Positions 1 through 64,000 of a stretch of 64,000 bases of DNA are shown piece by piece. The position numbers and the translations under genes were made by a program. The DNA lies in contig NZ_WHNW01000001.1 in NCBI RefSeq assembly GCF_009362845.1, positions 1 through 64,000 on the forward strand, read 5' to 3'. The notes under the pieces are model-generated. The model had not been told where the DNA came from. It searched no databases and saw only the letters and a program-made list of their open reading frames with translations. Position 1 is the stretch's first letter; every line of letters starts with the position of its first letter. The stretch comes from Ostreibacterium oceani. Its GTDB lineage: Bacteria > Pseudomonadota > Gammaproteobacteria > Cardiobacteriales > Ostreibacteriaceae.

Positions 1-138
1 CTTCTAGCTCTTCTTTCATTAAAATAGAAAATCTAACAACATCACTTTAAGTAATAGCAACACATTAAGTAACACAGCATTTAAAATTAAAATTTATATT
101 ATTAAATAACAATAGCCTAAATGACAATATCGAATCCC

Positions 139-369
139 TCACTCTCCGCCATTTTTATGAGGATATAGCATGATAAAATCTATCGTATTTAGCCTTGTAG
201 TCGCCAAAACATTGCCGCTAACGTTTGCCGCTACACGCAGGCGGGGATTTTTAGCACTAAACTTCATTAAATGCACAAAGCTTGAATTAACTACTTCGTT
301 GTTATACAAACAAAAAAACCTTCTTTTCAAGATAGCTGTTACCTGCTGGAATTCTTGTTCGTTTGTCAT
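139..369 (-). CDS. doubtful small ORF (76 aa) after the SMI1-like gene
   Basis: This open frame starts immediately after the stop of the SMI1/KNR4-like gene (TAG followed directly by ATG on the minus strand). I recognise no domain. The second half is rich in R, A, N and V. It is read from DNA with a GCGGCAA repeat around an AACGTT palindrome (about 213-235), which looks more like a structured intergenic element than protein. It could be the degenerate end of a transferred cassette. I keep it as a low-confidence ORF because its junction with the upstream gene is tight; it may well not be translated. Confidence 0.2.
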   Translation of the reverse strand: MTNEQEFQQVTAILKRRFFCLYNNEVVNSSFVHLMKFSAKNPRLRVAANVSGNVLATTRLNTIDFIMLYPHKNGGE

Positions 370-1101
370 CTATCGTCCAAATAATTTTGATAAAAGCCCT
401 CTCTTTACTGGCTTTTCAATTCCCCAAATTAATTCGGTTTCGTGTCTTTTTGTTCTGTCAATGTTAGGTCCAAATTTACCCCACGCAAATCCACTTTGAT
501 TTGGTTTGTTTCGCAAGCCGGCAACTACAAAATTGTCAGGAAGTGATAATGCAAATTTTTTCAAAGTTGTGTCGTTGGATTGTCTTGCGTTTTCAAGTTC
601 AATAAACCCATTGTCTTTACTCCAAATGTCCATAACCACTTTTTCGTGAATTATGCCAAGGTTTGATTTATTACCGTTTTTTCCAAAGTCATTAACGTGT
701 TCAATAAATTGCGTTAAGTTATCTGAATGTTTTGCAATAACTGCTGGGTCGTGGCAGACATAAAAAACGCCTCCCCAATTTCCGTTTTTGTCAACGTCTA
801 AAATCCAAAAATTTCCAAATCCATCTCCCGCAAGTTCAACTGAATTAGGAAAAAACTCTTCAAATCCAAACGTTCTAACTCCGTCAAATGTTACTTCTTC
901 AAGTCCGAAAAATTTAAAGCCACTTGCAAATGTTAATAATTCTCTTATTTCGGTCGGAACTTGTCCTGTCGGAAGTCTTTTTGCTAATTCGTTTATTTGT
1001 TGGTCAGTCAAACCTTCTTTAAGTTCAGCTTTATATTCGTATCCATCTTCGGAAACAAATTTTTCGGTCAAGATAGATTTTAGTTTTTCTGTTGTTGTCA
1101 T
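370..1101 (-). CDS. SMI1/KNR4 family (immunity-like) protein
   Basis: A 243-residue protein with the features of the SMI1/KNR4 (SUKH) fold. An early helix leads into a segment LPTGQVPTEIRELLTFASGF, then FFGLEEVTFDG, a GDGFGNFWILDVD core with the typical GDG-x-G-N motif, and a late IDRTKRHETELIW tail. Many family members are immunity proteins that neutralise a co-inherited toxin, but no toxin gene is visible here. The frame stays open for 58 more codons upstream to 1275. I prefer the ATG at 1101 because the SUKH-like homology begins there (MTTTEKLKSIL) and the extension looks non-coding. No clear Shine-Dalgarno precedes it. Base composition is much more AT-rich than the core genes from pssA onward, which suggests acquisition, perhaps from a Bacteroidetes-like donor (inference). 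Confidence 0.75.
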   Translation of the reverse strand: MTTTEKLKSILTEKFVSEDGYEYKAELKEGLTDQQINELAKRLPTGQVPTEIRELLTFASGFKFFGLEEVTFDGVRTFGFEEFFPNSVELAGDGFGNFWILDVDKNGNWGGVFYVCHDPAVIAKHSDNLTQFIEHVNDFGKNGNKSNLGIIHEKVVMDIWSKDNGFIELENARQSNDTTLKKFALSLPDNFVVAGLRNKPNQSGFAWGKFGPNIDRTKRHETELIWGIEKPVKRGLLSKLFGR

Positions 1102-1382
1102 ATTTTTTGTTTTGCCGTTAGTCTTGTTGTCTGTCTTGAAGTAGATGGAATGGTTAAGAGTGTCAATGTCTGGATACTTTGTTTTATAATAAGGTTCAGG
1201 ATTGATATTGTTCCCTTCTTCGTCAGCAAAGTATTTTAGTTCCCCCATAAACAACACCACGAATTGTTTGTCCAACGAATATTTGTCGGCAGTCCTTTTC
1301 GTATTTGATATGCTTATTTGATAGTGTCATTTTTTTGTACTTATTATTCTTTTACTGAGCGATTTTTTCATTATTAGAAAAT

Positions 1383-1778
1383 TTAATTTTTTCTCAACTT
1401 CTTTTTTACTAAAAATGTAATTACACCTAAAACAATACTTCCTACAAATACAAAAAATCCATAAATAGGGAATGCTATAAATATTAATCCGGTTTCTCTT
1501 AATGGGCCATTTACTAAAACTGCAAAACTGATATATAAAAGAGCTAGGATATTACAACTTGAAATTGCAAAAAATGAGAATTTACTTACAAAATCAAAAA
1601 TATTATTTTTATTAAGCAATAAAGCAAAAATTCCTGAAAAAATTGACCATCCCATAATAAATAAAGGCCCCAAAATAATATCTTTAGAATCTGCTATGTC
1701 TAGGTCTTTACTAAGAGATGCCCAGCTTAAAAGTAACTGAACTATTAAAAGTATGATTATCAGTTTTTTTGTTTTCAT
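1383..1778 (-). CDS. small integral membrane protein, unknown function
   Basis: A 131-residue hydrophobic protein with about four membrane segments: residues ~5-22, ~36-54, ~66-88 and ~98-122. It ends with a basic KKKLRKN tail that should face the cytoplasm. I recognise no family. It lies in the same AT-rich segment and on the same strand as the SMI1-like gene, so it is probably part of the same acquired block. The gap to the SMI1 gene is about 280 bp and AT-rich, so a shared transcript is possible but unproven. Confidence 0.55.
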   Translation of the reverse strand: MKTKKLIIILLIVQLLLSWASLSKDLDIADSKDIILGPLFIMGWSIFSGIFALLLNKNNIFDFVSKFSFFAISSCNILALLYISFAVLVNGPLRETGLIFIAFPIYGFFVFVGSIVLGVITFLVKKKLRKN

Positions 1779-1864
1779 AAGTATGTTTTATATAATTATT
1801 TCCCTGTATTAAAAATCTCTCTGCAAATTATTAAATCGTTTAAAAAAATGATTAGACGCAACAT

Positions 1865-1890
1865 CCGATAAACGAATAGTCGTTTATCGG
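1865..1890. other. perfect inverted repeat at the island/core boundary
   Basis: Two 10-base arms, CCGATAAACG and CGTTTATCGG, flank a 6-base loop. Related half-sites follow directly: ATCGGTTATTCG near 1895-1905 and CGTTTATTCG near 1914-1923. The cluster sits where the AT-rich accessory segment ends and the pssA region begins. It could be a recombination site, a regulator site or a terminator without a T-run. Confidence 0.5.
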
Positions 1891-2013
1891 GGCTATCGGT
1901 TATTCGAAAAGGTTCGTTTATTCGTCATCATATATGAGATATGGGTACAAAGCAATATGAGCCGCAATCCTTGTTGTTGGTCAGGGTGCTTGATTGGTGG
2001 GGTTGCCATGCAC

Positions 2014-2068
2014 TGCGGTTATGGCGTTGCGGTTATGGCGTTGCGGTTATGGCGTTGCGGTTATGGCG
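2014..2068. repeat. 14-bp tandem repeat, ~4 copies
   Basis: The unit TGCGGTTATGGCGT is repeated almost perfectly four times just downstream of the pssA stop (pssA runs leftward). It merges into a further duplication that spans the stop itself. Confidence 0.9.
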
Positions 2069-2093
2069 GTAGCGTTTATTTGCGGTAGCGTTT
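2066..2093. repeat. direct duplication spanning the pssA stop
   Basis: GCGGTAGCGTTT occurs at 2066-2077 and again at 2082-2093, a 16-bp period. The pssA stop (2076-2078) lies at the edge of the first copy. Confidence 0.85.
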
Positions 2094-2825
2094 TAGCACA
2101 CGGTAGCTTTTTCGAATAGGGCCGTGTAGGCTATAAATCAAAAAAATAGAAAACAGTACAGTGGCTGGGTTAATCGAGATTAACGCAAACACTAACACCA
2201 GTGCCAAAGCGCCTAAGAAGGGCATTTTGCTTTTTAGGCTAATGTTTTTAAAGCTGTAGTACTTGATTGGTGCGACCATCATGACGGCACAAAATAGGGT
2301 GATAATAATGCTCAAAAAGACGACATTACCCCCCAATATTGAAAACTCAGTGCCTAACCAAATAAATCCTGCAACGGTTCCTGCGGCAGATGGGCTAGGT
2401 AATCCGATGAAAAAATTGGGGTTAGTCTGGGCAATTTGCGAATTAAAGCGGGCTAAGCGCAGTGCGGTGCAAGCACAGTAAATAAAGGGGATAATCCACG
2501 ATAGGCGCTCGGGTAACCAGCTGATATGTTCTGTCGTATGCAACGACCACAAATACATGATAATCGCTGGCGCAGCACCAAATGATAGCAAATCAGCTAA
2601 GCTATCAAATTGCTCGCCAAAGGCAGATTCTGCACCAATGAGCCGTGCAACCCGACCGTCCAGCCCATCGAGTAACATGGCAACAAAGATACAGATTGCC
2701 GCCGTTTCGAACTCGCGATTAATCGCCGATAGAATGCCATAAAACCCTGCCATGAGCGCGGCGGTGGTGATTAGGTTTGGCAGTAAATAGACGCCGTTTT
2801 TCTTTTCGCGTGGCGGACGATTCAT
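2076..2825 (-). CDS. pssA: CDP-diacylglycerol-serine O-phosphatidyltransferase
   Basis: PssA condenses CDP-diacylglycerol with L-serine to phosphatidylserine, the precursor of phosphatidylethanolamine, in the inner membrane. The CDP-alcohol phosphatidyltransferase signature (DG-x2-AR-x8-G-x3-D-x3-D) is complete in DGLDGRVARL...GEQFDSLAD near residues 53-77. Several hydrophobic helices follow, and the C-terminus is basic (KRYRK). This is the small multi-span type. A TTG start at 2840 is possible, but the ATG at 2825 is better: it lies one base after the stop of the upstream DUF2333 gene and has a GGGGA ribosome-binding site inside the end of that gene. The two genes are therefore probably translationally coupled. 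Confidence 0.93.
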   Translation of the reverse strand: MNRPPREKKNGVYLLPNLITTAALMAGFYGILSAINREFETAAICIFVAMLLDGLDGRVARLIGAESAFGEQFDSLADLLSFGAAPAIIMYLWSLHTTEHISWLPERLSWIIPFIYCACTALRLARFNSQIAQTNPNFFIGLPSPSAAGTVAGFIWLGTEFSILGGNVVFLSIIITLFCAVMMVAPIKYYSFKNISLKSKMPFLGALALVLVFALISINPATVLFSIFLIYSLHGPIRKSYRVLKRYRK

Positions 2826-2826
2826 A

Positions 2827-3906
2827 CTATCCCCGTTCAAGTAGCACGCTCAAGTCAATCATAATCGCATTAGCGCGCGATAAATAAGACGCCATAATCA
2901 AGGAATGGTTCGCCATCATGCCAAACCCTTCGCCGTTTAGGATAATCGGGCTCCAGATGGCTTTTTGTGTGCCTTCGAGTTCACGGATAAGCTGTCTGAC
3001 GAATAACGTGGCGTTTTTATCCTCAAGAACTGATTGAAAATCAATTTCGATGGCTTTTAGTTGGTGGAGTAATGCCCACGCATAACCACGGGCTTCATAA
3101 AAGTTATTATCGACTTTAGTCCATGGTGTTTTAGTAAATAGTTGTTCTGGTGTTTGCGTTGACTGTTCGGCATTTTTATCGCCTGCAAGGCTCAAGTCTG
3201 AATGCGTCATGCCGACGCTTTCGCTGAGTCGCTGTGAATACGAGCCTAAATTGGGCGCTACCACATTGAAATAACGCGCCAAATTATCAGCGCGGGCATA
3301 AAACTGGGCATTGCTGGCGTTGTCGTCGATAATGCGATTTAGATAGCGATTGAGGGCTTGGCTGGCTTTTTTGTATTCTTTTTCGGGGCTGGGGAGCATC
3401 CATTTGTCTGAATTAATACTGAGGCGGTTTTCGACTTCGGCTAAATCCTCGTCGAATTTGGTTTGTGTGCCAGAGGTTGAGAAGTTATTCCGATAAATCT
3501 TTGATAAATCGCGTAAATTACGCAAAACACCCCATTCCCATTCGGGCATGTTATCCATCAGTAGACCAGGCGGTAAAATATCATTGCTGATATATCCGCC
3601 GTTTTTATTGAGTAGCGTATCGATCAAATGAATATTGACCGCTGTCAGCGCCGTGCCAGTTTTTAAGCGAGATTGTCCGTCACCGATGCGTTCTGCGGGC
3701 AGATAGCGGGTAAGTGCTTCGTTGGGTGTAATGACATCCGGTTCGCGCGACCAATAAAACATGAGTAGCGCATTAATCAACACATAAGTCCCCACGACTA
3801 ACGAAATACGCCAGCCCCAGTTTTTTTCTCGCCACGTGCTGGGTTTGTATAGATTGGCGACTTTGTTGGCGCTTTTGGTTGATTTTGAAAATAATTGTTT
3901 AAACAT
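2827..3906 (-). CDS. DUF2333 family membrane-anchored protein
   Basis: A 359-residue protein with a basic cytoplasmic N-terminus, one membrane segment at about residues 33-50 (ISLVVGTYVLINALLMFYW) and a long periplasmic domain. The domain has family-typical stretches such as NGGYISNDILPPG, MPEWEWGVLRNLRDLS and a conserved end with NHSLIMASYLSRANA. Its function is unknown. It sits between valS and pssA on the same strand. Its stop is followed after one base by the pssA start, and the spacer before it consists of three 15-bp repeats. Confidence 0.85.
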   Translation of the reverse strand: MFKQLFSKSTKSANKVANLYKPSTWREKNWGWRISLVVGTYVLINALLMFYWSREPDVITPNEALTRYLPAERIGDGQSRLKTGTALTAVNIHLIDTLLNKNGGYISNDILPPGLLMDNMPEWEWGVLRNLRDLSKIYRNNFSTSGTQTKFDEDLAEVENRLSINSDKWMLPSPEKEYKKASQALNRYLNRIIDDNASNAQFYARADNLARYFNVVAPNLGSYSQRLSESVGMTHSDLSLAGDKNAEQSTQTPEQLFTKTPWTKVDNNFYEARGYAWALLHQLKAIEIDFQSVLEDKNATLFVRQLIRELEGTQKAIWSPIILNGEGFGMMANHSLIMASYLSRANAIMIDLSVLLERG

Positions 3907-3949
3907 GGCGGTTCTCTGTATGGTGGCTCTCTGTATGGCGGTTCTCTGT
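3905..3949. repeat. three 15-bp tandem repeats filling the valS-DUF2333 spacer
   Basis: ATGGCGGTTCTCTGT, ATGGTGGCTCTCTGT and ATGGCGGTTCTCTGT follow one another with no gap. They occupy essentially all of the spacer and overlap the DUF2333 start codon (read on the minus strand). Confidence 0.95.
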
Positions 3950-3951
3950 TG

Positions 3952-6753
3952 CTATAAAGCTGAAATCTTAGCGTATTGCGTTGTCAGGCTATCGAGTTTG
4001 GATTGTTGTTCATCGCGCTGCTGGCGTGTCTGTGTGACGAGTTCGGCGGGTGCGTTAGCGACGTACTTTTCATTGCCAAGCTGCCCATTTAAGCGCGTAA
4101 TGCTCATGTTGAGCTTATCCATGGCTTTTTGTAGCCGTTCGAGTTCGGCGGTTTTGTCAATGAGTCCAGCGAGTGGAATGTGTAGTTTCATCTCGCCAAC
4201 CAACGCGATAGCGGATTCTGGCGGTTGGCCTGTCAGCGTTTCAAAGCAGGTAAGCTTGCCCAACGTTTGGATGAGTGGCGCAAAGGTTTGGATAAACTGC
4301 TGGTCTGTGGCGCTCGCGTTTTCAATCATCACGGGAATGGATTTGCTGGGCGCAATGTCCATTTCGCTACGAATTTGACGAATACCGATGAGCACTTGTT
4401 GCAACCATTCAGTTTTCGTCACTGCTTGCGCATCGGTTGTATCGACTACCGCAGGGTATGCGGTTATCATCAAGCTATCGTCGGTTAAATGCAGCTTGGG
4501 TTTGACGGATTGCCAAATTTCTTCGCTGATAAAAGGCATCAGTGGGTGGATTAAGCGTAGCGTTTTCTCAAGCGTGGTCAATAGCGTGAGCTGAGCGCCA
4601 GCGATAGCAGCTGAGTCATCGCTGGCTAAAATGGGTTTGGTGAGTTCTAGATACCAATCACAATAATCGTGCCAAATAAATTCATAAATGGTTTTGGCAA
4701 CGACATCAAATCGGTATTGCTCAAAGGCGGTTTGGATTTTTTGGTTGGCTTGGTTAAACTTGCTATCAATCCATTGGTCAAATACCGAAAACGTGGGGTT
4801 AACCGCGTCTAGCTCGAAGGTTTCGGTTTTCATCAAGACAAAGCGTGACGCATTCCACAGTTTATTACAAAAATTACGATAACCCGTTAATCGTTGCATG
4901 TCCCAGTTAATATCGCGCCCTGTCGAGGCCAATGCCGCCAGTGTAAAACGTAGCGCATCAGTGCCGTGTGGCGCAATACCATCGGGGAAAGCCTTGCGGG
5001 TTGCGTTGTCGATTTTTTCTGCCAACTGCGGCTGCATGAGGTTGTTAGTCCGTTTAGCAGCAAGGCTATCTAAATCAATCCCATCTATCATGTCTAGCGG
5101 GTCAAGCACATTGCCTTTAGATTTTGACATTTTATTGCCGTTTTCATCACGGATGAGCCCAGTGACATAGACGGTTTTGAATGGCACTTGGGGTTTACCG
5201 TCATCGTCTTTGATAAAGTGCAAGGTCATCATAATCATCCGTGCGACCCAAAAGAAAATAATATCAAAGCCCGTGACTAACGTATTTGTCGGGTGGAATA
5301 AGCGTAAATCAGCCGTTTTTTCAGGCCAGCCCATGGTTGAAAATGTCCATAGAGCCGAGCTAAACCACGTGTCGAGTACGTCTTCGTCTTGTTTGAGCGT
5401 GATATCTGCGCTTAGGCCGTGTTTGTCACGAACACTGGTCTCGTCACGACCAACATAGACATTGCCTTGGTCATCGTACCATGCCGGTATGCGGTGTCCC
5501 CACCAAAGCTGGCGCGAAATACACCAGTCTTGGATATCGCGCATCCAAGCAAAGTACATGTTTTCATACTGCTTGGGCACGAATTGAATCTCACCATTTT
5601 CGACTGCTTTGATTGCAGGTTCGGCGAGCGGCGCGGCTTTGACATACCATTGATTGGTTAAATAGGGTTCGATAACGGTACCGCTTCTATCGCCATAGGG
5701 GCGCATTAAATCATGGTCTTCGACTTTTTCTAAAAAATCGTTGGCGTCTAAATCGGCGATGATGGCTTTTCGCGCGGTGAAGCGATCCATGCCTTGATAA
5801 CGCGGTGGTGCATTGTCATTCATGGAGGCGTCATCGTTGAATAAGTTGATGATTTCAATAGACTGGCGTTGCCCAACTTCATAATCATTAAAATCGTGTG
5901 CAGGGGTTATTTTGACACACCCTGTGCCAAATTCAGGATCAGGGTAGGGGTCGGTGACAATGGGGATGGTGCGGTCTGTCATGGGGACATGGACGAATTT
6001 GCCAATCACCGAAGTGTAGCGTTCATCGTCTGGATGCACCGCTAGGCAGCCATCGGCGAGGATAGTTTCGGGGCGTGTTGTGGCGATATGCATAAAGCCG
6101 CCACCAAAGGTTTCGTCTTTATCGACAAACGGATAGCGTACATGGTATAGGTGGCCTTTTTCGGCTTTGTTTTCGACTTCTAAATCTGAAATCGCCGTTT
6201 TTAATACGGGATCCCAGTTAACTAGGCGTTTGCCACGGTAGATGAGTCCTTCTTCAAATAGACGGACAAAGACTTCCTGTACGGTATTTGATAGGCCTTC
6301 ATCCATGGTGAATCGCTCGCGCGTCCAGTCGGCGGATGCACCTAATCGTCTGAGCTGGTTGGATATATTGCCGCCTGATTCGGCTTTCCAGTCCCAAATT
6401 TTATCGATAAACGCCTCGCGTCCGAGGTCGTGCTTTGTTTGCCCCGTTTCTTTGTGGAGTTTGCGCTCGACGAGCATTTGTGTGGCAATGCCTGCATGAT
6501 CCGTGCCAGGTTGCCAGAGCGTATTTTTACCCAACATGCGGTGGTAACGAATCAAACAATCCATGATGGTGTCTTGGAAAGCATGCCCCATGTGCAGGCT
6601 GCCGGTTACATTGGGTGGCGGAATGACGATGCTATAATTGTCATCTTTGTGATTATTGCGATTTGCTTCGCTGCGAGGGGAGAAGTAGCCTGCGGCCTCC
6701 CATTTGGCGTACCATTTTTGCTCAATGTTTTCAGGTTGGTATGTTTTTTCCAT
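3952..6753 (-). CDS. valS: valyl-tRNA synthetase
   Basis: ValS charges tRNA-Val and edits mischarged threonine. At 933 residues it has the usual length. The class I HIGH motif appears as HMGH at residues 54-57 after PPPNVTGSL, and KMSKSKG lies near residue 540. The editing (CP1) insertion lies between them, with the [10 protein letters not shown] and [19 protein letters not shown] signatures. The anticodon-binding helical domain and a C-terminal coiled-coil arm (about residues 865-933) complete the family layout. It appears to be the head of a minus-strand valS-DUF2333-pssA transcription unit. Confidence 0.98.
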
Positions 6754-6816
6754 GGATTGTTTGTTTGTGTTGGGTTACAAGTAAAAGGCAATTATAGCAT
6801 TGCTTGCTTGCCATTG

Positions 6817-8106
6817 TCATGGCTTACTGGTGTTAGTTTGGTTTTGCGTGCTGGACAAGGCGTGTTTAATAAAGTTGAGTTGCGCTTGGTGAATGCGCTG
6901 CCCGATGACGGCGCCACTGAGCGTTGGGTCAACATGCGCGGTGGTATCAAACTGTTGGAATTGATAGGCGAGTTTTAGCGCGGCTTTTTGCTTGGGGTAA
7001 TCGCTGTCCTCGTAGCCTGATCTGCCGCGAACATCGGCGATGCATGCCTGAATAAATTCTGCAAATTGACGGGTGTCGTGTTGTACGCCAAAGGCTTTGA
7101 GCAGGCTTAGTATTGTTTTTGGCGTGAGTTCGTTAAAGCGGTGAATATGCGTGTGGTATTTCGCGGTTTTGACGGCAAGGTCACGAAATTTTTTGGGCAC
7201 TTTAAGGCGATTGCTCATGGACTTGGCAATGTCTGCACCACGGTCTTCGTGCCCGTGGTGGCGCGGTAATAGGTGGGGGGGCGTGGTTGCTTTGCCCAAG
7301 TCATGGCACAGCACGGCATAGCGTGCCAGTACCGATGTGCCACGCTGTGCGGCATCGGCTAAACACAGCATCACGTGTTTGCCCGTGTCAATCTCAGGGT
7401 GATATTCGGCACGCTGAGGCACACCAAACAGCGCATCGACCTCGGGGAAGATTGCCGCCAGCGCACCACATTCGCGCAATACCATAAAAAACACGTCAGG
7501 GTGGTCGGTGGATAGGGCTTTAAATAGCTCTTTGGTGATGCGTTCTGGGACAAGGTGATGGACCTCGCCTGCGTTTACCATAGACTTCATTAACGCCATT
7601 GTTTCATCAGCGACAGTAAAGCCTAGCTCATGAAAACGTGCCGCAAAACGCGCAATACGCAAGATTCTTACTGGGTCTTCAGTAAAGGCGTCGCTGACAT
7701 GGCGTAGTATTTTTTGTTCAATATCGCGTTGTCCGTTAAATGGATCGATGAGTTGTCCGTGGCTGTCTTCGGCAATCGCATTAATGGTTAAATCACGACG
7801 TTGTAAATCCTCGGTTAGGGTGACGTTTTCCGTGTTGACGGCAAAGCCGTGGTAACCTTGGCCTTGTTTGCGCTCAGTCCGTGCTAAGGCGTATTCTTCG
7901 TGCGATTCGGGGTGCAGAAATACGGGGAAGTCCTTACCAACGGGCTGAAACCCCGCTGCTAGCATTTGTGCAGGCGTTGCGTTGACAACGACATAATCGT
8001 GTTCGGTCAGTGTTGAATCGGTCGTAAGCCCTAGCAGGCGATCTCTGATAGCGCCGCCAACGAGATAGATTTGGGCATGGTCGAGGTCGGGTGAGGCGTG
8101 TGGCAT
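6817..8106 (-). CDS. cca: multifunctional CCA tRNA nucleotidyltransferase with HD domain
   Basis: Cca adds or repairs the 3' CCA end of tRNAs without a template. The nucleotidyltransferase core begins at YLVGGAIRDRLLG (residues 14-26), followed by the EHDYVVV metal-binding acidic pair and the RRDLTINAIA motif. A C-terminal HD phosphohydrolase domain is present (CHDLGKATTP near residue 267, then HHGHEDRGA). This domain marks the proteobacterial multifunctional type with phosphatase and 2',3'-cyclic phosphodiesterase activities. The length of 429 residues fits. The 63 bp to valS contain no obvious terminator. Confidence 0.96.
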   Translation of the reverse strand: MPHASPDLDHAQIYLVGGAIRDRLLGLTTDSTLTEHDYVVVNATPAQMLAAGFQPVGKDFPVFLHPESHEEYALARTERKQGQGYHGFAVNTENVTLTEDLQRRDLTINAIAEDSHGQLIDPFNGQRDIEQKILRHVSDAFTEDPVRILRIARFAARFHELGFTVADETMALMKSMVNAGEVHHLVPERITKELFKALSTDHPDVFFMVLRECGALAAIFPEVDALFGVPQRAEYHPEIDTGKHVMLCLADAAQRGTSVLARYAVLCHDLGKATTPPHLLPRHHGHEDRGADIAKSMSNRLKVPKKFRDLAVKTAKYHTHIHRFNELTPKTILSLLKAFGVQHDTRQFAEFIQACIADVRGRSGYEDSDYPKQKAALKLAYQFQQFDTTAHVDPTLSGAVIGQRIHQAQLNFIKHALSSTQNQTNTSKP

Positions 8107-8279
8107 AAAAAATCGTATTAGTCAGGCGTTGTTAAAAGATGTTGATAAAAGGCGTTGTTTAAAAGGTGTTGTCAAAAAGGCGTTATTATTCATTTAAATA
8201 GGTTCGTTTAAGTATTTGCCGTGTTTGTATTGTATAATGTCATGCGTTATAAACTAAACGATTTAATCAGGAAATGTCA
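8107..8279. promoter_or_regulatory. divergent spacer cca/stomatin with a -10-like box
   Basis: The spacer begins with a degenerate repeat series (GGCGTTGTTAAAAG, GGCGTTGTTTAAAAG, GGTGTTGTCAAAAAG, GGCGTTATT). A TATAAT at 8233-8238 could serve the stomatin gene; I see no convincing -35. AGGA at 8269-8272 is the ribosome-binding site that decides the stomatin start. Confidence 0.45.
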
Positions 8280-9248
8280 ATGCAACAGTTATTTTCTTCG
8301 CTGGGTTTAAATGGTGCTGTGGTCTTTAGTGTACTGTTTTTTGTGCTTGTGCTATGGGTAATTAAGCGCGGGGTGTATTTTGTGCCACAAGGATATACCT
8401 TTGTTGTGGAACGCTTTGGTAAATATGTACAAACGATGCCACCTGGGCTGCATTTGATTGTCCCGTTTGTCAATCAGGTCAGCGCACGCGTCAATATGAA
8501 AGAGCAAGTCCTCGATGTGCCATCACAAGAAATTATCACCAAAGATAACGCCATGGTAACCGTTGATGGTGTCGTATTTTATCAAATAGTCAATTCATCA
8601 GAAGCCGTCTACGAAGTCGATAACCTCGAGTATGCCATTCTTAATTTGACTTTGACCAATATTCGTACCGTCATGGGTTCGATGGATTTGGATGAATTGC
8701 TATCAAAGCGCGATGAGATTAATGCACGGCTATTGCACGTGGTTGACGAAGCAACCTCGCCGTGGGGTATCAAAGTGACGCGGATAGAAATCAAAGACAT
8801 CGACCCGCCGACAGATTTAGTCAATGCGATGGCGCGACAAATGAAAGCTGAGCGTGAAAAACGTGCCAATATTCTCGAAGCGCAAGGCCATCGTGAATCA
8901 GCGATTTTAAAAGCCTCAGGCGAAAAAGAAGCGGCGATTTTACAAGCAGAGGGCGATAAAGAAGCCGCTTTTAGAGAAGCCGAAGCCAGAGAGCGTCTCG
9001 CCGAAGCCGAAGCCAACGCCACGCGAATGCTATCAGAGGCGCTACAAACGGGTAATGACAAAGCGATTAATTACTTTATCGCGCAAAAATATGTCGAGGC
9101 GTTGGGGCAATTTGCCAACTCGGAAAATCAAAAGCTGATGGTGCTTCCTATCGAAGTCACGAATTTAATGGGCACGATTGGTGGTATTGCTGAAATTGCC
9201 AAACAAGCGACTAACCAAACGCCTTCGTCCGATAAACACACAGGGTAA
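8280..9248 (+). CDS. SPFH/stomatin-like (slipin/QmcA) membrane protein
   Basis: A 322-residue protein with one N-terminal membrane helix (about residues 10-30), a Band 7/SPFH domain (residues ~35-210, with [18 protein letters not shown] and [11 protein letters not shown]) and an Ala/Glu-rich coiled coil (~210-265). SPFH proteins oligomerise in the membrane and scaffold microdomains or modulate proteases. An ATG at 8274 also exists, but AGGA lies one base before it and seven bases before the ATG at 8280, so 8280 is preferred. The NfeD gene follows after 5 bp, the classical SPFH-NfeD pairing. Confidence 0.93.
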
Positions 9249-9253
9249 GCCTT

Positions 9254-9703
9254 ATGGACTGGTTGATTGATCCGTTTTTTTATAATTGGTTAATTTTGGC
9301 GATTATTTTGTTGATTGTCGAGGTAGCCACCTTTACTTTGCTCTTTTTATGGCTAGGCATTGCTGCGTTAATAATGGTTGTCATTACGTGGACATTTCCT
9401 GATTTATCTATGCCGTTACAACTGCTGTTGTTTGCAATATTGTCGCTATTATCGGTGGTTATGTGGTCTTTGTTATTCAAAAAACGCCAAGCCAAATCGG
9501 GTAGCTTAATCATGAATAATCGTGCGCAGCGCTATGTCGGGCGAACCACCGTATTGATAGAACCCATTGACAATGGGCGTGGCAAGGTACAATTAGACGA
9601 TAGCTATTGGCGAGTTGAGTCGTCTGTGGATTTGCCGATTGATACGAAAATCCGTGTGGTTGGTTGCCGAGGCACAACGTTGTTGGTTGAGGCCGCTGAT
9701 TAA
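9254..9703 (+). CDS. NfeD family membrane protein (short form)
   Basis: A 149-residue protein with three membrane segments in the first ~75 residues (LAIILLIVEVATFTLLFLW, ALIMVVITW, LLLFAILSLLSVVMW). A soluble OB-fold domain follows (GRTTVLIEPIDNGRGKVQLDDSYWRV...TKIRVVGCRGTTLLVE). Short NfeD proteins partner with stomatins; the upstream gene is exactly that. Its stop overlaps the start of the next gene (TAATG), so the three genes form one translationally linked unit. Confidence 0.93.
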   Translation: MDWLIDPFFYNWLILAIILLIVEVATFTLLFLWLGIAALIMVVITWTFPDLSMPLQLLLFAILSLLSVVMWSLLFKKRQAKSGSLIMNNRAQRYVGRTTVLIEPIDNGRGKVQLDDSYWRVESSVDLPIDTKIRVVGCRGTTLLVEAAD

Positions 9704-10665
9704 TGCAAAAATCGATATGCAGTGCGCCGCCATCAATAACAGCACGCTGCCTATTTATCGTTTTATCGGTACTGAGTGTTCAATCGGCGTATGCGGCTTG
9801 CGAAGTGATCAGTGATGAGGTGGCTAATGGTCAAGTAGTCAATGGTGGAGTCAGCGATAAAAAACAAGTCGCTGGCATGTCATCTGGTGATAATTCGCAG
9901 GCGGTTTGTTCGGTTTTTCAGTGGCGCATTAAAGAGAAAGCGAGCAAAGGGGAAGCGGGTAAAGGGGAAGCGGGTAAAGGGGAAACGAGCAAAAATGGCG
10001 CGACTGATAATAAAACCAGTGAAAAAAAAACAATAACCGCTGTCAGAGTTAATCCTAAGCACGTCACGCTGCATTGGCAGGACGCATCAAATCAGCCTTA
10101 TACTCGACTTTCCCCGTTACAATCCGCGCTAGCGTCCGCGGGAAAAACGGTGTTGGTCCTCATGAATGCAGGGATTTATTCGGCAAACCAACAGCCTGCT
10201 GGGCTGCATATCGAACAAGGGCAGCAATTAAAATCACTCAATACACAGTCGGGCAAAGGTAATTTTCATTTGATGCCCAATGGCGTTTTTTTGATTAATG
10301 AAAAAAACCAACCGAGTATAACTACCACGGCGGCGTATCAGCGCTATCATGCCAGCGGCTCCATTCGTTTGGCGACACAATCAGGACCGATGCTGGTGAT
10401 TGATGGCAAGGTTAACGCGCAGTTTATCCGAAATAGTCAGTCTCTCTACATGCGTAATGCGGTTTGTATAACATCAGCGCAGCAGTTGTATTTTGTGGCG
10501 ACTCAGCAACCGATTAATCTGTACGATTTTGCGACGGTGTTGCGGCAAAATGATTGCGACAATGCCTTGTATTTAGACGGTAGTATCTCTAAGCTCTATA
10601 TTGATGGGGTGAATACACTGTTTCATTTTCATCCGTTTGTGGGTATTTTGGCAGTGACGGTGTGA
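9703..10665 (+). CDS. secreted phosphodiester glycosidase-like protein (DUF2233/NAGPA domain)
   Basis: A 320-residue protein with an N-terminal signal sequence (hydrophobic LFIVLSVLSVQSAYA, cleavage near residue 31). A variable Gly/Glu/Lys repeat linker follows (about residues 77-97). The C-terminal half is a DUF2233/NAGPA-type domain: VLVLMNAGIYSANQQPAGLH, NFHLMPNGVFLI, GPMLVIDGK, MRNAVCIT and NALYLDGS. The family includes the human N-acetylglucosamine-1-phosphodiester uncovering enzyme; bacterial substrates are mostly unknown, with cell-envelope glycans likely. The ATG overlaps the stop of nfeD. Confidence 0.85.
   Translation: MQKSICSAPPSITARCLFIVLSVLSVQSAYAACEVISDEVANGQVVNGGVSDKKQVAGMSSGDNSQAVCSVFQWRIKEKASKGEAGKGEAGKGETSKNGATDNKTSEKKTITAVRVNPKHVTLHWQDASNQPYTRLSPLQSALASAGKTVLVLMNAGIYSANQQPAGLHIEQGQQLKSLNTQSGKGNFHLMPNGVFLINEKNQPSITTTAAYQRYHASGSIRLATQSGPMLVIDGKVNAQFIRNSQSLYMRNAVCITSAQQLYFVATQQPINLYDFATVLRQNDCDNALYLDGSISKLYIDGVNTLFHFHPFVGILAVTV
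9931..9990. repeat. in-frame 15-bp repeat, four copies
   Basis: Four consecutive 15-mers related to AAAGGGGAAGCGGGT encode a K-G-E-A-G-like pentapeptide repeat in the linker between the signal peptide and the DUF2233 domain. Copies two and three are identical. Confidence 0.95.
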
Positions 10666-10762
10666 TGAATTAAAGTAATCAATTCATCAACAACCCAATT
10701 CGTCAATAACCCACCAATAATGCATCAACAATCAAGCAATCAGTCTATCAAGCATTGTTATT

Positions 10763-10791
10763 AAAAAACCGCCGATTAAGGCGGTTTTTTT
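10763..10791. terminator. bidirectional rho-independent terminator
   Basis: AAAAAACCGCC, a GATTAA loop, then GGCGGTTTTTTT: a GC stem with A-tract and T-tract on either side, so it can work on both strands. It lies between the convergent DUF2233 gene and the MepK-like gene. Confidence 0.9.
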
Positions 10792-10853
10792 ATCTGTCAG
10801 TCTGTCTGTCGGTTTAGTGGTAACAGCCTGGCGGCAACAGTCTGGCGGTCAGT

Positions 10854-11462
10854 CTAGCTGTAAGTCCATGTCCGAACAGGACCAGAGTCAACATGAATGT
10901 AATTGGAACCAGGGTAGTAACCGACACCACCTGCTTTGAGTGCAAGCGCAATCTGCCTTAGTTGTTTGGATGAAACGTTTTTGACTTGAAAGTCCATGGC
11001 TTTAGCGCGCATATGGTAGCTTTTTTTAGCCACATTTTTTGAACGGCGTGAAAGCATTTGGTTGGTTTTGGGGGAGCGATAGCCACTCATGACCTCTAGT
11101 CGTTTGCCTTTGCCGATGTTGAGCATGACCGCATGGACAATGTCCAGCAGTGCAGGGTCAATTGGTTTGACTTGGTTTTGTCTGAAATCACGCATGAATT
11201 TGGACACAAGGTCAAGCGACTCGCGGATATAACCGTCAATGGGTGTCCAATAGACGGTGCGGATTTTTTCGCCCGTATGCGGGTTACTCATCATTAACAG
11301 GCGGTCACGTTTGCTCGCGGCTTGTGCAAGCTGAGGACCAACCAGTAGCCCTGCGGTGATGACGCTAGTTTTCTGTAAAAAACGGCGTCTATGGCTGTTA
11401 ACGCAACAGGGGCAATCTGGCCCGTGTGCTTTAACCAACTGAGTTTCTTTTAAAATATACAT
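10854..11462 (-). CDS. MepK/YcbK-like (DUF882, M15-type) Tat-exported peptidase
   Basis: A 202-residue protein with a twin-arginine signal (HRRRFLQKTS then a hydrophobic VITAGLLVG stretch, cut near ...AQAA). A DUF882/peptidase M15A-like domain follows. Metal-ligand motifs are visible: MSGYRSPKTNQ, SYHMRAKAMDF (H and D) and NYIHVDSG (H). E. coli MepK (YcbK) is a murein DD-endopeptidase that cleaves 3-3 crosslinks, also Tat-exported. A CPCC cluster lies just before the Tat motif (DCPCCVNSH), which is unusual for a signal peptide n-region. Similarity is to the family; the precise cleavage specificity is inferred. Confidence 0.9.
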   Translation of the reverse strand: MYILKETQLVKAHGPDCPCCVNSHRRRFLQKTSVITAGLLVGPQLAQAASKRDRLLMMSNPHTGEKIRTVYWTPIDGYIRESLDLVSKFMRDFRQNQVKPIDPALLDIVHAVMLNIGKGKRLEVMSGYRSPKTNQMLSRRSKNVAKKSYHMRAKAMDFQVKNVSSKQLRQIALALKAGGVGYYPGSNYIHVDSGPVRTWTYS

Positions 11463-11621
11463 AAATAGCTTATAATTAGTTTTTTTAGTTTATAGTTTTT
11501 AGTGTGCAGACAAACGATGCTAGTGTTAGCTAATTTGAGACAGCATATATGATTTTCTGACTTTTAGCAATTAAATATAATTAATATTTTTTCTGATTAT
11601 ACCACAATTAAGTGTTTATTT

Positions 11622-11645
11622 AGTGAGGTTTGCAGTGAGGTTTGC
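11622..11645. repeat. 12-bp direct duplication upstream of glsA
   Basis: AGTGAGGTTTGC occurs twice without a gap. It lies in the 247-bp AT-rich spacer between the MepK-like gene and glutaminase, which also carries TATAAT-like boxes (for example 11576-11581). Confidence 0.85.
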
Positions 11646-11709
11646 ACTTTTTTATGGTTGTTGATTGGGTTGTTAATGCATTTTTGTTGGTTTATTTGAG
11701 GGGTTACTG

Positions 11710-12633
11710 ATGGTTTATTCGCCTTTGTCTGATGCGGTGATGCAGGCTTATAATACGGTGTTTGAGACGCCTGATTCGGGTTTATTAGCCACCTATATCC
11801 CCAAGCTCGCCACCGTCGATCCAAATCAACTGGGTGTAGCGCTAACGGCGGTCGATGGCAGTCAAATGACGGCAGGCGATAGCGATAAATTGTTTTCTAT
11901 CCAAAGTATCAGCAAGGTCTTATTGCTGTGTTTTGCCTATCGACAGTTAGATGCGAAGACGTGGGAGCGGGTAGGGGTTGAGCCGTCTGGGACGGCGTTT
12001 AATTCATTATTACAGCTAGAAAGTGACGCAGGCATTCCACGTAACCCGTTTATTAATGCGGGTGCGCTTGTTGTTTGTGATTTGGTGCTGAGTCTTTATC
12101 CGCACGCAGATGCACAATTGCTGGCATTTATCCAATGGCTTGCCGATGATGATACAATCACGTACTCGCCAGAAATTGCCACCTCTGAAAAGCAAGTCGG
12201 TCATCGCAATAAAGCATTGTGTTACTTTTTAAAATCGCTAGGCAATCTGCATAATGACCCTGAGGTCGTGTTGGATTTTTATTTTAATCTTTGCTCGATT
12301 GAAATGTCATGTAACACGTTGTCACGTACGTTTTTGTTTCTTGCTAATGGTGGTCAACACCCAACGGACAACAAACAAATTTTAACCACAAGCCAAGCCA
12401 AACGCATTAATGCCGTGATGCAAACCTGTGGTTTTTATGACGAGTCAGGTGAATTTGCTTTTCGGGTTGGGTTACCTGGGAAAAGTGGCGTGGGTGGCGG
12501 CATCGTTGCTGTCTATCCAAAGCGCTATGCCGTGGCAGTTTGGAGCCCTAGGTTGAATGAAAAAGGCAACTCTTATCGTGGAATGCGGTTTTTAGAGACG
12601 TTAACCAGTTTGACAGGGCAGTCGGTTTTTTAG
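11710..12633 (+). CDS. glsA: glutaminase
   Basis: Glutaminase hydrolyses L-glutamine to glutamate and ammonia. The protein is 307 residues, the standard size of the bacterial serine-dependent beta-lactamase-like glutaminase. The catalytic S-x-x-K (FSIQSISKV, Ser near residue 65), PFINAGALVVCDL, the GLPGKSGVGGGIVA loop and the final SYRGMRFLETL are all present. The start has a good GAGGGG ribosome-binding site 9 bases upstream. It appears monocistronic; the next features are tRNAs on the other strand. Confidence 0.96.
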   Translation: MVYSPLSDAVMQAYNTVFETPDSGLLATYIPKLATVDPNQLGVALTAVDGSQMTAGDSDKLFSIQSISKVLLLCFAYRQLDAKTWERVGVEPSGTAFNSLLQLESDAGIPRNPFINAGALVVCDLVLSLYPHADAQLLAFIQWLADDDTITYSPEIATSEKQVGHRNKALCYFLKSLGNLHNDPEVVLDFYFNLCSIEMSCNTLSRTFLFLANGGQHPTDNKQILTTSQAKRINAVMQTCGFYDESGEFAFRVGLPGKSGVGGGIVAVYPKRYAVAVWSPRLNEKGNSYRGMRFLETLTSLTGQSVF

Positions 12634-12662
12634 CCAACTGTCAGATGAAAATATAGATAAAA

Positions 12663-12738
12663 TGGCGTCCCATAGGGGATTCGAACCCCTGTTGCCGCCG
12701 TGAAAGGGCGGTGTCCTAGGCCTCTAGACGAATGGGAC
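12663..12738 (-). tRNA. tRNA-Glu (anticodon TTC)
   Basis: Read on the minus strand it begins GTCCCATTCGTCTAGAGG, has anticodon loop CTTTCAC (TTC), a GGTTCGAATCC T-arm and a GTCCC/GGGAC acceptor stem with an encoded CCA. A near-identical copy follows 163 bp further right. Confidence 0.97.
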
Positions 12739-12901
12739 ATCTAGGTAGTCTGACGATAGTCATAGCGACCTTGCGTCAGGCATCAATCAGTCGACGGTTA
12801 ATCGATTGCTGTTTAATTGGTTACCGCTTAATTGGTTCTTAATTGGTTGCCGATTAATCGATTGATGCAATGCAGGCTTATTGCAATTGTTCAGCTTTAA
12901 A

Positions 12902-12977
12902 TGGCGTCCCATAGGGGATTCGAACCCCTGTTGCCGCCGTGAAAGGGCGGTGTCCTAGGCCTCTAGACGAATGGGAC
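12902..12977 (-). tRNA. tRNA-Glu (anticodon TTC), second copy
   Basis: The mature sequence matches the first tRNA-Glu, including the encoded CCA. The spacer between the copies is a run of TTAATTGGTT-like repeats. The two tRNA-Glu and the following tRNA-Ala lie on the same strand and probably form one transcript. Confidence 0.97.
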
Positions 12978-13005
12978 GTCTGTTAATGCTGATACCAAGC
13001 AAACT

Positions 13006-13081
13006 TGGTGGAGCTAAGCGGGATCGAACCGCTGACCTCAACACTGCCAGTGTTGCGCTCTCCCAGCTGAGCTATAGCCCC
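13006..13081 (-). tRNA. tRNA-Ala (anticodon GGC)
   Basis: On the minus strand it begins GGGGCTATAGCTCAGCTGGG. The anticodon arm is CACTGGCAGTG (anticodon GGC), the T-arm contains GGTTCGATCC, and CCA is encoded. It is the 5'-most tRNA of the cluster. Confidence 0.97.
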
Positions 13082-13205
13082 AGATGCTTGGAAAAGGTAT
13101 TATAAGAACTGCCCAGCGTTTGTCAAACGAATTCTCGGTTTTTATGTTATCCAAGGAGTGACGAGTGTGCGTGTGGGTAGTAAATTCGGCAGTTGGACGC
13201 GAGGC

Positions 13206-14006
13206 TTAGGCGTGCTGGTGTAGTGTTTTTATTAATTTTTTATAGACTTTGGCGGGGGCTGCAATAATATTACCGCTGTCTAAATAATTAAAGTTACCCT
13301 CGATATCACTGACGATGGCGCCTGATTCTTGAGCAATCAGTGCGCCCGCCGCGATATCCCAAGGCGACAACCCGAGTTCAAAATAGCCGTCAACTCGCCC
13401 GCTGGCGACATAACAAAGGTCTAATGCGGCTGAGCCTGTGCGCCGAATGTCTGGAAATAGATTAAAAACGGCATTGATATTTTTGATTTGCGGGGCCAGC
13501 GCGTCTGGCGTTTTAAAAGGAAGCCCTGTGGCGATGATAGCGTTTTCAGGCGGTGTTTCACTGACGCGGATGCGGTGGCCATTCAGTGTTGCGCCTTGTC
13601 CTCGTGCTGCCATAAATAATTCATCGGTAATGGGCTGGTAAACCAGTCCTGCTTCGAGTTTGTTGTTTTTTAGTAGGCCGATAGAAATCGCAAAATGGGG
13701 AAAGCCTTTGATGAAGTTGGCTGTTCCGTCGATGGGGTCAATCACCCAGCAGTAAGGTTGTTTGGCGGATGTGGTCGTCGTAATATCGGTGTTTGCAAGG
13801 CTTTCTTCTGCCAAAATGGCGTGGTCGGGGAATGATTCACGGATAACGCTGATGATGGCGTGCTCGGCGGCAATATCGACTTCGCTGACAAAGTCGTTGG
13901 GCTGTTTGCTGCTAATCTGTATTTTGCCACCTTGGTCGTATTGGCGGGTGATTAATTTGGCGGCTGCGTCGGAGGCGCGTTTGGCAATGGTTAGCATTGG
14001 GTGCAT
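13206..14006 (-). CDS. suhB: inositol-1-monophosphatase family protein SuhB
   Basis: SuhB dephosphorylates inositol monophosphate. In E. coli it also acts in rRNA antitermination complexes. The Mg2+-binding motifs are clear: a LAEES loop near residue 67, VIDPIDGTANFIKGFPHF and late SPWDIAAGALIAQESGA. The length of 266 residues fits. The frame extends to a GTG at 14018, but the ATG at 14006 gives the family-typical start MHPMLTIAKRA and has a GGAGAG ribosome-binding site, so it is preferred. Confidence 0.95.
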   Translation of the reverse strand: MHPMLTIAKRASDAAAKLITRQYDQGGKIQISSKQPNDFVSEVDIAAEHAIISVIRESFPDHAILAEESLANTDITTTTSAKQPYCWVIDPIDGTANFIKGFPHFAISIGLLKNNKLEAGLVYQPITDELFMAARGQGATLNGHRIRVSETPPENAIIATGLPFKTPDALAPQIKNINAVFNLFPDIRRTGSAALDLCYVASGRVDGYFELGLSPWDIAAGALIAQESGAIVSDIEGNFNYLDSGNIIAAPAKVYKKLIKTLHQHA

Positions 14007-14018
14007 AAAGCTCTCCAC

Positions 14019-14356
14019 AAAGGGTTAGGGTTGATTGATGGCGGTCTTGATAAGCGACCAAAGCGTATATTGTAGCGGAATTTTGCGATAGATGTCACGG
14101 CAATTGTGCGTTTTGCTTTGTTTTTGAATGCGGTCTAATCTAGCGCACACGCTAAAGCGCAATCATTGCCGTGGCGCATGTTGCAGTAGCGTATGTTGCA
14201 GCAGGGGTGCGCTAGGAAATGGATGAAGCAGCGCATGGACGGGGCGCATGGACGGGGCGCAACATGAACAAAAATTTAATTAAAATCCCTCTTAATGTAT
14301 GGGTTTATCATTTATAATGCGCAACTTGTTGATTAACCATTACAGAGCCATCGTTT
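14019..14356. promoter_or_regulatory. divergent spacer suhB/moxR with short repeats and a -10-like box
   Basis: This 338-bp stretch has no gene. It holds short duplications (GCGCATGGACGGG twice near 14231-14258; GTTGCAGTAGCGTATGTTGCAG near 14178-14200). A TATAAT at 14313-14318 stands upstream of moxR with no clear -35. I see no RNA gene. Confidence 0.4.
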
Positions 14357-15274
14357 ATGACAGCGCAATTACGAGAGTTAGAATCTTCCCTGAATCAAAT
14401 CATCGTGGGTAAACCAGAGCAAGTTCGTTTGGCGTTGGTTTGTTTGCTGGCGCGCGGGCATTTGTTGATAGAGGACTTGCCTGGTGCGGGCAAAACAACG
14501 CTAGCCAAAGCATTTGCCGCATTGATGGGGCTGGACAATAACCGCATCCAATTTACGGCGGATTTATTGCCAGCTGATATTACGGGTGCGATGATTTATC
14601 AGGTCAATACGCATGAATTCACTTTGCAAAAAGGACCCATTTTTACCAATATCTTATTGGCAGATGAGATCAATCGCGCTTCCCCCAAATGCCAATCGGC
14701 ATTACTTGAGGCGATGGAAGAGCGACAAATTTCTATCGAAGGACAAACGTTGACGTTAGCGGCCCCATTTTTTGTTATTGCAACCCAAAATCCATCGGAT
14801 CAATATGGTACGTATCCACTGCCAGAATCACAGTTGGATCGATTTTTGTTTCGCATTTCACTGGGCTATTTGGATGCCAGTGCGGAATTATCCGTGCTGA
14901 TGGGGCAAGACCGCGCGACGCAATTACAGCAAACGCAACCATTAATGAGCCAATCTGCCTTGTTGGCATTACAAGCACAAGTGGAGACGGTTTTTGTCTC
15001 TGAGGCAATTGCCAATTATGTCCGTGCACTGCTGCAAGCCACACGCCACCATGAGCGTTTTTTGCACGGTCTATCAACGCGTGCTGGGCTGGCTTTGATG
15101 CGCGCAGCGCAAGCGTATGCGTTTGTTTGTGAGAAAAAATCAGTGTATCCTGAGCATGTGCAGGCGGTTTTTCCTGCGGTGGCTTACCATCGGTTAATTG
15201 CTAAAAACAATACGAATTCGGCGCACCATGAACAAGTGATGAAAATCCTCGCAGAGGTCGAGTTGGGGCTTTAG
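14357..15274 (+). CDS. MoxR family AAA+ ATPase
   Basis: A 305-residue AAA_3/MoxR ATPase. Walker A is LPGAGKTT (residues 41-48), Walker B is ILLADEINRASPK, and sensor 1 is FFVIATQNPSDQYGTYPLPESQLDRF. MoxR proteins act as chaperone-like ATPases for protein-complex assembly. The genes for a DUF58 protein and a TgpA-like transglutaminase follow, a widely conserved trio thought to act at the cell envelope. Confidence 0.95.
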   Translation: MTAQLRELESSLNQIIVGKPEQVRLALVCLLARGHLLIEDLPGAGKTTLAKAFAALMGLDNNRIQFTADLLPADITGAMIYQVNTHEFTLQKGPIFTNILLADEINRASPKCQSALLEAMEERQISIEGQTLTLAAPFFVIATQNPSDQYGTYPLPESQLDRFLFRISLGYLDASAELSVLMGQDRATQLQQTQPLMSQSALLALQAQVETVFVSEAIANYVRALLQATRHHERFLHGLSTRAGLALMRAAQAYAFVCEKKSVYPEHVQAVFPAVAYHRLIAKNNTNSAHHEQVMKILAEVELGL

Positions 15275-15406
15275 GCTTTGCGTTGATATCGGTTACGTGT
15301 TGTATCGGTTCGTGTTGCATCGGCTAACTTTGTGGGTGATTAACGCATCCGCCAAATGCCTGTCAAAACCGTTATTGAAGCGTTATTAAACTACCAGAGA
15401 ATTTGT

Positions 15407-15434
15407 TATTTATCGTGAATTATTTATCGTGAAT
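15407..15434. repeat. perfect 14-bp tandem duplication of the DUF58 gene start
   Basis: TATTTATCGTGAAT occurs twice with no gap. The GTG start at 15429 is in the second copy. The GTG in the first copy opens a five-codon-type minicistron whose TGA overlaps the real start (GTGA). Confidence 0.95.
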
Positions 15435-16508
15435 GCATCATTTGTCGTCAAATTAAAGCAATGGATTAATCAGTGGTCAGGGTCGTCTCCAGACAACAAA
15501 GCCGCCCAAGGTGATGCCGCTTTGCCCCAGGGAACAACGCCTAACTCCGCAAGCGGCGTGCACAAGCTAGATAAGCACCGTCCTTTTATTAAACGACTCA
15601 CCACCGTCGTGCCCGCAGGTGAGCGTATCGACCTGTCAATGCGCCGCGCCTATATATTGCCAACACTAAAAGGCGTGTATTTTGCAATAACGGTGGTGAT
15701 TTTATTTATTTGGTCGACCAACTATGCCTTGTCGCTGGGTTATGCCATTACTTTTTTATTGGCTATTCTGGGCTTAGCGATTGCGGTGCTGACCGTGAAA
15801 AATTTAGCAAGCGTTTCATTGAGCGCAATGGGTGATTCGCACTATTTTGCGGGCGAAGCCGCGTTTTTTTATTTACAACTTCATGGTGTGGAAAATACAG
15901 GGGCTATCGCCATTAGCGCCCGTCGCAATGGTCTGTTTTCTGCGCCAGTTTGTGTGCAAGCAGGCGAGCAAACTAAACTGGCCGTGCCGTTAGATGATAA
16001 CACGCGCGGTCGTAAAACGCTGACTCACGTAAGGATTAGTAGTGACTACCCAATCGGAATTTTTTGTAGCTGGGTGTGGCTGCATTTTGATACGCAAATC
16101 GTCATCTACCCAAAGCCACAGGGCGGTATTGCGTTAACACAAATACTGCGCCGTGCAGGTGTTGAGGCTGGTGGTCTCAATCGTGATGGTACAGAGGATT
16201 TTATGCAGTTAAGCGACTATCAATTGGGCGATAACTTACGGCAGATGGTCTGGAAAAAAGCCGCGTTAGGGGTTTTGCAAATTAAACGATTTCAAGGTGG
16301 CAGCGGTGTCGATTGTCTGTTGGATTTTCATGACCCAATACTGGCTGATTTGTCATTAGAAGCCAAACTCTCTCAGTTGTGCCAATGGGCGCTTGATGCT
16401 GAAAAACAAGGCGTTCGTTATGGGCTGTTGCTGCCCACGCAAACCATCGCGACTAACCGTGGCGCATCGCATCAACGCCAAGTACTGGAAGCGCTCGCAT
16501 GTTTTTAA
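15429..16508 (+). CDS. DUF58 domain protein
   Basis: A 359-residue protein with two close membrane segments near residues 77-93 and 97-120. The C-terminal half is a DUF58/vWA-like domain with the diagnostic RRAGVEAGGLNRDGTEDFMQLSDYQLGDNLRQMVWKKAA region (about 237-275). DUF58 proteins are encoded with MoxR ATPases and may be their clients. The GTG start is the first available start in the frame and lies within a 14-bp duplication; a later start cannot be excluded. The last 10 bp overlap the start of the transglutaminase gene. Confidence 0.9.
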   Translation: MNASFVVKLKQWINQWSGSSPDNKAAQGDAALPQGTTPNSASGVHKLDKHRPFIKRLTTVVPAGERIDLSMRRAYILPTLKGVYFAITVVILFIWSTNYALSLGYAITFLLAILGLAIAVLTVKNLASVSLSAMGDSHYFAGEAAFFYLQLHGVENTGAIAISARRNGLFSAPVCVQAGEQTKLAVPLDDNTRGRKTLTHVRISSDYPIGIFCSWVWLHFDTQIVIYPKPQGGIALTQILRRAGVEAGGLNRDGTEDFMQLSDYQLGDNLRQMVWKKAALGVLQIKRFQGGSGVDCLLDFHDPILADLSLEAKLSQLCQWALDAEKQGVRYGLLLPTQTIATNRGASHQRQVLEALACF

Positions 16509-18511
16509 GCCAACTTAAACGTCTAGACATACCGCGTGCCAAAGATTTATCATCATCTCAGTTGTTTCAACTGATGCTCGCTTATGGCTTAATTAGTTTA
16601 CCGTTAATTCGACTGTTTCCGATGTGGTTGACGGGGGTTGTTTTGCTGACGCTGACGCTAAAAGCCGTATCAATCGCCTTTCGCCTGACGATTAGCAAAT
16701 GGATTGCATTGGCGATTTTGATTGGCGCGATTGGATTAGTGGTTGTTAATTTTAATCAGTTTGGCAAAGAGTACGCAGGGCTTGCCTTGTTATTTGTGTT
16801 TGCGTCGCTAAAACTATTAGAGGCGAAAGAATCCCGCGATGCCTTTTTGCTGATGCTGATTTATTGCTTGTTAATCATGGGTGCGTTAATGGCAAATAAG
16901 CATTTTTTTAATTTTATTTATTTAGTGATTTGTCTGCTGTTTGTTGTGCTAATGCAATGGCGGATTGATACACCGCAATCGGCGCGTATGAGCTGGGGTA
17001 AACAAAGTGGTGCCTTGTTTAAGCTATTAATCATTAGTTTGCCTTTTGTGGTTGGATTATTTTACTTGTTTCCTCGATTTCAACCGTTGTGGGCGCAGCC
17101 CAGCCGACCCACGGCAAACACGGGGCTGTCGGATGAAATGACGCCGAATTCGCTGACACAGTTGGTTCAAGATGGGGGATTGGCTTTTCGTGTGCAATTT
17201 GATGGTGATGCCCCGCCTGCTAACCAACAGTATTGGCGCGGGCCTGTGTTGACGCAGTTTGATGGCAAAACGTGGCGGCGTAGCCGTTTTACCAATCAAC
17301 CGCCACCGACCTTACAAGTCAACCCTGACAGTCAAATACGTTATACGATGGTGCACGACGGAGAAACCAATCGTTGGCTAGTGCCGCTTGATTTGCCAGG
17401 TGAGATTCCGTCTGGTGCCGAGATGAATCGTCAATTTGAGATGTTGGCGTCGCGTGATTTAGTGCAGCCTAAACAATTTCCGATGATGTCTTACGCGCGC
17501 TATTCACTGACTGATATCAATGCGCGTGAACGCGAATTTCTGACCCAGATTCCGCAAAATATCTACCCCAAAACATTAGCCTTGGCACGCGAATTGCGCC
17601 AAGCCAGCGCAACATCAATGGATTTTGTTAACGCAACGTGGCAGTATTTTCGTGATAATGAATTTTATTATGATTTAGAGCCACCGCCAGGCAATGATGA
17701 TATGGATCGGTTTTTATTTACCAATCGGGTCGGGTATTGCGAACACTATGCGAGCGTTTTTGCCTTTATGATGCGCAGTCAAGGCATTCCCACCCGTGTT
17801 GTCACTGGCTATCAAGGTAGTGAATACAATCCGATTGCAAAAGAGTACGAAGTGCGCCAGCTACATGCGCATGCATGGACAGAGGTTTATATCGATGGGC
17901 AAGGTTGGATACGCATCGACCCAACCGCAGCCGTTGCCCCCGATCGAATTAGTCGCGCCGATATTGCCAATAGCGTGAGAAATAGCGATGCGTTATCATT
18001 TGGCGATCGCTGGCAAAATCAATCGGAAACGGTTAAACGACTGGGGCAATCATTGCGTGCGTTAAATAGTTTTTGGCAAAACTGGGTGATTAACTATGAT
18101 GAGGACAAGCAAAACTCGTTGTGGCAAAAGCTGGGCTTGGAAAAAATAAAATATGTGGTGTGGTTATTTTTTATTTTGGTGATGCTACCGCTTGTGGGCG
18201 GTGTGCTTTTTTGGCTGTCTCGACTGCGTCAACAGCGTCTCAAAGACCCAGTACAAAAAATGTTACAACCCTTTATGCAACGATTGGCAAAGCATGGTAT
18301 CATCAAGTCGCCGTCTGATTCATTAATGGCTTTGGTGTTAGCGCATGAAGCAGAATTAGGCGATTGTTATTCGGCGGCTTTGGCGGTGGCGTATAGTCAT
18401 CAGCAGTTACGCTATGAGATGAATATGGGTACTAAATCAGTAGAAAAAGCCAGTTTGGCACGCCTGCAACAACACGTTGATGATTTTATACAAATGAAAA
18501 TGGCCAAGTAA
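16499..18511 (+). CDS. TgpA-like membrane transglutaminase (DUF3488/transglutaminase-core)
   Basis: A 670-residue protein with about six N-terminal membrane helices (residues ~20-200, DUF3488 region), a periplasmic transglutaminase-like domain and one more membrane helix at about 543-563 before a cytoplasmic DUF4129-like tail. The catalytic triad is visible: Cys in NRVGYCEHYASVFAFMMR, His in RQLHAHAWTEVY and Asp in WIRIDPTAA. P. aeruginosa TgpA is an essential periplasmic protein of this type. The overlap with the DUF58 gene indicates translational coupling. Confidence 0.93.
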   Translation: MFLSQLKRLDIPRAKDLSSSQLFQLMLAYGLISLPLIRLFPMWLTGVVLLTLTLKAVSIAFRLTISKWIALAILIGAIGLVVVNFNQFGKEYAGLALLFVFASLKLLEAKESRDAFLLMLIYCLLIMGALMANKHFFNFIYLVICLLFVVLMQWRIDTPQSARMSWGKQSGALFKLLIISLPFVVGLFYLFPRFQPLWAQPSRPTANTGLSDEMTPNSLTQLVQDGGLAFRVQFDGDAPPANQQYWRGPVLTQFDGKTWRRSRFTNQPPPTLQVNPDSQIRYTMVHDGETNRWLVPLDLPGEIPSGAEMNRQFEMLASRDLVQPKQFPMMSYARYSLTDINAREREFLTQIPQNIYPKTLALARELRQASATSMDFVNATWQYFRDNEFYYDLEPPPGNDDMDRFLFTNRVGYCEHYASVFAFMMRSQGIPTRVVTGYQGSEYNPIAKEYEVRQLHAHAWTEVYIDGQGWIRIDPTAAVAPDRISRADIANSVRNSDALSFGDRWQNQSETVKRLGQSLRALNSFWQNWVINYDEDKQNSLWQKLGLEKIKYVVWLFFILVMLPLVGGVLFWLSRLRQQRLKDPVQKMLQPFMQRLAKHGIIKSPSDSLMALVLAHEAELGDCYSAALAVAYSHQQLRYEMNMGTKSVEKASLARLQQHVDDFIQMKMAK

Positions 18512-18591
18512 CGAGGTCAAGTAACCAGGTCAAGTGACAGGGCGAAACAACGGGGCGAAACAACGGGGCGAAACAACAGGGTGAATTAACG
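18505..18591. repeat. spacer built of 13-bp tandem repeats
   Basis: Two successive 13-bp repeat series fill the tgpA-yejE gap. CAAGTAACGAGGT, CAAGTAACCAGGT and CAAGTGACA... copy the tgpA stop. GGGCGAAACAACG occurs three times and then degenerates to GGGTGAATTAACG, reaching the base before the yejE ATG. Confidence 0.95.
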
Positions 18592-18592
18592 G

Positions 18593-19633
18593 ATGTCAAG
18601 TATTACGGCAGAGCGCATCAAGCGCTTTAAATCGATTAAGCGAGGTTATTATTCGGCATGGGCTTTGTTGGTGTTGTTTTTTTTATCACTCGGTGCCGAG
18701 CTGATTGCCAATAACCGTGCGTTACTCGTCAAATACCAAGACCAGTACTATTTTCCGATTTATGGCAAAGTACTCAGTGGCGAGACGTTTGGTTTGCCTT
18801 ATGCCTATGAAACCAATTACCGTGAGTTGCAACAGCAATTCGCTGAGAACAGCAGCGGCGATTGGGTGCTGATGCCACCGATTCCTTATGGGCCGATTGA
18901 GTCGGATTTGCGCCCTGATTTGTTTGTGCCGACCGCCCCTGATTTTGCCGCCAAACACTATTTAGGCACCGATAACGCAGGCCGTGATGTGTTGGCACGT
19001 TTGATTTATGGTTTTCGTTTGGCGTTTTTGTTTGCTTTGCTACTCATGGGGTTGCAGTTTTTAATCGGTGTTTTTTTTGGTGCATTGATGGGCTACTGCG
19101 GACGTTTGACCGACTTGATTGGCTTGCGGCTGGTTGAAGTCTGGTCAGCGATTCCTTTTTTATATATTATTATGATTATGGCGGCAGTTGTTCCTCAGCG
19201 CGGGTTTTGGGTATTGTTAATCATCATGGCATTGTTTAGCTGGATGGGGATGGCAGAGCTTATTCGGACATCGGTTTATCGTGAGAAAAGCCGTGATTAT
19301 ATTCTGGCTGCTCGCGCGATTGGGGCATCGCATGGCCGTATTATTCTCAGTCATATTTTGCCGAATACAATGGCGGTGATTGTGACCCTATTGCCATTTA
19401 GCATTGCAGGTGGTATTTCTGCACTAACGGCGTTGGATTATTTGGGGTTTGGTTTGCCGCCGCCTGCGCCTAGCTGGGGCGAGTTGTTACAGCAAGGTGT
19501 AGAACGCTTGGATAAACCGTGGATTGTGTTATCGACGGTGTCGGTGCTATCAGTGGTTTTGGTGTTAGTGACATTTGTGGGTGAGGCGATTCGCGAAGCC
19601 TTTGACCCGAGGCGGTTTAGTATTTATGAATGA
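18593..19633 (+). CDS. yejE: peptide ABC transporter permease YejE-like
   Basis: A 346-residue OppC-type permease of the microcin C/oligopeptide importer family. One membrane helix near residues 20-40 is followed by a long periplasmic loop with DQYYFPIYGKVLSGETFG and the NAGRDVLARLIYGFRLA signature, then the BPD_transp_1 core with the EAA motif (RAIGASHGRIILSHILPN). YejE normally pairs with YejB. No YejB gene is found in this window, although the solute-binding protein and both ATPases follow directly. The end overlaps the start of the binding-protein gene. Confidence 0.92.
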   Translation: MSSITAERIKRFKSIKRGYYSAWALLVLFFLSLGAELIANNRALLVKYQDQYYFPIYGKVLSGETFGLPYAYETNYRELQQQFAENSSGDWVLMPPIPYGPIESDLRPDLFVPTAPDFAAKHYLGTDNAGRDVLARLIYGFRLAFLFALLLMGLQFLIGVFFGALMGYCGRLTDLIGLRLVEVWSAIPFLYIIMIMAAVVPQRGFWVLLIIMALFSWMGMAELIRTSVYREKSRDYILAARAIGASHGRIILSHILPNTMAVIVTLLPFSIAGGISALTALDYLGFGLPPPAPSWGELLQQGVERLDKPWIVLSTVSVLSVVLVLVTFVGEAIREAFDPRRFSIYE

Positions 19634-21467
19634 TTTGATGCGTCTGATACTGATAGTTTTTCTACTGGGTACGCAGGCCAATGCTCAGACGATTAAAACA
19701 CGGGCAGAATTACCCAACGATTTGGTTTGGCAAACGAATACAGACACCCCCATTTTTGCCAGTGAAGCGGCCGTTCGCGGCGGTGTTTTTCGCATGATGA
19801 TGGATGACTTTCCGCCGACTTTTCGCCGTGTCGGGCCTAACGCCAACTCGAGCTTTCGTAGCTATTTAGACCGCAACCAGCTGAGTTTGATTTCGTTGCA
19901 TCCACAGACACGAGAGATTATTCCTGAGTTAGCGACACATTGGGCCGTGGGTTCGGATAACCAAACGGCGTATTATCGGCTCAATCGCAAAGCGCGTTGG
20001 TCAGATGGAGAGCCAGTGACGGCGGATGATTATTTGTTTACGATGACGTTTATGCGTTCACCGCATATTGTGGCGCCTTGGTATAACAACTATTATACAG
20101 AGCAAGTTGTTGATGTCAGAAAATACGATGATTATACGATTTCGGTAAAATTTGCTACCGAGCGCCCTATTGAAGACATCCTGTTAAATACGAGTATTTC
20201 GCCGACACCCCAGCACTTTCATCAGCTTGACGAAAACTGGGTGCAGTGGGCTAACTGGCGGATTGAGCCCACAACCGGTGCGTATCAGATTGGACATTTT
20301 CGCAAAGGGCGATATATTGATTTTGTGCGGGTGAGTGATTGGTGGGGTGATGATGAGCACTATTTCCGTCATCGCTTTAATGTGGATCGTATTCGTCTCA
20401 AAGTCGTTAGAAACCTAAACACCGCCTGGATTATGTTTTTAAAAGGTGATTTAGATTCGTTTGGCTTGGTGTTGCCGGAGTATTGGCATGAGCGCGCTAA
20501 CCATGAAAAATTTGACAACGGCTGGATCCGTCGGTTTTGGTTTTATAATGAAACACCGCAACCATCCATAGGCTTATTTATCAATTTGGCTGATCCCTTG
20601 TTTGCTGATAAACGGGTGCGTGATGCCATTGCCTATAGCCTTAATATCGATAAGATGAACCAAACACTGATGCGGGGTGACTATGACCGCTTGCCCAATT
20701 TTCACACCGGTTACGGTGAGTATTCAAACCCCGCAATTCAAGCCAAACCGTTTGATTTAGCTACCGCCAGCAAATTACTAGACGCCGCAGGCTGGCAGCA
20801 GCGTGGCGATGACGGTATTCGGCTAAAAAACGAGCAACGATTGAGTTTTCGGGTGAGTTACAGTCAAGCAAACCATACTTCACGGTTGGCACTACTCAAA
20901 GAAGAAATGAAAAAAGCAGGTATCGATATGCAGTTGCAATTGCTGACGGGGGCATCGGCGTACCGAAATATTATGGAGAAAAAGCACCAAGTGGCTTGGA
21001 TGGGTTGGGGCGGTGGTTTGCGACCGGCTTATCGGCAGCATTTTCATTCAGACAATGCGCACAAACCACAGACTAACAATATCACCAATACAGACGATGC
21101 GCGAATGGATCGGTTGATTGAGGACTATCGTGCCGCAACGACCAAGCCCGAGCGCATCCGTTTAGCCCACGAGATCCAAGAAAAAATCGTTGACATTGGG
21201 GCTTATATTCCAACTTATATGGTGCCTTACACAAGAGAAGCGGCGTGGGCCTATGTGCAATTACCCGATTCGATTGCACCGAAAACAGCCGCCACTTTAT
21301 TTGACCCAATGGGATTGGGCACACTGTGGATAGACGAATCTATTCGCGAAAAAATAAACAACAAGGTCACCTTGCCAGCAGTGACTGTCATTGATGAACG
21401 TTATCGGCTGAAAACTGATGACACAATACCTGCAGCGCCAACGAATGACAATAACCGACGACAATAA
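19626..21467 (+). CDS. yejA: extracellular solute-binding protein, family 5 (YejA-like)
   Basis: A 613-residue periplasmic peptide-binding protein (SBP_bac_5). The frame is open back to 19575, but a start at 19626 gives a standard signal peptide (MNDLMRLILIVFLLGTQANA, cleaved before QTIK) and only an 8-bp overlap with yejE. Family features include SLHPQTREIIPELATHWAV, YRLNRKARWSDGEPVTADDY and DKRVRDAIAYSLNIDKM. YejA in enterobacteria binds oligopeptides and microcin C. Gene order here is E-A-ATPase-ATPase rather than A-B-E-F. Confidence 0.92.
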   Translation: MNDLMRLILIVFLLGTQANAQTIKTRAELPNDLVWQTNTDTPIFASEAAVRGGVFRMMMDDFPPTFRRVGPNANSSFRSYLDRNQLSLISLHPQTREIIPELATHWAVGSDNQTAYYRLNRKARWSDGEPVTADDYLFTMTFMRSPHIVAPWYNNYYTEQVVDVRKYDDYTISVKFATERPIEDILLNTSISPTPQHFHQLDENWVQWANWRIEPTTGAYQIGHFRKGRYIDFVRVSDWWGDDEHYFRHRFNVDRIRLKVVRNLNTAWIMFLKGDLDSFGLVLPEYWHERANHEKFDNGWIRRFWFYNETPQPSIGLFINLADPLFADKRVRDAIAYSLNIDKMNQTLMRGDYDRLPNFHTGYGEYSNPAIQAKPFDLATASKLLDAAGWQQRGDDGIRLKNEQRLSFRVSYSQANHTSRLALLKEEMKKAGIDMQLQLLTGASAYRNIMEKKHQVAWMGWGGGLRPAYRQHFHSDNAHKPQTNNITNTDDARMDRLIEDYRAATTKPERIRLAHEIQEKIVDIGAYIPTYMVPYTREAAWAYVQLPDSIAPKTAATLFDPMGLGTLWIDESIREKINNKVTLPAVTVIDERYRLKTDDTIPAAPTNDNNRRQ

Positions 21468-21470
21468 CCG

Positions 21471-22409
21471 ATGACCGCCAGTGATAAAAATGACCAACAA
21501 TTCAATAACCAGTTTAATCGAATGAATATATTGAGCGTAAAAGGATTAAGCGTTAGCTTTTTAGCCGAAGACACAGGGCAGTATCAGCCAGTTGTGCACG
21601 GGATTGATTTTGCGATTGGTCGTGGTGAAGTGCTGGCGCTAGTCGGTGAATCGGGTTCGGGTAAATCAGTCACAGCGATGTCACTGATTCAATTGCTACC
21701 TGCAAATAAGGTACGCATTCAGGCCGATGAAATGCACTATGATAGCGGTGATCATAACGATAACAACGATTTCAACGATAATAACGACTTCGACGCGCAC
21801 GATGTAGCTAACGCGGACAGTAAGGCAGGGATTGCGCTAAATACGTTAACACCTGATGCACTCCGTGCCATTCGTGGGCGTGAAATTGGCGTCATTTTCC
21901 AAGACCCCTTGTCGGCGTTAAACCCCGTTCAACGCGTTGGGCATCAAGTCACCGAAGTTTTTGCCTTACATCGCCACGATATTGCGCCCAAAGATTACGA
22001 ACGTTGCGTCATTGAGCTGTTTGAAAAAGTAGGTATTAAAGATGCCGCTGAAAAAATCAAAGCTTATCCCCATCAATTGTCAGGCGGTATGCGCCAGCGG
22101 GTGATGATTGCCATTGCCTTGGCGGCAAGACCGAAACTATTAATTGCAGACGAGCCAACCACGTCGTTGGATGTGACGATTCAGGCCAAAATTTTAGCAT
22201 TACTACAAGATTTACAAGCAGAGTATGGAATGAGTTTGTTGTTTATTTCGCATGATTTGGCGGTCGTTCGTGCCATATCGCATCGTGTTGCCGTGATGTA
22301 CCAAGGTCAGATTGTCGAAGTCAATGAGACGGAAAGGCTGATTAATCAGCCGCAACATCCTTATACCCAAAAATTACTGGCCGCTAGCCGTTTAATTCGT
22401 GAGGCGTAA
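21471..22409 (+). CDS. peptide ABC transporter ATPase (OppD-type, N-half of YejF)
   Basis: A 312-residue ATPase with Walker A GESGSGKS (near residue 61), Q-loop [11 protein letters not shown], signature LSGGMRQR, Walker [13 protein letters not shown] and the H-loop FISHDLAVV. In E. coli YejF one polypeptide carries two such ATPases; here they are separate genes 3 bp apart. Between Walker A and the Q-loop there is an Asn/Asp-rich insertion (about residues 90-118) made by 18-bp DNA repeats. The start could also be the ATG at 21522 (MNILSVKGL), where homology begins; neither start has a strong ribosome-binding site. Confidence 0.92.
21756..21791. repeat. in-frame 18-bp duplication in an ABC ATPase
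   Basis: AACGATAACAACGATTTC and AACGATAATAACGACTTC are adjacent and encode two N-D-N-N-D-F repeats in a variable loop of the OppD-type ATPase. Confidence 0.92.
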
Positions 22410-22412
22410 TCG

Positions 22413-23213
22413 ATGTCGATTTTAAGTTTACAAAACATCAGTAAAAAATACCCCATTCAGCGCGGCATCTTTAAACGGACGGTGGGGTATGCGTCGATAC
22501 TTCGTGATGTGAGTTTTACGGTAAACGCAGGTGAAATTCTTGCCATTGTGGGTGAATCGGGGTGTGGTAAATCAACGCTAGCACGGCTAATGATGGGGCT
22601 TGAAGCGCCTTCGGGCGGGCAAGTGTTTTATGAGGGAAAACGGATTGACAATTTATCGTATCGCCGACAAATGCCGATTAGGCGTGCTATTCAGTTAGTT
22701 TTTCAAGACCCTAGTGCGGCATTGAACGAACGATTTTCAGTCGGGAAACTACTACAAGAACCGCTAGATATTCATCGAATTGGCACGAAAGACGAACGCA
22801 TGGCTGCCGTTCATCACGCACTAACACAGGTTGAATTGCCGCCAGATTTTAGCGAGCGCTACCCACATGAGCTCTCAGGCGGGCAACGCCAGCGGGTGGC
22901 GATAGCCCGTTCGATTATTTTACAACCGTCGTTGTTGTTTTTAGACGAGCCTCTGTCGGCACTGGATGTGTCTTTGCAAGGTCAAATGTTAGCGCTTTTT
23001 AAAAAGTTGCAGCAAACCATGGAGCTAACCTTGGTGATTATTTCGCATGATTTAGGGTTGGTTGAGCATTTTTCGACCCGTACTTTGGTGTTGCATTACG
23101 GAGAAATCGCTGAATTGCGCGATACTGCCGAATTGTTTGCTGCACCAGAACATGACTATACGAAAACCTTGTTGGCCAGTATCCCGAATCAAATGGGTAA
23201 AACACGATTTTAG
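22413..23213 (+). CDS. peptide ABC transporter ATPase (OppF-type, C-half of YejF)
   Basis: A 266-residue ATPase with Walker A GESGCGKST (near residue 49), Q-loop VFQDPSAALNERFSV, signature LSGGQRQRVAIARS, Walker B LLFLDEPLSALD and H-loop IISHDLGLVEHFS. It corresponds to the second ATPase of YejF. It starts 3 bp after its partner and is the last gene of the yejE-yejA-ATPase-ATPase unit. The next gene starts about 200 bp later. Confidence 0.93.
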   Translation: MSILSLQNISKKYPIQRGIFKRTVGYASILRDVSFTVNAGEILAIVGESGCGKSTLARLMMGLEAPSGGQVFYEGKRIDNLSYRRQMPIRRAIQLVFQDPSAALNERFSVGKLLQEPLDIHRIGTKDERMAAVHHALTQVELPPDFSERYPHELSGGQRQRVAIARSIILQPSLLFLDEPLSALDVSLQGQMLALFKKLQQTMELTLVIISHDLGLVEHFSTRTLVLHYGEIAELRDTAELFAAPEHDYTKTLLASIPNQMGKTRF

Positions 23214-23394
23214 TCGGTGTACTGACGACAACGGGTACTGTTATTTGGTGAATATCGTCTGCCAATAAAGTGCTAATAAAAGTGCCAATAAAGCAGATTT
23301 TTATTTACTATTTGATTTACCACGCTACACTTAAGGAAGCGTAGCGTATTCCTTTATGAATGAAGGGCTAGTGCAGGAAAACAAAGGGTGTGAT

Positions 23395-23422
23395 TTTTAA
23401 ATGAAGCATTTTAAATGAAGCA
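23395..23422. repeat. perfect 14-bp tandem duplication of the relA start, making a minicistron
   Basis: TTTTAAATGAAGCA occurs twice without a gap. The second ATG (23415) starts relA. The first ATG (23401) encodes M-K-H-F-K and ends at a TGA that overlaps the relA ATG (ATGA). Confidence 0.97.
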
Positions 23423-25526
23423 ATTGTTCGATAACGCATTACTCCAGCCATCACCAGATGCACTGTGTCGGGATTTGGCGGTGTTTTATCCAGATGAAGC
23501 CTCGCGGCTCTGTGCGGAAGAAACCGCGCAGCTGCTTGCTAATTTGGGAATGGCGGTCGAAGTTATTCGGGTGGGGTATGTCGGTCGATTAAGGCTGCAA
23601 CCTGAGGGGTTACCAGCCGCTGCGTGGACGGCGTTAAATGCCGTTGAGCAGTCGCTGGTTACAGAGCTAGAAAAGCTTAATTTAATTGATATTCTTCACG
23701 AAAATAAAAACCAAGATATTGAGAAGTTGCGTCAAATGCTGATTGCCATGGCAAACGATATTCGCGTGGTGGTGATTAAACTGGCGCTGCAGCTTGTCGC
23801 GATGCGACATTTATCGGAATACCCAGAGGCCAAGCGTCTACAGCTTGCGCTACAAACCCGTGACATTCAAGCCCCCTTGGCCAATCGGTTGGGTATCGCA
23901 AAAATCAAGTGGGAATTAGAAGATCTCGCGCTAAAAGCACTAGAGCCGACAACGTATCGATTGATTTCTAGCTCATTATCCGAGCAACGCCGTGAGCGCG
24001 AAGCGTATGTGGAGTCTGTCATCCAACAACTACAGACCGAATTAGCAGGCGAAGGAATCACACAGGCAAAAATTTACGGGCGCGCCAAGCATATCAATAG
24101 CATTTTTTCTAAAATGAAAAAAAAGCATAAACGGCTTGAGGAAATTTATGACCTATTAGCACTGCGTGTTCAAGTCGATAACTTGCGTGATTGTTATACG
24201 GTTTTGGGTATCGTGCATAGTCTATGGCAGCATATTCCATCAGAATTTGATGACTATATTGCCAACCCAAAACCCAATGGCTATCAGTCATTGCACACGG
24301 CGGTCGTTGGCCCTGAAGGCAAAACCATCGAAATACAAATCAGGACCCATCAAATGCACGAATTTGCAGAACATGGGGTTGCCGCGCACTGGCGCTACAA
24401 AGAAAATAACGCAAAATCGACGGTATCAGAGCAACAAATCAACTGGTTACGCTCATTGATTGCCGAGCCCGATGAAGACCTGGTCGAAGAATTTACGGCA
24501 GAAATCGCCGAAGACCGCATTTATGTGATTACGCCTCAGGGTAAAGTCATGGATTTGCCGAATGGTGCCACGGCACTGGACTTTGCCTACCACGTGCATA
24601 CGGATATCGGGCACCGAACCAAAGGCGCGCGTGTCAATGGTCATATTGTGCCGATTTCACAGGCTTTGCAAACGGGTGATACCGTTGAAATTTTGACAGG
24701 CCCCAAAAACCAACCTAGCCGAGATTGGCTGAATTCACAGTATTTAAAATCACCCCGTGCTCGCGCAAAAGTCCGTTATTTTTTTAAACAATTAGAGCGT
24801 GATAGGGCCATAGAAGAAGGGCGAGATTTGCTCGAAGGACAATTAAGCCGATTGCATTTTTCACCCAAAGCCAGCGTGTTATTAGATGCGGCAAAACGAT
24901 TTAATTACAAAACCCTAGAAGATTTACATGCTGCGCTAGGATTCGGAGATTTAGGGTTGGTTGCTGTGGTCAATTATATTGAGCAGCAACACACAAATAA
25001 TAAAATAGATTTTGATGATATCGAAACGCGGTTGTCGCGCATTCCAATCCGTCACCACAAAAAAAAATCAGGTAGTGTGACGATTGCAGGGATTGATGAT
25101 TTGTTGATTTCGATGGCGACGTGTTGCAACCCTGTACCACCTGAACCAATCACCGGTTATATTACAAAAACCAAAGGTATTCGCATCCATCGCCATGATT
25201 GCAAAAATCTACAAGCAATGGCGATAACGCATCCCGACAATACTATTACCGTGGAGTGGGTGCCAGGGTTGTATGGGTTTTCAACATTGTTGCATATCCA
25301 AGGACAAGACCGCATTGGCTTGTTGCGTGATATTTCACAGGCCTTGGTCAATGAAGGAGTCACCATTCAAAAAGCAAACTTCGGACGCGATGAGGATTTA
25401 AATATTAACTTGCAAATGCAAATTACCGTGCATGACACCGATCATTTGCACCGAGCGCTTGAAAAAATAAAACAAATAAAAAACATACAATCGGCGATTC
25501 GTGTCGAAGGTAGCCTGTCTTCGTAG
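23415..25526 (+). CDS. relA: GTP pyrophosphokinase RelA (monofunctional ppGpp synthetase)
   Basis: RelA makes (p)ppGpp on stalled ribosomes. The protein is 703 residues. The N-terminal pseudo-hydrolase region lacks the HDxxED motif of active hydrolases. The synthetase domain follows (YGRAKHINSIFSKM, EEIYDLLALRV), with the RelA-specific EFDD at residues 277-280 rather than RFKD, and YIANPKPNGYQSLHT. A TGS domain lies near 370-430, a CC zinc-finger domain at about 569-595, and an ACT domain at about 630-700. It is somewhat shorter than E. coli RelA (744), mostly at the N-terminus. Its start codon lies in a 14-bp duplication, so translation may be coupled to a five-codon minicistron. Confidence 0.95.
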   Translation: MKQLFDNALLQPSPDALCRDLAVFYPDEASRLCAEETAQLLANLGMAVEVIRVGYVGRLRLQPEGLPAAAWTALNAVEQSLVTELEKLNLIDILHENKNQDIEKLRQMLIAMANDIRVVVIKLALQLVAMRHLSEYPEAKRLQLALQTRDIQAPLANRLGIAKIKWELEDLALKALEPTTYRLISSSLSEQRREREAYVESVIQQLQTELAGEGITQAKIYGRAKHINSIFSKMKKKHKRLEEIYDLLALRVQVDNLRDCYTVLGIVHSLWQHIPSEFDDYIANPKPNGYQSLHTAVVGPEGKTIEIQIRTHQMHEFAEHGVAAHWRYKENNAKSTVSEQQINWLRSLIAEPDEDLVEEFTAEIAEDRIYVITPQGKVMDLPNGATALDFAYHVHTDIGHRTKGARVNGHIVPISQALQTGDTVEILTGPKNQPSRDWLNSQYLKSPRARAKVRYFFKQLERDRAIEEGRDLLEGQLSRLHFSPKASVLLDAAKRFNYKTLEDLHAALGFGDLGLVAVVNYIEQQHTNNKIDFDDIETRLSRIPIRHHKKKSGSVTIAGIDDLLISMATCCNPVPPEPITGYITKTKGIRIHRHDCKNLQAMAITHPDNTITVEWVPGLYGFSTLLHIQGQDRIGLLRDISQALVNEGVTIQKANFGRDEDLNINLQMQITVHDTDHLHRALEKIKQIKNIQSAIRVEGSLSS

Positions 25527-25535
25527 GAGAAAAGT

Positions 25536-25667
25536 ATGCAATGTTATACACATCACGATAATTCAGCCATAGCGATTTGCAAGCATTGTAGCAAAGGGGT
25601 TTCTCGTTTTGGCTGGGATTGCGTGGTATCGTCATCGACAGTTAAATTTGTATTGTTAGTGAAATGA
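25536..25667 (+). pseudogene. remnant of a B-box zinc-finger membrane protein
   Basis: Nine bases after the relA stop, an ATG with a strong AGGAG site opens a 43-codon frame. It starts like small bacterial B-box zinc-finger proteins: M-x-C-x2-H-x8-AIC-x2-C-x-K-G (MQCYTHHDNSAIAICKHCSK). After GVS the frame turns into non-descript sequence. The +1 frame of the same DNA (to a TAG at 25657-25659) reads FLVLAGIAWYRHRQ, which looks like the end of a membrane helix and a basic tail. The simplest reading is an internal deletion that joined the zinc-finger start to the membrane end out of frame. A truncated 43-residue product could still be made. Confidence 0.6.
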
Positions 25668-25694
25668 ATTAGTGAGATGAATTAGTGCGATGAA
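25656..25694. repeat. three 13-bp repeats spanning the lipoprotein start
   Basis: TTAGTGAAATGAA, TTAGTGAGATGAA and TTAGTGCGATGAA are adjacent. Each contains an ATG. The first two ATGs (25664, 25677) are followed by a stop within two codons; the third (25690) starts the lipoprotein. Confidence 0.95.
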
Positions 25695-26139
25695 TAAATT
25701 TGCCCTTGTTTTTTTGAGTGGTTGGCTGTTACTGACCAGTTTGTTGCTTGCCGCTTGTTCTGACGAACCCGTTTCGCCAGAATCACAATTGCGTGCTTGG
25801 TTATTGCAAATGGAGCGTGCCATCGAGGAAAAAGACCTGTCTACCATTCGCCAGCTAGTCAGTGATGACTACCAAGACGATGCGGGTAATACCAAACAGC
25901 AAGCGATGCTCAAGCTCATGGCGCTATTTAAGCACTACGAAAACATTGCCATCAGCCCTAGCGTGACAGAAATTGATGTTAAGGAAGGCTTTGCTCGGCT
26001 TGTCGTTGATACACAGTTTTCGCAATCTACGGCATTTGCCGAGTTGGGGCTGGCGGGCAATACCTATCAATTTGTTTTGCTCTTTTCGCCCGACGGTGAT
26101 GATTGGCGGCTAAATCAGTTAAGCTACCAAGCCAAATAG
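25690..26139 (+). CDS. lipoprotein with NTF2/SnoaL-like domain
   Basis: A 149-residue protein with a lipoprotein signal (hydrophobic stretch and lipobox LLAAC, Cys near residue 22), so it is probably anchored in the outer or inner membrane. The rest resembles a small NTF2-like fold: a helix LRAWLLQMERAIEEKDLSTIRQLVSDDYQDD followed by strands and a final DWRLNQLSYQ. The function is unknown. It lies between relA and ygiQ. Confidence 0.75.
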   Translation: MNKFALVFLSGWLLLTSLLLAACSDEPVSPESQLRAWLLQMERAIEEKDLSTIRQLVSDDYQDDAGNTKQQAMLKLMALFKHYENIAISPSVTEIDVKEGFARLVVDTQFSQSTAFAELGLAGNTYQFVLLFSPDGDDWRLNQLSYQAK

Positions 26140-26226
26140 GATAAAGCCCAGTAACGCAAAATCCAGTAACACAGCAAAAGGGAAAATAGGGCAAAAAATA
26201 GGGCGGCAAAATACGACAAATTAAGG

Positions 26227-26232
26227 TATAAT
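26227..26232 (+). promoter_or_regulatory. -10-like box upstream of ygiQ
   Basis: TATAAT at 26227-26232 lies just before a possible GTG start (26235). A transcript from it would begin after that GTG, which supports the ATG at 26259 as the ygiQ start. No good -35 is visible. Confidence 0.45.
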
Positions 26233-26258
26233 AAGTGTTTGCCGTTATTGATGTTATT

Positions 26259-28604
26259 ATGATTAATCCACTTTTTTCACACAAAAAATATTGGGCGCAC
26301 CGATTCGGGATTGCGCCAACCTTGCCAATGTCACGCGAGGAAATGGATGCGCTAGGGTGGGATAGTTGCGATATTATTCTAATTAATGGTGATGCTTATA
26401 TTGATCACCCCAGCTTTGGCGTTGGGTTGATTGGTCGGGTTCTAGAAGCACAAGGGTTTCGTGTCGGTGTCATTGCGCAGCCAGACATTAACAACGACGC
26501 TGATTTCCAAGCGTTAGGTAAGCCCAATTTGTATTTTGCCATTTCTGCAGGCAATATGGATTCGATGATTAATCACTACACCAGTGATAAGAAAAAACGT
26601 CACAACGATGCCTACACCCCCAACGATGCGTATGACAAACGCCCAGATCGTGCGGTCATTAAGTACACCAATGTGGTTAAAAAATGCTACAAAGATGTCC
26701 CCGTTATTATTGGTGGCATCGAGGCAAGCCTGAGACGACTGGCACATTATGATTACTGGAGTGACAAAATTCGGCGCTCGGTATTGCTCGATGCAAAGGC
26801 AGACTTGCTGGTCTATGGCAGTGCTGAACGCGCAATTGTTGAGATTTCTCACCGTATTGCCAATGGTCAATCGATTAAAGACTTGTTTGATGTTCGGGGT
26901 GTGGCATTTGTCCCAACCAAAATTCCAGATGATTTTGCCATTATCGACTCAAGCGATGTCGATAAGCCGGGCACTATTTCAAAGTTACCCAATCCTTACG
27001 ATACGCCAGAAGCAGCTGATTGTGAAGTGAAAATGGGTGAGCAAGACGCCAGTTTGTCGGATGCGGCAAGCACAGAAATTCCAGTGTTGTTCTCAAAAAA
27101 AATAAAACCTAATCAGTTAAATCGACACAAAACTGTGATTAACTTGCCCAGTTACACCGCGGTTGTCAATAATCCGATTTTGTATGCCCACACCAATCGC
27201 GTATTTCATTTAGAAACCAATCCAGGCAACGCGCGGCATCTAATGCAACAGCATGACGGCCGGCGGTTGTGGGTGACGCCGCCGCCCATCCCGTTGTCAA
27301 CGCCTGAAATGGATGCCGTGTTTGGTTTGCCGTATTCTCGTCGGCCACACCCGACCTATGGCGATGCTAAAATCAGCGCCTACGAAATGATTAAAAATTC
27401 GGTGATGATTATGCGTGGCTGTTTTGGTGGGTGTACTTTTTGCTCGATTACGGAGCATGAAGGACGCATTATTCAAAGCCGTTCTGAAGAATCAATCCTC
27501 GAGGAAATTGAAAATATTCGCGATAAGACCCCAGGTTTTGCGGGTATTATTTCTGATTTGGGTGGACCAACTGCCAATATGTACCGATTAGGGTGTAAAT
27601 CTCGTGAGATTGAAAAAAACTGTCGCAAATTGTCGTGTGTTTACCCAGGCATTTGTTCTAATTTGGATACTAACCACCAGCCGTTGATTGCACTATACCG
27701 CAAAGCACGCCAAATCAAAGGGGTAAAGCGCGTGTTTGTTGCTTCTGGGTTGCGCTATGACTTGGCGGTGGAGTCCCCCGAATATGTGCGTGAATTGGTC
27801 GAGCACCATGTCGGTGGCTATCTAAAAATCGCGCCAGAACACACCGAGCGCGGTCCGCTAGATAAAATGATGAAGCCTGGTATGGGGACGTACGACCGAT
27901 TTAAAAAATTATTCGAAGAAACATCAAAATCCGTTGGTAAAGAGCAATATTTAATTCCGTATTTTATTGCCGCGCACCCAGGTACTCGCGATGAAGATAT
28001 GCTTAATCTGGCGGTTTGGTTGAAAAGCAATGGCTTTCGTGCCGACCAAGTGCAGGCCTTTTTACCTAGCCCCATGTCGATTGCGACCGCCATGTGGCAC
28101 ACGGGGTTCAATCCGCTCAAAGGCCTACGTCACAAAGACGAAGTGGTTAGCGCCAAAGATGCCCATACGCGAAAGCTACACAAGGCCTTTTTGCGCTACC
28201 ATGACCCCGACAATTGGCCATTGCTGCGCGACGCGCTCAAGGCCATGGGGCGCGAAGATTTGATTGGCAACGGCAAAAAACACCTAGTGCCAACCCATCA
28301 GCCTAAAAATATCGATAAACCATCTGCGATGAATTCGACTGATGCCAACGGCACAAAAAACCGCAACGGCGCAAAAAATCCCAAAGGCCAGAAACATCGA
28401 GCAGTAAAAAAATTCACGACTAAAAATGTCTTTGGCGAATCTGTAGCAACTGACACGGTTAAATCCAGAACAATTAAATCGGGCGCGTCGCCCAAAACAT
28501 CATCCAAAGCGTCGTCCAAAGCGTCATCTAAACCACCAGCTACAAACAAAACACCGTCAGCAAAGGCTAGCCGCGCTAAGCATCGCGTACAGAAAGTTCG
28601 CTAA
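26259..28604 (+). CDS. ygiQ: YgiQ family radical SAM protein
   Basis: A 781-residue protein. The N-terminal UPF0313 domain has the typical YWAHRFG...[33 protein letters not shown] opening. The radical SAM cluster is C-x3-C-x2-C in [18 protein letters not shown] (near residue 390). The biochemical role of YgiQ is unknown. The C-terminal ~90 residues are a Lys/Ser/Ala-rich low-complexity tail, including a SSKA repeat, that could bind nucleic acid. I chose the ATG at 26259 over the GTG at 26235 because a TATAAT directly precedes the GTG and the family homology starts at [12 protein letters not shown]. Confidence 0.93.
28500..28535. repeat. in-frame 12-bp repeat in the ygiQ tail
   Basis: TCATCCAAAGCG, TCGTCCAAAGCG and TCATCTAAACCA are adjacent and encode S-S-K-A repeats near the C-terminus. 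Confidence 0.9.
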
Positions 28605-28812
28605 TTTGCTAGGGTTGCGCGCTCGGTTAGGCGTAGAGGTTTTACGGTGTTACTGCTTAGGCAGTGTTGGCTATGCGGTTTGAGTTTTATAGTCTAAAAA
28701 CTGAGAGCTCAGAGCGAGCAAAGCGGCTATAAAATCAGTCATTTTTTCGCTAGCCATCCTGTTGTGAAGGTTTAAAAAACACAGGAGATGCTTGTTTTTT
28801 GTCGTTGATATG

Positions 28813-28861
28813 CCCTCACCAGAGGATTTGATTTTCAGATGATTTAATTTTCTAGTGAGGG
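28813..28861. other. long inverted repeat between convergent genes
   Basis: CCCTCACCAGA (28813-28823) and TCTAGTGAGGG (28851-28861) are 11-base inverted arms with one mismatch around a 27-base AT-rich loop. It lies between the ends of ygiQ and the next minus-strand gene and may end transcription, although no clean T-run follows. Confidence 0.45.
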
Positions 28862-28888
28862 ATATTGATTTTAACCAATAGGTGATAG

Positions 28889-29695
28889 TTAAAGGTTTAG
28901 CTCAGCAGGTGTTTCTTCTTTGAATATTTTGTTGTCGTTGCCGAGTATTTCAGCGAGTTTCTCGTGATTAATCTTGCGTCCCAGCTCTTTGCCACGGAAA
29001 TTGCCTCTTCTGCCAAAGGCTCGGCAGGCGACAATTTCATACATGACGACATTGTCGTGGACGTTATATTTTTTGTGCGCTAAGTGAGAAGGAACTGCAA
29101 AAACTTCCACGTCAGCGACACGTTCGAGCTCACCTCTGAAGTCTTTTTCTAGGGTATCAAGAAATTCAGTTGCTAGATCGATATCCATAGGAATGTCTTT
29201 AATGAAATCATTGTTAACAAACATTCCGAGTACATCATCTTGGAAACCAGGGTCGGATGAGTAAGTGGTTAGGCCTTTTTGGCTGCTGCCAACACCAGTG
29301 CGACTATTGAAAGGCTTGAAATCAACAAAGGCATTAAGATCGGTGTCAAATTCTTCAAAGAAGACTCGTGGTTTATAAAATCGCATCACCGTGGTTTTAG
29401 GGTTGATTGCATCAACGCGCTGTTTTAGGTGTGCAATAATGTCATCTTTATGCTTTAGAATTTTAAGCTCATTATCTGACCCTAAAACGTCTTTAAAGCT
29501 GACGTCATCGGCAAAGTCAAAATAGCGGGTATAATTGACGTAATAATCGTCGTAATCAAAGCCGATGCCTTCGTCTTGCATCATCTTTAATTGGAGTAAA
29601 TTCATCTGCTGCCAAAGTGGGTTTGGCTCATTAGCTAAAGCATTTGCACTTAGTGTTAGGGAAAGGAATGCAATGCAGGTCTTTAATAATTTCAT
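28889..29695 (-). CDS. secreted protein of unknown function (268 aa)
   Basis: The N-terminus is a standard signal peptide (MKLLKTCIAFLSLTLSANALA, cleaved near residue 21). The mature protein is acidic and aromatic-rich at first (FDYDDYYVNYTRYFDFADD), then has mixed helix/strand composition with a single Cys near residue 224. I recognise no domain. A strong GGAGG ribosome-binding site precedes the ATG. It is flanked by a 284-bp gap to ygiQ and a 263-bp gap to tRNA-Leu, so it is probably transcribed alone. Confidence 0.8.
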   Translation of the reverse strand: MKLLKTCIAFLSLTLSANALANEPNPLWQQMNLLQLKMMQDEGIGFDYDDYYVNYTRYFDFADDVSFKDVLGSDNELKILKHKDDIIAHLKQRVDAINPKTTVMRFYKPRVFFEEFDTDLNAFVDFKPFNSRTGVGSSQKGLTTYSSDPGFQDDVLGMFVNNDFIKDIPMDIDLATEFLDTLEKDFRGELERVADVEVFAVPSHLAHKKYNVHDNVVMYEIVACRAFGRRGNFRGKELGRKINHEKLAEILGNDNKIFKEETPAELNL

Positions 29696-29958
29696 CGTAC
29701 CTCCGTTGTGGTCTGTATATGTGGGTTAAATCCAACAGCATCATACCAAAAATTAAACGGACTTACCATCAAAGGATGGCGTTAATCCTATTAAAAAAGA
29801 TGGGTTGAGGAAAGCTGGATGCCATGATGATATTGAATGATTTCAAGGTCAGTGTCGAGGATTTTGTCGTAATTTTTTAACGGTATTGGCCTAAAATTGC
29901 CGTAGACTTAAAAAAAATCCATTTAACCAGCTGTTTTTAAGTTACATTATTCAGTAAG

Positions 29959-30043
29959 TGGTGCCGTCGGAGGGACTCGAACCCTCACAGCTTTCGCTAC
30001 TACCCCCTCAAGATAGCGTGTCTACCAATTCCACCACGACGGC
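29959..30043 (-). tRNA. tRNA-Leu (anticodon GAG)
   Basis: Read on the minus strand: GCCGTCGTGGTGGAATTGG start, anticodon loop TTGAGGG (GAG), a class II variable arm (TAGCGAAAGCT), GGTTCGAGTCC T-arm and encoded CCA; 85 nt. It lies downstream of secG on the same strand, as is common in gammaproteobacteria. Confidence 0.95.
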
Positions 30044-30045
30044 AT

Positions 30046-30128
30046 GTTTGTCTAACGTTTTTGTCTAACGTGTTTGTCTAAACTGTTTATTTAAATGGTT
30101 TATCTAAATCTAAAGTGTCAATTGACAG
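30046..30128. repeat. degenerate TTTGTCTAACG repeats between tRNA-Leu and secG
   Basis: Variants of TTTGTCTAACG/TTTGTCTAAAC/TTTATCTAAAT recur at roughly 11-14 bp steps and fill the gap between the two genes. Confidence 0.75.
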
Positions 30129-30710
30129 TTATGAACCACTGGTACTGGTTGTGTCTGAGGCGCTGTCTTCAGTGGTACTTTCTTCAGTCGTGCTGTCTTC
30201 GGCTGAGCTGTCATCTGCCGTATTGGCTTTTGTCTCTTGTGATTCTGGCGCTAATGTGTCGGTGGCTGTATCCACTGGTGCATTTTCTGATGCATCTACT
30301 GCTGACTCAATCTCTGATTCAGCCTCTGGGTCAATCCCTGGCTCAACCTCTGGGGTAGGCACAGCTGGTACGGTTTCCTGAGCATCGCCAGCTTCGCCAT
30401 CGATATCACCGAGTTGCGGTACTTCACTTGCTGCTGGTTGTGTGGTGAGTATGCTACCCGTGATGGCATTATTGCTTCGTGCGACCAAAACGGCAATGGT
30501 CAAGGCGAACAGGATGGCAATAATCGCGGTTGTTTTGAAAAAGAAGGTATTGCCCCCTTTGGCACCAAAGACGGTACTTGATGCGCCCGCACCGCCGCCG
30601 CCACCGCTAAATGCGCCTAAGCCACCTTCTTTGGGTTGTTGTATCAAAATAATTGAAACCAATGCAATGCCAAGTAGCACCACTAGAATTCGTAAAATGT
30701 TTGCATCCAT
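30129..30710 (-). CDS. secG: preprotein translocase subunit SecG with long acidic tail
   Basis: SecG is the small accessory subunit of the SecYEG translocon. Two membrane helices (residues ~5-22 and ~54-74) bracket the conserved cytoplasmic QQPKEGGLGAF..GG..G segment with VFGAKGGNTFFFKTT. At 193 residues it is far longer than E. coli SecG (110). The excess is a C-terminal tail from about residue 80 that is almost entirely Ser, Thr, Asp, Glu, Ala and Pro, with ESTTEDSAS-like repeats. The gene is 2 bp downstream of tpiA and ahead of tRNA-Leu, a common arrangement. Confidence 0.93.
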   Translation of the reverse strand: MDANILRILVVLLGIALVSIILIQQPKEGGLGAFSGGGGGAGASSTVFGAKGGNTFFFKTTAIIAILFALTIAVLVARSNNAITGSILTTQPAASEVPQLGDIDGEAGDAQETVPAVPTPEVEPGIDPEAESEIESAVDASENAPVDTATDTLAPESQETKANTADDSSAEDSTTEESTTEDSASDTTSTSGS

Positions 30711-30712
30711 GG

Positions 30713-31492
30713 TTAATATGCCTTAATAATTTGCTTAAATGAATCGATTTTTAAAGAAGCCCCGCCGACTAGTGCCCCATCAACATTAGGGCATTTAAAT
30801 ATTGCTGACGCATTATCAGGGTTGACGCTTCCACCATATAGTATTCTTAAATCGCGGGCAATTGTATCATTATTTTGGGTGAAAATGCTACGAATCTTTT
30901 GATGGATTTTCTCGATGTCGTCGATTGACGGGGTTCGTCCTGTTCCAATCGCCCACACAGGTTCATAAGCGATAATTATTTGCTGTTTTTGATTTTCGCT
31001 GAGTTTTTCGATGGCTAAAGCCAATTGCTCGGTCAATACGTCGGTGGTTTTTCCTTGTTGGTTGTCTTGGTCTTGTTCGCCAATGCAAAGAATAGGGGTG
31101 ATGCCGTGATTGAATGCAGCGGTGATTTTTTCATAAATCACGGCGTTGGTTTCAGCGAAATATTGTCTGCGTTCAGAATGTCCCAAGATGACATGTTGAC
31201 AGTTCATGTCGCGTAGCATTGCCATCGAAATCTCGCCTGTGTAAGCGCCATTGTCATGTTGACTGGCGTCTTGAGCTGCCAGTGAAAATGGGGTGGCTAA
31301 ATTGCTGGACTGCTGTGCCAAGTTGGCTTGTGCTAAATCTAAATAGATAGCAGGTGGTGCAAAAACGACTTCTACTGGTTTGGTGCCAGGTGTTTCTGCC
31401 GCGAAAGTGGCGAGTGCATTAACAAATTGGGTGACTTCTGTGTGGGTGCCGTTCATTTTCCAGTTGGCTGCGATGATACCTTTGCGCATCAT
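30713..31492 (-). CDS. tpiA: triosephosphate isomerase
   Basis: TpiA interconverts dihydroxyacetone phosphate and glyceraldehyde 3-phosphate in the cytosol. The 259-residue protein has the substrate Lys in NWKMNG, catalytic His in VILGHSERRQYF, catalytic Glu in IAYEPVWAIGTG and the phosphate-binding YGGSVNP and GALVGGASLK motifs. Its start overlaps the glmM stop by 4 bp (ATGA), and secG follows after 2 bp, so glmM-tpiA-secG form one operon. Confidence 0.98.
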   Translation of the reverse strand: MMRKGIIAANWKMNGTHTEVTQFVNALATFAAETPGTKPVEVVFAPPAIYLDLAQANLAQQSSNLATPFSLAAQDASQHDNGAYTGEISMAMLRDMNCQHVILGHSERRQYFAETNAVIYEKITAAFNHGITPILCIGEQDQDNQQGKTTDVLTEQLALAIEKLSENQKQQIIIAYEPVWAIGTGRTPSIDDIEKIHQKIRSIFTQNNDTIARDLRILYGGSVNPDNASAIFKCPNVDGALVGGASLKIDSFKQIIKAY

Positions 31493-32841
31493 GGGTTCTC
31501 CATTCGTTTGATCTGATTGACTAAGACGGCAAGGGTCTCAGTGACGGTTTTTTCTTGGGTAGCCTCGACCATGACGCGAATTTTTTCTTCGGTGCCTGAT
31601 GCACGAATGAGTACGCGGCCTTCGTTGCCAAGCTGTTGGTTGGTATCGGTAATGGTTTGTTGTAGTGTTTTGTCTGACATAATACGGTGCTTGTCTTTGA
31701 CGGCGATATTTTCGAGTTTAAGTGGGTAGAGCTGATAATTTGCGAGCAGTTGATTTATCGTTTTTCCTGTGATGAGCAAGGTCTCAAGAACCTGTAGTGC
31801 CGCAATAATCCCATCGCCTGTGGTGAGTTTGTCGAGACAGATGATATGTCCTGATGATTCGCCGCCCAGTTGCCAGCCGTTTGCGACCAAGGTTTCCATC
31901 ACATGACGGTCACCGACATTGGCTCGGGCAAAGGCAATGCCAAGTGCTTTGATGGCATTTTCGGTGCCGATATTGGTCATAACCGTACCCACCACCCCTT
32001 CAATGGGTTGTTGTTGGTATTGCCGCCCCACGGCGATAAGGTATAAAATCGCATCACCGTCAAGGAGGTTGCCTTGGCCATCGACCATAATCACGCGATC
32101 GCCATCCCCATCAAAAGCAATGCCTACATTTGCTTGATGTTGGCGAACGTGTGCCGATAACTGATTGGGTGATGTCGAGCCGCAGTTTTCATTAATATTA
32201 AGCCCATTGGGGTCGACAGACAAAGGGATAACCTGTGCGCCTAATTCACGAAATACACTGGGTGCGACCTGATAAGTTGCGCCATTAGCGCAATCCAGCA
32301 CAATCGTTAAGTGAGATAAATCAAGTCGAGACGATAGTGTGGATTTGCAAAATTCAATATAACGGCCTTTGGCGTCTTCGACTCGCTTGGCTTTGCCTAT
32401 GGCGGCTGAATCAACAACGACGATTGGTTTTTCGAGTTGTAATTCGATTTGGGCTTCTAAGTCATCGTCTAATTTACGTCCATGTTCTGAGAAAAACTTA
32501 ATGCCATTATCGTAATAAGGGTTGTGCGAGGCACTGACCACCACACCCGCGCAAGCATGAAAAGTTCGCGTTAAGTAAGCAATAGCGGGTGTTGGAATAG
32601 GGCCGAGTAGCGCCACATCGACACCAGCTGCTGCAAAGCCAGACTCTAGGGCGGATTCAATCAGGTAGCCAGAAATTCGCGTGTCTTTTCCTATGAGCAC
32701 TTTGGGTTTGGTTGATTTGTTCCAGTGAGATTGAAAGACGCATCCCGCCGCGTAACCGAGTTTGAGGGCGAATTCAGGCGTAATTAGGCTGTCTCCCACT
32801 TTTCCACGAATGCCATCAGTACCAAAATAATGTTTGCTCAT
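31489..32841 (-). CDS. glmM: phosphoglucosamine mutase
   Basis: GlmM converts glucosamine 6-phosphate to glucosamine 1-phosphate for UDP-GlcNAc and cell-wall synthesis. The 450-residue protein begins with YFGTDGIRG. It carries the phosphoserine loop VVVSASHNP (Ser near residue 105), the Mg-binding DGDGDR, and sugar- and phosphate-binding GGESSGH and RASGTEEKIRVMVE motifs. It is the first gene of a glmM-tpiA-secG unit. Confidence 0.98.
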   Translation of the reverse strand: MSKHYFGTDGIRGKVGDSLITPEFALKLGYAAGCVFQSHWNKSTKPKVLIGKDTRISGYLIESALESGFAAAGVDVALLGPIPTPAIAYLTRTFHACAGVVVSASHNPYYDNGIKFFSEHGRKLDDDLEAQIELQLEKPIVVVDSAAIGKAKRVEDAKGRYIEFCKSTLSSRLDLSHLTIVLDCANGATYQVAPSVFRELGAQVIPLSVDPNGLNINENCGSTSPNQLSAHVRQHQANVGIAFDGDGDRVIMVDGQGNLLDGDAILYLIAVGRQYQQQPIEGVVGTVMTNIGTENAIKALGIAFARANVGDRHVMETLVANGWQLGGESSGHIICLDKLTTGDGIIAALQVLETLLITGKTINQLLANYQLYPLKLENIAVKDKHRIMSDKTLQQTITDTNQQLGNEGRVLIRASGTEEKIRVMVEATQEKTVTETLAVLVNQIKRMENP

Positions 32842-33276
32842 AAGCTCATAAGGCTAGGTATAGCCGTTTTATCCAAAGGTAGGTTGTTTATGAATTGCGC
32901 TTAGTTGACGTGACGACGGCAATGCCGCCAACGTGTGACACTAAGCCAACCAACGACCCATGCATCGAAACTAACAAAAAACTAATAGCGAAACTAATAG
33001 CAAAACCAATACACAGGCTAATGTGAGCCGCATTTTACCATAAACGATAAGATTTTTTGATTTTTGTTTTTTGCGAACAGTTTTTGCGAACAACTTTTTG
33101 ACAACAGCGCTTGGGTGGGGTAAATTGCCTAGAGGATTACCTAAAGATTGCCTAAGCGCTTGCCTAAGCGGTTACTTAAGAAATTACCTAGGCGATCGCT
33201 GAGGATATGTCGATACAGGTAATTAATACAGGCAATTAAGTTTAACGTTAATAAGAAAAATCGGTGGATTGATACC
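32842..33276. promoter_or_regulatory. divergent spacer glmM/dapD with promoter and repeats
   Basis: A 435-bp gene-free stretch. A candidate dapD promoter is TTGACA (33098-33103), 17 bp, TAAATT (33121-33126). Downstream, in the expected leader, degenerate 12-13-bp repeats of GCCTAAGCG type run to about 33200. They are followed by a 13-bp duplication, TACAGGTAATTAA/TACAGGCAATTAA, at 33214-33239. Near 32960-33010 AACTAATAGC-like repeats precede glmM. I see no riboswitch. Confidence 0.6.
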
Positions 33277-34119
33277 ATGTTGCAATTAGACAATTTAAAG
33301 AATTTAGAAACGACAATCAATGATGCATTTGAGCAGCGTGAAACCATCAGCGCAAACGATACGGCTGTGGTTGAGGCGGTCAATGAAGTCATTGAATTAT
33401 TGGAGTCAGGGCAGGTCCGTGTCGCATCACCAGCCGCATCACCAGCTGAATCAGGCTGGCAGGTTAATGAGTGGCTTAAAAAAGCGGTTTTGTTATCCTT
33501 TCGATTGCAAGACAATCGTTTGATTACAGATGGCTACACCAATTATTATGATAAAGTGGCGTGTAAATATTCGCACTACCGCGAGTCAGACTTTGCGGCC
33601 GCTGGTGTGCGCGTTGTGCCACCAGCCAATGCGCGTCGGGGAACCTATATCGCAAAAAATGTCGTCCTCATGCCAAGTTACACCAACATCGGTGCTTACA
33701 TTGATGAGGGAACTATGGTCGATACTTGGGCAACAGTGGGGTCGTGCGCGCAAATCGGCAAAGGCGTGCATTTGTCAGGTGGTGTCGGCATTGGTGGCGT
33801 ATTAGAGCCACTACAAGCTGCACCGACGATTATCGAAGACCATTGTTTTATCGGCGCACGATCTGAGATTGTTGAAGGCGTTATTGTTGAAAAAGGCAGT
33901 GTCATCTCGATGGGTGTTTATATCGGGCAGTCCACCAAAATTTTTAACCGACAAACGGGCGAGGTCAGCTACGGACGCGTTCCTGCTGGTTCGGTGGTTG
34001 TGCCTGGCAGTTTGCCTGCCAAAGACGGCAGCCATAGCCTGTACTGCGCTGTCATTATCAAGCAAGTCGACGAAAAAACGCGTTCCAAAACGGGCATTAA
34101 CGAATTGTTGCGCGACTAA
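33277..34119 (+). CDS. dapD: tetrahydrodipicolinate N-succinyltransferase
   Basis: DapD succinylates tetrahydrodipicolinate in the diaminopimelate/lysine pathway. The 280-residue protein has a helical N-terminal domain, a left-handed beta-helix of hexapeptide repeats (from [19 protein letters not shown] through [11 protein letters not shown]-like turns) and the conserved [26 protein letters not shown] end. The length is close to E. coli DapD (274). No other dap gene is next to it. Confidence 0.97.
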
Positions 34120-34250
34120 CGCATTGGCTAACGTAATTGCTAATGTATTTATCTGGCGCATTGATACCGCATGTTTGCCCATGCTGGTCTATATTTGCCG
34201 CTTATAGGCAGTAGCACGAGATAATGGGTAACCAGCGTCACGAAGAAACG

Positions 34251-34670
34251 ATGCTTTATGGCATTAAAAATTGCGATAGCGTGAAAAAAGCCATCGCATT
34301 TTTTGATAGCCATCAAGTCCCCTTTACCTTTATTGATCTGAAATCGACTGCTTTGCCAGCGTCTTTACTGGCTGACTGGCTGCGACAAGCTCCCGATCAA
34401 CTGATTAATCGGCGCTCGACAACCTATCGGTCGATAAAAGCCGATTGGGCGGCGGCGCTCTTGCATGCTGAGGGAGAGGCGGTGAATAATTCCGCCGATA
34501 ATGCAGCCGATAATACCGCTGATAACGTTGCCGATAACGCGGCAATTATTGACTTAATCCAAGCAAACCCGACAGTGCTTAAACGACCCATTATTACGCA
34601 AGGTAATCGGGTCGTGGCGGTTGGGTTTTCAGCGGTCGAGTATAAGCAACGTTTTCTAGTGCCTAGCTAA
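34251..34670 (+). CDS. ArsC/Spx-like reductase family protein (YffB-like)
   Basis: A 139-residue thioredoxin-fold protein of the ArsC family. It starts MLYGIKNCDSVKKA, where a single Cys replaces a CXXC, and contains LINRRSTTYR and the signature VLKRPIITQGNRVVAVGF. E. coli YffB is a small glutathione-dependent reductase-like protein next to dapE; here the neighbour is dapD. The frame extends to 34224, but homology begins at the ATG at 34251, which has a GAAGAA site. A 12-bp DNA repeat inserts four A-D-N triplet blocks (about residues 82-97). The stop codon lies in a 20-bp duplication shared with the leuA end. Confidence 0.85.
   Translation: MLYGIKNCDSVKKAIAFFDSHQVPFTFIDLKSTALPASLLADWLRQAPDQLINRRSTTYRSIKADWAAALLHAEGEAVNNSADNAADNTADNVADNAAIIDLIQANPTVLKRPIITQGNRVVAVGFSAVEYKQRFLVPS
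34494..34541. repeat. in-frame 12-bp repeat, four copies
   Basis: Units of GCCGATAATGCA type (four in a row, diverged in the last three bases) encode A-D-N-x blocks in a loop of the ArsC-like protein. Confidence 0.95.
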
Positions 34671-34700
34671 TAGTTCTAATGCCTAGCTAATAGTCCTAAT
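34661..34700. repeat. 20-bp tandem duplication carrying the stops of two convergent genes
   Basis: Two adjacent 20-mers beginning GCCTAGCTAATAG differ at one base. The first carries the stop of the ArsC-like gene (34668-34670) and the second the stop of leuA on the other strand (34683-34685). Confidence 0.97.
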
Positions 34701-36356
34701 AGCCGCATTGACGGCTTGTGTCGTTGCTTGTAGCATGGCGGTAACGGTGTCATGATTTTTGGCAGCACCTGCGTGAACGTTGCCGTCAATATTGACTTGA
34801 ACGTAGGCGATGGCTTCTGCACGTGTCCCTGCAGAGAGTGCGTGTTCGCTGTAATTTAGGATGCGAATGTTTTTATCGGTTAGTGCCTCTAACGCCCGCA
34901 CATAAGCCGTCAATGTGCCGTTACCTTCACCGTGGATGGTGTGTCGTTTTTCGTTGACGTCAATCGTTGCCTCGATAGCATCGCCGCGATCGGATTGCCG
35001 TTTGATATTAAAATCATGTAAGGTATAAGGCTGGTTTTGTTGCATATAGGCTTGTTCAAATAACGCCCAGATTTGCGTGTTGCTGAGCTCGCTTGCGCAA
35101 TCTTCGGACATTTTTTGTACCGCTTGACTGAAATCAATTTGCATCCAACGGGGTAATTCAATACAGTAGTCGCGCTGCAAAACATAAGCCACGCCGCCCT
35201 TGCCAGATTGGCTGTTAATGCGAACGACATCCTGATAGCTGCGCCCAATATCGCGAGGGTCAATCGGCAGGTAGGCGATTTCCCAGCTGTCGGAATGGGT
35301 AGCATGGCGTTGGTCTAGGCATTTTTTGATGGCATCTTGGTGAGAGCCTGAAAATGCCGTAAAAACTAACTCACCCGCGTAGGGGTGGCGAGGATGCACG
35401 GGTAAATGAGTAAACGCGGTGACAGACTGGACAATTTCAGACATATTTGAAAAATCCAGCGTTGGGTCAATGCCTTGGCTATAAAGGTTCATTGCCATGG
35501 TGACAATATCCATATTGCCCGTGCGTTCGCCATTGCCAAATAAGGTGCCTTCGATACGGTCAGCGCCAGCGAGCAGGCCTAATTCAGCTGCGGCGACAGC
35601 ACAGCCTCTGTCGTTGTGGGTATGTAAACTGACGCTGACGTATTCGCGTGACGGGAATTGATTGCAAAAATATTCGACTTGATCGGCAAATAAATTCGGG
35701 GTTGACGCTTCTACGGTGGCGGGCAGATTGATAATGACCGCTTGGCCTGTCTCGGGGCGCCAGACGCGGCACACGGCTTCGCAAACGCTGACAGCATAAT
35801 CGGTCTCGGTCTGTGAAAAACTCTCTGGAGAATATTGGAAGATCCATTCTGTATCGGGGTATTTTTTGGCGTATTGTTGGACTAGGGTTGCGCCAGCAAC
35901 GGCGATATCTTGGATTTCTGTTGTGGATTTTTGAAAAACTTTTTCGCGTTGCACGCGAGAAGTTGAGTTATAGACATGCACAATCGCACGTTTTACCCCG
36001 ACAAGCGATTCAAAAGTTTTTTCAATCAAATGCTCACGCGCCTGTACCAGTACCTGGATGGTAACGTCGTCAGGAATACGGTTTTCTTCGATAAGTTGTC
36101 GATGAAAATCAAATTCGGTTTGTGAGGCGGAGGGAAACCCCGTTTCAATTTCCTTAAAACCACAATCAACCAGAATATCAAAATAACGGAGTTTCTGATT
36201 GATATTCATGGGGTCAATCAGGGCTTGATTGCCATCGCGTAGGTCAACGCTACACCATGTGGGTGCGGTTTGGATGGCGTTATCGGGCCACTGGCGCGAC
36301 TGCATAGGTGGTGCAAAGTCAAATGCAGGATATTTGCGAAAATTATAATCAGTCAT
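34683..36356 (-). CDS. leuA: 2-isopropylmalate synthase (long, type-2 form)
   Basis: LeuA condenses acetyl-CoA with 2-ketoisovalerate, the first committed step of leucine synthesis. The 557-residue protein belongs to the long form that begins RKYPAFDF...PTWCSVDLRDGNQAL (catalytic Asp and Arg in DLRDGNQ), with the metal-binding SLHTHNDRGCAVAAAELG and GTLFGNGERTGNMD motifs. A C-terminal LeuA dimer/regulatory domain follows (residues ~430-557), usually leucine-feedback inhibited. An Lrp-type regulator is encoded divergently. No leuBCD is in the window. Confidence 0.96.
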   Translation of the reverse strand: MTDYNFRKYPAFDFAPPMQSRQWPDNAIQTAPTWCSVDLRDGNQALIDPMNINQKLRYFDILVDCGFKEIETGFPSASQTEFDFHRQLIEENRIPDDVTIQVLVQAREHLIEKTFESLVGVKRAIVHVYNSTSRVQREKVFQKSTTEIQDIAVAGATLVQQYAKKYPDTEWIFQYSPESFSQTETDYAVSVCEAVCRVWRPETGQAVIINLPATVEASTPNLFADQVEYFCNQFPSREYVSVSLHTHNDRGCAVAAAELGLLAGADRIEGTLFGNGERTGNMDIVTMAMNLYSQGIDPTLDFSNMSEIVQSVTAFTHLPVHPRHPYAGELVFTAFSGSHQDAIKKCLDQRHATHSDSWEIAYLPIDPRDIGRSYQDVVRINSQSGKGGVAYVLQRDYCIELPRWMQIDFSQAVQKMSEDCASELSNTQIWALFEQAYMQQNQPYTLHDFNIKRQSDRGDAIEATIDVNEKRHTIHGEGNGTLTAYVRALEALTDKNIRILNYSEHALSAGTRAEAIAYVQVNIDGNVHAGAAKNHDTVTAMLQATTQAVNAAIRTIS

Positions 36357-36409
36357 AGTCGTTTATTGGGTTGTTTCTTGGATTGTTTATTGCGTCGTTA
36401 AATTAATGT

Positions 36410-36456
36410 GTATAGTAAATGTATACTTAAATGTGTATTAGTCTGCCTATTATAAT
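36410..36456. promoter_or_regulatory. leuA/lrp intergenic control region
   Basis: GTATA-GTAAATG-TATAC (36410-36426) is a perfect 5-base dyad. ATTATAAT at 36449-36456 offers a TATAAT on both strands (36451-36456 for lrp, 36449-36454 for leuA). Repeated TGTGTAT/TGTATA motifs around the dyad suggest a regulator-binding array, plausibly for the Lrp-like protein. Confidence 0.5.
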
Positions 36457-36567
36457 CTAGGTTAGCTGTGTTTTATGACTAAAGTGACAGCTTATTTGTC
36501 AATTTATTAGTTTTTTATTATAATAAATCTTATTTAATTAGAATAATTGTTTAATTTTTTAAAACCT

Positions 36568-37038
36568 ATGACCTATTCACTAGATAAGACTGATAAATCC
36601 ATCCTACGGATTTTGCAAACTCACGGTAAAATCAATACGATTGAACTCGCTGAGCAGGTGGGCTTGTCGGTTACGCCGTGCGCAAGACGATTAAAGCTGC
36701 TAGCGTCGAATGGTTATATCGAAACAACTATCGCGGTGTTGAATCCTGAGAAATTGGGGTTAGACCTAACCGTCTATATTGCAATCAGCATGGAGCGACA
36801 CACGCCAGAGCAGTTTGATGTCTTTGAAGCGGCGGTAAAAACTTTCCCAGAAGTGGTTTCTTGTAGTGTTGTGACGGGGCGCGTTGAGGACTATTTGTTG
36901 CGTGTCGTGGTGCGAGATATGAAGCACTATGAAGAGTTTTTATTAGGACGGCTGAATCGTATCAAAGGGGTCGATACCGTTCATTCGAGTTTTGAGCTTC
37001 GTCGTGTCATCCGCCATGGGGCGTTGCCGATTTATTAG
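36568..37038 (+). CDS. Lrp/AsnC family transcriptional regulator
   Basis: A 156-residue regulator. The N-terminal helix-turn-helix (TIELAEQVGLSVTPCARRLKLLASNGYI, about residues 20-50) is followed by the RAM/AsnC ligand-binding domain (VVSCSVVTGRVEDYLLRVVVRDMKHYEEFL). The ATG at 36568 gives the family-typical start MTYSLDKTDKSILRIL; the upstream TTG at 36547 would add seven non-conserved residues. Its position opposite leuA suggests control of leucine synthesis (inference). The stop is duplicated in a 9-bp repeat (GATTTATTA twice). Confidence 0.92.
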   Translation: MTYSLDKTDKSILRILQTHGKINTIELAEQVGLSVTPCARRLKLLASNGYIETTIAVLNPEKLGLDLTVYIAISMERHTPEQFDVFEAAVKTFPEVVSCSVVTGRVEDYLLRVVVRDMKHYEEFLLGRLNRIKGVDTVHSSFELRRVIRHGALPIY

Positions 37039-37089
37039 ATTTATTAGCTAGGTCCATAGATAAGCCCATAGATAAGCCCATAGATAAGT
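37029..37089. repeat. 9-bp and 12-bp tandem repeats after the lrp gene
   Basis: GATTTATTA twice (37029-37046) overlaps the stop. CCATAGATAAGC occurs three times (37054-37089, last base changed in the third). Confidence 0.95.
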
Positions 37090-37220
37090 TTATAAGTAAC
37101 GGAATGGATAAACGTATTTGATCGGTTAGTTGGTGGGCAGTAAATGGGTGGCAAATTTGTTAAATATTCCCTATAATGGCATCAATTACACCAAAAAATG
37201 AATTGTGATTGAGGTCAATT

Positions 37221-38084
37221 ATGCACGAAAACCACACCGAGTTAGAAACGCTTTTTAATGCCTATACCCAAAAATTAGAACAGCAAGAAAGCCAAGAGCT
37301 GCTCAGTGTGAGTGAAAGTCTGGCAATGCTCCATAAAAATGGGCAGTACCCGTACGAAAAGCGATTACCTAAAAAAGCGTACGAAGATGCGTTATTACTA
37401 TTACAGATTGAGCTGCTCAAGTTGCAGCGCCATATTGTCCAGACAAATCAGCGTGTTGTGGTCGTGTGCGAAGGGCGAGATGCGGCGGGTAAAGGGGGCG
37501 CAATTAAACGTTTTACCCAATATTTAAATCCACGCCATGCGCGAGTCGTCGCCCTTGCTAAGCCCAACGAGCAAGAAAGCACACAGTGGTATTTTCAGCG
37601 TTATGTCAATCATTTACCTAGCGCAGGTGAAATTATTTTCTTTGACCGCTCTTGGTATAACCGTGCAGGCGTTGAACGCGTGATGGGGTTTTGTACGCAA
37701 GCCGAGCTGCAGCAATTTTATCAACAAGCCCCTGAATTCGAATACATGTTGACACAATCGGGGGTTAAATTAATCAAGTATTGGTTTTCCGTATCGCGCT
37801 TAGAGCAACTGCGGCGTTTTCACGACCGCATGCGAAATCCACTGAAAAAATGGAAATTAAGCCCAATGGATTTGGAGTCATTAGATAAATGGAATTCCTA
37901 TACAGAGGCCAAGCAAGCGATGTTTACCCATACGGATCGTCGTGCAACACCGTGGACGGTCGTGCGTTCTAATGACAAAAGACGCGCACGGATTGAGTCG
38001 ATTCGTTATTTTTTGGCACAGTTTGAATACCCTGGCAAAGATAATGCGTTGATTGCTAAAATTGACCGCCGAGTGATTGATTAA
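37221..38084 (+). CDS. ppk2: polyphosphate kinase 2 family protein
   Basis: PPK2 enzymes use polyphosphate to phosphorylate nucleoside mono- or diphosphates (or run the reverse). The 287-residue single-domain protein has Walker A EGRDAAGKGG (residues 84-93), the Walker B/lid region EIIFFDRSWYNRAGVERVMGF, and RRFHDRMRNPLKKWKLSPMDLES, which match the class I (NDP-phosphorylating) type. A TTG at 37209 is possible, but the ATG at 37221 has a GAGG site 8 bases upstream. Repeats follow the stop (18-bp unit twice at 38088-38123), then a terminator. Confidence 0.92.
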   Translation: MHENHTELETLFNAYTQKLEQQESQELLSVSESLAMLHKNGQYPYEKRLPKKAYEDALLLLQIELLKLQRHIVQTNQRVVVVCEGRDAAGKGGAIKRFTQYLNPRHARVVALAKPNEQESTQWYFQRYVNHLPSAGEIIFFDRSWYNRAGVERVMGFCTQAELQQFYQQAPEFEYMLTQSGVKLIKYWFSVSRLEQLRRFHDRMRNPLKKWKLSPMDLESLDKWNSYTEAKQAMFTHTDRRATPWTVVRSNDKRRARIESIRYFLAQFEYPGKDNALIAKIDRRVID

Positions 38085-38087
38085 CCA

Positions 38088-38123
38088 CAGTTAGCAACAG
38101 TAAGTCAGTTAGCAACAGTAAGT
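38088..38123. repeat. 18-bp tandem duplication after ppk2
   Basis: CAGTTAGCAACAGTAAGT occurs twice in direct tandem, starting four bases after the ppk2 stop. A degenerate third copy follows. Confidence 0.95.
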
Positions 38124-38240
38124 CACAGTTAGCCACAGTACGTGATGGACAAAGAAAGGACGCTTGTGAAGGGCGCTTGTGGGGTTAAGTGGTCGTTAAG
38201 CCGTGCTTACTTTTTGTCTAAATTTTTTGTCTAAAGAAAT

Positions 38241-38268
38241 GGCCCACCGAAGTGGGCCTATTTTTTTT
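38241..38268 (+). terminator. rho-independent terminator after ppk2
   Basis: GGCCCAC, loop CGAA, GTGGGCC, then TATTTTTTTT: a 7-bp GC-rich stem with a tetraloop and T-run. Confidence 0.93.
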
Positions 38269-38303
38269 GGTGCTTTACTGTGTTGAGTAAAGCTTAGTTA
38301 AGC

Positions 38304-39668
38304 CTAGTTAACCTGACACTCGTTGCCAAACTCAAAACCTAATCTCACGAGATTATAAGAGAGTTGACCATCTTCGCCATTGAGTACCGCTGTGGCGCTG
38401 TTGCAGCTATTAAATGTGACGGTTGCGTTACCCCAGTCTTGGATGCCTGGTGGGCTGTTAGGTGCTTGGGTGAAGCTTGCACCGTTGCCTGAAAAACCTG
38501 TGTACGCTTTGGCGGCATAGGGTTTTGCAACTTGCACGGTGTTGTCGTCCAAATCAATTTCTAGGTAGAACCATTTGGTGTCGCCATTGCCATCAGCAGT
38601 GTAGCCATAGTGGTACATAAATAGCTTGTTTGCTGTTGGGCGTGTTGCATTAAAGCCAGATCCGCTGTAATTCGGGTCATACCATAATCCTGAGACGCTA
38701 GAAATTCGAGGGCTAGCGCTTTCTTCACCAAGCACAACGGCATTGGGCGCGTGCGTTTTGATAAAGTCGATATACGAACTAACACGGGTGTATCCGCTAG
38801 GGTCGCCACCAGCGCAGCCTGCAGCAGAACCAAAGCTGACAATACCCGCTTGTGCATTTTGTCCATTGCGGTTGACATTAAGTGGGCCACCGCTGTCGCC
38901 TTGACACGAGTCTTTGCGTGTGCCGTCGCTATAACCTGCGCAAACTAGCGTGTCCCGCCAGAATCCATACACGTTACGGCAGACAGCATCACGTCTAATG
39001 GGTAAGTCAACACGCTGTAGACTGTTCGATAAGTCGCCGCCAGTGCTGGTAGTGCCCATGCCAATAACCGTGCCCGTGGTATTGTCTAGGTTAGCCGTGG
39101 CGTTGTTGAGTATGGTCTTATTGGCATTGCTAAAGCCTGCAACGGCGGTGTTCAAACGGATAATGGCAATATCGTTGTTGATGAGGTTGGCGTAGCTGGG
39201 GTGAACAATCACTGCACTGGCGCTATACGATTCATCGTAAACTAACGCACCATTGTTGCTTCCATTAGGTGAGGTTAACGCAAAGACAATGCCAGCAGGC
39301 GCGTTGTCGCCACCGCCGTTAGACACACAGTGTGCAGCAGTGAGGACATGACGAGCATCAAGCAAGGTGCCGCCACAAAGGAATCCGCCGTTTGATGCAT
39401 TGATAATGACGCTAACAAAATTCGGGGCATCTGATGGGTTGATATTGGTGCCGTTGACAATTTTGGGGATAATGGTGTTGCCGAGTAATTTACGTTGAAT
39501 CAAATCATCGCTTGAAATTCTACGCACATCGGCCTGTAGGGTAAAGCTTGATGCATCAGCCTCAACATTAGTCTCAGTATTAGTGCCGGTTTCGGCATGG
39601 ACGCTAAAGGCTGTGCTGAGTGCAATGGCACACAGGGGTAATAGCCCCCATTGGTTTTTGTTTATCAT
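38304..39668 (-). CDS. secreted trypsin-like serine protease with C-terminal accessory domain
   Basis: A 454-residue preproprotein: signal peptide (1-25), propeptide to about residue 69, then an S1 domain starting KIVNG, where activation would free Ile70. The catalytic triad is His113 (LTAAHC), Asp166 (NNDIAIIRL) and Ser259 (GDSGGP). Asp253 (KDSCQGDSGG) is at the S1-pocket position and predicts trypsin-like cleavage after Arg/Lys. From about residue 314 a C-terminal domain with SGLWYDPNYSGSGF and LFMYHYGYTADGNGD resembles an accessory module I have seen attached to various secreted proteobacterial proteins; its function is unknown. The stop is in a 10-bp repeat. Confidence 0.93.
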   Translation of the reverse strand: MINKNQWGLLPLCAIALSTAFSVHAETGTNTETNVEADASSFTLQADVRRISSDDLIQRKLLGNTIIPKIVNGTNINPSDAPNFVSVIINASNGGFLCGGTLLDARHVLTAAHCVSNGGGDNAPAGIVFALTSPNGSNNGALVYDESYSASAVIVHPSYANLINNDIAIIRLNTAVAGFSNANKTILNNATANLDNTTGTVIGMGTTSTGGDLSNSLQRVDLPIRRDAVCRNVYGFWRDTLVCAGYSDGTRKDSCQGDSGGPLNVNRNGQNAQAGIVSFGSAAGCAGGDPSGYTRVSSYIDFIKTHAPNAVVLGEESASPRISSVSGLWYDPNYSGSGFNATRPTANKLFMYHYGYTADGNGDTKWFYLEIDLDDNTVQVAKPYAAKAYTGFSGNGASFTQAPNSPPGIQDWGNATVTFNSCNSATAVLNGEDGQLSYNLVRLGFEFGNECQVN

Positions 39669-40003
39669 GTTGCTGTCTCCTAGCTAACGGGTTAATGATG
39701 TTGTGTAATGTGTATGTAGTGTGTAATTAATATGTACTGATGTAGGTTAATTATAGTTTAATTATCGTGTGATTAGTGAAAAAATCAAGCTGAATAGTCA
39801 ATAATTAACGGATGTCTATTCATACACCCCTCTGTTTTTTTTTATTATCAGATTGCTATTACTTCATTATTACTTCAGAGGGTAACGTTGCAATTTTTGC
39901 ATATTTTTTCGGCTATTTGATTCAAATACATGACAACTAATACATGGCAACAAGTAGATGACAGCAAGTAGATGACAGCTAAATAGACGATAGCGTGGTT
40001 TGG
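39669..40003. other. 335-bp spacer, AT-rich, no gene seen
   Basis: Upstream of the protease (minus strand) the sequence is AT-rich, with TGTATGTAGTGTGTAATTAATATG-type repeats near 39705-39735 that may hold its promoter. Toward nadV there are degenerate repeats of CAAGTAGATGACAG (about 39950-39985). No RNA gene or ORF is convincing. Confidence 0.5.
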
Positions 40004-41395
40004 CTAAAAATCAATGACGCCTTGCGCACGGCGGCGTATCGTTTCCAAAGACCATGCCTTGGTGAGTTGTCCATTCTCGAAAACCACGGTGAGTTCGTCT
40101 TGCTGGTCAGGTTTGAGGTCTTCTTGGCGAATGGTGTTGTAGCCAGTTTCGGTTTTGATTAAAGCGAGGCGGCCACGTTTTGAGCGTTTGCCGCTATCGG
40201 TCACGGGGTCTTTGAATACATCTCGCCATTGGCCTGCAACGCAGGCATAGCTGGCCTTCATGGCAAATCGCATGGTGTCTCGGTTCATCTTTTGCAGCAA
40301 CGATCCGCCCATGCCAAAGGCGATGTTTTCTGCAGATATTTTGTTGTTTTTCAAGGTTTTTAAGATATGCCCTAATGATTCAGCGTTAATGCCATCGCCT
40401 TGGATAAGGCGGATGTAGTCAGGAAGCTGACGGTAGCCTTTGCTATTGATGTGGTAGCCGAATTTATCCATGAGTCGCTCAATGGCTTCTAATGAGGTGC
40501 GTACAGGATCGCCAGAGTCAGGGCGAATGACGATGGTTCCTTGATTATTGGTGACTTTATCGTGCAGTAATTCACCCCAAATATGGTCGATTGCATGCCA
40601 TAAATCATACGAATCAGAGACAACGGCAACGGCTTTGCCTTTGCCGCCAAAGGTGTCTATCATATTTTCGTAGGCTTCTTTTTCGCGGGATTGCCCCCAT
40701 GCGGTCATTGTCGAGTGTTCTGCCGCTGGGATGGAGAATCCCGCCATAGATTCGCCGTATATTGATTGCGCCAAAACAAGGGCAGGGACAGTGTCGGTGC
40801 CCTTGAAGTTGACCAAATGAGCCAGTCCGCCGATGGCGGCGCTCTCGGTTGAGCTGACACCGCGTGCGCCAAAATCATGGAGCTTGAAGTCAATGCCATC
40901 GGTGTTGTCTGCCGTCTCCAGCAGGTATTTGTAAATCACTTGTCGGCAGTGCCAAGAAATCGTGGCAACCGTGGTTGGATACCAGATGGCACGCAATAAA
41001 GCCGTCTCGATATAACTGGTTAACCAGCCGCACATTGGATCCGTATTAATGACTTGGCAAAGCACATTCTGCGTTGGGATAATATAGCCTTCGGGGACGG
41101 CCTGAATACGTAACGGGAAGTAGCCTTGGTGTTTGTTTAAAATATAGGTCCAGTTTTCGCGACAAAAAGGCAGCCCGTGGGCGGTTAGGATGCTTTCTGC
41201 TTCGTCGATGTTTGCTGCTGTAATTGGCTGGCAAAGGTATTGTTTAAGAAATATCTGTAGCCCAAAAAATACGCCATCGGCATATTTCCCACCACGAGAT
41301 TCTAGGTAACTGGATACATATTCTGTTTGCGGTGGGTATTGCAAATAATGAGAGGCCTTGTAAGAATCAATATTTAAAATAGGGTTGATATTCAT
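40004..41395 (-). CDS. nadV: nicotinamide phosphoribosyltransferase
   Basis: NadV (NAMPT) joins nicotinamide with PRPP to nicotinamide mononucleotide. The 463-residue protein has the NAMPT features: NIDSYKASHYLQYP start, LHDFGARGVSSTESAAIGG, AAEHSTMTAWG, VVSDSYDLWHAI, the IVIRPDSGDP phosphate site and NIAFGMGGSLLQKMNRDT. It overlaps the upstream adenylyltransferase gene by 4 bp (ATGA). Together they form the two-step route nicotinamide to NMN to NAD+ that needs no deamidation, known in Francisella, Haemophilus ducreyi and some phages. Confidence 0.97.
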   Translation of the reverse strand: MNINPILNIDSYKASHYLQYPPQTEYVSSYLESRGGKYADGVFFGLQIFLKQYLCQPITAANIDEAESILTAHGLPFCRENWTYILNKHQGYFPLRIQAVPEGYIIPTQNVLCQVINTDPMCGWLTSYIETALLRAIWYPTTVATISWHCRQVIYKYLLETADNTDGIDFKLHDFGARGVSSTESAAIGGLAHLVNFKGTDTVPALVLAQSIYGESMAGFSIPAAEHSTMTAWGQSREKEAYENMIDTFGGKGKAVAVVSDSYDLWHAIDHIWGELLHDKVTNNQGTIVIRPDSGDPVRTSLEAIERLMDKFGYHINSKGYRQLPDYIRLIQGDGINAESLGHILKTLKNNKISAENIAFGMGGSLLQKMNRDTMRFAMKASYACVAGQWRDVFKDPVTDSGKRSKRGRLALIKTETGYNTIRQEDLKPDQQDELTVVFENGQLTKAWSLETIRRRAQGVIDF

Positions 41396-42441
41396 GTGGT
41401 TGGCTCCGCGGTGTGGGTTCGAGCGAGTAGAAATTGTATAATAAAATAGTGGTCTTCGAAAAACTGGTCGCGCTTTAATGTTGTGATGGGTAGCCAGTGG
41501 GTTTCTGCGGCATCGTCATTGGCACAAACGCTGGGTATCGCCTCTAGGTCTGATAAATCAAAATGATAACAGTAGGTAATCGTGCGTCCGCGTACTGAGC
41601 GGTTAGGGTCATCGAAAACCGCATGATTTTTTAGGCGTGCGAGTAAGGTTTTTTTATTTAGCGTGATTTGTGTTTCTTCGAAAAGCTCGCGTAAGGCACC
41701 GTTAATCAAGGTTTCATCACCATCCAAAAAACCGCCTGGTAAGGCATATAGGCCTTTGCCTGGATGATTTCTGCGGCGGATAAGTAAGGCTTGTCCTTGG
41801 TAAGTGACCAGCGCGTCAACGGTGGTGAAAATTACAGGGTAAGGCGTCTGTTGCCATTCGGATTTGAATGCTTGGATAGCATGGTAGGTTGATTGTAGCG
41901 ATTGGTAGTAGTCTGTTAGGCTAAACTGCTGTAGCCATTGCTGTGTCGTTGCCGAGATAGCTGGGTGGTGAAAGTGTGCGGGGTTTTCACAAGCAAAATA
42001 GCGATTTCGCAGGTCGGTGGCGTGGATGTCTTTGAGGTTGCCAACTTCTAAAAAACCCCACTCAGGGAACAGCGCGAGGTAATAGGTGGATTCGTCTTTG
42101 TTGTGACCGACCAGTGCCACGTGGTCGGTTGGGTTGGTGCGGGTTTTTATCTGTTGACTGACCGCTTTGGTCCATGCTTTGTCATTATATTTGTAGTCGA
42201 GTAATGGCTGAATAATGACACGTTTTGCGAGTTCGGGTGGTAAGCTGTCGTTGATGATTTGTTGGCGCTCTTCAAACGTGAATGGGTTGCGAAGCGAGCG
42301 TGCATTGCCCGACGAGCCGACTAAAATAATGAGTTTTTTGGCTTGGCTAAGGGCACGTTGGCAGACAAACGCATGGCCTTGGTGAAACGGCTGAAAACGG
42401 CCGATAAAAATAGCATAGTCATAGCGGAAATTTGTCATCAT
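41392..42441 (-). CDS. nadM: bifunctional NMN adenylyltransferase/Nudix hydrolase
   Basis: A 349-residue fusion. The N-terminal nucleotidyltransferase (GRFQPFHQGH at about residues 14-23, ISTEE-like tail later) converts NMN and ATP to NAD+. The C-terminal Nudix domain has GGFLDGDETLINGALRELFEETQI, a complete Nudix box with Gln in place of the last Gly, and probably hydrolyses ADP-ribose. The fusion architecture matches the NadM-Nudix proteins of Synechocystis and Francisella. It is the first gene of the nadM-nadV pair. Confidence 0.96.
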   Translation of the reverse strand: MMTNFRYDYAIFIGRFQPFHQGHAFVCQRALSQAKKLIILVGSSGNARSLRNPFTFEERQQIINDSLPPELAKRVIIQPLLDYKYNDKAWTKAVSQQIKTRTNPTDHVALVGHNKDESTYYLALFPEWGFLEVGNLKDIHATDLRNRYFACENPAHFHHPAISATTQQWLQQFSLTDYYQSLQSTYHAIQAFKSEWQQTPYPVIFTTVDALVTYQGQALLIRRRNHPGKGLYALPGGFLDGDETLINGALRELFEETQITLNKKTLLARLKNHAVFDDPNRSVRGRTITYCYHFDLSDLEAIPSVCANDDAAETHWLPITTLKRDQFFEDHYFIIQFLLARTHTAEPTT

Positions 42442-42828
42442 AGGGTTGAATGGCTGGCGACCATTTTGTCAATATGTCTTGTTAGTGGTTTTATTGAGGT
42501 GGTTTATGGTTTGTTTTATGGTTTCTTTATGCGTCGTTGTGAATTTTTCGCTATATCGTATCATAAGTTGATAGAAAATAGCGACAGGTGTGCATCAATG
42601 TGCATTAATGTGCAAGCCCTAGTGTGCTTAATCCTAATGCGTCTAATTCTAATGCGCCTAATATCCAGATTTAACCATCGAATTAATCCATCGCGTCAAT
42701 CCAGCGCGTTAGTCGTTAGACACAGTTGGGGCAGTGTTGCGGTAGTGTTGACGTGGCCGTGTTTGTGCTACAATAAATAGTAATCAAATATAAAAAATAA
42801 ATCATAAAAAACAAACAGGCTGGCGAAT
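42442..42828. promoter_or_regulatory. divergent spacer nadM/trpD with repeats and a candidate promoter
   Basis: A 387-bp stretch. Short degenerate repeats occur at 42587-42615 (GTGCATCAATGTGCATTAATGTGC) and 42630-42662 (CTAATGCGTCTAATTCTAATGCGCCTAAT, cited in parts). For trpD, TTGACG (42748-42753) and TACAAT (42769-42774) are spaced 15 bp, shorter than ideal. An open frame across 42343-42780 looks non-coding. No trp leader peptide or attenuator is evident. Confidence 0.5.
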
Positions 42829-43851
42829 ATGATACAGAGTCAAATTAGCACATTGGTCAATGGCGATGACCTAACTTATGAAGCAATGCAATCAGTCATG
42901 CATGCCATGATGTCAGGGCAGACAAACGACATTGAGAATGCGGCTTTTTTAACGGCGCTGACCATCAAGGGCGAAACCGTGACAGAGATTCAAGCGGGCG
43001 CTGAAGTAATGCGTGAGTTTAGTACCAAAGTCCACGTGCGCAGTGACTTGCAAGACTACTTGGTCGACCCCGTAGGCACAGGTGGTACGCACTCAAATGT
43101 CTTTAATGTATCGACTGCCTCAAGTATTGTTGCAAGCTGTGCTGGGGTAACGATTGCCAAGCACGGTAATCGTGCAGCCAGCTCAAAGTCAGGTAGTGCT
43201 GATTTGCTAGAAGCAGCCGGTGTTAATGTGATGCTGAATCCAGATCAAATGACGCAGTGTATTGAAAAGTTTGGGATTGGGTTTATGTTTGCGCCTCAGT
43301 TACACGGCGCTATGAAGCATGTGATTAACACCCGAAAAACGTTAGGGATTCGTACGGTATTCAATTTATTGGGGCCGCTGACTAATCCATCTGGCGCCAA
43401 ACGCCAAGTGCTAGGTGTGTTTGATGCCGCTTGGTTACAGCCTATGGCTGATGTGTCGAAACGCTTAGGGCAAACACGCGTTATGGTTGTTCACAGCGAT
43501 GATGGGTTGGATGAAATTTCTATCGCAGCGCCTACGCAAGTAGTTGAACTATCAAACCATTCGATGAATGCCTATCAGATTGACCCCAAAGCGTTAGGCA
43601 TATCCCACCGTGATATTGATGCCGTGCGAGTGAATAGCCCGCAGCAAAGCCTCGATTTGATTATGGCGGCCTTTTCTGGGCAACCTGGGGCTGCCTATGA
43701 CATGATTTTATTAAACAGTGCTGCGATTATTCAGGTGGCAGGCTTGTCGGACGACTATCCTAGTGCCATAGAGACGGCACGATCAATTTTGGACGCGGGA
43801 CAAGCTTTGACAAAGCTAAACGAATATGCGCGGTTTACGCAGGCGGTTTAA
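42829..43851 (+). CDS. trpD: anthranilate phosphoribosyltransferase
   Basis: TrpD transfers the phosphoribosyl group of PRPP to anthranilate in tryptophan synthesis. The 340-residue stand-alone enzyme (not fused to TrpG) carries the PRPP-binding DPVGTGGTHSNVFNVST loop, the KHGNRAASSKSGSADLLEAAG motif and FNLLGPLTNPSGAKRQVLGVF. The ribosome-binding site is weak. trpC follows after a 318-bp spacer of repeats rather than directly. Its stop sits in a 16-bp-period duplication. Confidence 0.97.
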   Translation: MIQSQISTLVNGDDLTYEAMQSVMHAMMSGQTNDIENAAFLTALTIKGETVTEIQAGAEVMREFSTKVHVRSDLQDYLVDPVGTGGTHSNVFNVSTASSIVASCAGVTIAKHGNRAASSKSGSADLLEAAGVNVMLNPDQMTQCIEKFGIGFMFAPQLHGAMKHVINTRKTLGIRTVFNLLGPLTNPSGAKRQVLGVFDAAWLQPMADVSKRLGQTRVMVVHSDDGLDEISIAAPTQVVELSNHSMNAYQIDPKALGISHRDIDAVRVNSPQQSLDLIMAAFSGQPGAAYDMILLNSAAIIQVAGLSDDYPSAIETARSILDAGQALTKLNEYARFTQAV

Positions 43852-43869
43852 ATCACAGGCGGTTTAAAT
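43840..43869. repeat. duplication spanning the trpD stop
   Basis: CAGGCGGTTTAAAT is found at 43840-43853 (containing the TAA stop) and again at 43856-43869; the period is 16 bp. Confidence 0.95.
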
Positions 43870-44169
43870 TTAATTAGCCGAAACAAACTTGCGAGCGGTC
43901 TATCGTATAATAATTTGTCTTGTCCTGCTTGTTGCCTTGTTTGTTGCCCTGCTTGTGCCCTGCTTGTTGTCATGCTTGGCGTGGGTAACCTGCACATTTT
44001 GCGGTTATTTGTGGTGATTAATAATACCGCTATTGTGGCGCCGCTGCGGTGACATCGCTGTTGTGGAAAATACGGGCAACTGAATGAATGATAAACAATA
44101 ATAGCGGACACCGAGGTTTCGTATGCCGTGTGAAATGGCAAGCATTAAAATTAGGAGAATAACATCAAC
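43870..44169. other. 300-bp trpD-trpC spacer with T/G-rich repeats
   Basis: Degenerate 12-14-bp repeats of CCTGCTTGTTGCC type occupy about 43920-43970. Further right AGGAG (44154-44158) lies 12 bp before the trpC start. No ORF or RNA gene is convincing. Confidence 0.5.
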
Positions 44170-44997
44170 ATGAACCAGTCAAACACCGCAGCAGCAATGC
44201 CAACCTTGTTGGAAAAAATTGTGGCAGTCAAAAAAGCCGAGGTCGCTGAGCGTTCAGAAAAAATACCGTTGGCGGTTGTTGAGCATATGTTGGCAGAACT
44301 AAACGGGCCATCGCGTGGGTTTTATGAGCATTTGCAAAAGCGGGTCGAGCGACATGAAAACGCGGTGATTGCAGAAATAAAAAAAGCCTCCCCCAGCCAA
44401 GGTGTGATTCGTGAAAATTTCTCCCCCGTTGAGATTGCACAAAGTTTTGAACGCCACCAAGCGGCTTGTTTATCGGTGTTAACGGACGCGTCATTTTTCC
44501 AGGGTAGCGAAGTCTATTTAGAGGAGGCGCGTGAGGCAACGCAACTACCCGTGATTCGTAAAGACTTTATTATCGATGCTTACCAAGTCTATGAATCCAA
44601 AGCGATGGGCGCAGACTGTATTCTATTGATTGCCGCGTGTTTGTCGCAAACACAAATGCTGACCTTTACGCGACTAGCGTATGATTTGGGTATGGATGTA
44701 TTGGTCGAAGTGCATAATTTGGCTGAGTTGGATAAGGTCGCAGGGTTGCCAATCCGTATGGTGGGGATTAATAATCGTGATTTACATACATTTGATGTGA
44801 ATTTGACGACTACCTTTGAGCTGGCTGCACAAATTCCCAAAGAAATCCTTATTGTCACTGAAAGCGGTATTCATTCACGCGAAGACGTAGAGTTAATGAA
44901 TACCATGGGTATTTATGCGTTTTTGGTTGGGGAAAGCCTAATGCGCCACGATGATCCAGGTGAAAAATTAGACCAGTTGTTTTTTAATGGGGTTTGA
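44170..44997 (+). CDS. trpC: indole-3-glycerol phosphate synthase
   Basis: TrpC closes the indole ring in tryptophan synthesis. The 275-residue TIM barrel has VIAEIKKASPSQGVIRENF (catalytic Lys), QAACLSVLTDASFFQGS, PVIRKDFIIDAYQVYESKAMGAD, VEVHNLAEL, GINNRDLHTFDVNL, VTESGIHSREDV and AFLVGESLMRHDDPG. It is stand-alone, not fused to TrpF. It overlaps the next gene (DUF3108) by 11 bp. Confidence 0.97.
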   Translation: MNQSNTAAAMPTLLEKIVAVKKAEVAERSEKIPLAVVEHMLAELNGPSRGFYEHLQKRVERHENAVIAEIKKASPSQGVIRENFSPVEIAQSFERHQAACLSVLTDASFFQGSEVYLEEAREATQLPVIRKDFIIDAYQVYESKAMGADCILLIAACLSQTQMLTFTRLAYDLGMDVLVEVHNLAELDKVAGLPIRMVGINNRDLHTFDVNLTTTFELAAQIPKEILIVTESGIHSREDVELMNTMGIYAFLVGESLMRHDDPGEKLDQLFFNGV

Positions 44998-45703
44998 TGT
45001 GGTTTTTGTAAAAAGCACCATTAAAAAACAAAAGGCTAAAAAATATAAAGCCAAAAAATATTGCTTTGTATTGCCGTTGTTGTTGCTGTCTGCTTGGGCA
45101 CAGGCGCAGCAATACGATGTGACTGTCAAAGGCGTAAACGCGGGAAAAGCCGCACTGCAGTATGAAATAAATGCGTCGACTTATGCGGTAAGCCTTGCGT
45201 TGTACCCTAGCGGGGTGGCAAAGTTATTTGGGGTTGACGATATGCAAGAAAAAGCCGCTGGCGTGATTAAAGCAAACCAGTTTTACCCTGAGTCGTATGG
45301 GCGCTACCCATTGTCTAGTGGCGGTGACACAACGGGCGAGCCGCTACTGAGCGTGGCATTTATCGATGATATGCTCGAGGTAAGAGAAGCCGATGGCTAT
45401 GAACGATTACCATTAATGCAAAGCGGCCAAGATCCCTTGACACAAATATTACAAATTCAACAAGATATAGCGAAAGGACAATTGCGGTCTGAGTATATCT
45501 TGGTGACTGATACCAACCAGCGCACTTATGTGGCAACGCTAGACCAGCAAGCCAACACAAACCAAGTCCAGCTAACGCAGGCAGCGGGTGGCGAGCGGGT
45601 GATTAAGCTTTGGTTTGATGTGAATAATACGTTATTAAAAATGCAAAAGATTAAACGCGGAAAAATCGATTTTGAAATCATAAAACGAGATGTGTCAGGC
45701 TAA
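44987..45703 (+). CDS. DUF3108 domain periplasmic protein
   Basis: A 238-residue protein with a basic N-terminus (KKQKAKKYKAKKYC) and signal sequence (FVLPLLLLSAWAQAQ, cleaved near residue 41). The mature part resembles DUF3108: YDVTVKGVNAGKAALQYEI, FYPESYGRYPLSS, DPLTQILQIQQDIAKGQ and IKLWFDVNNTLLKMQKIKRGKIDFEI. The function is unknown. The start lies inside the end of trpC and is the only ATG available, so the unusually long, Lys-rich n-region is probably real but a downstream TTG start is possible. Confidence 0.85.
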   Translation: MGFDVVFVKSTIKKQKAKKYKAKKYCFVLPLLLLSAWAQAQQYDVTVKGVNAGKAALQYEINASTYAVSLALYPSGVAKLFGVDDMQEKAAGVIKANQFYPESYGRYPLSSGGDTTGEPLLSVAFIDDMLEVREADGYERLPLMQSGQDPLTQILQIQQDIAKGQLRSEYILVTDTNQRTYVATLDQQANTNQVQLTQAAGGERVIKLWFDVNNTLLKMQKIKRGKIDFEIIKRDVSG

Positions 45704-45790
45704 AATGAAACGAATGATAGCGATGGTGCGTAATGATGCCTAATGATGCGTGATTCTACGTAATAACGATAAGTGTTGTGGGTAGTAATA

Positions 45791-45824
45791 AATAGTGATA
45801 AGCAGTGATAAGCAGTGATAAGCA
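45791..45824. repeat. 10-bp tandem repeat
   Basis: AGTGATAAGC recurs three times after degenerate TAATGATGC copies (about 45728-45750). It lies between the DUF3108 gene and the glycosyltransferase gene. Confidence 0.95.
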
Positions 45825-45914
45825 GGTAAGTGTTTCGAATGCTATTTGCATTATGCAAAAGTGATTTGTCGAGACGACAGTTAATCAGACGGTTGTAAAT
45901 TTATATCATAACCA

Positions 45915-46883
45915 ATGAAAACCTTAATTTTAATTAAAGAAGATACCTTTCAGATATACAATGATTTGTATATCGGTTTCCACAAAGCCATCGGTTCGGT
46001 GGATATGCGGCGTTTGGATGAACTGGCTGAATCTGATTTGCGCGCTTATTTTGATAGCCATGTAGAGACGGAAAAATATGATCGCATTGTTTTGCATCTT
46101 CATTTTGAATATTTGACGTCTCAGTTAAAATTTTTGGCGACCTTGCCAGGGCTTGTTTTTATCGATCGATTAACGTCTTTTGATAGTGTTGAAAGCCATG
46201 ACCAGCACATGAAATTTTATAAAAAAATTCCTTGGGCGCGTGTTATTTTAACCAGTTATAACTTGATGGAAAAATACCAAGCGCATGGTTTGGACGCGTG
46301 GGCGGTCCCCAAAGGCTATAACAGTAGTGTGTTTAATCAAGTGACCCGCAAACGTAAAACTGACATCGGCTTGATTAATAATCGATTTGTTAAAAGCGAA
46401 AAATACCCGCATCAGCAGCAACAGGCCCAATTCATCAAAAAATTAATCGCAGATTACCCGAATACCGTCATTGCAGAGGCACTGAGCGAATCAGCGTATG
46501 TTAACTTTCTGCATAGCATCCAAATGCTGGTTTGCCCAGACATCGGTGCTGGAGAGTATTTGCATAAAACCTTTGAAGCAATGGCCTGTGGTGTGATGGT
46601 CATGGCGTTTGACCAAGGTGAAACGGAGAATGCGGCGATTGGGCTGAGTGATTTAGACAATATTGTGTTATTTAGAGATTACACCGAATTTCAACAAAAA
46701 CTTGAATTGCTGTCTAACCACAAAGAATTTATTCATAAAATCGCCCAGAATGGTCAGCAGCTCGTACAGACAAAATACCCGTATATTACGGTCGGTGAAA
46801 GCATCGCAACACTGGTTGCGGCCGAAATGAGACGCCCTGAAGATTTCCAAACGGGGATTAAAATTTTTGGATTTCGTGTCTAG
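45915..46883 (+). CDS. glycosyltransferase family 1/4-like protein
   Basis: A 322-residue soluble protein. The C-terminal half has a GT-B-type nucleotide-sugar site: HKTFEAMACGVMVMAFDQGETENA (about residues 217-240), where the EAMACG-type motif is conserved, preceded by MLVCPDIGAGEY. The N-terminal half (LHLHFEYLTSQLKFLATLPGLVFID) is less typical. The donor and acceptor cannot be told. No lipopolysaccharide or capsule genes surround it; a polytopic membrane protein gene follows after a probable terminator. Confidence 0.75.
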   Translation: MKTLILIKEDTFQIYNDLYIGFHKAIGSVDMRRLDELAESDLRAYFDSHVETEKYDRIVLHLHFEYLTSQLKFLATLPGLVFIDRLTSFDSVESHDQHMKFYKKIPWARVILTSYNLMEKYQAHGLDAWAVPKGYNSSVFNQVTRKRKTDIGLINNRFVKSEKYPHQQQQAQFIKKLIADYPNTVIAEALSESAYVNFLHSIQMLVCPDIGAGEYLHKTFEAMACGVMVMAFDQGETENAAIGLSDLDNIVLFRDYTEFQQKLELLSNHKEFIHKIAQNGQQLVQTKYPYITVGESIATLVAAEMRRPEDFQTGIKIFGFRV

Positions 46884-46932
46884 CCTGTACGAATACCACC
46901 AATCGTGCAGATGGTTAAAACGCCCTGCTAAG

Positions 46933-46962
46933 CCGTTGATGTTTTTCGTTAACGGTTTTTTT
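46933..46962 (+). terminator. possible terminator after the glycosyltransferase gene
   Basis: CCGTT, a 12-base loop, AACGG and TTTTTTT. The stem is short, so confidence is moderate. The next gene starts 9 bp later. Confidence 0.5.
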
Positions 46963-46970
46963 GATAGCTA

Positions 46971-48422
46971 ATGCAATATATTCGTCAAACCCTATTGCCA
47001 ATGATTTACCGCCATCCTATTGCGGTTGGGATGCTGCTGTCTGTCATTTCAGGGGTTTATCTGATTGCTGACTACGGCATCATTAATCGAGCAGCATTAT
47101 TACCCATGTGGCAGCTGCAACAAATGGAGTTAACGCAACCAGCACAGTCGCCTTATGAAGTATTCGGTATACTGGGTGTTGTTGGTCATTGGTTGCATGA
47201 TGGCTTGGGGCTGTCTTTAACTGCCTCGGTGTATGGGCTGTTGTTAGTGGTGCATGCAGGAATTATTGGGTTGATTTTATTGATAACACAGCGCCTGCAG
47301 TTAGCATTATTGACGCAGTGGATACTGCTTTTTTTGGTGCTTTGCCACCCCAATTACAATGATTTTCGCACCTATCTAATGAATGAACCGATTTATTGGT
47401 TAATTTGGTTGGTTGGCGTGTATGTTCTGTTGCGGTTTTATCGCGAGCGTCCTGTGTTCACAGGCATTATCTGGATTGTGCTATTTCTGCTTGCTGGTCA
47501 GCTCAGTTTGGCCGCATGGTTTTGGCTGCTGCTCTTTCCATTTGGTGCTTTTTTGATTAAAGACTGGCGCAGTAAAAGTGTCTTTATCGCGTTGGTTTGT
47601 TATGCGGCAGTGATGATTTTGTTGATGTTATTTCCGCTTTACCACGGTGAGTCTCCGCTGCACTTTTTTATCGAAATAGCTGGGCAAACCAATCGGTTAT
47701 CGGATTGGTTGCGGTTAAATAATGCGGCGTGGCTTGACGAAAGTGACCGACTGATTCCTGCGATTTTTGTGTTTTCAGGTGCAACAAGTATTGTGCTTAT
47801 CCATATGATGATGTCGTTGGGGTTAGTCTGTGGGCTTTTGGCTTTTTATGCTTGGCGAAAAAAACAGTATCAAGTCGTTCATTCTGCGTATTTAAGTTTG
47901 CTTATTTATGTATTTATTTTCGACATATTGGTTGCTATTTTATTGTGGGTATTTGCCGCTGAGTATTCAGGGTTGTATTTTTTTGCGAGTGTTTTTTTGA
48001 TTTTTATTTTGGCAGCATTGGGGCTATCTTATGTGTTTAAAAAACTATTAACGCATCGATATCCAAGGCATTTTTCATTGGTCATTATTTGGTGTTTAGT
48101 GGCTTATTTTGCAAGTGGTTATATTATTTTTGGGCCCACAAAAACACATATCAAAGCCGCAGGAAGCTACGCCAAAGCCACATTGACCGACTATCCCATT
48201 TATGCAAACGACGAGACTTTTTTATACTACGCGGGGCGTCACCCAGAGCACACCGCTTCGCCAACTTTTGTCACGGAGCTGCAGCAAATCCGCACATTTT
48301 ATTACGCCTATAATAAAAATAGGAAACGCGCGCTCCCTGAGATACTGGCAAATAAAGAACCCATTTATCAGACAGCCAACTCTCATAATGATATATTATA
48401 TTTGTATTTATTTTCCAAATAA
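46971..48422 (+). CDS. polytopic membrane protein, unknown function
   Basis: A 483-residue protein with about ten membrane helices and short loops. The first periplasmic loop (about residues 40-75) and the C-terminal ~80 residues (IKAAGSYAKATLTDYPIYANDETFLYYAGRHPEHT...) are soluble. A conserved-looking HPNYNDFRTYLMNEPIYWL motif follows the fourth helix. Topology with an acidic/aromatic loop and a C-terminal soluble part recalls GT-C glycosyltransferases (PMT/ArnT type), but I do not recognise the family. The neighbouring glycosyltransferase makes a glycan role plausible (inference). Confidence 0.75.
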   Translation: MQYIRQTLLPMIYRHPIAVGMLLSVISGVYLIADYGIINRAALLPMWQLQQMELTQPAQSPYEVFGILGVVGHWLHDGLGLSLTASVYGLLLVVHAGIIGLILLITQRLQLALLTQWILLFLVLCHPNYNDFRTYLMNEPIYWLIWLVGVYVLLRFYRERPVFTGIIWIVLFLLAGQLSLAAWFWLLLFPFGAFLIKDWRSKSVFIALVCYAAVMILLMLFPLYHGESPLHFFIEIAGQTNRLSDWLRLNNAAWLDESDRLIPAIFVFSGATSIVLIHMMMSLGLVCGLLAFYAWRKKQYQVVHSAYLSLLIYVFIFDILVAILLWVFAAEYSGLYFFASVFLIFILAALGLSYVFKKLLTHRYPRHFSLVIIWCLVAYFASGYIIFGPTKTHIKAAGSYAKATLTDYPIYANDETFLYYAGRHPEHTASPTFVTELQQIRTFYYAYNKNRKRALPEILANKEPIYQTANSHNDILYLYLFSK

Positions 48423-48524
48423 TAGCTAAGGACAGTATTGCTTAGCGCCATAATTAATGCGACGTAAAGTGGCTTTATTCGATGAAAGTTTATGAAATAA
48501 CTTGCGTGAATATGCGCGAATTTT

Positions 48525-48533
48525 TGCTATACT
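48525..48533 (+). promoter_or_regulatory. extended -10 promoter upstream of the BMP transporter operon
   Basis: TGCTATACT has the TGn extension plus TATACT. Transcripts starting about seven bases downstream would exclude the earlier in-frame ATGs (48482, 48512) of the ATPase gene. Confidence 0.45.
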
Positions 48534-48604
48534 ATGCGTTGATTTACGGTGAGTTTGATTGCGGTGGATTGATTTCTTTTTTTCTTTTAAACAGACGAAT
48601 CATT

Positions 48605-50164
48605 TTGGATAGAACGGATTTATTTGATGGCAAGCAGTTAGTTTCTGCGTCGCTGACCAAGCGATTCGGTTCTTATGTGGCTAATGACGGCGTTGATTTT
48701 TCTATACGCCCTGGGGAAATAAAAGCATTGCTCGGTGAGAATGGCGCAGGTAAATCAACCTTTGTCAAAATGTTAAGTGGCGTTATTCGACCAGACAGTG
48801 GGCAGCTCTATTGGGATGGAAAGCCCGTCACAATAACCTCGCCGATTGATGCGAAAAAATTAGGCATCGGCATGGTATTTCAGCATTTTTCTTTGTTTGA
48901 AGGGATGACCGTGCTAGACAATATTGCGCTAGCGCTAACGCGGCCGTATAATCGTGCGACATTAATTAATGAGATTATTGATATTTCTGGGCATTATAAG
49001 TTGCCTGTGCCGCCGCTCGCGTTAGTCTCGTCGGTGTCAGTAGGGGTTAAGCAGCGCATTGAAATTTTACGTTGCCTAATGCAGCGTTCAAAATTATTGA
49101 TTTTGGATGAGCCCACCTCAGTCTTGACACCACAGGAAGTCGAGAGTTTATTTGTTACCTTGCGTCAGCTAGCCGAAGATGGCTGTGCGATTTTATATAT
49201 TTCCCATCGGCTCAATGAAGTGCGTGCGCTTTGTCATTCGGCGACGATTATGCGCGCAGGGCGTCACGTTGCCGAAATTAACCCGAGAGAACACAGCAGC
49301 CAAGCAATTGCTGAGTTAATGCTCGGTAAAAAAATCTACACCCCATTGCAGGATAACAACCCTAACCAACAACAGCCTGTTTATTCGGTTAATTCGTTAA
49401 ATTTAGCTGGTCAAGGCACAGCGGTGTCGCTGCGTGATATTAATTTTACGATTAATGCAGGCGAAATTTATGCCATTATTGGGCTGGCAGGCAATGGGCA
49501 AAATGAATTAATGTCGGTGTTGTCAGGTGAGATACCGCTACATGACGCTAACACGATTTGTTTTAACGACAAAGGTATCGCGAATTTGCCTATTTCAAGG
49601 CGACGAGAAGCAGGCATTGGTATCTCCTATGTGCCAGAAGAGCGTTTGGGTCATGGTGCCGTTTCTGACATGAATTTGGTTGAAAATACGCTACTGACAG
49701 CGACGACGACACAGCAACTAGCCAAAGGCGGCTGGCTACTAACGAAAAAAGCAACCACGTTTGCGCACAAAGTCATGGCATCTTATTCGATTAAGGCACA
49801 AAGCGAAAAAACACTGGCCAGTGAGTTGTCGGGTGGGAATTTGCAAAAATTTATCGTTGGTCGCGAAATAGAGCAAGCGCCCAAGGTGATTTTAGCCGCG
49901 CAACCAACGTGGGGCGTTGATGTAGGGGCGGCATGTCAAATCCAGCAAACCCTAATTGATTTAGCCAAATCGGGGTGTGCCATTTTGGTGATATCGCAAG
50001 ATTTGGATGAAGTATTTGCGATTGCTAATCGCGTCTCAGTCATATACGATGGGCAGCTTTCACCCAGCTATCCAACCAGTATACTTACCGGTAAGGATAT
50101 TGGGTTAATGATGCTAGGTAATCCGTTATCTGATGATAAAATTTTAGCGAGTCATATTCAGTGA
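48605..50164 (+). CDS. nucleoside ABC transporter ATPase (BMP-family, two ATPase domains)
   Basis: A double ATPase of the simple-sugar/nucleoside (RbsA/YufO) type. Domain 1 has Walker A GENGAGKST, signature VSVGVKQRIEIL and Walker B LLILDEPTSVLTPQE. Domain 2 has the family-typical degenerate Walker A GLAGNGQNEL, signature LSGGNLQKFIVGRE and DLDEVFAI. The frame is open back to 48482, but homology begins only around ASLTKRFGSYVANDGV and an extended -10 lies inside the upstream part. I therefore place the start near the TTG at 48605; the exact start is uncertain. It overlaps the permease gene by 4 bp. Confidence 0.9.
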   Translation: MDRTDLFDGKQLVSASLTKRFGSYVANDGVDFSIRPGEIKALLGENGAGKSTFVKMLSGVIRPDSGQLYWDGKPVTITSPIDAKKLGIGMVFQHFSLFEGMTVLDNIALALTRPYNRATLINEIIDISGHYKLPVPPLALVSSVSVGVKQRIEILRCLMQRSKLLILDEPTSVLTPQEVESLFVTLRQLAEDGCAILYISHRLNEVRALCHSATIMRAGRHVAEINPREHSSQAIAELMLGKKIYTPLQDNNPNQQQPVYSVNSLNLAGQGTAVSLRDINFTINAGEIYAIIGLAGNGQNELMSVLSGEIPLHDANTICFNDKGIANLPISRRREAGIGISYVPEERLGHGAVSDMNLVENTLLTATTTQQLAKGGWLLTKKATTFAHKVMASYSIKAQSEKTLASELSGGNLQKFIVGREIEQAPKVILAAQPTWGVDVGAACQIQQTLIDLAKSGCAILVISQDLDEVFAIANRVSVIYDGQLSPSYPTSILTGKDIGLMMLGNPLSDDKILASHIQ

Positions 50165-51312
50165 TACAGTTAATTAAGCGCGAACAAAAAAGTCATTTTA
50201 TCGCCTACTTAGGATCAGTGGTGGCTTCTTTGTTAACGGTGTTGTTTGGCGGCTTGTTATTTTATTTATTAGGGTTGCATCCTGTGAAAACGTTGTTGGT
50301 GTTTTTTGTTTCACCGCTTGCGAATTTACAAGGGGTAGCCGAGCTTGCTGTCAAAGCAGCCCCCATTATTTTATGTGCGATTGGGTTGTCTTTTTGCTTT
50401 CGCGCCAATCAGTGGAATATCGGCGCTGAGGGCCAATTATTTTGTGGTGCTATGGCAGCAAGTGCTGCGGCACTTTTTTTTAATACAAGCGAAAGCGCTT
50501 GGGTGATTTATGTGGTCATTTTGTGCGGGGTGTTTGCTGGTATGCTGTGGGCGGCCATTCCCGCTTTTTTAAAGGTCCATATGCAAACCAACGAAATCTT
50601 AACCAGCTTAATGCTGACGTATGTTGCGTATCAATTATTGCAATTTTTAGTCTATGGACCGCTCAAAGATCCGACTGGGTTTGGCTTTCCTGAAAGCGAA
50701 TTATTCTCTAGTGCAACGACATTACCGCCTTTGATGGCTGGTACTCGGCTGCACTATGGCATGCTTTTAATCCCTGTTATTGTGATACTGGCTAGCTTAT
50801 TGTTGAATCGACACTTGCTGGGTTACCGCGTGCGCTTGATTGGTATGGCGCCAGCGGCAGTCCGTTATGCAGGCTTTTCTCAGAAAAAAATCATCTGGAC
50901 TGTTTTCTTAATCTCTGGTGCTTGCGCTGGGTTGGCTGGGGCGTTTGAAGTAACTGGCATTATTGGTCAGCTAGTACCTAGCGTGTCACCGGGTTATGGC
51001 TTTACCGCGATTATTGTGGCTTTTTTGGGGCGACTAAACCCTATTGGTATTTTTTTTGCAGGCTTTGCCATCGCTTTGACTTATCTGGGCGGAGAAGTGT
51101 TGCAAATTGTTGATACACAGGAATTGGCACTATCCAATAGCGGTGATGACATTGTTATTTCAAGGGCGATTGGTGATGTGTTGCAAGCCAGCGTGCTGTT
51201 GTTTTTGTTGATGACAGAAGTGCTAACACGGTATCGGCTTGCTTGGGTGTCAGGTTATCAGAGTAACTCAAGCAACCAAAGTAACCAAAATAATCAGGCG
51301 GCGTCATCGTGA
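50161..51312 (+). CDS. nucleoside ABC transporter permease (BPD_transp_2, first)
   Basis: A 383-residue permease with about nine or ten membrane helices and the family motif FRANQWNIGAEGQLFCGAMAAS in an early loop, plus LTSLMLTYVAYQLLQFLVYGPLKDP. It corresponds to YufP/NupP of purine-nucleoside importers. It overlaps the ATPase gene (ATGA-type) and the second permease gene by 4 bp, so the operon is tightly coupled. Confidence 0.93.
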   Translation: MIQLIKREQKSHFIAYLGSVVASLLTVLFGGLLFYLLGLHPVKTLLVFFVSPLANLQGVAELAVKAAPIILCAIGLSFCFRANQWNIGAEGQLFCGAMAASAAALFFNTSESAWVIYVVILCGVFAGMLWAAIPAFLKVHMQTNEILTSLMLTYVAYQLLQFLVYGPLKDPTGFGFPESELFSSATTLPPLMAGTRLHYGMLLIPVIVILASLLLNRHLLGYRVRLIGMAPAAVRYAGFSQKKIIWTVFLISGACAGLAGAFEVTGIIGQLVPSVSPGYGFTAIIVAFLGRLNPIGIFFAGFAIALTYLGGEVLQIVDTQELALSNSGDDIVISRAIGDVLQASVLLFLLMTEVLTRYRLAWVSGYQSNSSNQSNQNNQAASS

Positions 51313-52226
51313 TACTGGCAGAGTGGCTGACCATTATGAATGCCTCCACGCCTTTGTTATTGGCGGCGCTTGGAGTGTTGGTGGTTGAGCGTGCGGGTGT
51401 GTTAAATTTGGGCGTTGAAGGCATGATGCTAATGGGTGCTGTGGTCGGCTTTATACTCGCCCTGTCGGGCACGGCGCCATGGCTTTGTTTTATTGGTGCA
51501 GCATTGGCGGGTGTTTCGTTAGCCTTGGTTTTTGCTATTTTTGCGTTGGGATTTAAGGCGAACCAAGTCGCCACGGGATTAGCAGTGGCTATCTTAGGCA
51601 CAGGGTTAAGCTCACTGATTGGGGCTAAATATGTCGGGCAGCAATTCGATGGGTTTGGTAATTTGGCGATACCTTATCTGTCTGATATCCCCGTGCTCGG
51701 TGTCGTTTTATTTAATCAAAATCTGTTGATTTATTTGTCATTTTTGATGCTAGCTTTGGTTGTTTGGTTTTTTTATAAAACAAAATTGGGGCTCATCTTA
51801 CGTGGCATTGGCGACAATCATTATGCCGCGCACGCTCTGGGGCACCGAGTTATTCTGATTCGATGTTTGGCGATTGCCTTTGGTGGTGCGATGGCAGGAT
51901 TGGGCGGTGCTTATATGTCATTGATTTCCCCGCATCTATGGACACAAGAATTAACCGCAGGCAGAGGATGGATAGCGATTGCGCTGGTTGTTTTTGCCAC
52001 GTGGCGCCCCGTTCGTCTGTTGTTTGGCGCGTATCTTTTTGGTAGCATAAGTGTGTTACAATACAATCTGCAAAATAATCAATGGTTTTTTGTGGCGCCG
52101 CAGTTGTGGGCAATGCTACCTTATGTGGTGACTATTTTGGTGTTAGTGATTATTTCTAATCCTAAAATCAGTGGGCGATTCCATGCGCCTGCGGATTTGG
52201 GAAAAGTGTTTCACCCCACCCGATAG
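51309..52226 (+). CDS. nucleoside ABC transporter permease (BPD_transp_2, second)
   Basis: A 305-residue permease of about eight helices with ERAGVLNLGVEGMMLMGAV, ALGFKANQVATGLAVAILGTGLS, GLILRGIGDNHYAAHALG and ELTAGRGWIAIALVVFATWRP, all typical of the YufQ/NupQ half. It begins with GTG within a 4-bp overlap of the first permease gene. The two permeases should form a heterodimer. Confidence 0.93.
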   Translation: MILAEWLTIMNASTPLLLAALGVLVVERAGVLNLGVEGMMLMGAVVGFILALSGTAPWLCFIGAALAGVSLALVFAIFALGFKANQVATGLAVAILGTGLSSLIGAKYVGQQFDGFGNLAIPYLSDIPVLGVVLFNQNLLIYLSFLMLALVVWFFYKTKLGLILRGIGDNHYAAHALGHRVILIRCLAIAFGGAMAGLGGAYMSLISPHLWTQELTAGRGWIAIALVVFATWRPVRLLFGAYLFGSISVLQYNLQNNQWFFVAPQLWAMLPYVVTILVLVIISNPKISGRFHAPADLGKVFHPTR

Positions 52227-52270
52227 TTAGTTTTTTGTTTTTTTTTATCATACAGAGTCTGAGGAAAATT

Positions 52271-52294
52271 ATGCCATTAAATATGCCATTAAAC
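52271..52294. repeat. 12-bp in-frame duplication at the start of the binding-protein gene
   Basis: ATGCCATTAAAT/ATGCCATTAAAC duplicates the start codon in frame, so either ATG could initiate. Confidence 0.95.
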
Positions 52295-53374
52295 AGCTTA
52301 CAAAAAATCTTATTTGCGATGTTATCGAGTATTGCATTAACCTTTGCCAGTGCGACCGAGGAATCGGTAGAGACGCCACTTAAAATTGGGTTTGTTTATG
52401 TCGGGCCCGTCGGAGATTTTGGTTGGTCTTACCAGCATGACCAAGGGCGTCAAGCCATCGAAGAGAAATTCGGTGACCGAGTGAAAACGACATTTATCGA
52501 GAGCGTCAAAGAAGGTGCAGACGCAGAACGCGTGATTACGCAGTTGGCAAACGATGGGCATGGTTTGATATTCACCACGTCATTTGGCTATATGAACCCG
52601 ACGGTTAAGGTTGCCAAACGTTTCCCCGACGTAAAATTCGAACACGCGACAGGCTATAAGCGTGAGACAAACTTAGCAACTTATTCTTCGCGATTTTATG
52701 AAGGGCGCTATATCGCTGGGATGCTTGCTGGCGCGATGACCGAGAATAATACCATTGGCTATGTTGCATCTTATCCGATTCCTGAGGTTATTCGTGGGAT
52801 TAATTCGACTTTGTTAGGCGCGCGTCGCGTCAATCCAGCGGTGACAATCAAAGTCGTGTGGGTGAACTCGTGGTATGATCCCGCCAAAGAAACCGAAGCC
52901 GCTCAATCATTGGTTAACTCAGGTGTTGACATATTGATGCAGCATGTTGATTCGCCTGCTGTGCCGCAAACGGGTGAAAAAAATGATATTTGGGTCGTGG
53001 GTAATGCAACCGATATGCGTGAATTTGCGCCGACCAAACAACTAACGGCGATTATTGATGACTGGGATTCTTATTACATCGAGCGGGTTCAAGCAGCACT
53101 GGATGGCACATGGCAAAACACAGATACGTGGCGTGGCTTTGACGCAACGATGGTCGAGCTAGCGTCATTTAATGAGAATATTCCCGCCGATATCGTCGCG
53201 CAAGCTGAGGCAGTACGCGCGGAAATTACCGCCAAAAGCTTTCACCCTTTCACTGGACCAATCATCAATCGTGACGGCGAGACAGTCGTCGCTGCTGGTG
53301 AAATCCTATCGGATGAGGCGCTATTGAAAATGAATTATTTTATCGACGGCATCGAAGGTGATTTGCCGAAATAA
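52271..53374 (+). CDS. BMP family nucleoside-binding protein
   Basis: A 367-residue periplasmic binding protein of the Bmp/Med/PnrA family. A signal peptide (LQKILFAMLSSIALTFASA) precedes KIGFVYVGPVGDFGWSYQHDQGRQAIEEKF. Further family marks are HGLIFTTSFGYMNPTVKVAKRFPDVKFEHATGYK and DILMQHVDSPAVPQ. The frame extends to 52235, but the ATG at 52271 has an ideal GAGGA site. The first eight codons are a 12-bp duplication (M-P-L-N twice). Last gene of the ATPase-permease-permease-binding protein operon, likely for purine nucleosides. Confidence 0.94.
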   Translation: MPLNMPLNSLQKILFAMLSSIALTFASATEESVETPLKIGFVYVGPVGDFGWSYQHDQGRQAIEEKFGDRVKTTFIESVKEGADAERVITQLANDGHGLIFTTSFGYMNPTVKVAKRFPDVKFEHATGYKRETNLATYSSRFYEGRYIAGMLAGAMTENNTIGYVASYPIPEVIRGINSTLLGARRVNPAVTIKVVWVNSWYDPAKETEAAQSLVNSGVDILMQHVDSPAVPQTGEKNDIWVVGNATDMREFAPTKQLTAIIDDWDSYYIERVQAALDGTWQNTDTWRGFDATMVELASFNENIPADIVAQAEAVRAEITAKSFHPFTGPIINRDGETVVAAGEILSDEALLKMNYFIDGIEGDLPK

Positions 53375-53476
53375 TACACTGGCTATAAACAGATACTATA
53401 AAGACATAACCCTAAGATGTGAGCTAATTCATCAACTTCGCATATATCTTTAAACATATATATTTAAAATATGAAT

Positions 53477-53502
53477 GTTGGTGCAAGTGGTTGGTGCAAG
53501 TG
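53477..53502. repeat. 13-bp tandem duplication
   Basis: GTTGGTGCAAGTG occurs twice without a gap in the 206-bp spacer before the small membrane protein gene. Degenerate CTAATTT repeats follow to about 53560. Confidence 0.95.
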
Positions 53503-53580
53503 TTTTGGGGTTTGTCTCATGAATTTTTTGACTAATTTCTAACTAATTTTTGACCAATTGGCAATAAACGAGGAGACTCA

Positions 53581-53967
53581 ATGAACACAGAAAGAGCGTG
53601 GTTTGGATTTTTTATCGTGTTAGCACTAACCTTGAACTTTGGGTTTGTGATGGGCGAGCTAGACAATCCGTTGCACCACCATAAATGGGAGCTTGGTGCG
53701 GCATTTATTGTGAGTTTAATTGCAACGATACTCAAATTTGGTGATCGTTCTGAGCTAGGGTCCATTTTTTTGGCGACTAGCCTCGTGGCGGATTTTCATA
53801 TGGCGATTGCGATTGCGATATGGACTTGGCATAGTGTTACCGTCGGCGGTCAACCTGATCCATCTACGATGGCAAGTATCGTGTCCATGGCAGGCGGTGC
53901 AATGTTAGCGAATTTTGCCTCAGTGGCGTTGTTGTTGTATGAAACTATTAGTATTCGTAGACGTTAA
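53581..53967 (+). CDS. small four-helix membrane protein (DUF6394-like)
   Basis: A 128-residue protein with four membrane helices (about 8-25, 37-52, 59-84 and 100-120). It has a HHHKW motif after the first helix (DNPLHHHKWELGAAF) and a basic end (SIRRR). It looks like the small DUF6394 family, though I cannot verify this. It lies 54 bp upstream of a potassium channel gene on the same strand, so a channel-associated subunit is possible (inference). A GAGGAG site precedes the ATG. Confidence 0.7.
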   Translation: MNTERAWFGFFIVLALTLNFGFVMGELDNPLHHHKWELGAAFIVSLIATILKFGDRSELGSIFLATSLVADFHMAIAIAIWTWHSVTVGGQPDPSTMASIVSMAGGAMLANFASVALLLYETISIRRR

Positions 53968-54021
53968 ACAATTAGCCAATTGATTTTTAAAATTTGCTTA
54001 ATTCACGCCTAATTCTCGCCT

Positions 54022-55773
54022 ATGCAAGCCGTTAGACATCCGATTATTTATATCATTCTTAAACGAATGCGTGCGCCACTCATTGTCTTAATTTTGGCGT
54101 ATGCAATTGCGATTACTGGACTGGCCTTGATTCCTGGTGTGCATGAGGATGGAACCGAATGGCACTTCACGATATTTCGTGCATTTTATTTTTTCAGCTA
54201 TGTGGCAACCACGATTGGGTTTGGCGAAATACCGTATGATTTTACTGATACGCAACGGCTATGGGTTTCATTTTGCATCTACTTAACGGTGATTTCTTGG
54301 CTATTTGCCATCGGTGAGATTATTTCTTTGTTTCAAGATCCTGCGCTTAAGATTGCGTTGGCGAAACACCGTTTTAGTCGGCGTGTTCAACGGATTAACA
54401 GTAAATTCTATATCATTTGTGGCTATGGTGAGACTGGTGCTATTTTGTTATCTCAGCTTAATAAACAAGGCTACCAGTGCGTGGTCATCGATCAAGACCA
54501 AGCACGAATTAATTTGCTCGAACTAGACGCAAACGCATACAAAACGCCGTTTATCATGGCAGACGCCAGTGCGATTGATACGCTCAAAATGGCTGGCATT
54601 GAACACCCGCAATGTCGTGCGGTCATCGCGATTACCAATAACGATGCAGTTAATGTGAAAATTTCAGCCGCTGCTAAATTAATTCGTAGTCATATCAAAG
54701 TCATTTGTCGCGTACACAGCAAAGAGTCGATGGCAAATGCGACTTCGTTTGATACCGATTATGTGATTAATCCAGAACGCATTTATGCCGAGGGATTTGG
54801 TATGACATTTAGAAAACCCAGCGTTCAGCAGCTAATTAATTCATTGCTCAAACGTCCAGGTAGCCAATTTGCGGCACCGATGCACCCGCCCAAAGGACAT
54901 TGGGTGATTTGTGGTTTTGGGCGGTTTGGTCAAGAGATGGCAAGGTTTTTAGAATACGAAGGGATAGACTATACCATTGTTACGCCAGAGGAAATCCCGC
55001 TACAGCATGTTATCGGCACGGGTACCGAGGCCGTAACCCTCAAAGCCGCAGGCATTCGTGATGCCGTCGGTATTGTGGCAGGTACGGACAATGATACAAA
55101 TAATTTTTCTATTATCATGACGGCGCGTAACTTAAATCCGAATTTATACCAAATTGCGTTACAGAATCGCGACAGTAACCGTGCAATTTTCCAAAGTGCA
55201 GGTATTGATTCTGTGATGGAAGCATCACGCTTGTTGGTTTGGCGTATTTTGCCATTTATTACACAGCCGACTTTGTATCAATTTATTCGATTGGCACGTC
55301 ACGAAAACGAGGCATGGGCAAACACAGTTAGTCAGCAATTAGCCCAGATTGGACAGACTGTGCCTTATACATATTTGTTACGAATCGACAATGAACACGC
55401 ACCAGCAATTACACGACACGTTAGCTCGGGTAATATTCTCAGGTTGCAAGATGTTTACCCTGCGCCGCTGTCTGAGCTTGAAAACCCAGCGCCTGAGGTG
55501 CTGGCGCTAATGTTGATTCGCGACGGCAAGTTTGAGCTCGTACCCAAAGCCAACACGCCGATGAAAAACGGGGATATTTTTTTATTGGCTTCGGATAAAA
55601 GTGTCCGCAATCAAATCGACTATATCGTACGGCATGACCCAGCACTTTACTATCTACTGCACGGTAAAGAGCAACCCGTCAGCATTGTGGTTGCTAAACT
55701 AAAGAAGTACTTGCAAGCGTTTAAACAATGGCGTCGCCAACAACGTAAACACAAAAACAATGTGTCGTCTTAG
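54022..55773 (+). CDS. potassium channel with two RCK (TrkA-N/C) domains
   Basis: A 583-residue two-helix channel. TM1 lies near 20-38, the pore filter TTIGFGE is at residues 63-69 and TM2 near 79-100. Two cytoplasmic TrkA-N/RCK domains follow, with Rossmann motifs FYIICGYGETG (about 129) and HWVICGFGRFG (about 293). A TrkA-C-like domain (about 445-545) and a very basic tail complete it. The filter T-I-G-F-G-E is a K+-type variant of TVGYGD. Gating by nucleotides or NAD(H) is plausible but not shown by sequence. Confidence 0.92.
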   Translation: MQAVRHPIIYIILKRMRAPLIVLILAYAIAITGLALIPGVHEDGTEWHFTIFRAFYFFSYVATTIGFGEIPYDFTDTQRLWVSFCIYLTVISWLFAIGEIISLFQDPALKIALAKHRFSRRVQRINSKFYIICGYGETGAILLSQLNKQGYQCVVIDQDQARINLLELDANAYKTPFIMADASAIDTLKMAGIEHPQCRAVIAITNNDAVNVKISAAAKLIRSHIKVICRVHSKESMANATSFDTDYVINPERIYAEGFGMTFRKPSVQQLINSLLKRPGSQFAAPMHPPKGHWVICGFGRFGQEMARFLEYEGIDYTIVTPEEIPLQHVIGTGTEAVTLKAAGIRDAVGIVAGTDNDTNNFSIIMTARNLNPNLYQIALQNRDSNRAIFQSAGIDSVMEASRLLVWRILPFITQPTLYQFIRLARHENEAWANTVSQQLAQIGQTVPYTYLLRIDNEHAPAITRHVSSGNILRLQDVYPAPLSELENPAPEVLALMLIRDGKFELVPKANTPMKNGDIFLLASDKSVRNQIDYIVRHDPALYYLLHGKEQPVSIVVAKLKKYLQAFKQWRRQQRKHKNNVSS

Positions 55774-55872
55774 CACGAAATGGTCCCTAATAGGGCATCC
55801 ATTCGGTTTTAATGTGTAAACTTTGGCGCTTAGCATTTGGCGCTTTATTTGCATTTACAATAGGTAAGTCTG

Positions 55873-56625
55873 ATGTATTATCAAAAACAATTTGAATTGC
55901 CAACCAGTGATACGCTCGTGCTTTTACATAGCGGTGGCATGGCTGGCGTTGAATGGCAGCCACAAATTGCGCAGTTGTCCAAAAAATTTAATCTACTCGT
56001 TCCTGATTTACCCGGTCATGGTCAATCACCGATTGCAGATGACGAGGTGCTATCGGTTGCGATGATGGGCAATGCGGTTGCTGACATGGTAGTAGCCGAA
56101 GGCCTTAGCAAAGTCCATCTTCTCGGTTCGTCAATGGGGGGAGCAGTTGCCTTGTGGTTGGCGATTCATCGCCCTAATTTGGTCGATAAATTGATTGTCT
56201 ATCGCATCGCGCACCGCAAAAATCATGCAACCCACGCGCAGACCAACCACATGGCAGACCCAGAGTATTGGCGCAAATTTGGGCTACACAATTGGCTAAG
56301 TGAATTGCATTTGCCACAAGGCGGTCGTGATGCGTGGCAACGTGTCATTGCCAACGTGTCGAAGGTGCTACACCCAGAAACCACAGACCACAACCATGCG
56401 TTAGCGGATTTGGCGCAAATCCAATCCGATACGCTACTTATCTGTGGCGATCGTGATCCATTGGTTCCACTCTCAGTATTGATGGCGATGCACGAAACCA
56501 TCCCCCGTTGTGCGCTTTGGGTACTGCCAAATGCCACGCATATTACCGCGACGAATACTTGGCGCGCAAAGTCTTTTGCAGACGAGGTCATTCGGTTTAT
56601 AATGCAACCCTTAATAACCGAGTAA
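55873..56625 (+). CDS. alpha/beta hydrolase
   Basis: A 250-residue alpha/beta-hydrolase. An oxyanion region LHSGGMAGVEW, the nucleophile elbow GSSMGGAVALWLA (Ser near residue 97), acidic residue in CGDRDPLVP and His in NATHITATN form a complete triad. PDLPGHGQSP is the usual second loop. The substrate is unknown. It is 13 bp upstream of trhP on the same strand and could be co-transcribed. Confidence 0.88.
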   Translation: MYYQKQFELPTSDTLVLLHSGGMAGVEWQPQIAQLSKKFNLLVPDLPGHGQSPIADDEVLSVAMMGNAVADMVVAEGLSKVHLLGSSMGGAVALWLAIHRPNLVDKLIVYRIAHRKNHATHAQTNHMADPEYWRKFGLHNWLSELHLPQGGRDAWQRVIANVSKVLHPETTDHNHALADLAQIQSDTLLICGDRDPLVPLSVLMAMHETIPRCALWVLPNATHITATNTWRAKSFADEVIRFIMQPLITE

Positions 56626-56638
56626 AACACTAAGAAAT

Positions 56639-58048
56639 ATGAATAGACAAGTAGAACTCCTGTCGCCTGCGGGCACACTGAAAAGTATGGAATACGCACT
56701 AGCTTATGGCGCTGATGCCGTTTATGCTGGCGCACCTCGGTACAGCTTACGGGTAAGGAATAATGATTTTATTGGCGAAAACTTAGAAAAAGGGATTCGC
56801 CGTGCGCACGAATTGGGTAAGCGCTTTTTTTTGACGACCAATATTATCCCGCACAATAAAAAGATTAAAACCTTTATGGATGATATTCGCCCGACGATTG
56901 AGTTAGGCCCAGATGCCTTGATTATGGCCGACCCTGGATTAATGATGTTGGTTAAAGAGGCTTTCCCTGAGGTTGAAATTCATTTGTCGGTGCAAGCCAA
57001 TACGATTAACTATGCGGCGGCTAAATTTTGGCAGTCAGCGGGCGTTTCTCGCGTGATTTTGTCACGCGAACTGTCCATTGACGAAATCAAAGAAATCAAA
57101 GACTACTGCCCTGATTTAGAAATCGAAGTATTTGTTCATGGGGCGTTATGCATTGCGTATTCTGGTCGCTGTTTGTTGTCGGGGTATTTTAACCACCGTG
57201 ACCCCAACCAAGGCACTTGTACGAATTCGTGTCGCTGGAAATACAAAACCATCGAAGGCAGTGAAAACACCGAAGGGGTTTATGTGCCTAATAATGAAGC
57301 TGAAATGCACGACGCTGCTAGCGCGGCGAACACCCTATCAGCGGAGCAGGTTTTGGTGCCGAATTTATCATCTAGTCGCGATGAAAGTGGCATGCCAGCG
57401 CAAGGTAATCGCGATCCACGGGCCGATGGAATTTACTTCCTCGAAGAAGAAAACCGCCCAGGTGAACTAATGGAAATCAGCGAAGATGAGCACGGAACCT
57501 ACATCATGAATTCCAAAGACTTGCGTGCGATTGAGCATGTGCATGCGCTGGTCGACGCGGGGGTTGATTGTCTAAAAATCGAAGGCCGTACCAAATCGCA
57601 TTATTATGTCGCGCGGACAGCGCAACTTTATCGCCAAGCGATTGATGATGCGCTAGCTGGTCGTGCGTTTAACGAAACGTTGATTGGTAAGCTCGAAAAC
57701 CTCGCCAATCGTGGTTATACTGATGGTTTTTTTCAGCGCCATCACACCCAAGACTATCAGAATTATATCGAGAATATTTCACACAATGCGAACCAAAAAT
57801 TTGTCGGTGAGATTGTCGATTATGACACCAGTACAGGGCTGTCAGAAGTTATCATCAAAAACAAACTGTCGGTGGGTGATAAAGTCGAGTTAATCACGCC
57901 ATCAGGCACAGCGGATCTGATGATTGACCACATTGAAAATCTCAAAGGCGAAAAAATCGAAGTTGCACCCGGCTCAGGGCATGTCGTTAAAATCCCGTTA
58001 GGCGCAGTCAACCCTGAACTCGCTTTATTAGCACGCTATGTCAGTTGA
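56639..58048 (+). CDS. trhP: tRNA hydroxylation protein, peptidase U32 family
   Basis: TrhP (YegQ) is needed for prephenate-dependent hydroxylation of U34 to ho5U in tRNAs, the first step towards cmo5U. The 469-residue protein begins VELLSPAGTLKSMEYALAYGADAVY. It has the U32 signature EVFVHGALCIAYSGRCLLSGYFNHRDPNQGTCTNSCRW, whose four Cys may bind an iron-sulfur cluster, and a second DLRAIEHVHALVDAGVDCLKIEGR motif. The C-terminal ~80 residues form a beta-barrel domain. It is slightly longer than E. coli YegQ (453). Confidence 0.95.
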   Translation: MNRQVELLSPAGTLKSMEYALAYGADAVYAGAPRYSLRVRNNDFIGENLEKGIRRAHELGKRFFLTTNIIPHNKKIKTFMDDIRPTIELGPDALIMADPGLMMLVKEAFPEVEIHLSVQANTINYAAAKFWQSAGVSRVILSRELSIDEIKEIKDYCPDLEIEVFVHGALCIAYSGRCLLSGYFNHRDPNQGTCTNSCRWKYKTIEGSENTEGVYVPNNEAEMHDAASAANTLSAEQVLVPNLSSSRDESGMPAQGNRDPRADGIYFLEEENRPGELMEISEDEHGTYIMNSKDLRAIEHVHALVDAGVDCLKIEGRTKSHYYVARTAQLYRQAIDDALAGRAFNETLIGKLENLANRGYTDGFFQRHHTQDYQNYIENISHNANQKFVGEIVDYDTSTGLSEVIIKNKLSVGDKVELITPSGTADLMIDHIENLKGEKIEVAPGSGHVVKIPLGAVNPELALLARYVS

Positions 58049-58128
58049 CGCTGTGGATTGAAGTTATCAGAATTGATTAAGGCAAAATAAGCCTTGGAAT
58101 CATCCAAACCGTTTAAATTTAAAACCCG

Positions 58129-59304
58129 TTAGGGTGCTACGGTCGCCAGTGCGTTGCGTAAATCGTTGATTAGATCATCTGGGTGCTCGATACCAATGGA
58201 AAGCCGCCACAGTGCAGGGCTAATGCCAGCAGTGATTTTGGCATCGTCTGGCATGGCGGCATGTGTCATGCTGGCAGGATGATTGATTAAGCTTTCAACA
58301 CCGCCTAATGACTGGGCGAGGGTGAAAATCTGCAACGCCTCACTAAACCGTTGTCTAGCCGCTTCATCGCCAACTAACTCAAAACTCACCAGCGAGCCAA
58401 ACCCCAGTTGCTGTGTTTTGGCCAACGCATGTTGCGGATGGGTGGTTAGCCCTGGGTAATACAGCGTTTTGATGGCGGGATGATGGCTTAGGAACTCAAC
58501 GATTTGTTCGGTGTTTTCTTGGTGACAGCGCAATCGCGCGGGTAGGGTTCGTAAGCTACGCATGACCCAATAACTATCCATCGCAGAGCCAGTAACGCCT
58601 AAGCAATTGGCCCACCATGATAGCGTTTCACCGATGGCTTGCTCGCGTACGACTACTGCCCCTGCAACCACATCACTGTGACCGTTGATAAATTTGGTGC
58701 ACGAATGCACGACGATATCGGCACCCAAGCCCAACGGTTGTTGCAAAATCGGTGATAAAAACGTGTTGTCCACAGCGACTAATGCACCTGCTGCTTTGGC
58801 TTGTTTGGCAATGGCGGCAATATCATAAATGCGTAGTAGGGGGTTGCTGGGCGTCTCAATCCAGACGAGTTTGGGGCGGTTCTCTGCGCTAGATAATGCC
58901 CTAGATAGTGCGTGGGCATCATTTTGGTCAACAATATCGAGCTGAAATAATCCACGGGCGGCTAAGTGGGTGAATAGACGGTACGTGCCACCATAACAGT
59001 CATGTGGGATAACAACCGTATCATCAGGGTTAAGTAGTTGGCAAACAAGTAAAACCGCCGACATGCCCGTGTTCGTGATAATGCCCGTATGCCCATGTTC
59101 AAGTTCAGCGATTGCACGGCCTAAGGTATTGCGCGTTGGGTTCGTTGTACGGCTATAATCGTATTCGCCTTTTTGGTTTAAGCCAGGGAGCGCATATGTT
59201 GCCGATAAATAAATCGGCGGCACGAGGGCGCGGTGCTGTTTGTCACTGCAAAGCCCGACACGAACGGCTTGTGTTGTTAAATGCGGCGTTTTTTTGTTGG
59301 TCAT
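58129..59304 (-). CDS. metB: cystathionine gamma-synthase
   Basis: MetB joins an activated homoserine and cysteine into cystathionine in methionine synthesis. The 391-residue PLP enzyme begins TQAVRVGLCSDKQHRALVPPIYLSATYA, with the PLP-Lys region VVHSCTKFINGHSDVVAGAVV. Other family motifs are YSRTTNPTRNTLGRAIAELEHG, DDTVVIPHDCYGGTYRLF, VWIETPSNPLLRI and FTLAQSLGGVESLINHPASMTHA. The related cystathionine gamma-lyase differs little in sequence, so lyase activity cannot be excluded. Confidence 0.92.
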   Translation of the reverse strand: MTNKKTPHLTTQAVRVGLCSDKQHRALVPPIYLSATYALPGLNQKGEYDYSRTTNPTRNTLGRAIAELEHGHTGIITNTGMSAVLLVCQLLNPDDTVVIPHDCYGGTYRLFTHLAARGLFQLDIVDQNDAHALSRALSSAENRPKLVWIETPSNPLLRIYDIAAIAKQAKAAGALVAVDNTFLSPILQQPLGLGADIVVHSCTKFINGHSDVVAGAVVVREQAIGETLSWWANCLGVTGSAMDSYWVMRSLRTLPARLRCHQENTEQIVEFLSHHPAIKTLYYPGLTTHPQHALAKTQQLGFGSLVSFELVGDEAARQRFSEALQIFTLAQSLGGVESLINHPASMTHAAMPDDAKITAGISPALWRLSIGIEHPDDLINDLRNALATVAP

Positions 59305-59632
59305 TGTATTTTGCGGTGTTAACTGTTTTGATGATTATTTCTGTATTTATTATTTCTGTGGTTATTATAGCTGCCGTATTGCAATACCGCAGTTTTTTTT
59401 ATGACCAATAGGGAATAAGCTATAACAAAATCGCCTTAAACTCCAGCGTTTTTTAGGGGGGAGCTGGGGCTTTTGTGGATGGGTTTTGTGTCGGGTTGGA
59501 GGTGTTGTATTCGCTGTATTATTAAGTATAATGCCAGCTATATTCAATGGCATTGTTAGTCGAATTAACTGGCCTTGCAAAAGTGAATGTTGATAATTTT
59601 TTATGCATTGTGAAATATAATGAGGTCGATAG
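59305..59632. promoter_or_regulatory. metB promoter region with palindromic operator candidate
   Basis: This 328-bp divergent spacer holds a minus-strand TATAAT at 59364-59369. A perfect 12-base palindrome GTATTGCAATAC (59376-59387) sits exactly between that -10 and its expected -35. The palindrome is inside a larger imperfect dyad CTGC..GCAG (59371-59392), followed on the plus strand by eight T (59393-59400). The rest shows no gene. An operator seems likelier than a terminator, since no plus-strand gene ends here. Confidence 0.55.
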
Positions 59633-60655
59633 GTGTCTAGTCAATATCAAAGTTACCCAAATCCTTTTAGTGATGGCTTGGGCGTTTTATTGGTATTTTT
59701 CGGCGCTTCTTTGATGCCTTTAATAACCTTGGCTTTCGCTTTACCGAAATATGGTTATTTGAATAGCAGTAATCATCAATGGGTGGAAACCCCAGTGACG
59801 TTTGAACGACTGGATGTTTCAAGAGTATCAAATTGGCGAGATCGCGAATGGTCTTTAGATGTTGATTATCAATATGTCTATGACAAAAAAAATTATTTCA
59901 ACAATCGTCTTGCAGGTGGATTCGTTGCTCTACCGACACAGCAACAAGCTGAAGCATTAGTAAATAAACTTAAAGGGGATGCTATTGTTTGGGTTAACCC
60001 AAAAAAACCAAGTCAGTCCGTATTAATTAGACGTAAAGACTACATCGATTTAGGGGTAAACGATCCGGTAGCCAAAGCTTGGGGGTGGATAATAGCATCT
60101 TTACCTATCTTGTTCCCACTAGTTTTTATGGTTGATTCAATTTTAGGGGCTAAAAAAAACAAAAAAGATATAGCTAAAGAGAACTGGCTTTCTAAGTATG
60201 CACAATTAAACAAGCGGATGTTATCTGTCTGGATTGATTTTGTCATTTTTTCGTCGACCATTGTTGTTATCATTGCTATTAAAGATATTTACTATTTAAG
60301 TCATTTCACAGCAAAGCCTTTAGCGCTGAAAATATATATAAATTATGGCTTACCAATCACTATTTTTTCCTGTTGGTTAGTTTTTGGGCGTACCCTAGGT
60401 ATGTTGATAATGAATTTACGCGTAAGAGATATCGCTACATTAGAGAAACCTACATTTATGCAGTGGATGTTGAGAGTATTAGGCACTTTTATGATATTTG
60501 CACTAGCAGGCATTCCTTTGTTAGTCGCTGCTTTTGATAAAAAGAAACAGACGATTGCCGATAAGTTATCGGGCACGGTTGTTATTCAAGGCATAAAAAA
60601 AGATCGTTACATGGATACCCGATTTTTAATAAATAATTCTATTGAATTTTTATAA
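59633..60655 (+). CDS. DUF3592-RDD membrane protein
   Basis: A 340-residue protein. The N-terminal DUF3592-like part is a helix near 15-37, an extracytoplasmic beta domain WVETPVTFERLDVSRV...VWVNPKKPSQSVLIRR, and a helix near 148-167. An RDD domain follows (KRMLSVWIDFVIFSSTIVVI, FGRTLGMLIMNLRV, RVLGTFMIFALAG, KQTIADKLSGTVVI), with Asp in the first helix and Asp-Lys-Leu-Ser-Gly near the end. Functions of both domains are unclear; RDD proteins may be ion transporters. The start is a GTG preceded by GAGG. Confidence 0.82.
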   Translation: MSSQYQSYPNPFSDGLGVLLVFFGASLMPLITLAFALPKYGYLNSSNHQWVETPVTFERLDVSRVSNWRDREWSLDVDYQYVYDKKNYFNNRLAGGFVALPTQQQAEALVNKLKGDAIVWVNPKKPSQSVLIRRKDYIDLGVNDPVAKAWGWIIASLPILFPLVFMVDSILGAKKNKKDIAKENWLSKYAQLNKRMLSVWIDFVIFSSTIVVIIAIKDIYYLSHFTAKPLALKIYINYGLPITIFSCWLVFGRTLGMLIMNLRVRDIATLEKPTFMQWMLRVLGTFMIFALAGIPLLVAAFDKKKQTIADKLSGTVVIQGIKKDRYMDTRFLINNSIEFL

Positions 60656-60704
60656 AGCAATCAGCAAACTTGCGCGCTGATGCGGGGCGTTATTTGGAGG
60701 TAAC

Positions 60705-61331
60705 TTGCGAATTGATTTGACCACACCACTGACAATGCGTGCTTCGTTTGCGTTTCCACTGCAAAGCAGTGTTTCTCGACGTGAGTTAGTATTGGGAGCC
60801 CTTTGGCTACTTGTGCCAGTGATTGGCTGGATTCTAAATATGGGGCATCGAATTATTTTTATTCACAACATGATTCATTCCAAACCTGCATGGCCAGCGT
60901 GGTGTGATTATTCATCACTTTTTATTCATGGTTGCGTCACCTTTGCCGGTATGCTGTTCTATTACAGTCCGACGTTTCTTTGTGTTGCAGGCTATTTGTG
61001 GCTTGAACATAATATTTTTCTTATTGGTGCTAGTGTTTGTTTTATAGTAGCGACTATTGCTATCCCGGGGTTTATGTCTCACTATTGTGTATATTTTGAT
61101 AAGTCTGAGATTTTTGACCCCCGAAAGGCGATGGCTCACGTGATTCAAAGCGGAACAGAGTATTGGTATGCATGGCTTATTGTATTGTTGGCACTGGTTT
61201 GCTCTTTTGTGGGGTTGCTGGCGTTTGGCGTTGGGTTTCTGTTTACTAGTGTATGGTTCTGGCAGGTTGCTGGGTTCAGCTTTGCCACAGTGATGTCTCA
61301 ACGTCATGCGTTGACTAAAGTATCTCAATAA
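60705..61331 (+). CDS. membrane protein, DUF4013-like
   Basis: A 208-residue polytopic protein with about four or five helices (29-45, 68-88, 93-125, 150-185). The N-terminal RRELVLGALWLLVPVIGWILNMGHRI and the WPAWCDYSSLF loop resemble DUF4013 proteins. The start is a TTG, but the site is strong: GGAGG five bases upstream. The protein lies 49 bp after the DUF3592-RDD gene on the same strand, so the two membrane proteins may be co-expressed. Confidence 0.75.
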   Translation: MRIDLTTPLTMRASFAFPLQSSVSRRELVLGALWLLVPVIGWILNMGHRIIFIHNMIHSKPAWPAWCDYSSLFIHGCVTFAGMLFYYSPTFLCVAGYLWLEHNIFLIGASVCFIVATIAIPGFMSHYCVYFDKSEIFDPRKAMAHVIQSGTEYWYAWLIVLLALVCSFVGLLAFGVGFLFTSVWFWQVAGFSFATVMSQRHALTKVSQ

Positions 61332-61485
61332 AATACGGTAAAAAACCCGAAAAAACCTTGCAAGTAAAGTAAGCAGTTTTTTATTTCAGGTAATGCTTGA
61401 TTGGCGAGGTTACTGATTTTGTCCTTTGGTCAGGGCTAAAAATCCGTTAAAATACGGGTTGCATCATTTATCTGTAGTGTCATTC
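61332..61485. other. spacer before metG
   Basis: An in-frame GTG at 61426 would lengthen metG by 20 residues of unrelated sequence; I treat it as leader. No clear terminator or RNA structure is seen. Confidence 0.4.
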
Positions 61486-63612
61486 ATGAATCAAACACGA
61501 AAAATATTAGTCACTAGTGCCTTGCCATATGCCAATGGAGACATCCATTTGGGTCATTTAGTCGAATATATTCAGACGGATATATGGGTTAGGTTTATGC
61601 GTATGCAAAATCATGACGTGATTTACGTTTGCGCAGACGATGCGCACGGCACACCGATTATGCTACGCGCCGAGCAAGAGGGCATTACACCACAACAGTT
61701 AATCGATCGCGTGCATCAGGCGCATAGTCGAGATTTTGCCCAATTTTTAGTCGCGTTTGACAATTTTTATTCAACACATTCGCCTGAGAACGAGCAATTT
61801 GCCACGGATATTTATCGCCGTTTAAAAGCCAATGGATACATTACGGAAAAAACGATTACGCAGGCGTATGATGCTGAAAAACAAATGTTTTTGCCCGATC
61901 GGTTTGTCAAAGGTAGCTGCCCAAAATGTGGGGCGGCAGACCAGTACGGCGACAATTGTGAGCGCTGTGGTGCGACTTATGATCCGTTGGATTTAATCAA
62001 CCCTGTTTCGGTGATTTCAGGCCAACCCCCAGTGGAAAAGGACTCGCTGCATTACTTTTTTGATTTGCCTAAGATGACACCTTTTTTGAAAAACTGGCTA
62101 GACACCGCCAATATTCAGCCCGAAATTCGCAATAAAATGCAAGAATGGTTTGATGCGGGTTTAAACGCGTGGGATATTTCGCGTGACGCGCCTTATTGGG
62201 GCTTTAAAATTCCAGAGACAGCGGATAAGTATTTTTACGTATGGCTGGATGCGCCGATTGGTTATATGGCGAGTTTACAACACTATTGTCACCAACACCA
62301 AATTGATTTTGATGCTTACTTTAATGAAAACAGTCGCGCTGAAATGTATCATTTTATCGGGAAAGATATTGCGTATTTTCACACGCTATTTTGGCCTGCA
62401 ACATTAAAGGGCAGTGGTTATCGCGTGCCGACGGGTGTTTTTTGTCACGGTTTTTTAACCGTCAATGGCGAAAAAATGTCAAAATCACGGGGTACTTTTA
62501 TTAAAGCCTCAACTTATCTCGACCACTTGCGTCCTGAATATTTGCGCTATTATTTTGCGGCAAAACTATCCGCTAGCGTCGAGGATATTGATTTAAACCT
62601 AACTGACTTTAAGCAAAAAAATAACAGTGATATTGTCGGCAAGTTGGTTAATCTCGCCAGTCGCTGCGCGGGCTTTATTAATAAACGTTTTGACCATACT
62701 TTGGCTAATGCACTGGATACGCCCGCCTTGTTTAACGAAGCCGCAGAACGCATCGCAAACGACATCGCACAGGATTTTGAGGCGCGTGAATACGCGCGTG
62801 CTATGCGCCAGATTATGGCATTGGCGGATAAAGCCAATGAATACATCGACAGTGCAAAACCCTGGGTGTTAATCAAAGACCCGACTCAACACGATAAAGT
62901 CCATGCGATTTGTACAACAGGAATTAACTTGTTTTATCAGCTTATTGTTGCGTTAAAGCCTGTAATGCCACAATTGGCAGCCGATACCGAAGCGTTTTTA
63001 AATATTCCATCTAGCCAGTGGAAATCGGCGGGTACGGCACTGTTGGGGCATGCCATTAACCCATTCAAGCCACTTGCTGAGCGTATTGATGACAGCGCGA
63101 TTGACGCAGTGATTGATGGATCCAAAAGCGACCTAGATGCGAATAACCCTAATAACGTGAGTAAGGTGAATGACGTGAGTAATGTGAGTAATGTGAGTAA
63201 TGTGAGTAATGTGAGTAACGTAAATAACGCGGACACTAAAAAATCAGGTGAGCAAACCGTAGAAACCGTGACACAAGAACAACCCACTATCGACATCCAA
63301 GACTTTACCAAACTGGATTTACGTGTGGCACGCGTGGTTAACTGTGAGGCCGTTGAAGGTGCTGATAAATTACTTAAATTTCAGCTTGATGTCGGTGAAC
63401 TAGGTGAACGTCAAGTTTTTTCAGGCATTAAAGCCTATTACCCAAATCCGTCGGATTTGATTGGGGAACAAGTGGTTTTGGTTGCCAATCTCGCACCACG
63501 AAAAATGCGATTTGGGCTTTCTGAAGGGATGATATTATCCTCTGAAAATGCCAGTGGGTTGTGTTTAGTGCCAGCGGGATTATCAGCAACGCCAGGCGAC
63601 AAAATAAAATAA
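61486..63612 (+). CDS. metG: methionyl-tRNA synthetase
   Basis: MetG charges initiator and elongator tRNA-Met. The 708-residue enzyme (from the ATG at 61486) has HIGH as HLGH (residues 21-24), a Cys zinc-knuckle pair ([18 protein letters not shown], about 145-162), KMSKS ([11 protein letters not shown], about 331) and a helical anticodon-binding domain. The C-terminal tRNA-binding (EMAP-II/Trbp111-like) domain ([17 protein letters not shown]... to the end) mediates dimerisation in long-form enzymes. The linker between the last two domains contains a nonapeptide-scale DNA repeat coding V-S-N triplets. The frame extends upstream to 61426 but homology begins at [18 protein letters not shown]. 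Confidence 0.98.
63157..63228. repeat. in-frame 9-bp repeat in metG, eight units
   Basis: Eight consecutive 9-mers related to GTGAGTAAT; three central units are identical and encode V-S-N. They lie in the linker between the anticodon-binding and C-terminal tRNA-binding domains. Confidence 0.97.
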
Positions 63613-63691
63613 CACGACTGATAATAAACAAGGCACAATTAAATAGATTGCCGATATTTGATATAGTACCAAACGCTCAAGGGACAACACG

Positions 63692-64000
63692 ATGACGACA
63701 ATAAATAACAGCAACCATCCGTTAACACAAATAGAAGCACACCGCGTCTGCGAGGGCGAGCAACGGGTTTACGAACACCGTGCCACCACGTTAAATTGTA
63801 CGATGCGTTTTGCGATTTATTTGCCGCAATCATCCATGGCGCCCGTTGAGAAAAAACTACCTGTTTTGTTTTATTTATCGGGGCTGACGTGTAGCGAGCA
63901 AAATGTGATTCAAAAAGCAGGGTTTCAGCGTTTTGCCGATCAACACCAAATCATGGTCGTCTGTCCAGACACATCGCCGCGAGGTGATGGGGTGGCCGAT
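63692..64000 (+). CDS. fghA: S-formylglutathione hydrolase (5' part; runs off the window)
   Basis: The first 103 codons of an esterase-D family protein. It has CEGEQRVYEHRATTLNCTMRFAIYLP, LPVLFYLSGLTCSEQNVIQKAGFQRFA and VVCPDTSPRGDGVAD, all typical of S-formylglutathione hydrolase, which completes glutathione-dependent formaldehyde oxidation to formate. The catalytic Ser lies beyond the window end. An AAGGGA site precedes the ATG. No adhC is visible upstream; it could lie downstream. Confidence 0.88.
   Translation, partial: MTTINNSNHPLTQIEAHRVCEGEQRVYEHRATTLNCTMRFAIYLPQSSMAPVEKKLPVLFYLSGLTCSEQNVIQKAGFQRFADQHQIMVVCPDTSPRGDGVAD

Follow-up and report, generated by a model that had tools for sequence, protein, structure and literature searches.

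This study revealed that the relA gene of Ostreibacterium oceani begins within a perfect 14-bp tandem duplication, the upstream copy of which supplies an additional ATG opening a five-codon minicistron that ends on the relA start codon. The feature is real, and its cause is a mutation type that is ordinary for this genome. We consider it probable that a slippage-type duplication has been tolerated here without a regulatory role, and that relA is now mostly coupled to the minicistron. The following elements of the window (the whole stretch of 64,000 nucleotides that was analysed) are involved.

Positions 23322 to 23347, forward strand: inverted repeat ACGCTAC...GTAGCGT with a 7-bp stem, between the ABC-transporter gene and relA; not called as a terminator.
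Positions 23356 to 23400, forward strand: 14-codon open frame MNEGLVQENKGCDF, the TAA of which abuts ATG1 (TAAATG); from the sequence and Shine-Dalgarno scoring.
Positions 23383 to 23393, forward strand: Shine-Dalgarno site AAAGGGTGTGA, -9.1 kcal/mol with the 16S tail; from pairing energy.
Positions 23395 to 23408, forward strand: duplication copy 1, TTTTAAATGAAGCA; read from the sequence.
Positions 23401 to 23418, forward strand: five-codon minicistron ATG AAG CAT TTT AAA TGA (MKHFK); read from the sequence, translation putative.
Positions 23409 to 23422, forward strand: duplication copy 2, which holds the relA start codon; read from the sequence.
Positions 23415 to 25526, forward strand: relA, a RelA/SpoT-family (p)ppGpp synthetase of 703 aa, the start of which overlaps the minicistron stop; from family models.

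The two copies of the 14-bp unit lie head-to-tail and are 100% identical, as the original prediction had stated, and a genome search found the unit at no other place. ATG1 (23401-23403) is followed, again as predicted, by the codons for MKHFK and a TGA (23416-23418) that overlaps the relA ATG (23415-23417). Stop and start share the ATGA at 23415-23418 on the same strand, which is the overlap expected of a termination-reinitiation pair. A TAA at 23412-23414 lies in the relA frame and directly abuts the relA ATG, so that no in-frame upstream start exists and 23415 is the first possible ATG. A frameshift fusion of MKHFK to RelA was considered and rejected: a -1 slip at TTT AAA runs into this TAA before the relA ATG, and no such fusion is therefore expected. 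The 14-codon frame at 23356-23400 is probably untranslated, because its own ATG has no well-placed Shine-Dalgarno site.

With regard to the downstream gene, its membership of the RelA/SpoT family was confirmed. Its product, 703 aa long, is accepted by the model of the RelA/SpoT subfamily, and profile searches found the synthetase, TGS and ACT domains. The score against the NCBIfam RelA equivalog NF008124 (590.8 bits) lies below the cut-off of 728, yet this was the best-scoring model for the product. The protein has EFDD at the acidic site of the synthetase and lacks the HDxxED motif, a combination that we take to be characteristic of RelA rather than SpoT; the probable assignment of 23415-25526 as a genuine RelA-type synthetase rests on these two features. 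The genome holds a second long RSH gene (C6:51646-52854).

Pairing energies were calculated with the usual 16S tail, GGATCACCTCCTTT. The site AAAGGGTGTGA is separated from ATG1 by 7 nt and from the relA ATG by 21 nt; pairing at the relA ATG itself reaches just -0.8 kcal/mol, which amounts to no site. The site of ATG1 is at least as strong as that of 92% of called genes, which were scored over a spacing range of 3-14 nt, and the minicistron has the initiation site expected of the upstream member of a coupled pair. With only one copy of the unit, the leader would place this site 7 nt before relA, so it is the minicistron that has gained the ribosome site through the duplication.

We propose that a replication-slippage-type event copied 14 bp of the relA start region. 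As the left edge of the duplication lies just 3' of the Shine-Dalgarno site, the old site would now serve the upstream ATG copy, which is out of frame and would end after five codons in ATGA. The most likely course is that ribosomes load at 23401, translate MKHFK, terminate at 23416-23418 and then reinitiate at 23415 to produce RelA. Some direct initiation at 23415 may occur as well, either from the site 21 nt away or independently of any site in the A/T-rich leader. In this way relA would stay expressed, at a changed level, and the duplication is most likely a tolerated mutation with no regulatory role. With a strong site 7 nt before ATG1 and none at the relA ATG, it appears likely, from the placement of the site and the overlap, that termination-reinitiation brings ribosomes to relA. 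The original claim of reinitiation after the minicistron is plausible to this extent and has more behind it than the original prediction could draw on, since ATG1 has the one good Shine-Dalgarno site; the coupling itself we infer. Of 14 overlapping gene pairs that were tested, 13 proved strictly coupled (PMC6728339). E. coli pairs often reinitiate only where a Shine-Dalgarno site is close to the second start (PMC6728339), and the relA start, which has none nearby, calls for caution in this respect.

Upstream of relA in Ostreibacterium oceani lies a yejF-like ABC-transporter ATPase gene, which ends 201 nt before relA. The regions upstream of relA differ in relatives of the same order, where relA is located 3' of a pepN-type aminopeptidase gene. 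The protein encoded there matches PF17432, a domain which we take to denote pepN. An ATGA overlap of pepN and relA was found in 6 of the 11 loci examined; in the remaining pepN-relA loci, the genes are at most one base apart in two and 15 nt apart in one. The six overlapping loci (L003, L004, L008, L009, L011 and L012) show an arrangement that is absent from the Ostreibacterium oceani genome, in which the pepN-type gene is on another contig than relA. Since relA overlaps pepN in this manner in more than half of the loci, a coupled start would be no new kind of arrangement for relA and is probably common in the order, though the upstream cistron there is a real gene.

The duplication belongs to a population that extends over the genome. 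Perfect tandem duplications with a period of 9-25 were counted in 1.96 of the 2.18 Mb of one draft genome (36 contigs), with crude gene calls (longest non-overlapping ORFs), and amounted to 754 arrays (38.6 per 100 kb). The 238.6 kb of noncoding DNA contain 363 of them (152 per 100 kb), about nine times the density of the 302 that lie wholly in coding DNA (17.6 per 100 kb). The period is divisible by three in 285 of the 302 coding arrays, whereas noncoding periods are spread 123:132:108 over the three mod-3 classes. This coding bias indicates that the class is real and frame-selected in genes, and not assembly noise. Markov shuffles yielded 1-4 arrays, all with a period below 12, and eight samples from the same order had 1.7-8.3 arrays per 100 kb, with one exception at 16.7. 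The perfect 14-bp tandem copy at relA is far above the shuffle expectation, and so are hundreds of other loci in the genome; the duplication is therefore not special to relA. It has the perfect head-to-tail copies and the period within 9-25 that define the class, which as a whole is enriched in noncoding DNA, and the noncoding density leads to an expectation of about 0.3 arrays in the 201-nt gap before relA.

The window itself contains about 20 perfect tandem arrays with a period of 9-18, including those at 2014-2068, 18540-18577, 37054-37088, 45794-45825 and 63175-63218. Many noncoding tandem duplications (10 in 11 kb) were also observed in an order relative of another family (G016:C1:660001-720000). 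As for the cause, loss of mutS, recJ or xseA was rejected because all three genes are present; exonuclease I is missing, but it is equally missing in relatives with few duplications.

The ATGA overlap results from a period of 2 mod 3 and the A that follows the ATG, unless an earlier stop intervenes. Among the duplicated ATGs of noncoding arrays, the frame of copy 1 stops at -3 to +4 of the second ATG in 36 of 145 cases (about 25%), and in 20 of 45 where the period is 2 mod 3. The overlap at relA is an arithmetic by-product of the duplication and no independent sign of design. Such duplications are also present at several other gene starts, among them C1:15429 (VNYLS, GTGA), C2:265652 (MGN) and C2:123417 (MLTL, TAAATG). 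At the last of these, on the reverse strand, a 15-bp duplication creates two tandem ATG TTG ACC TTG TAA minicistrons abutting the ATG of a 165-aa gene. All four out-of-frame start duplications in genes of at least 150 aa end on the true start, compared with 23 of the 89 ATGs that are duplicated in noncoding arrays; these numbers are too small, and the figure is weakened further because one of the four, C3:123781, probably starts one codon later. It is rather doubtful that start duplications survive where the first copy yields a short cistron whose end coincides with the true start, with coupling rescuing expression, and that relA is one such case in which the RelA level depends on the minicistron.

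The leader offers no sign of regulation. Folding around the relA start, which is A/T-rich, was no better than that of shuffles (z 0.63) and revealed no unusual structure, which speaks against an RNA structure acting as a switch. Scans of the gap before relA for sigma-70 promoters and terminators called no sites, and the MKHFK codons contain neither a run of a regulatory codon nor a stall signal, so that the structured leader or codon run of a regulatory leader peptide is absent. A literature search for an upstream ORF of relA found none. A scan for the hairpin before relA (ACGCTACACTTAAGGAAGCGTAGCGT and its flanks) with up to 6 mismatches gave two matches, itself (C1:23323, forward strand) and C1:348949 (reverse strand). 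The latter match is the reverse complement, with almost identical flanks, and could be either a small repeat dispersed in the genome or a peculiarity of the scan.

Special control of relA by the minicistron is unlikely, and the predicted novel control of ppGpp synthesis found no support. A selected element, in which RelA synthesis would depend on MKHFK translation, for example through slow decoding or peptidyl-tRNA drop-off in starvation, is permitted by the architecture, with its strong site on ATG1 and its ATGA overlap. We nevertheless regard it as very improbable, as the duplication is one among hundreds of its kind, roughly one in four duplicated noncoding ATGs gives the overlap, and the leader is unstructured and has no regulatory codon run. 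Hardly any weight is given to a slippage-reversible switch, by which gain and loss of the 14-bp copy would make relA initiation alternate, among the cells of a population, between a direct and a coupled mode. Some arrays in the genome have reached 3-6 copies, so copy-number changes do happen; the relA array, however, has two copies only, and two-copy tandem arrays revert rarely.

A possible but unlikely alternative is a neutral duplication with a minicistron of little consequence, in which 30S subunits at the Shine-Dalgarno site also reach the relA ATG and initiation there is mostly independent. The A/T-rich leader, with folding no better than in shuffles, is compatible with this, as is the frequency of weak sites in the genome, a quarter of called genes having -3.5 kcal/mol or weaker. 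At 21 nt from the sole site, however, the relA ATG falls beyond the 3-14 nt over which called genes were scored, and it would be covered by a ribosome on ATG1, given the extent of a ribosome footprint. A sequencing or assembly artefact might be suspected in a draft of 36 contigs; 28 bp, however, fit within every read, and the predominance of periods divisible by three among coding duplications marks the class as real, which makes this explanation barely credible.

If ribosomes pass from MKHFK to relA, relA represents a neat natural case of a chance duplication that made a coupled start out of a simple one and was tolerated. This genome, in which noncoding DNA carries about 1.5 short tandem duplications per kb, is a good place to watch their filtering by reading frame and at start codons.

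In comparison with described termination-reinitiation pairs (ATGA/TGATG; PMC6728339), the relA start has the shared ATGA, the single strand and a second start with no good site in common; in contrast, its upstream cistron consists of five codons derived from a start duplication and is not a gene, and its coupling is putative. Short ORFs that merely deliver ribosomes have been described, including MIRU elements at start codons, in which an inserted repeat becomes coupled with a -4 nt spacing (review PMC12548453). Like these elements and the cassettes of bicistronic designs (PMC5995908), the relA minicistron is short, brings its own Shine-Dalgarno site and terminates within the start of the real gene, whereas the insert at relA is a 14-bp local duplication and neither a mobile repeat nor a leader made by design. 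A further parallel is the pepN-relA junction of the order relatives, which likewise places the relA start inside an ATGA overlap; there, the upstream cistron is an aminopeptidase gene, whereas here it is the minicistron, with the ABC-transporter gene 201 nt away.
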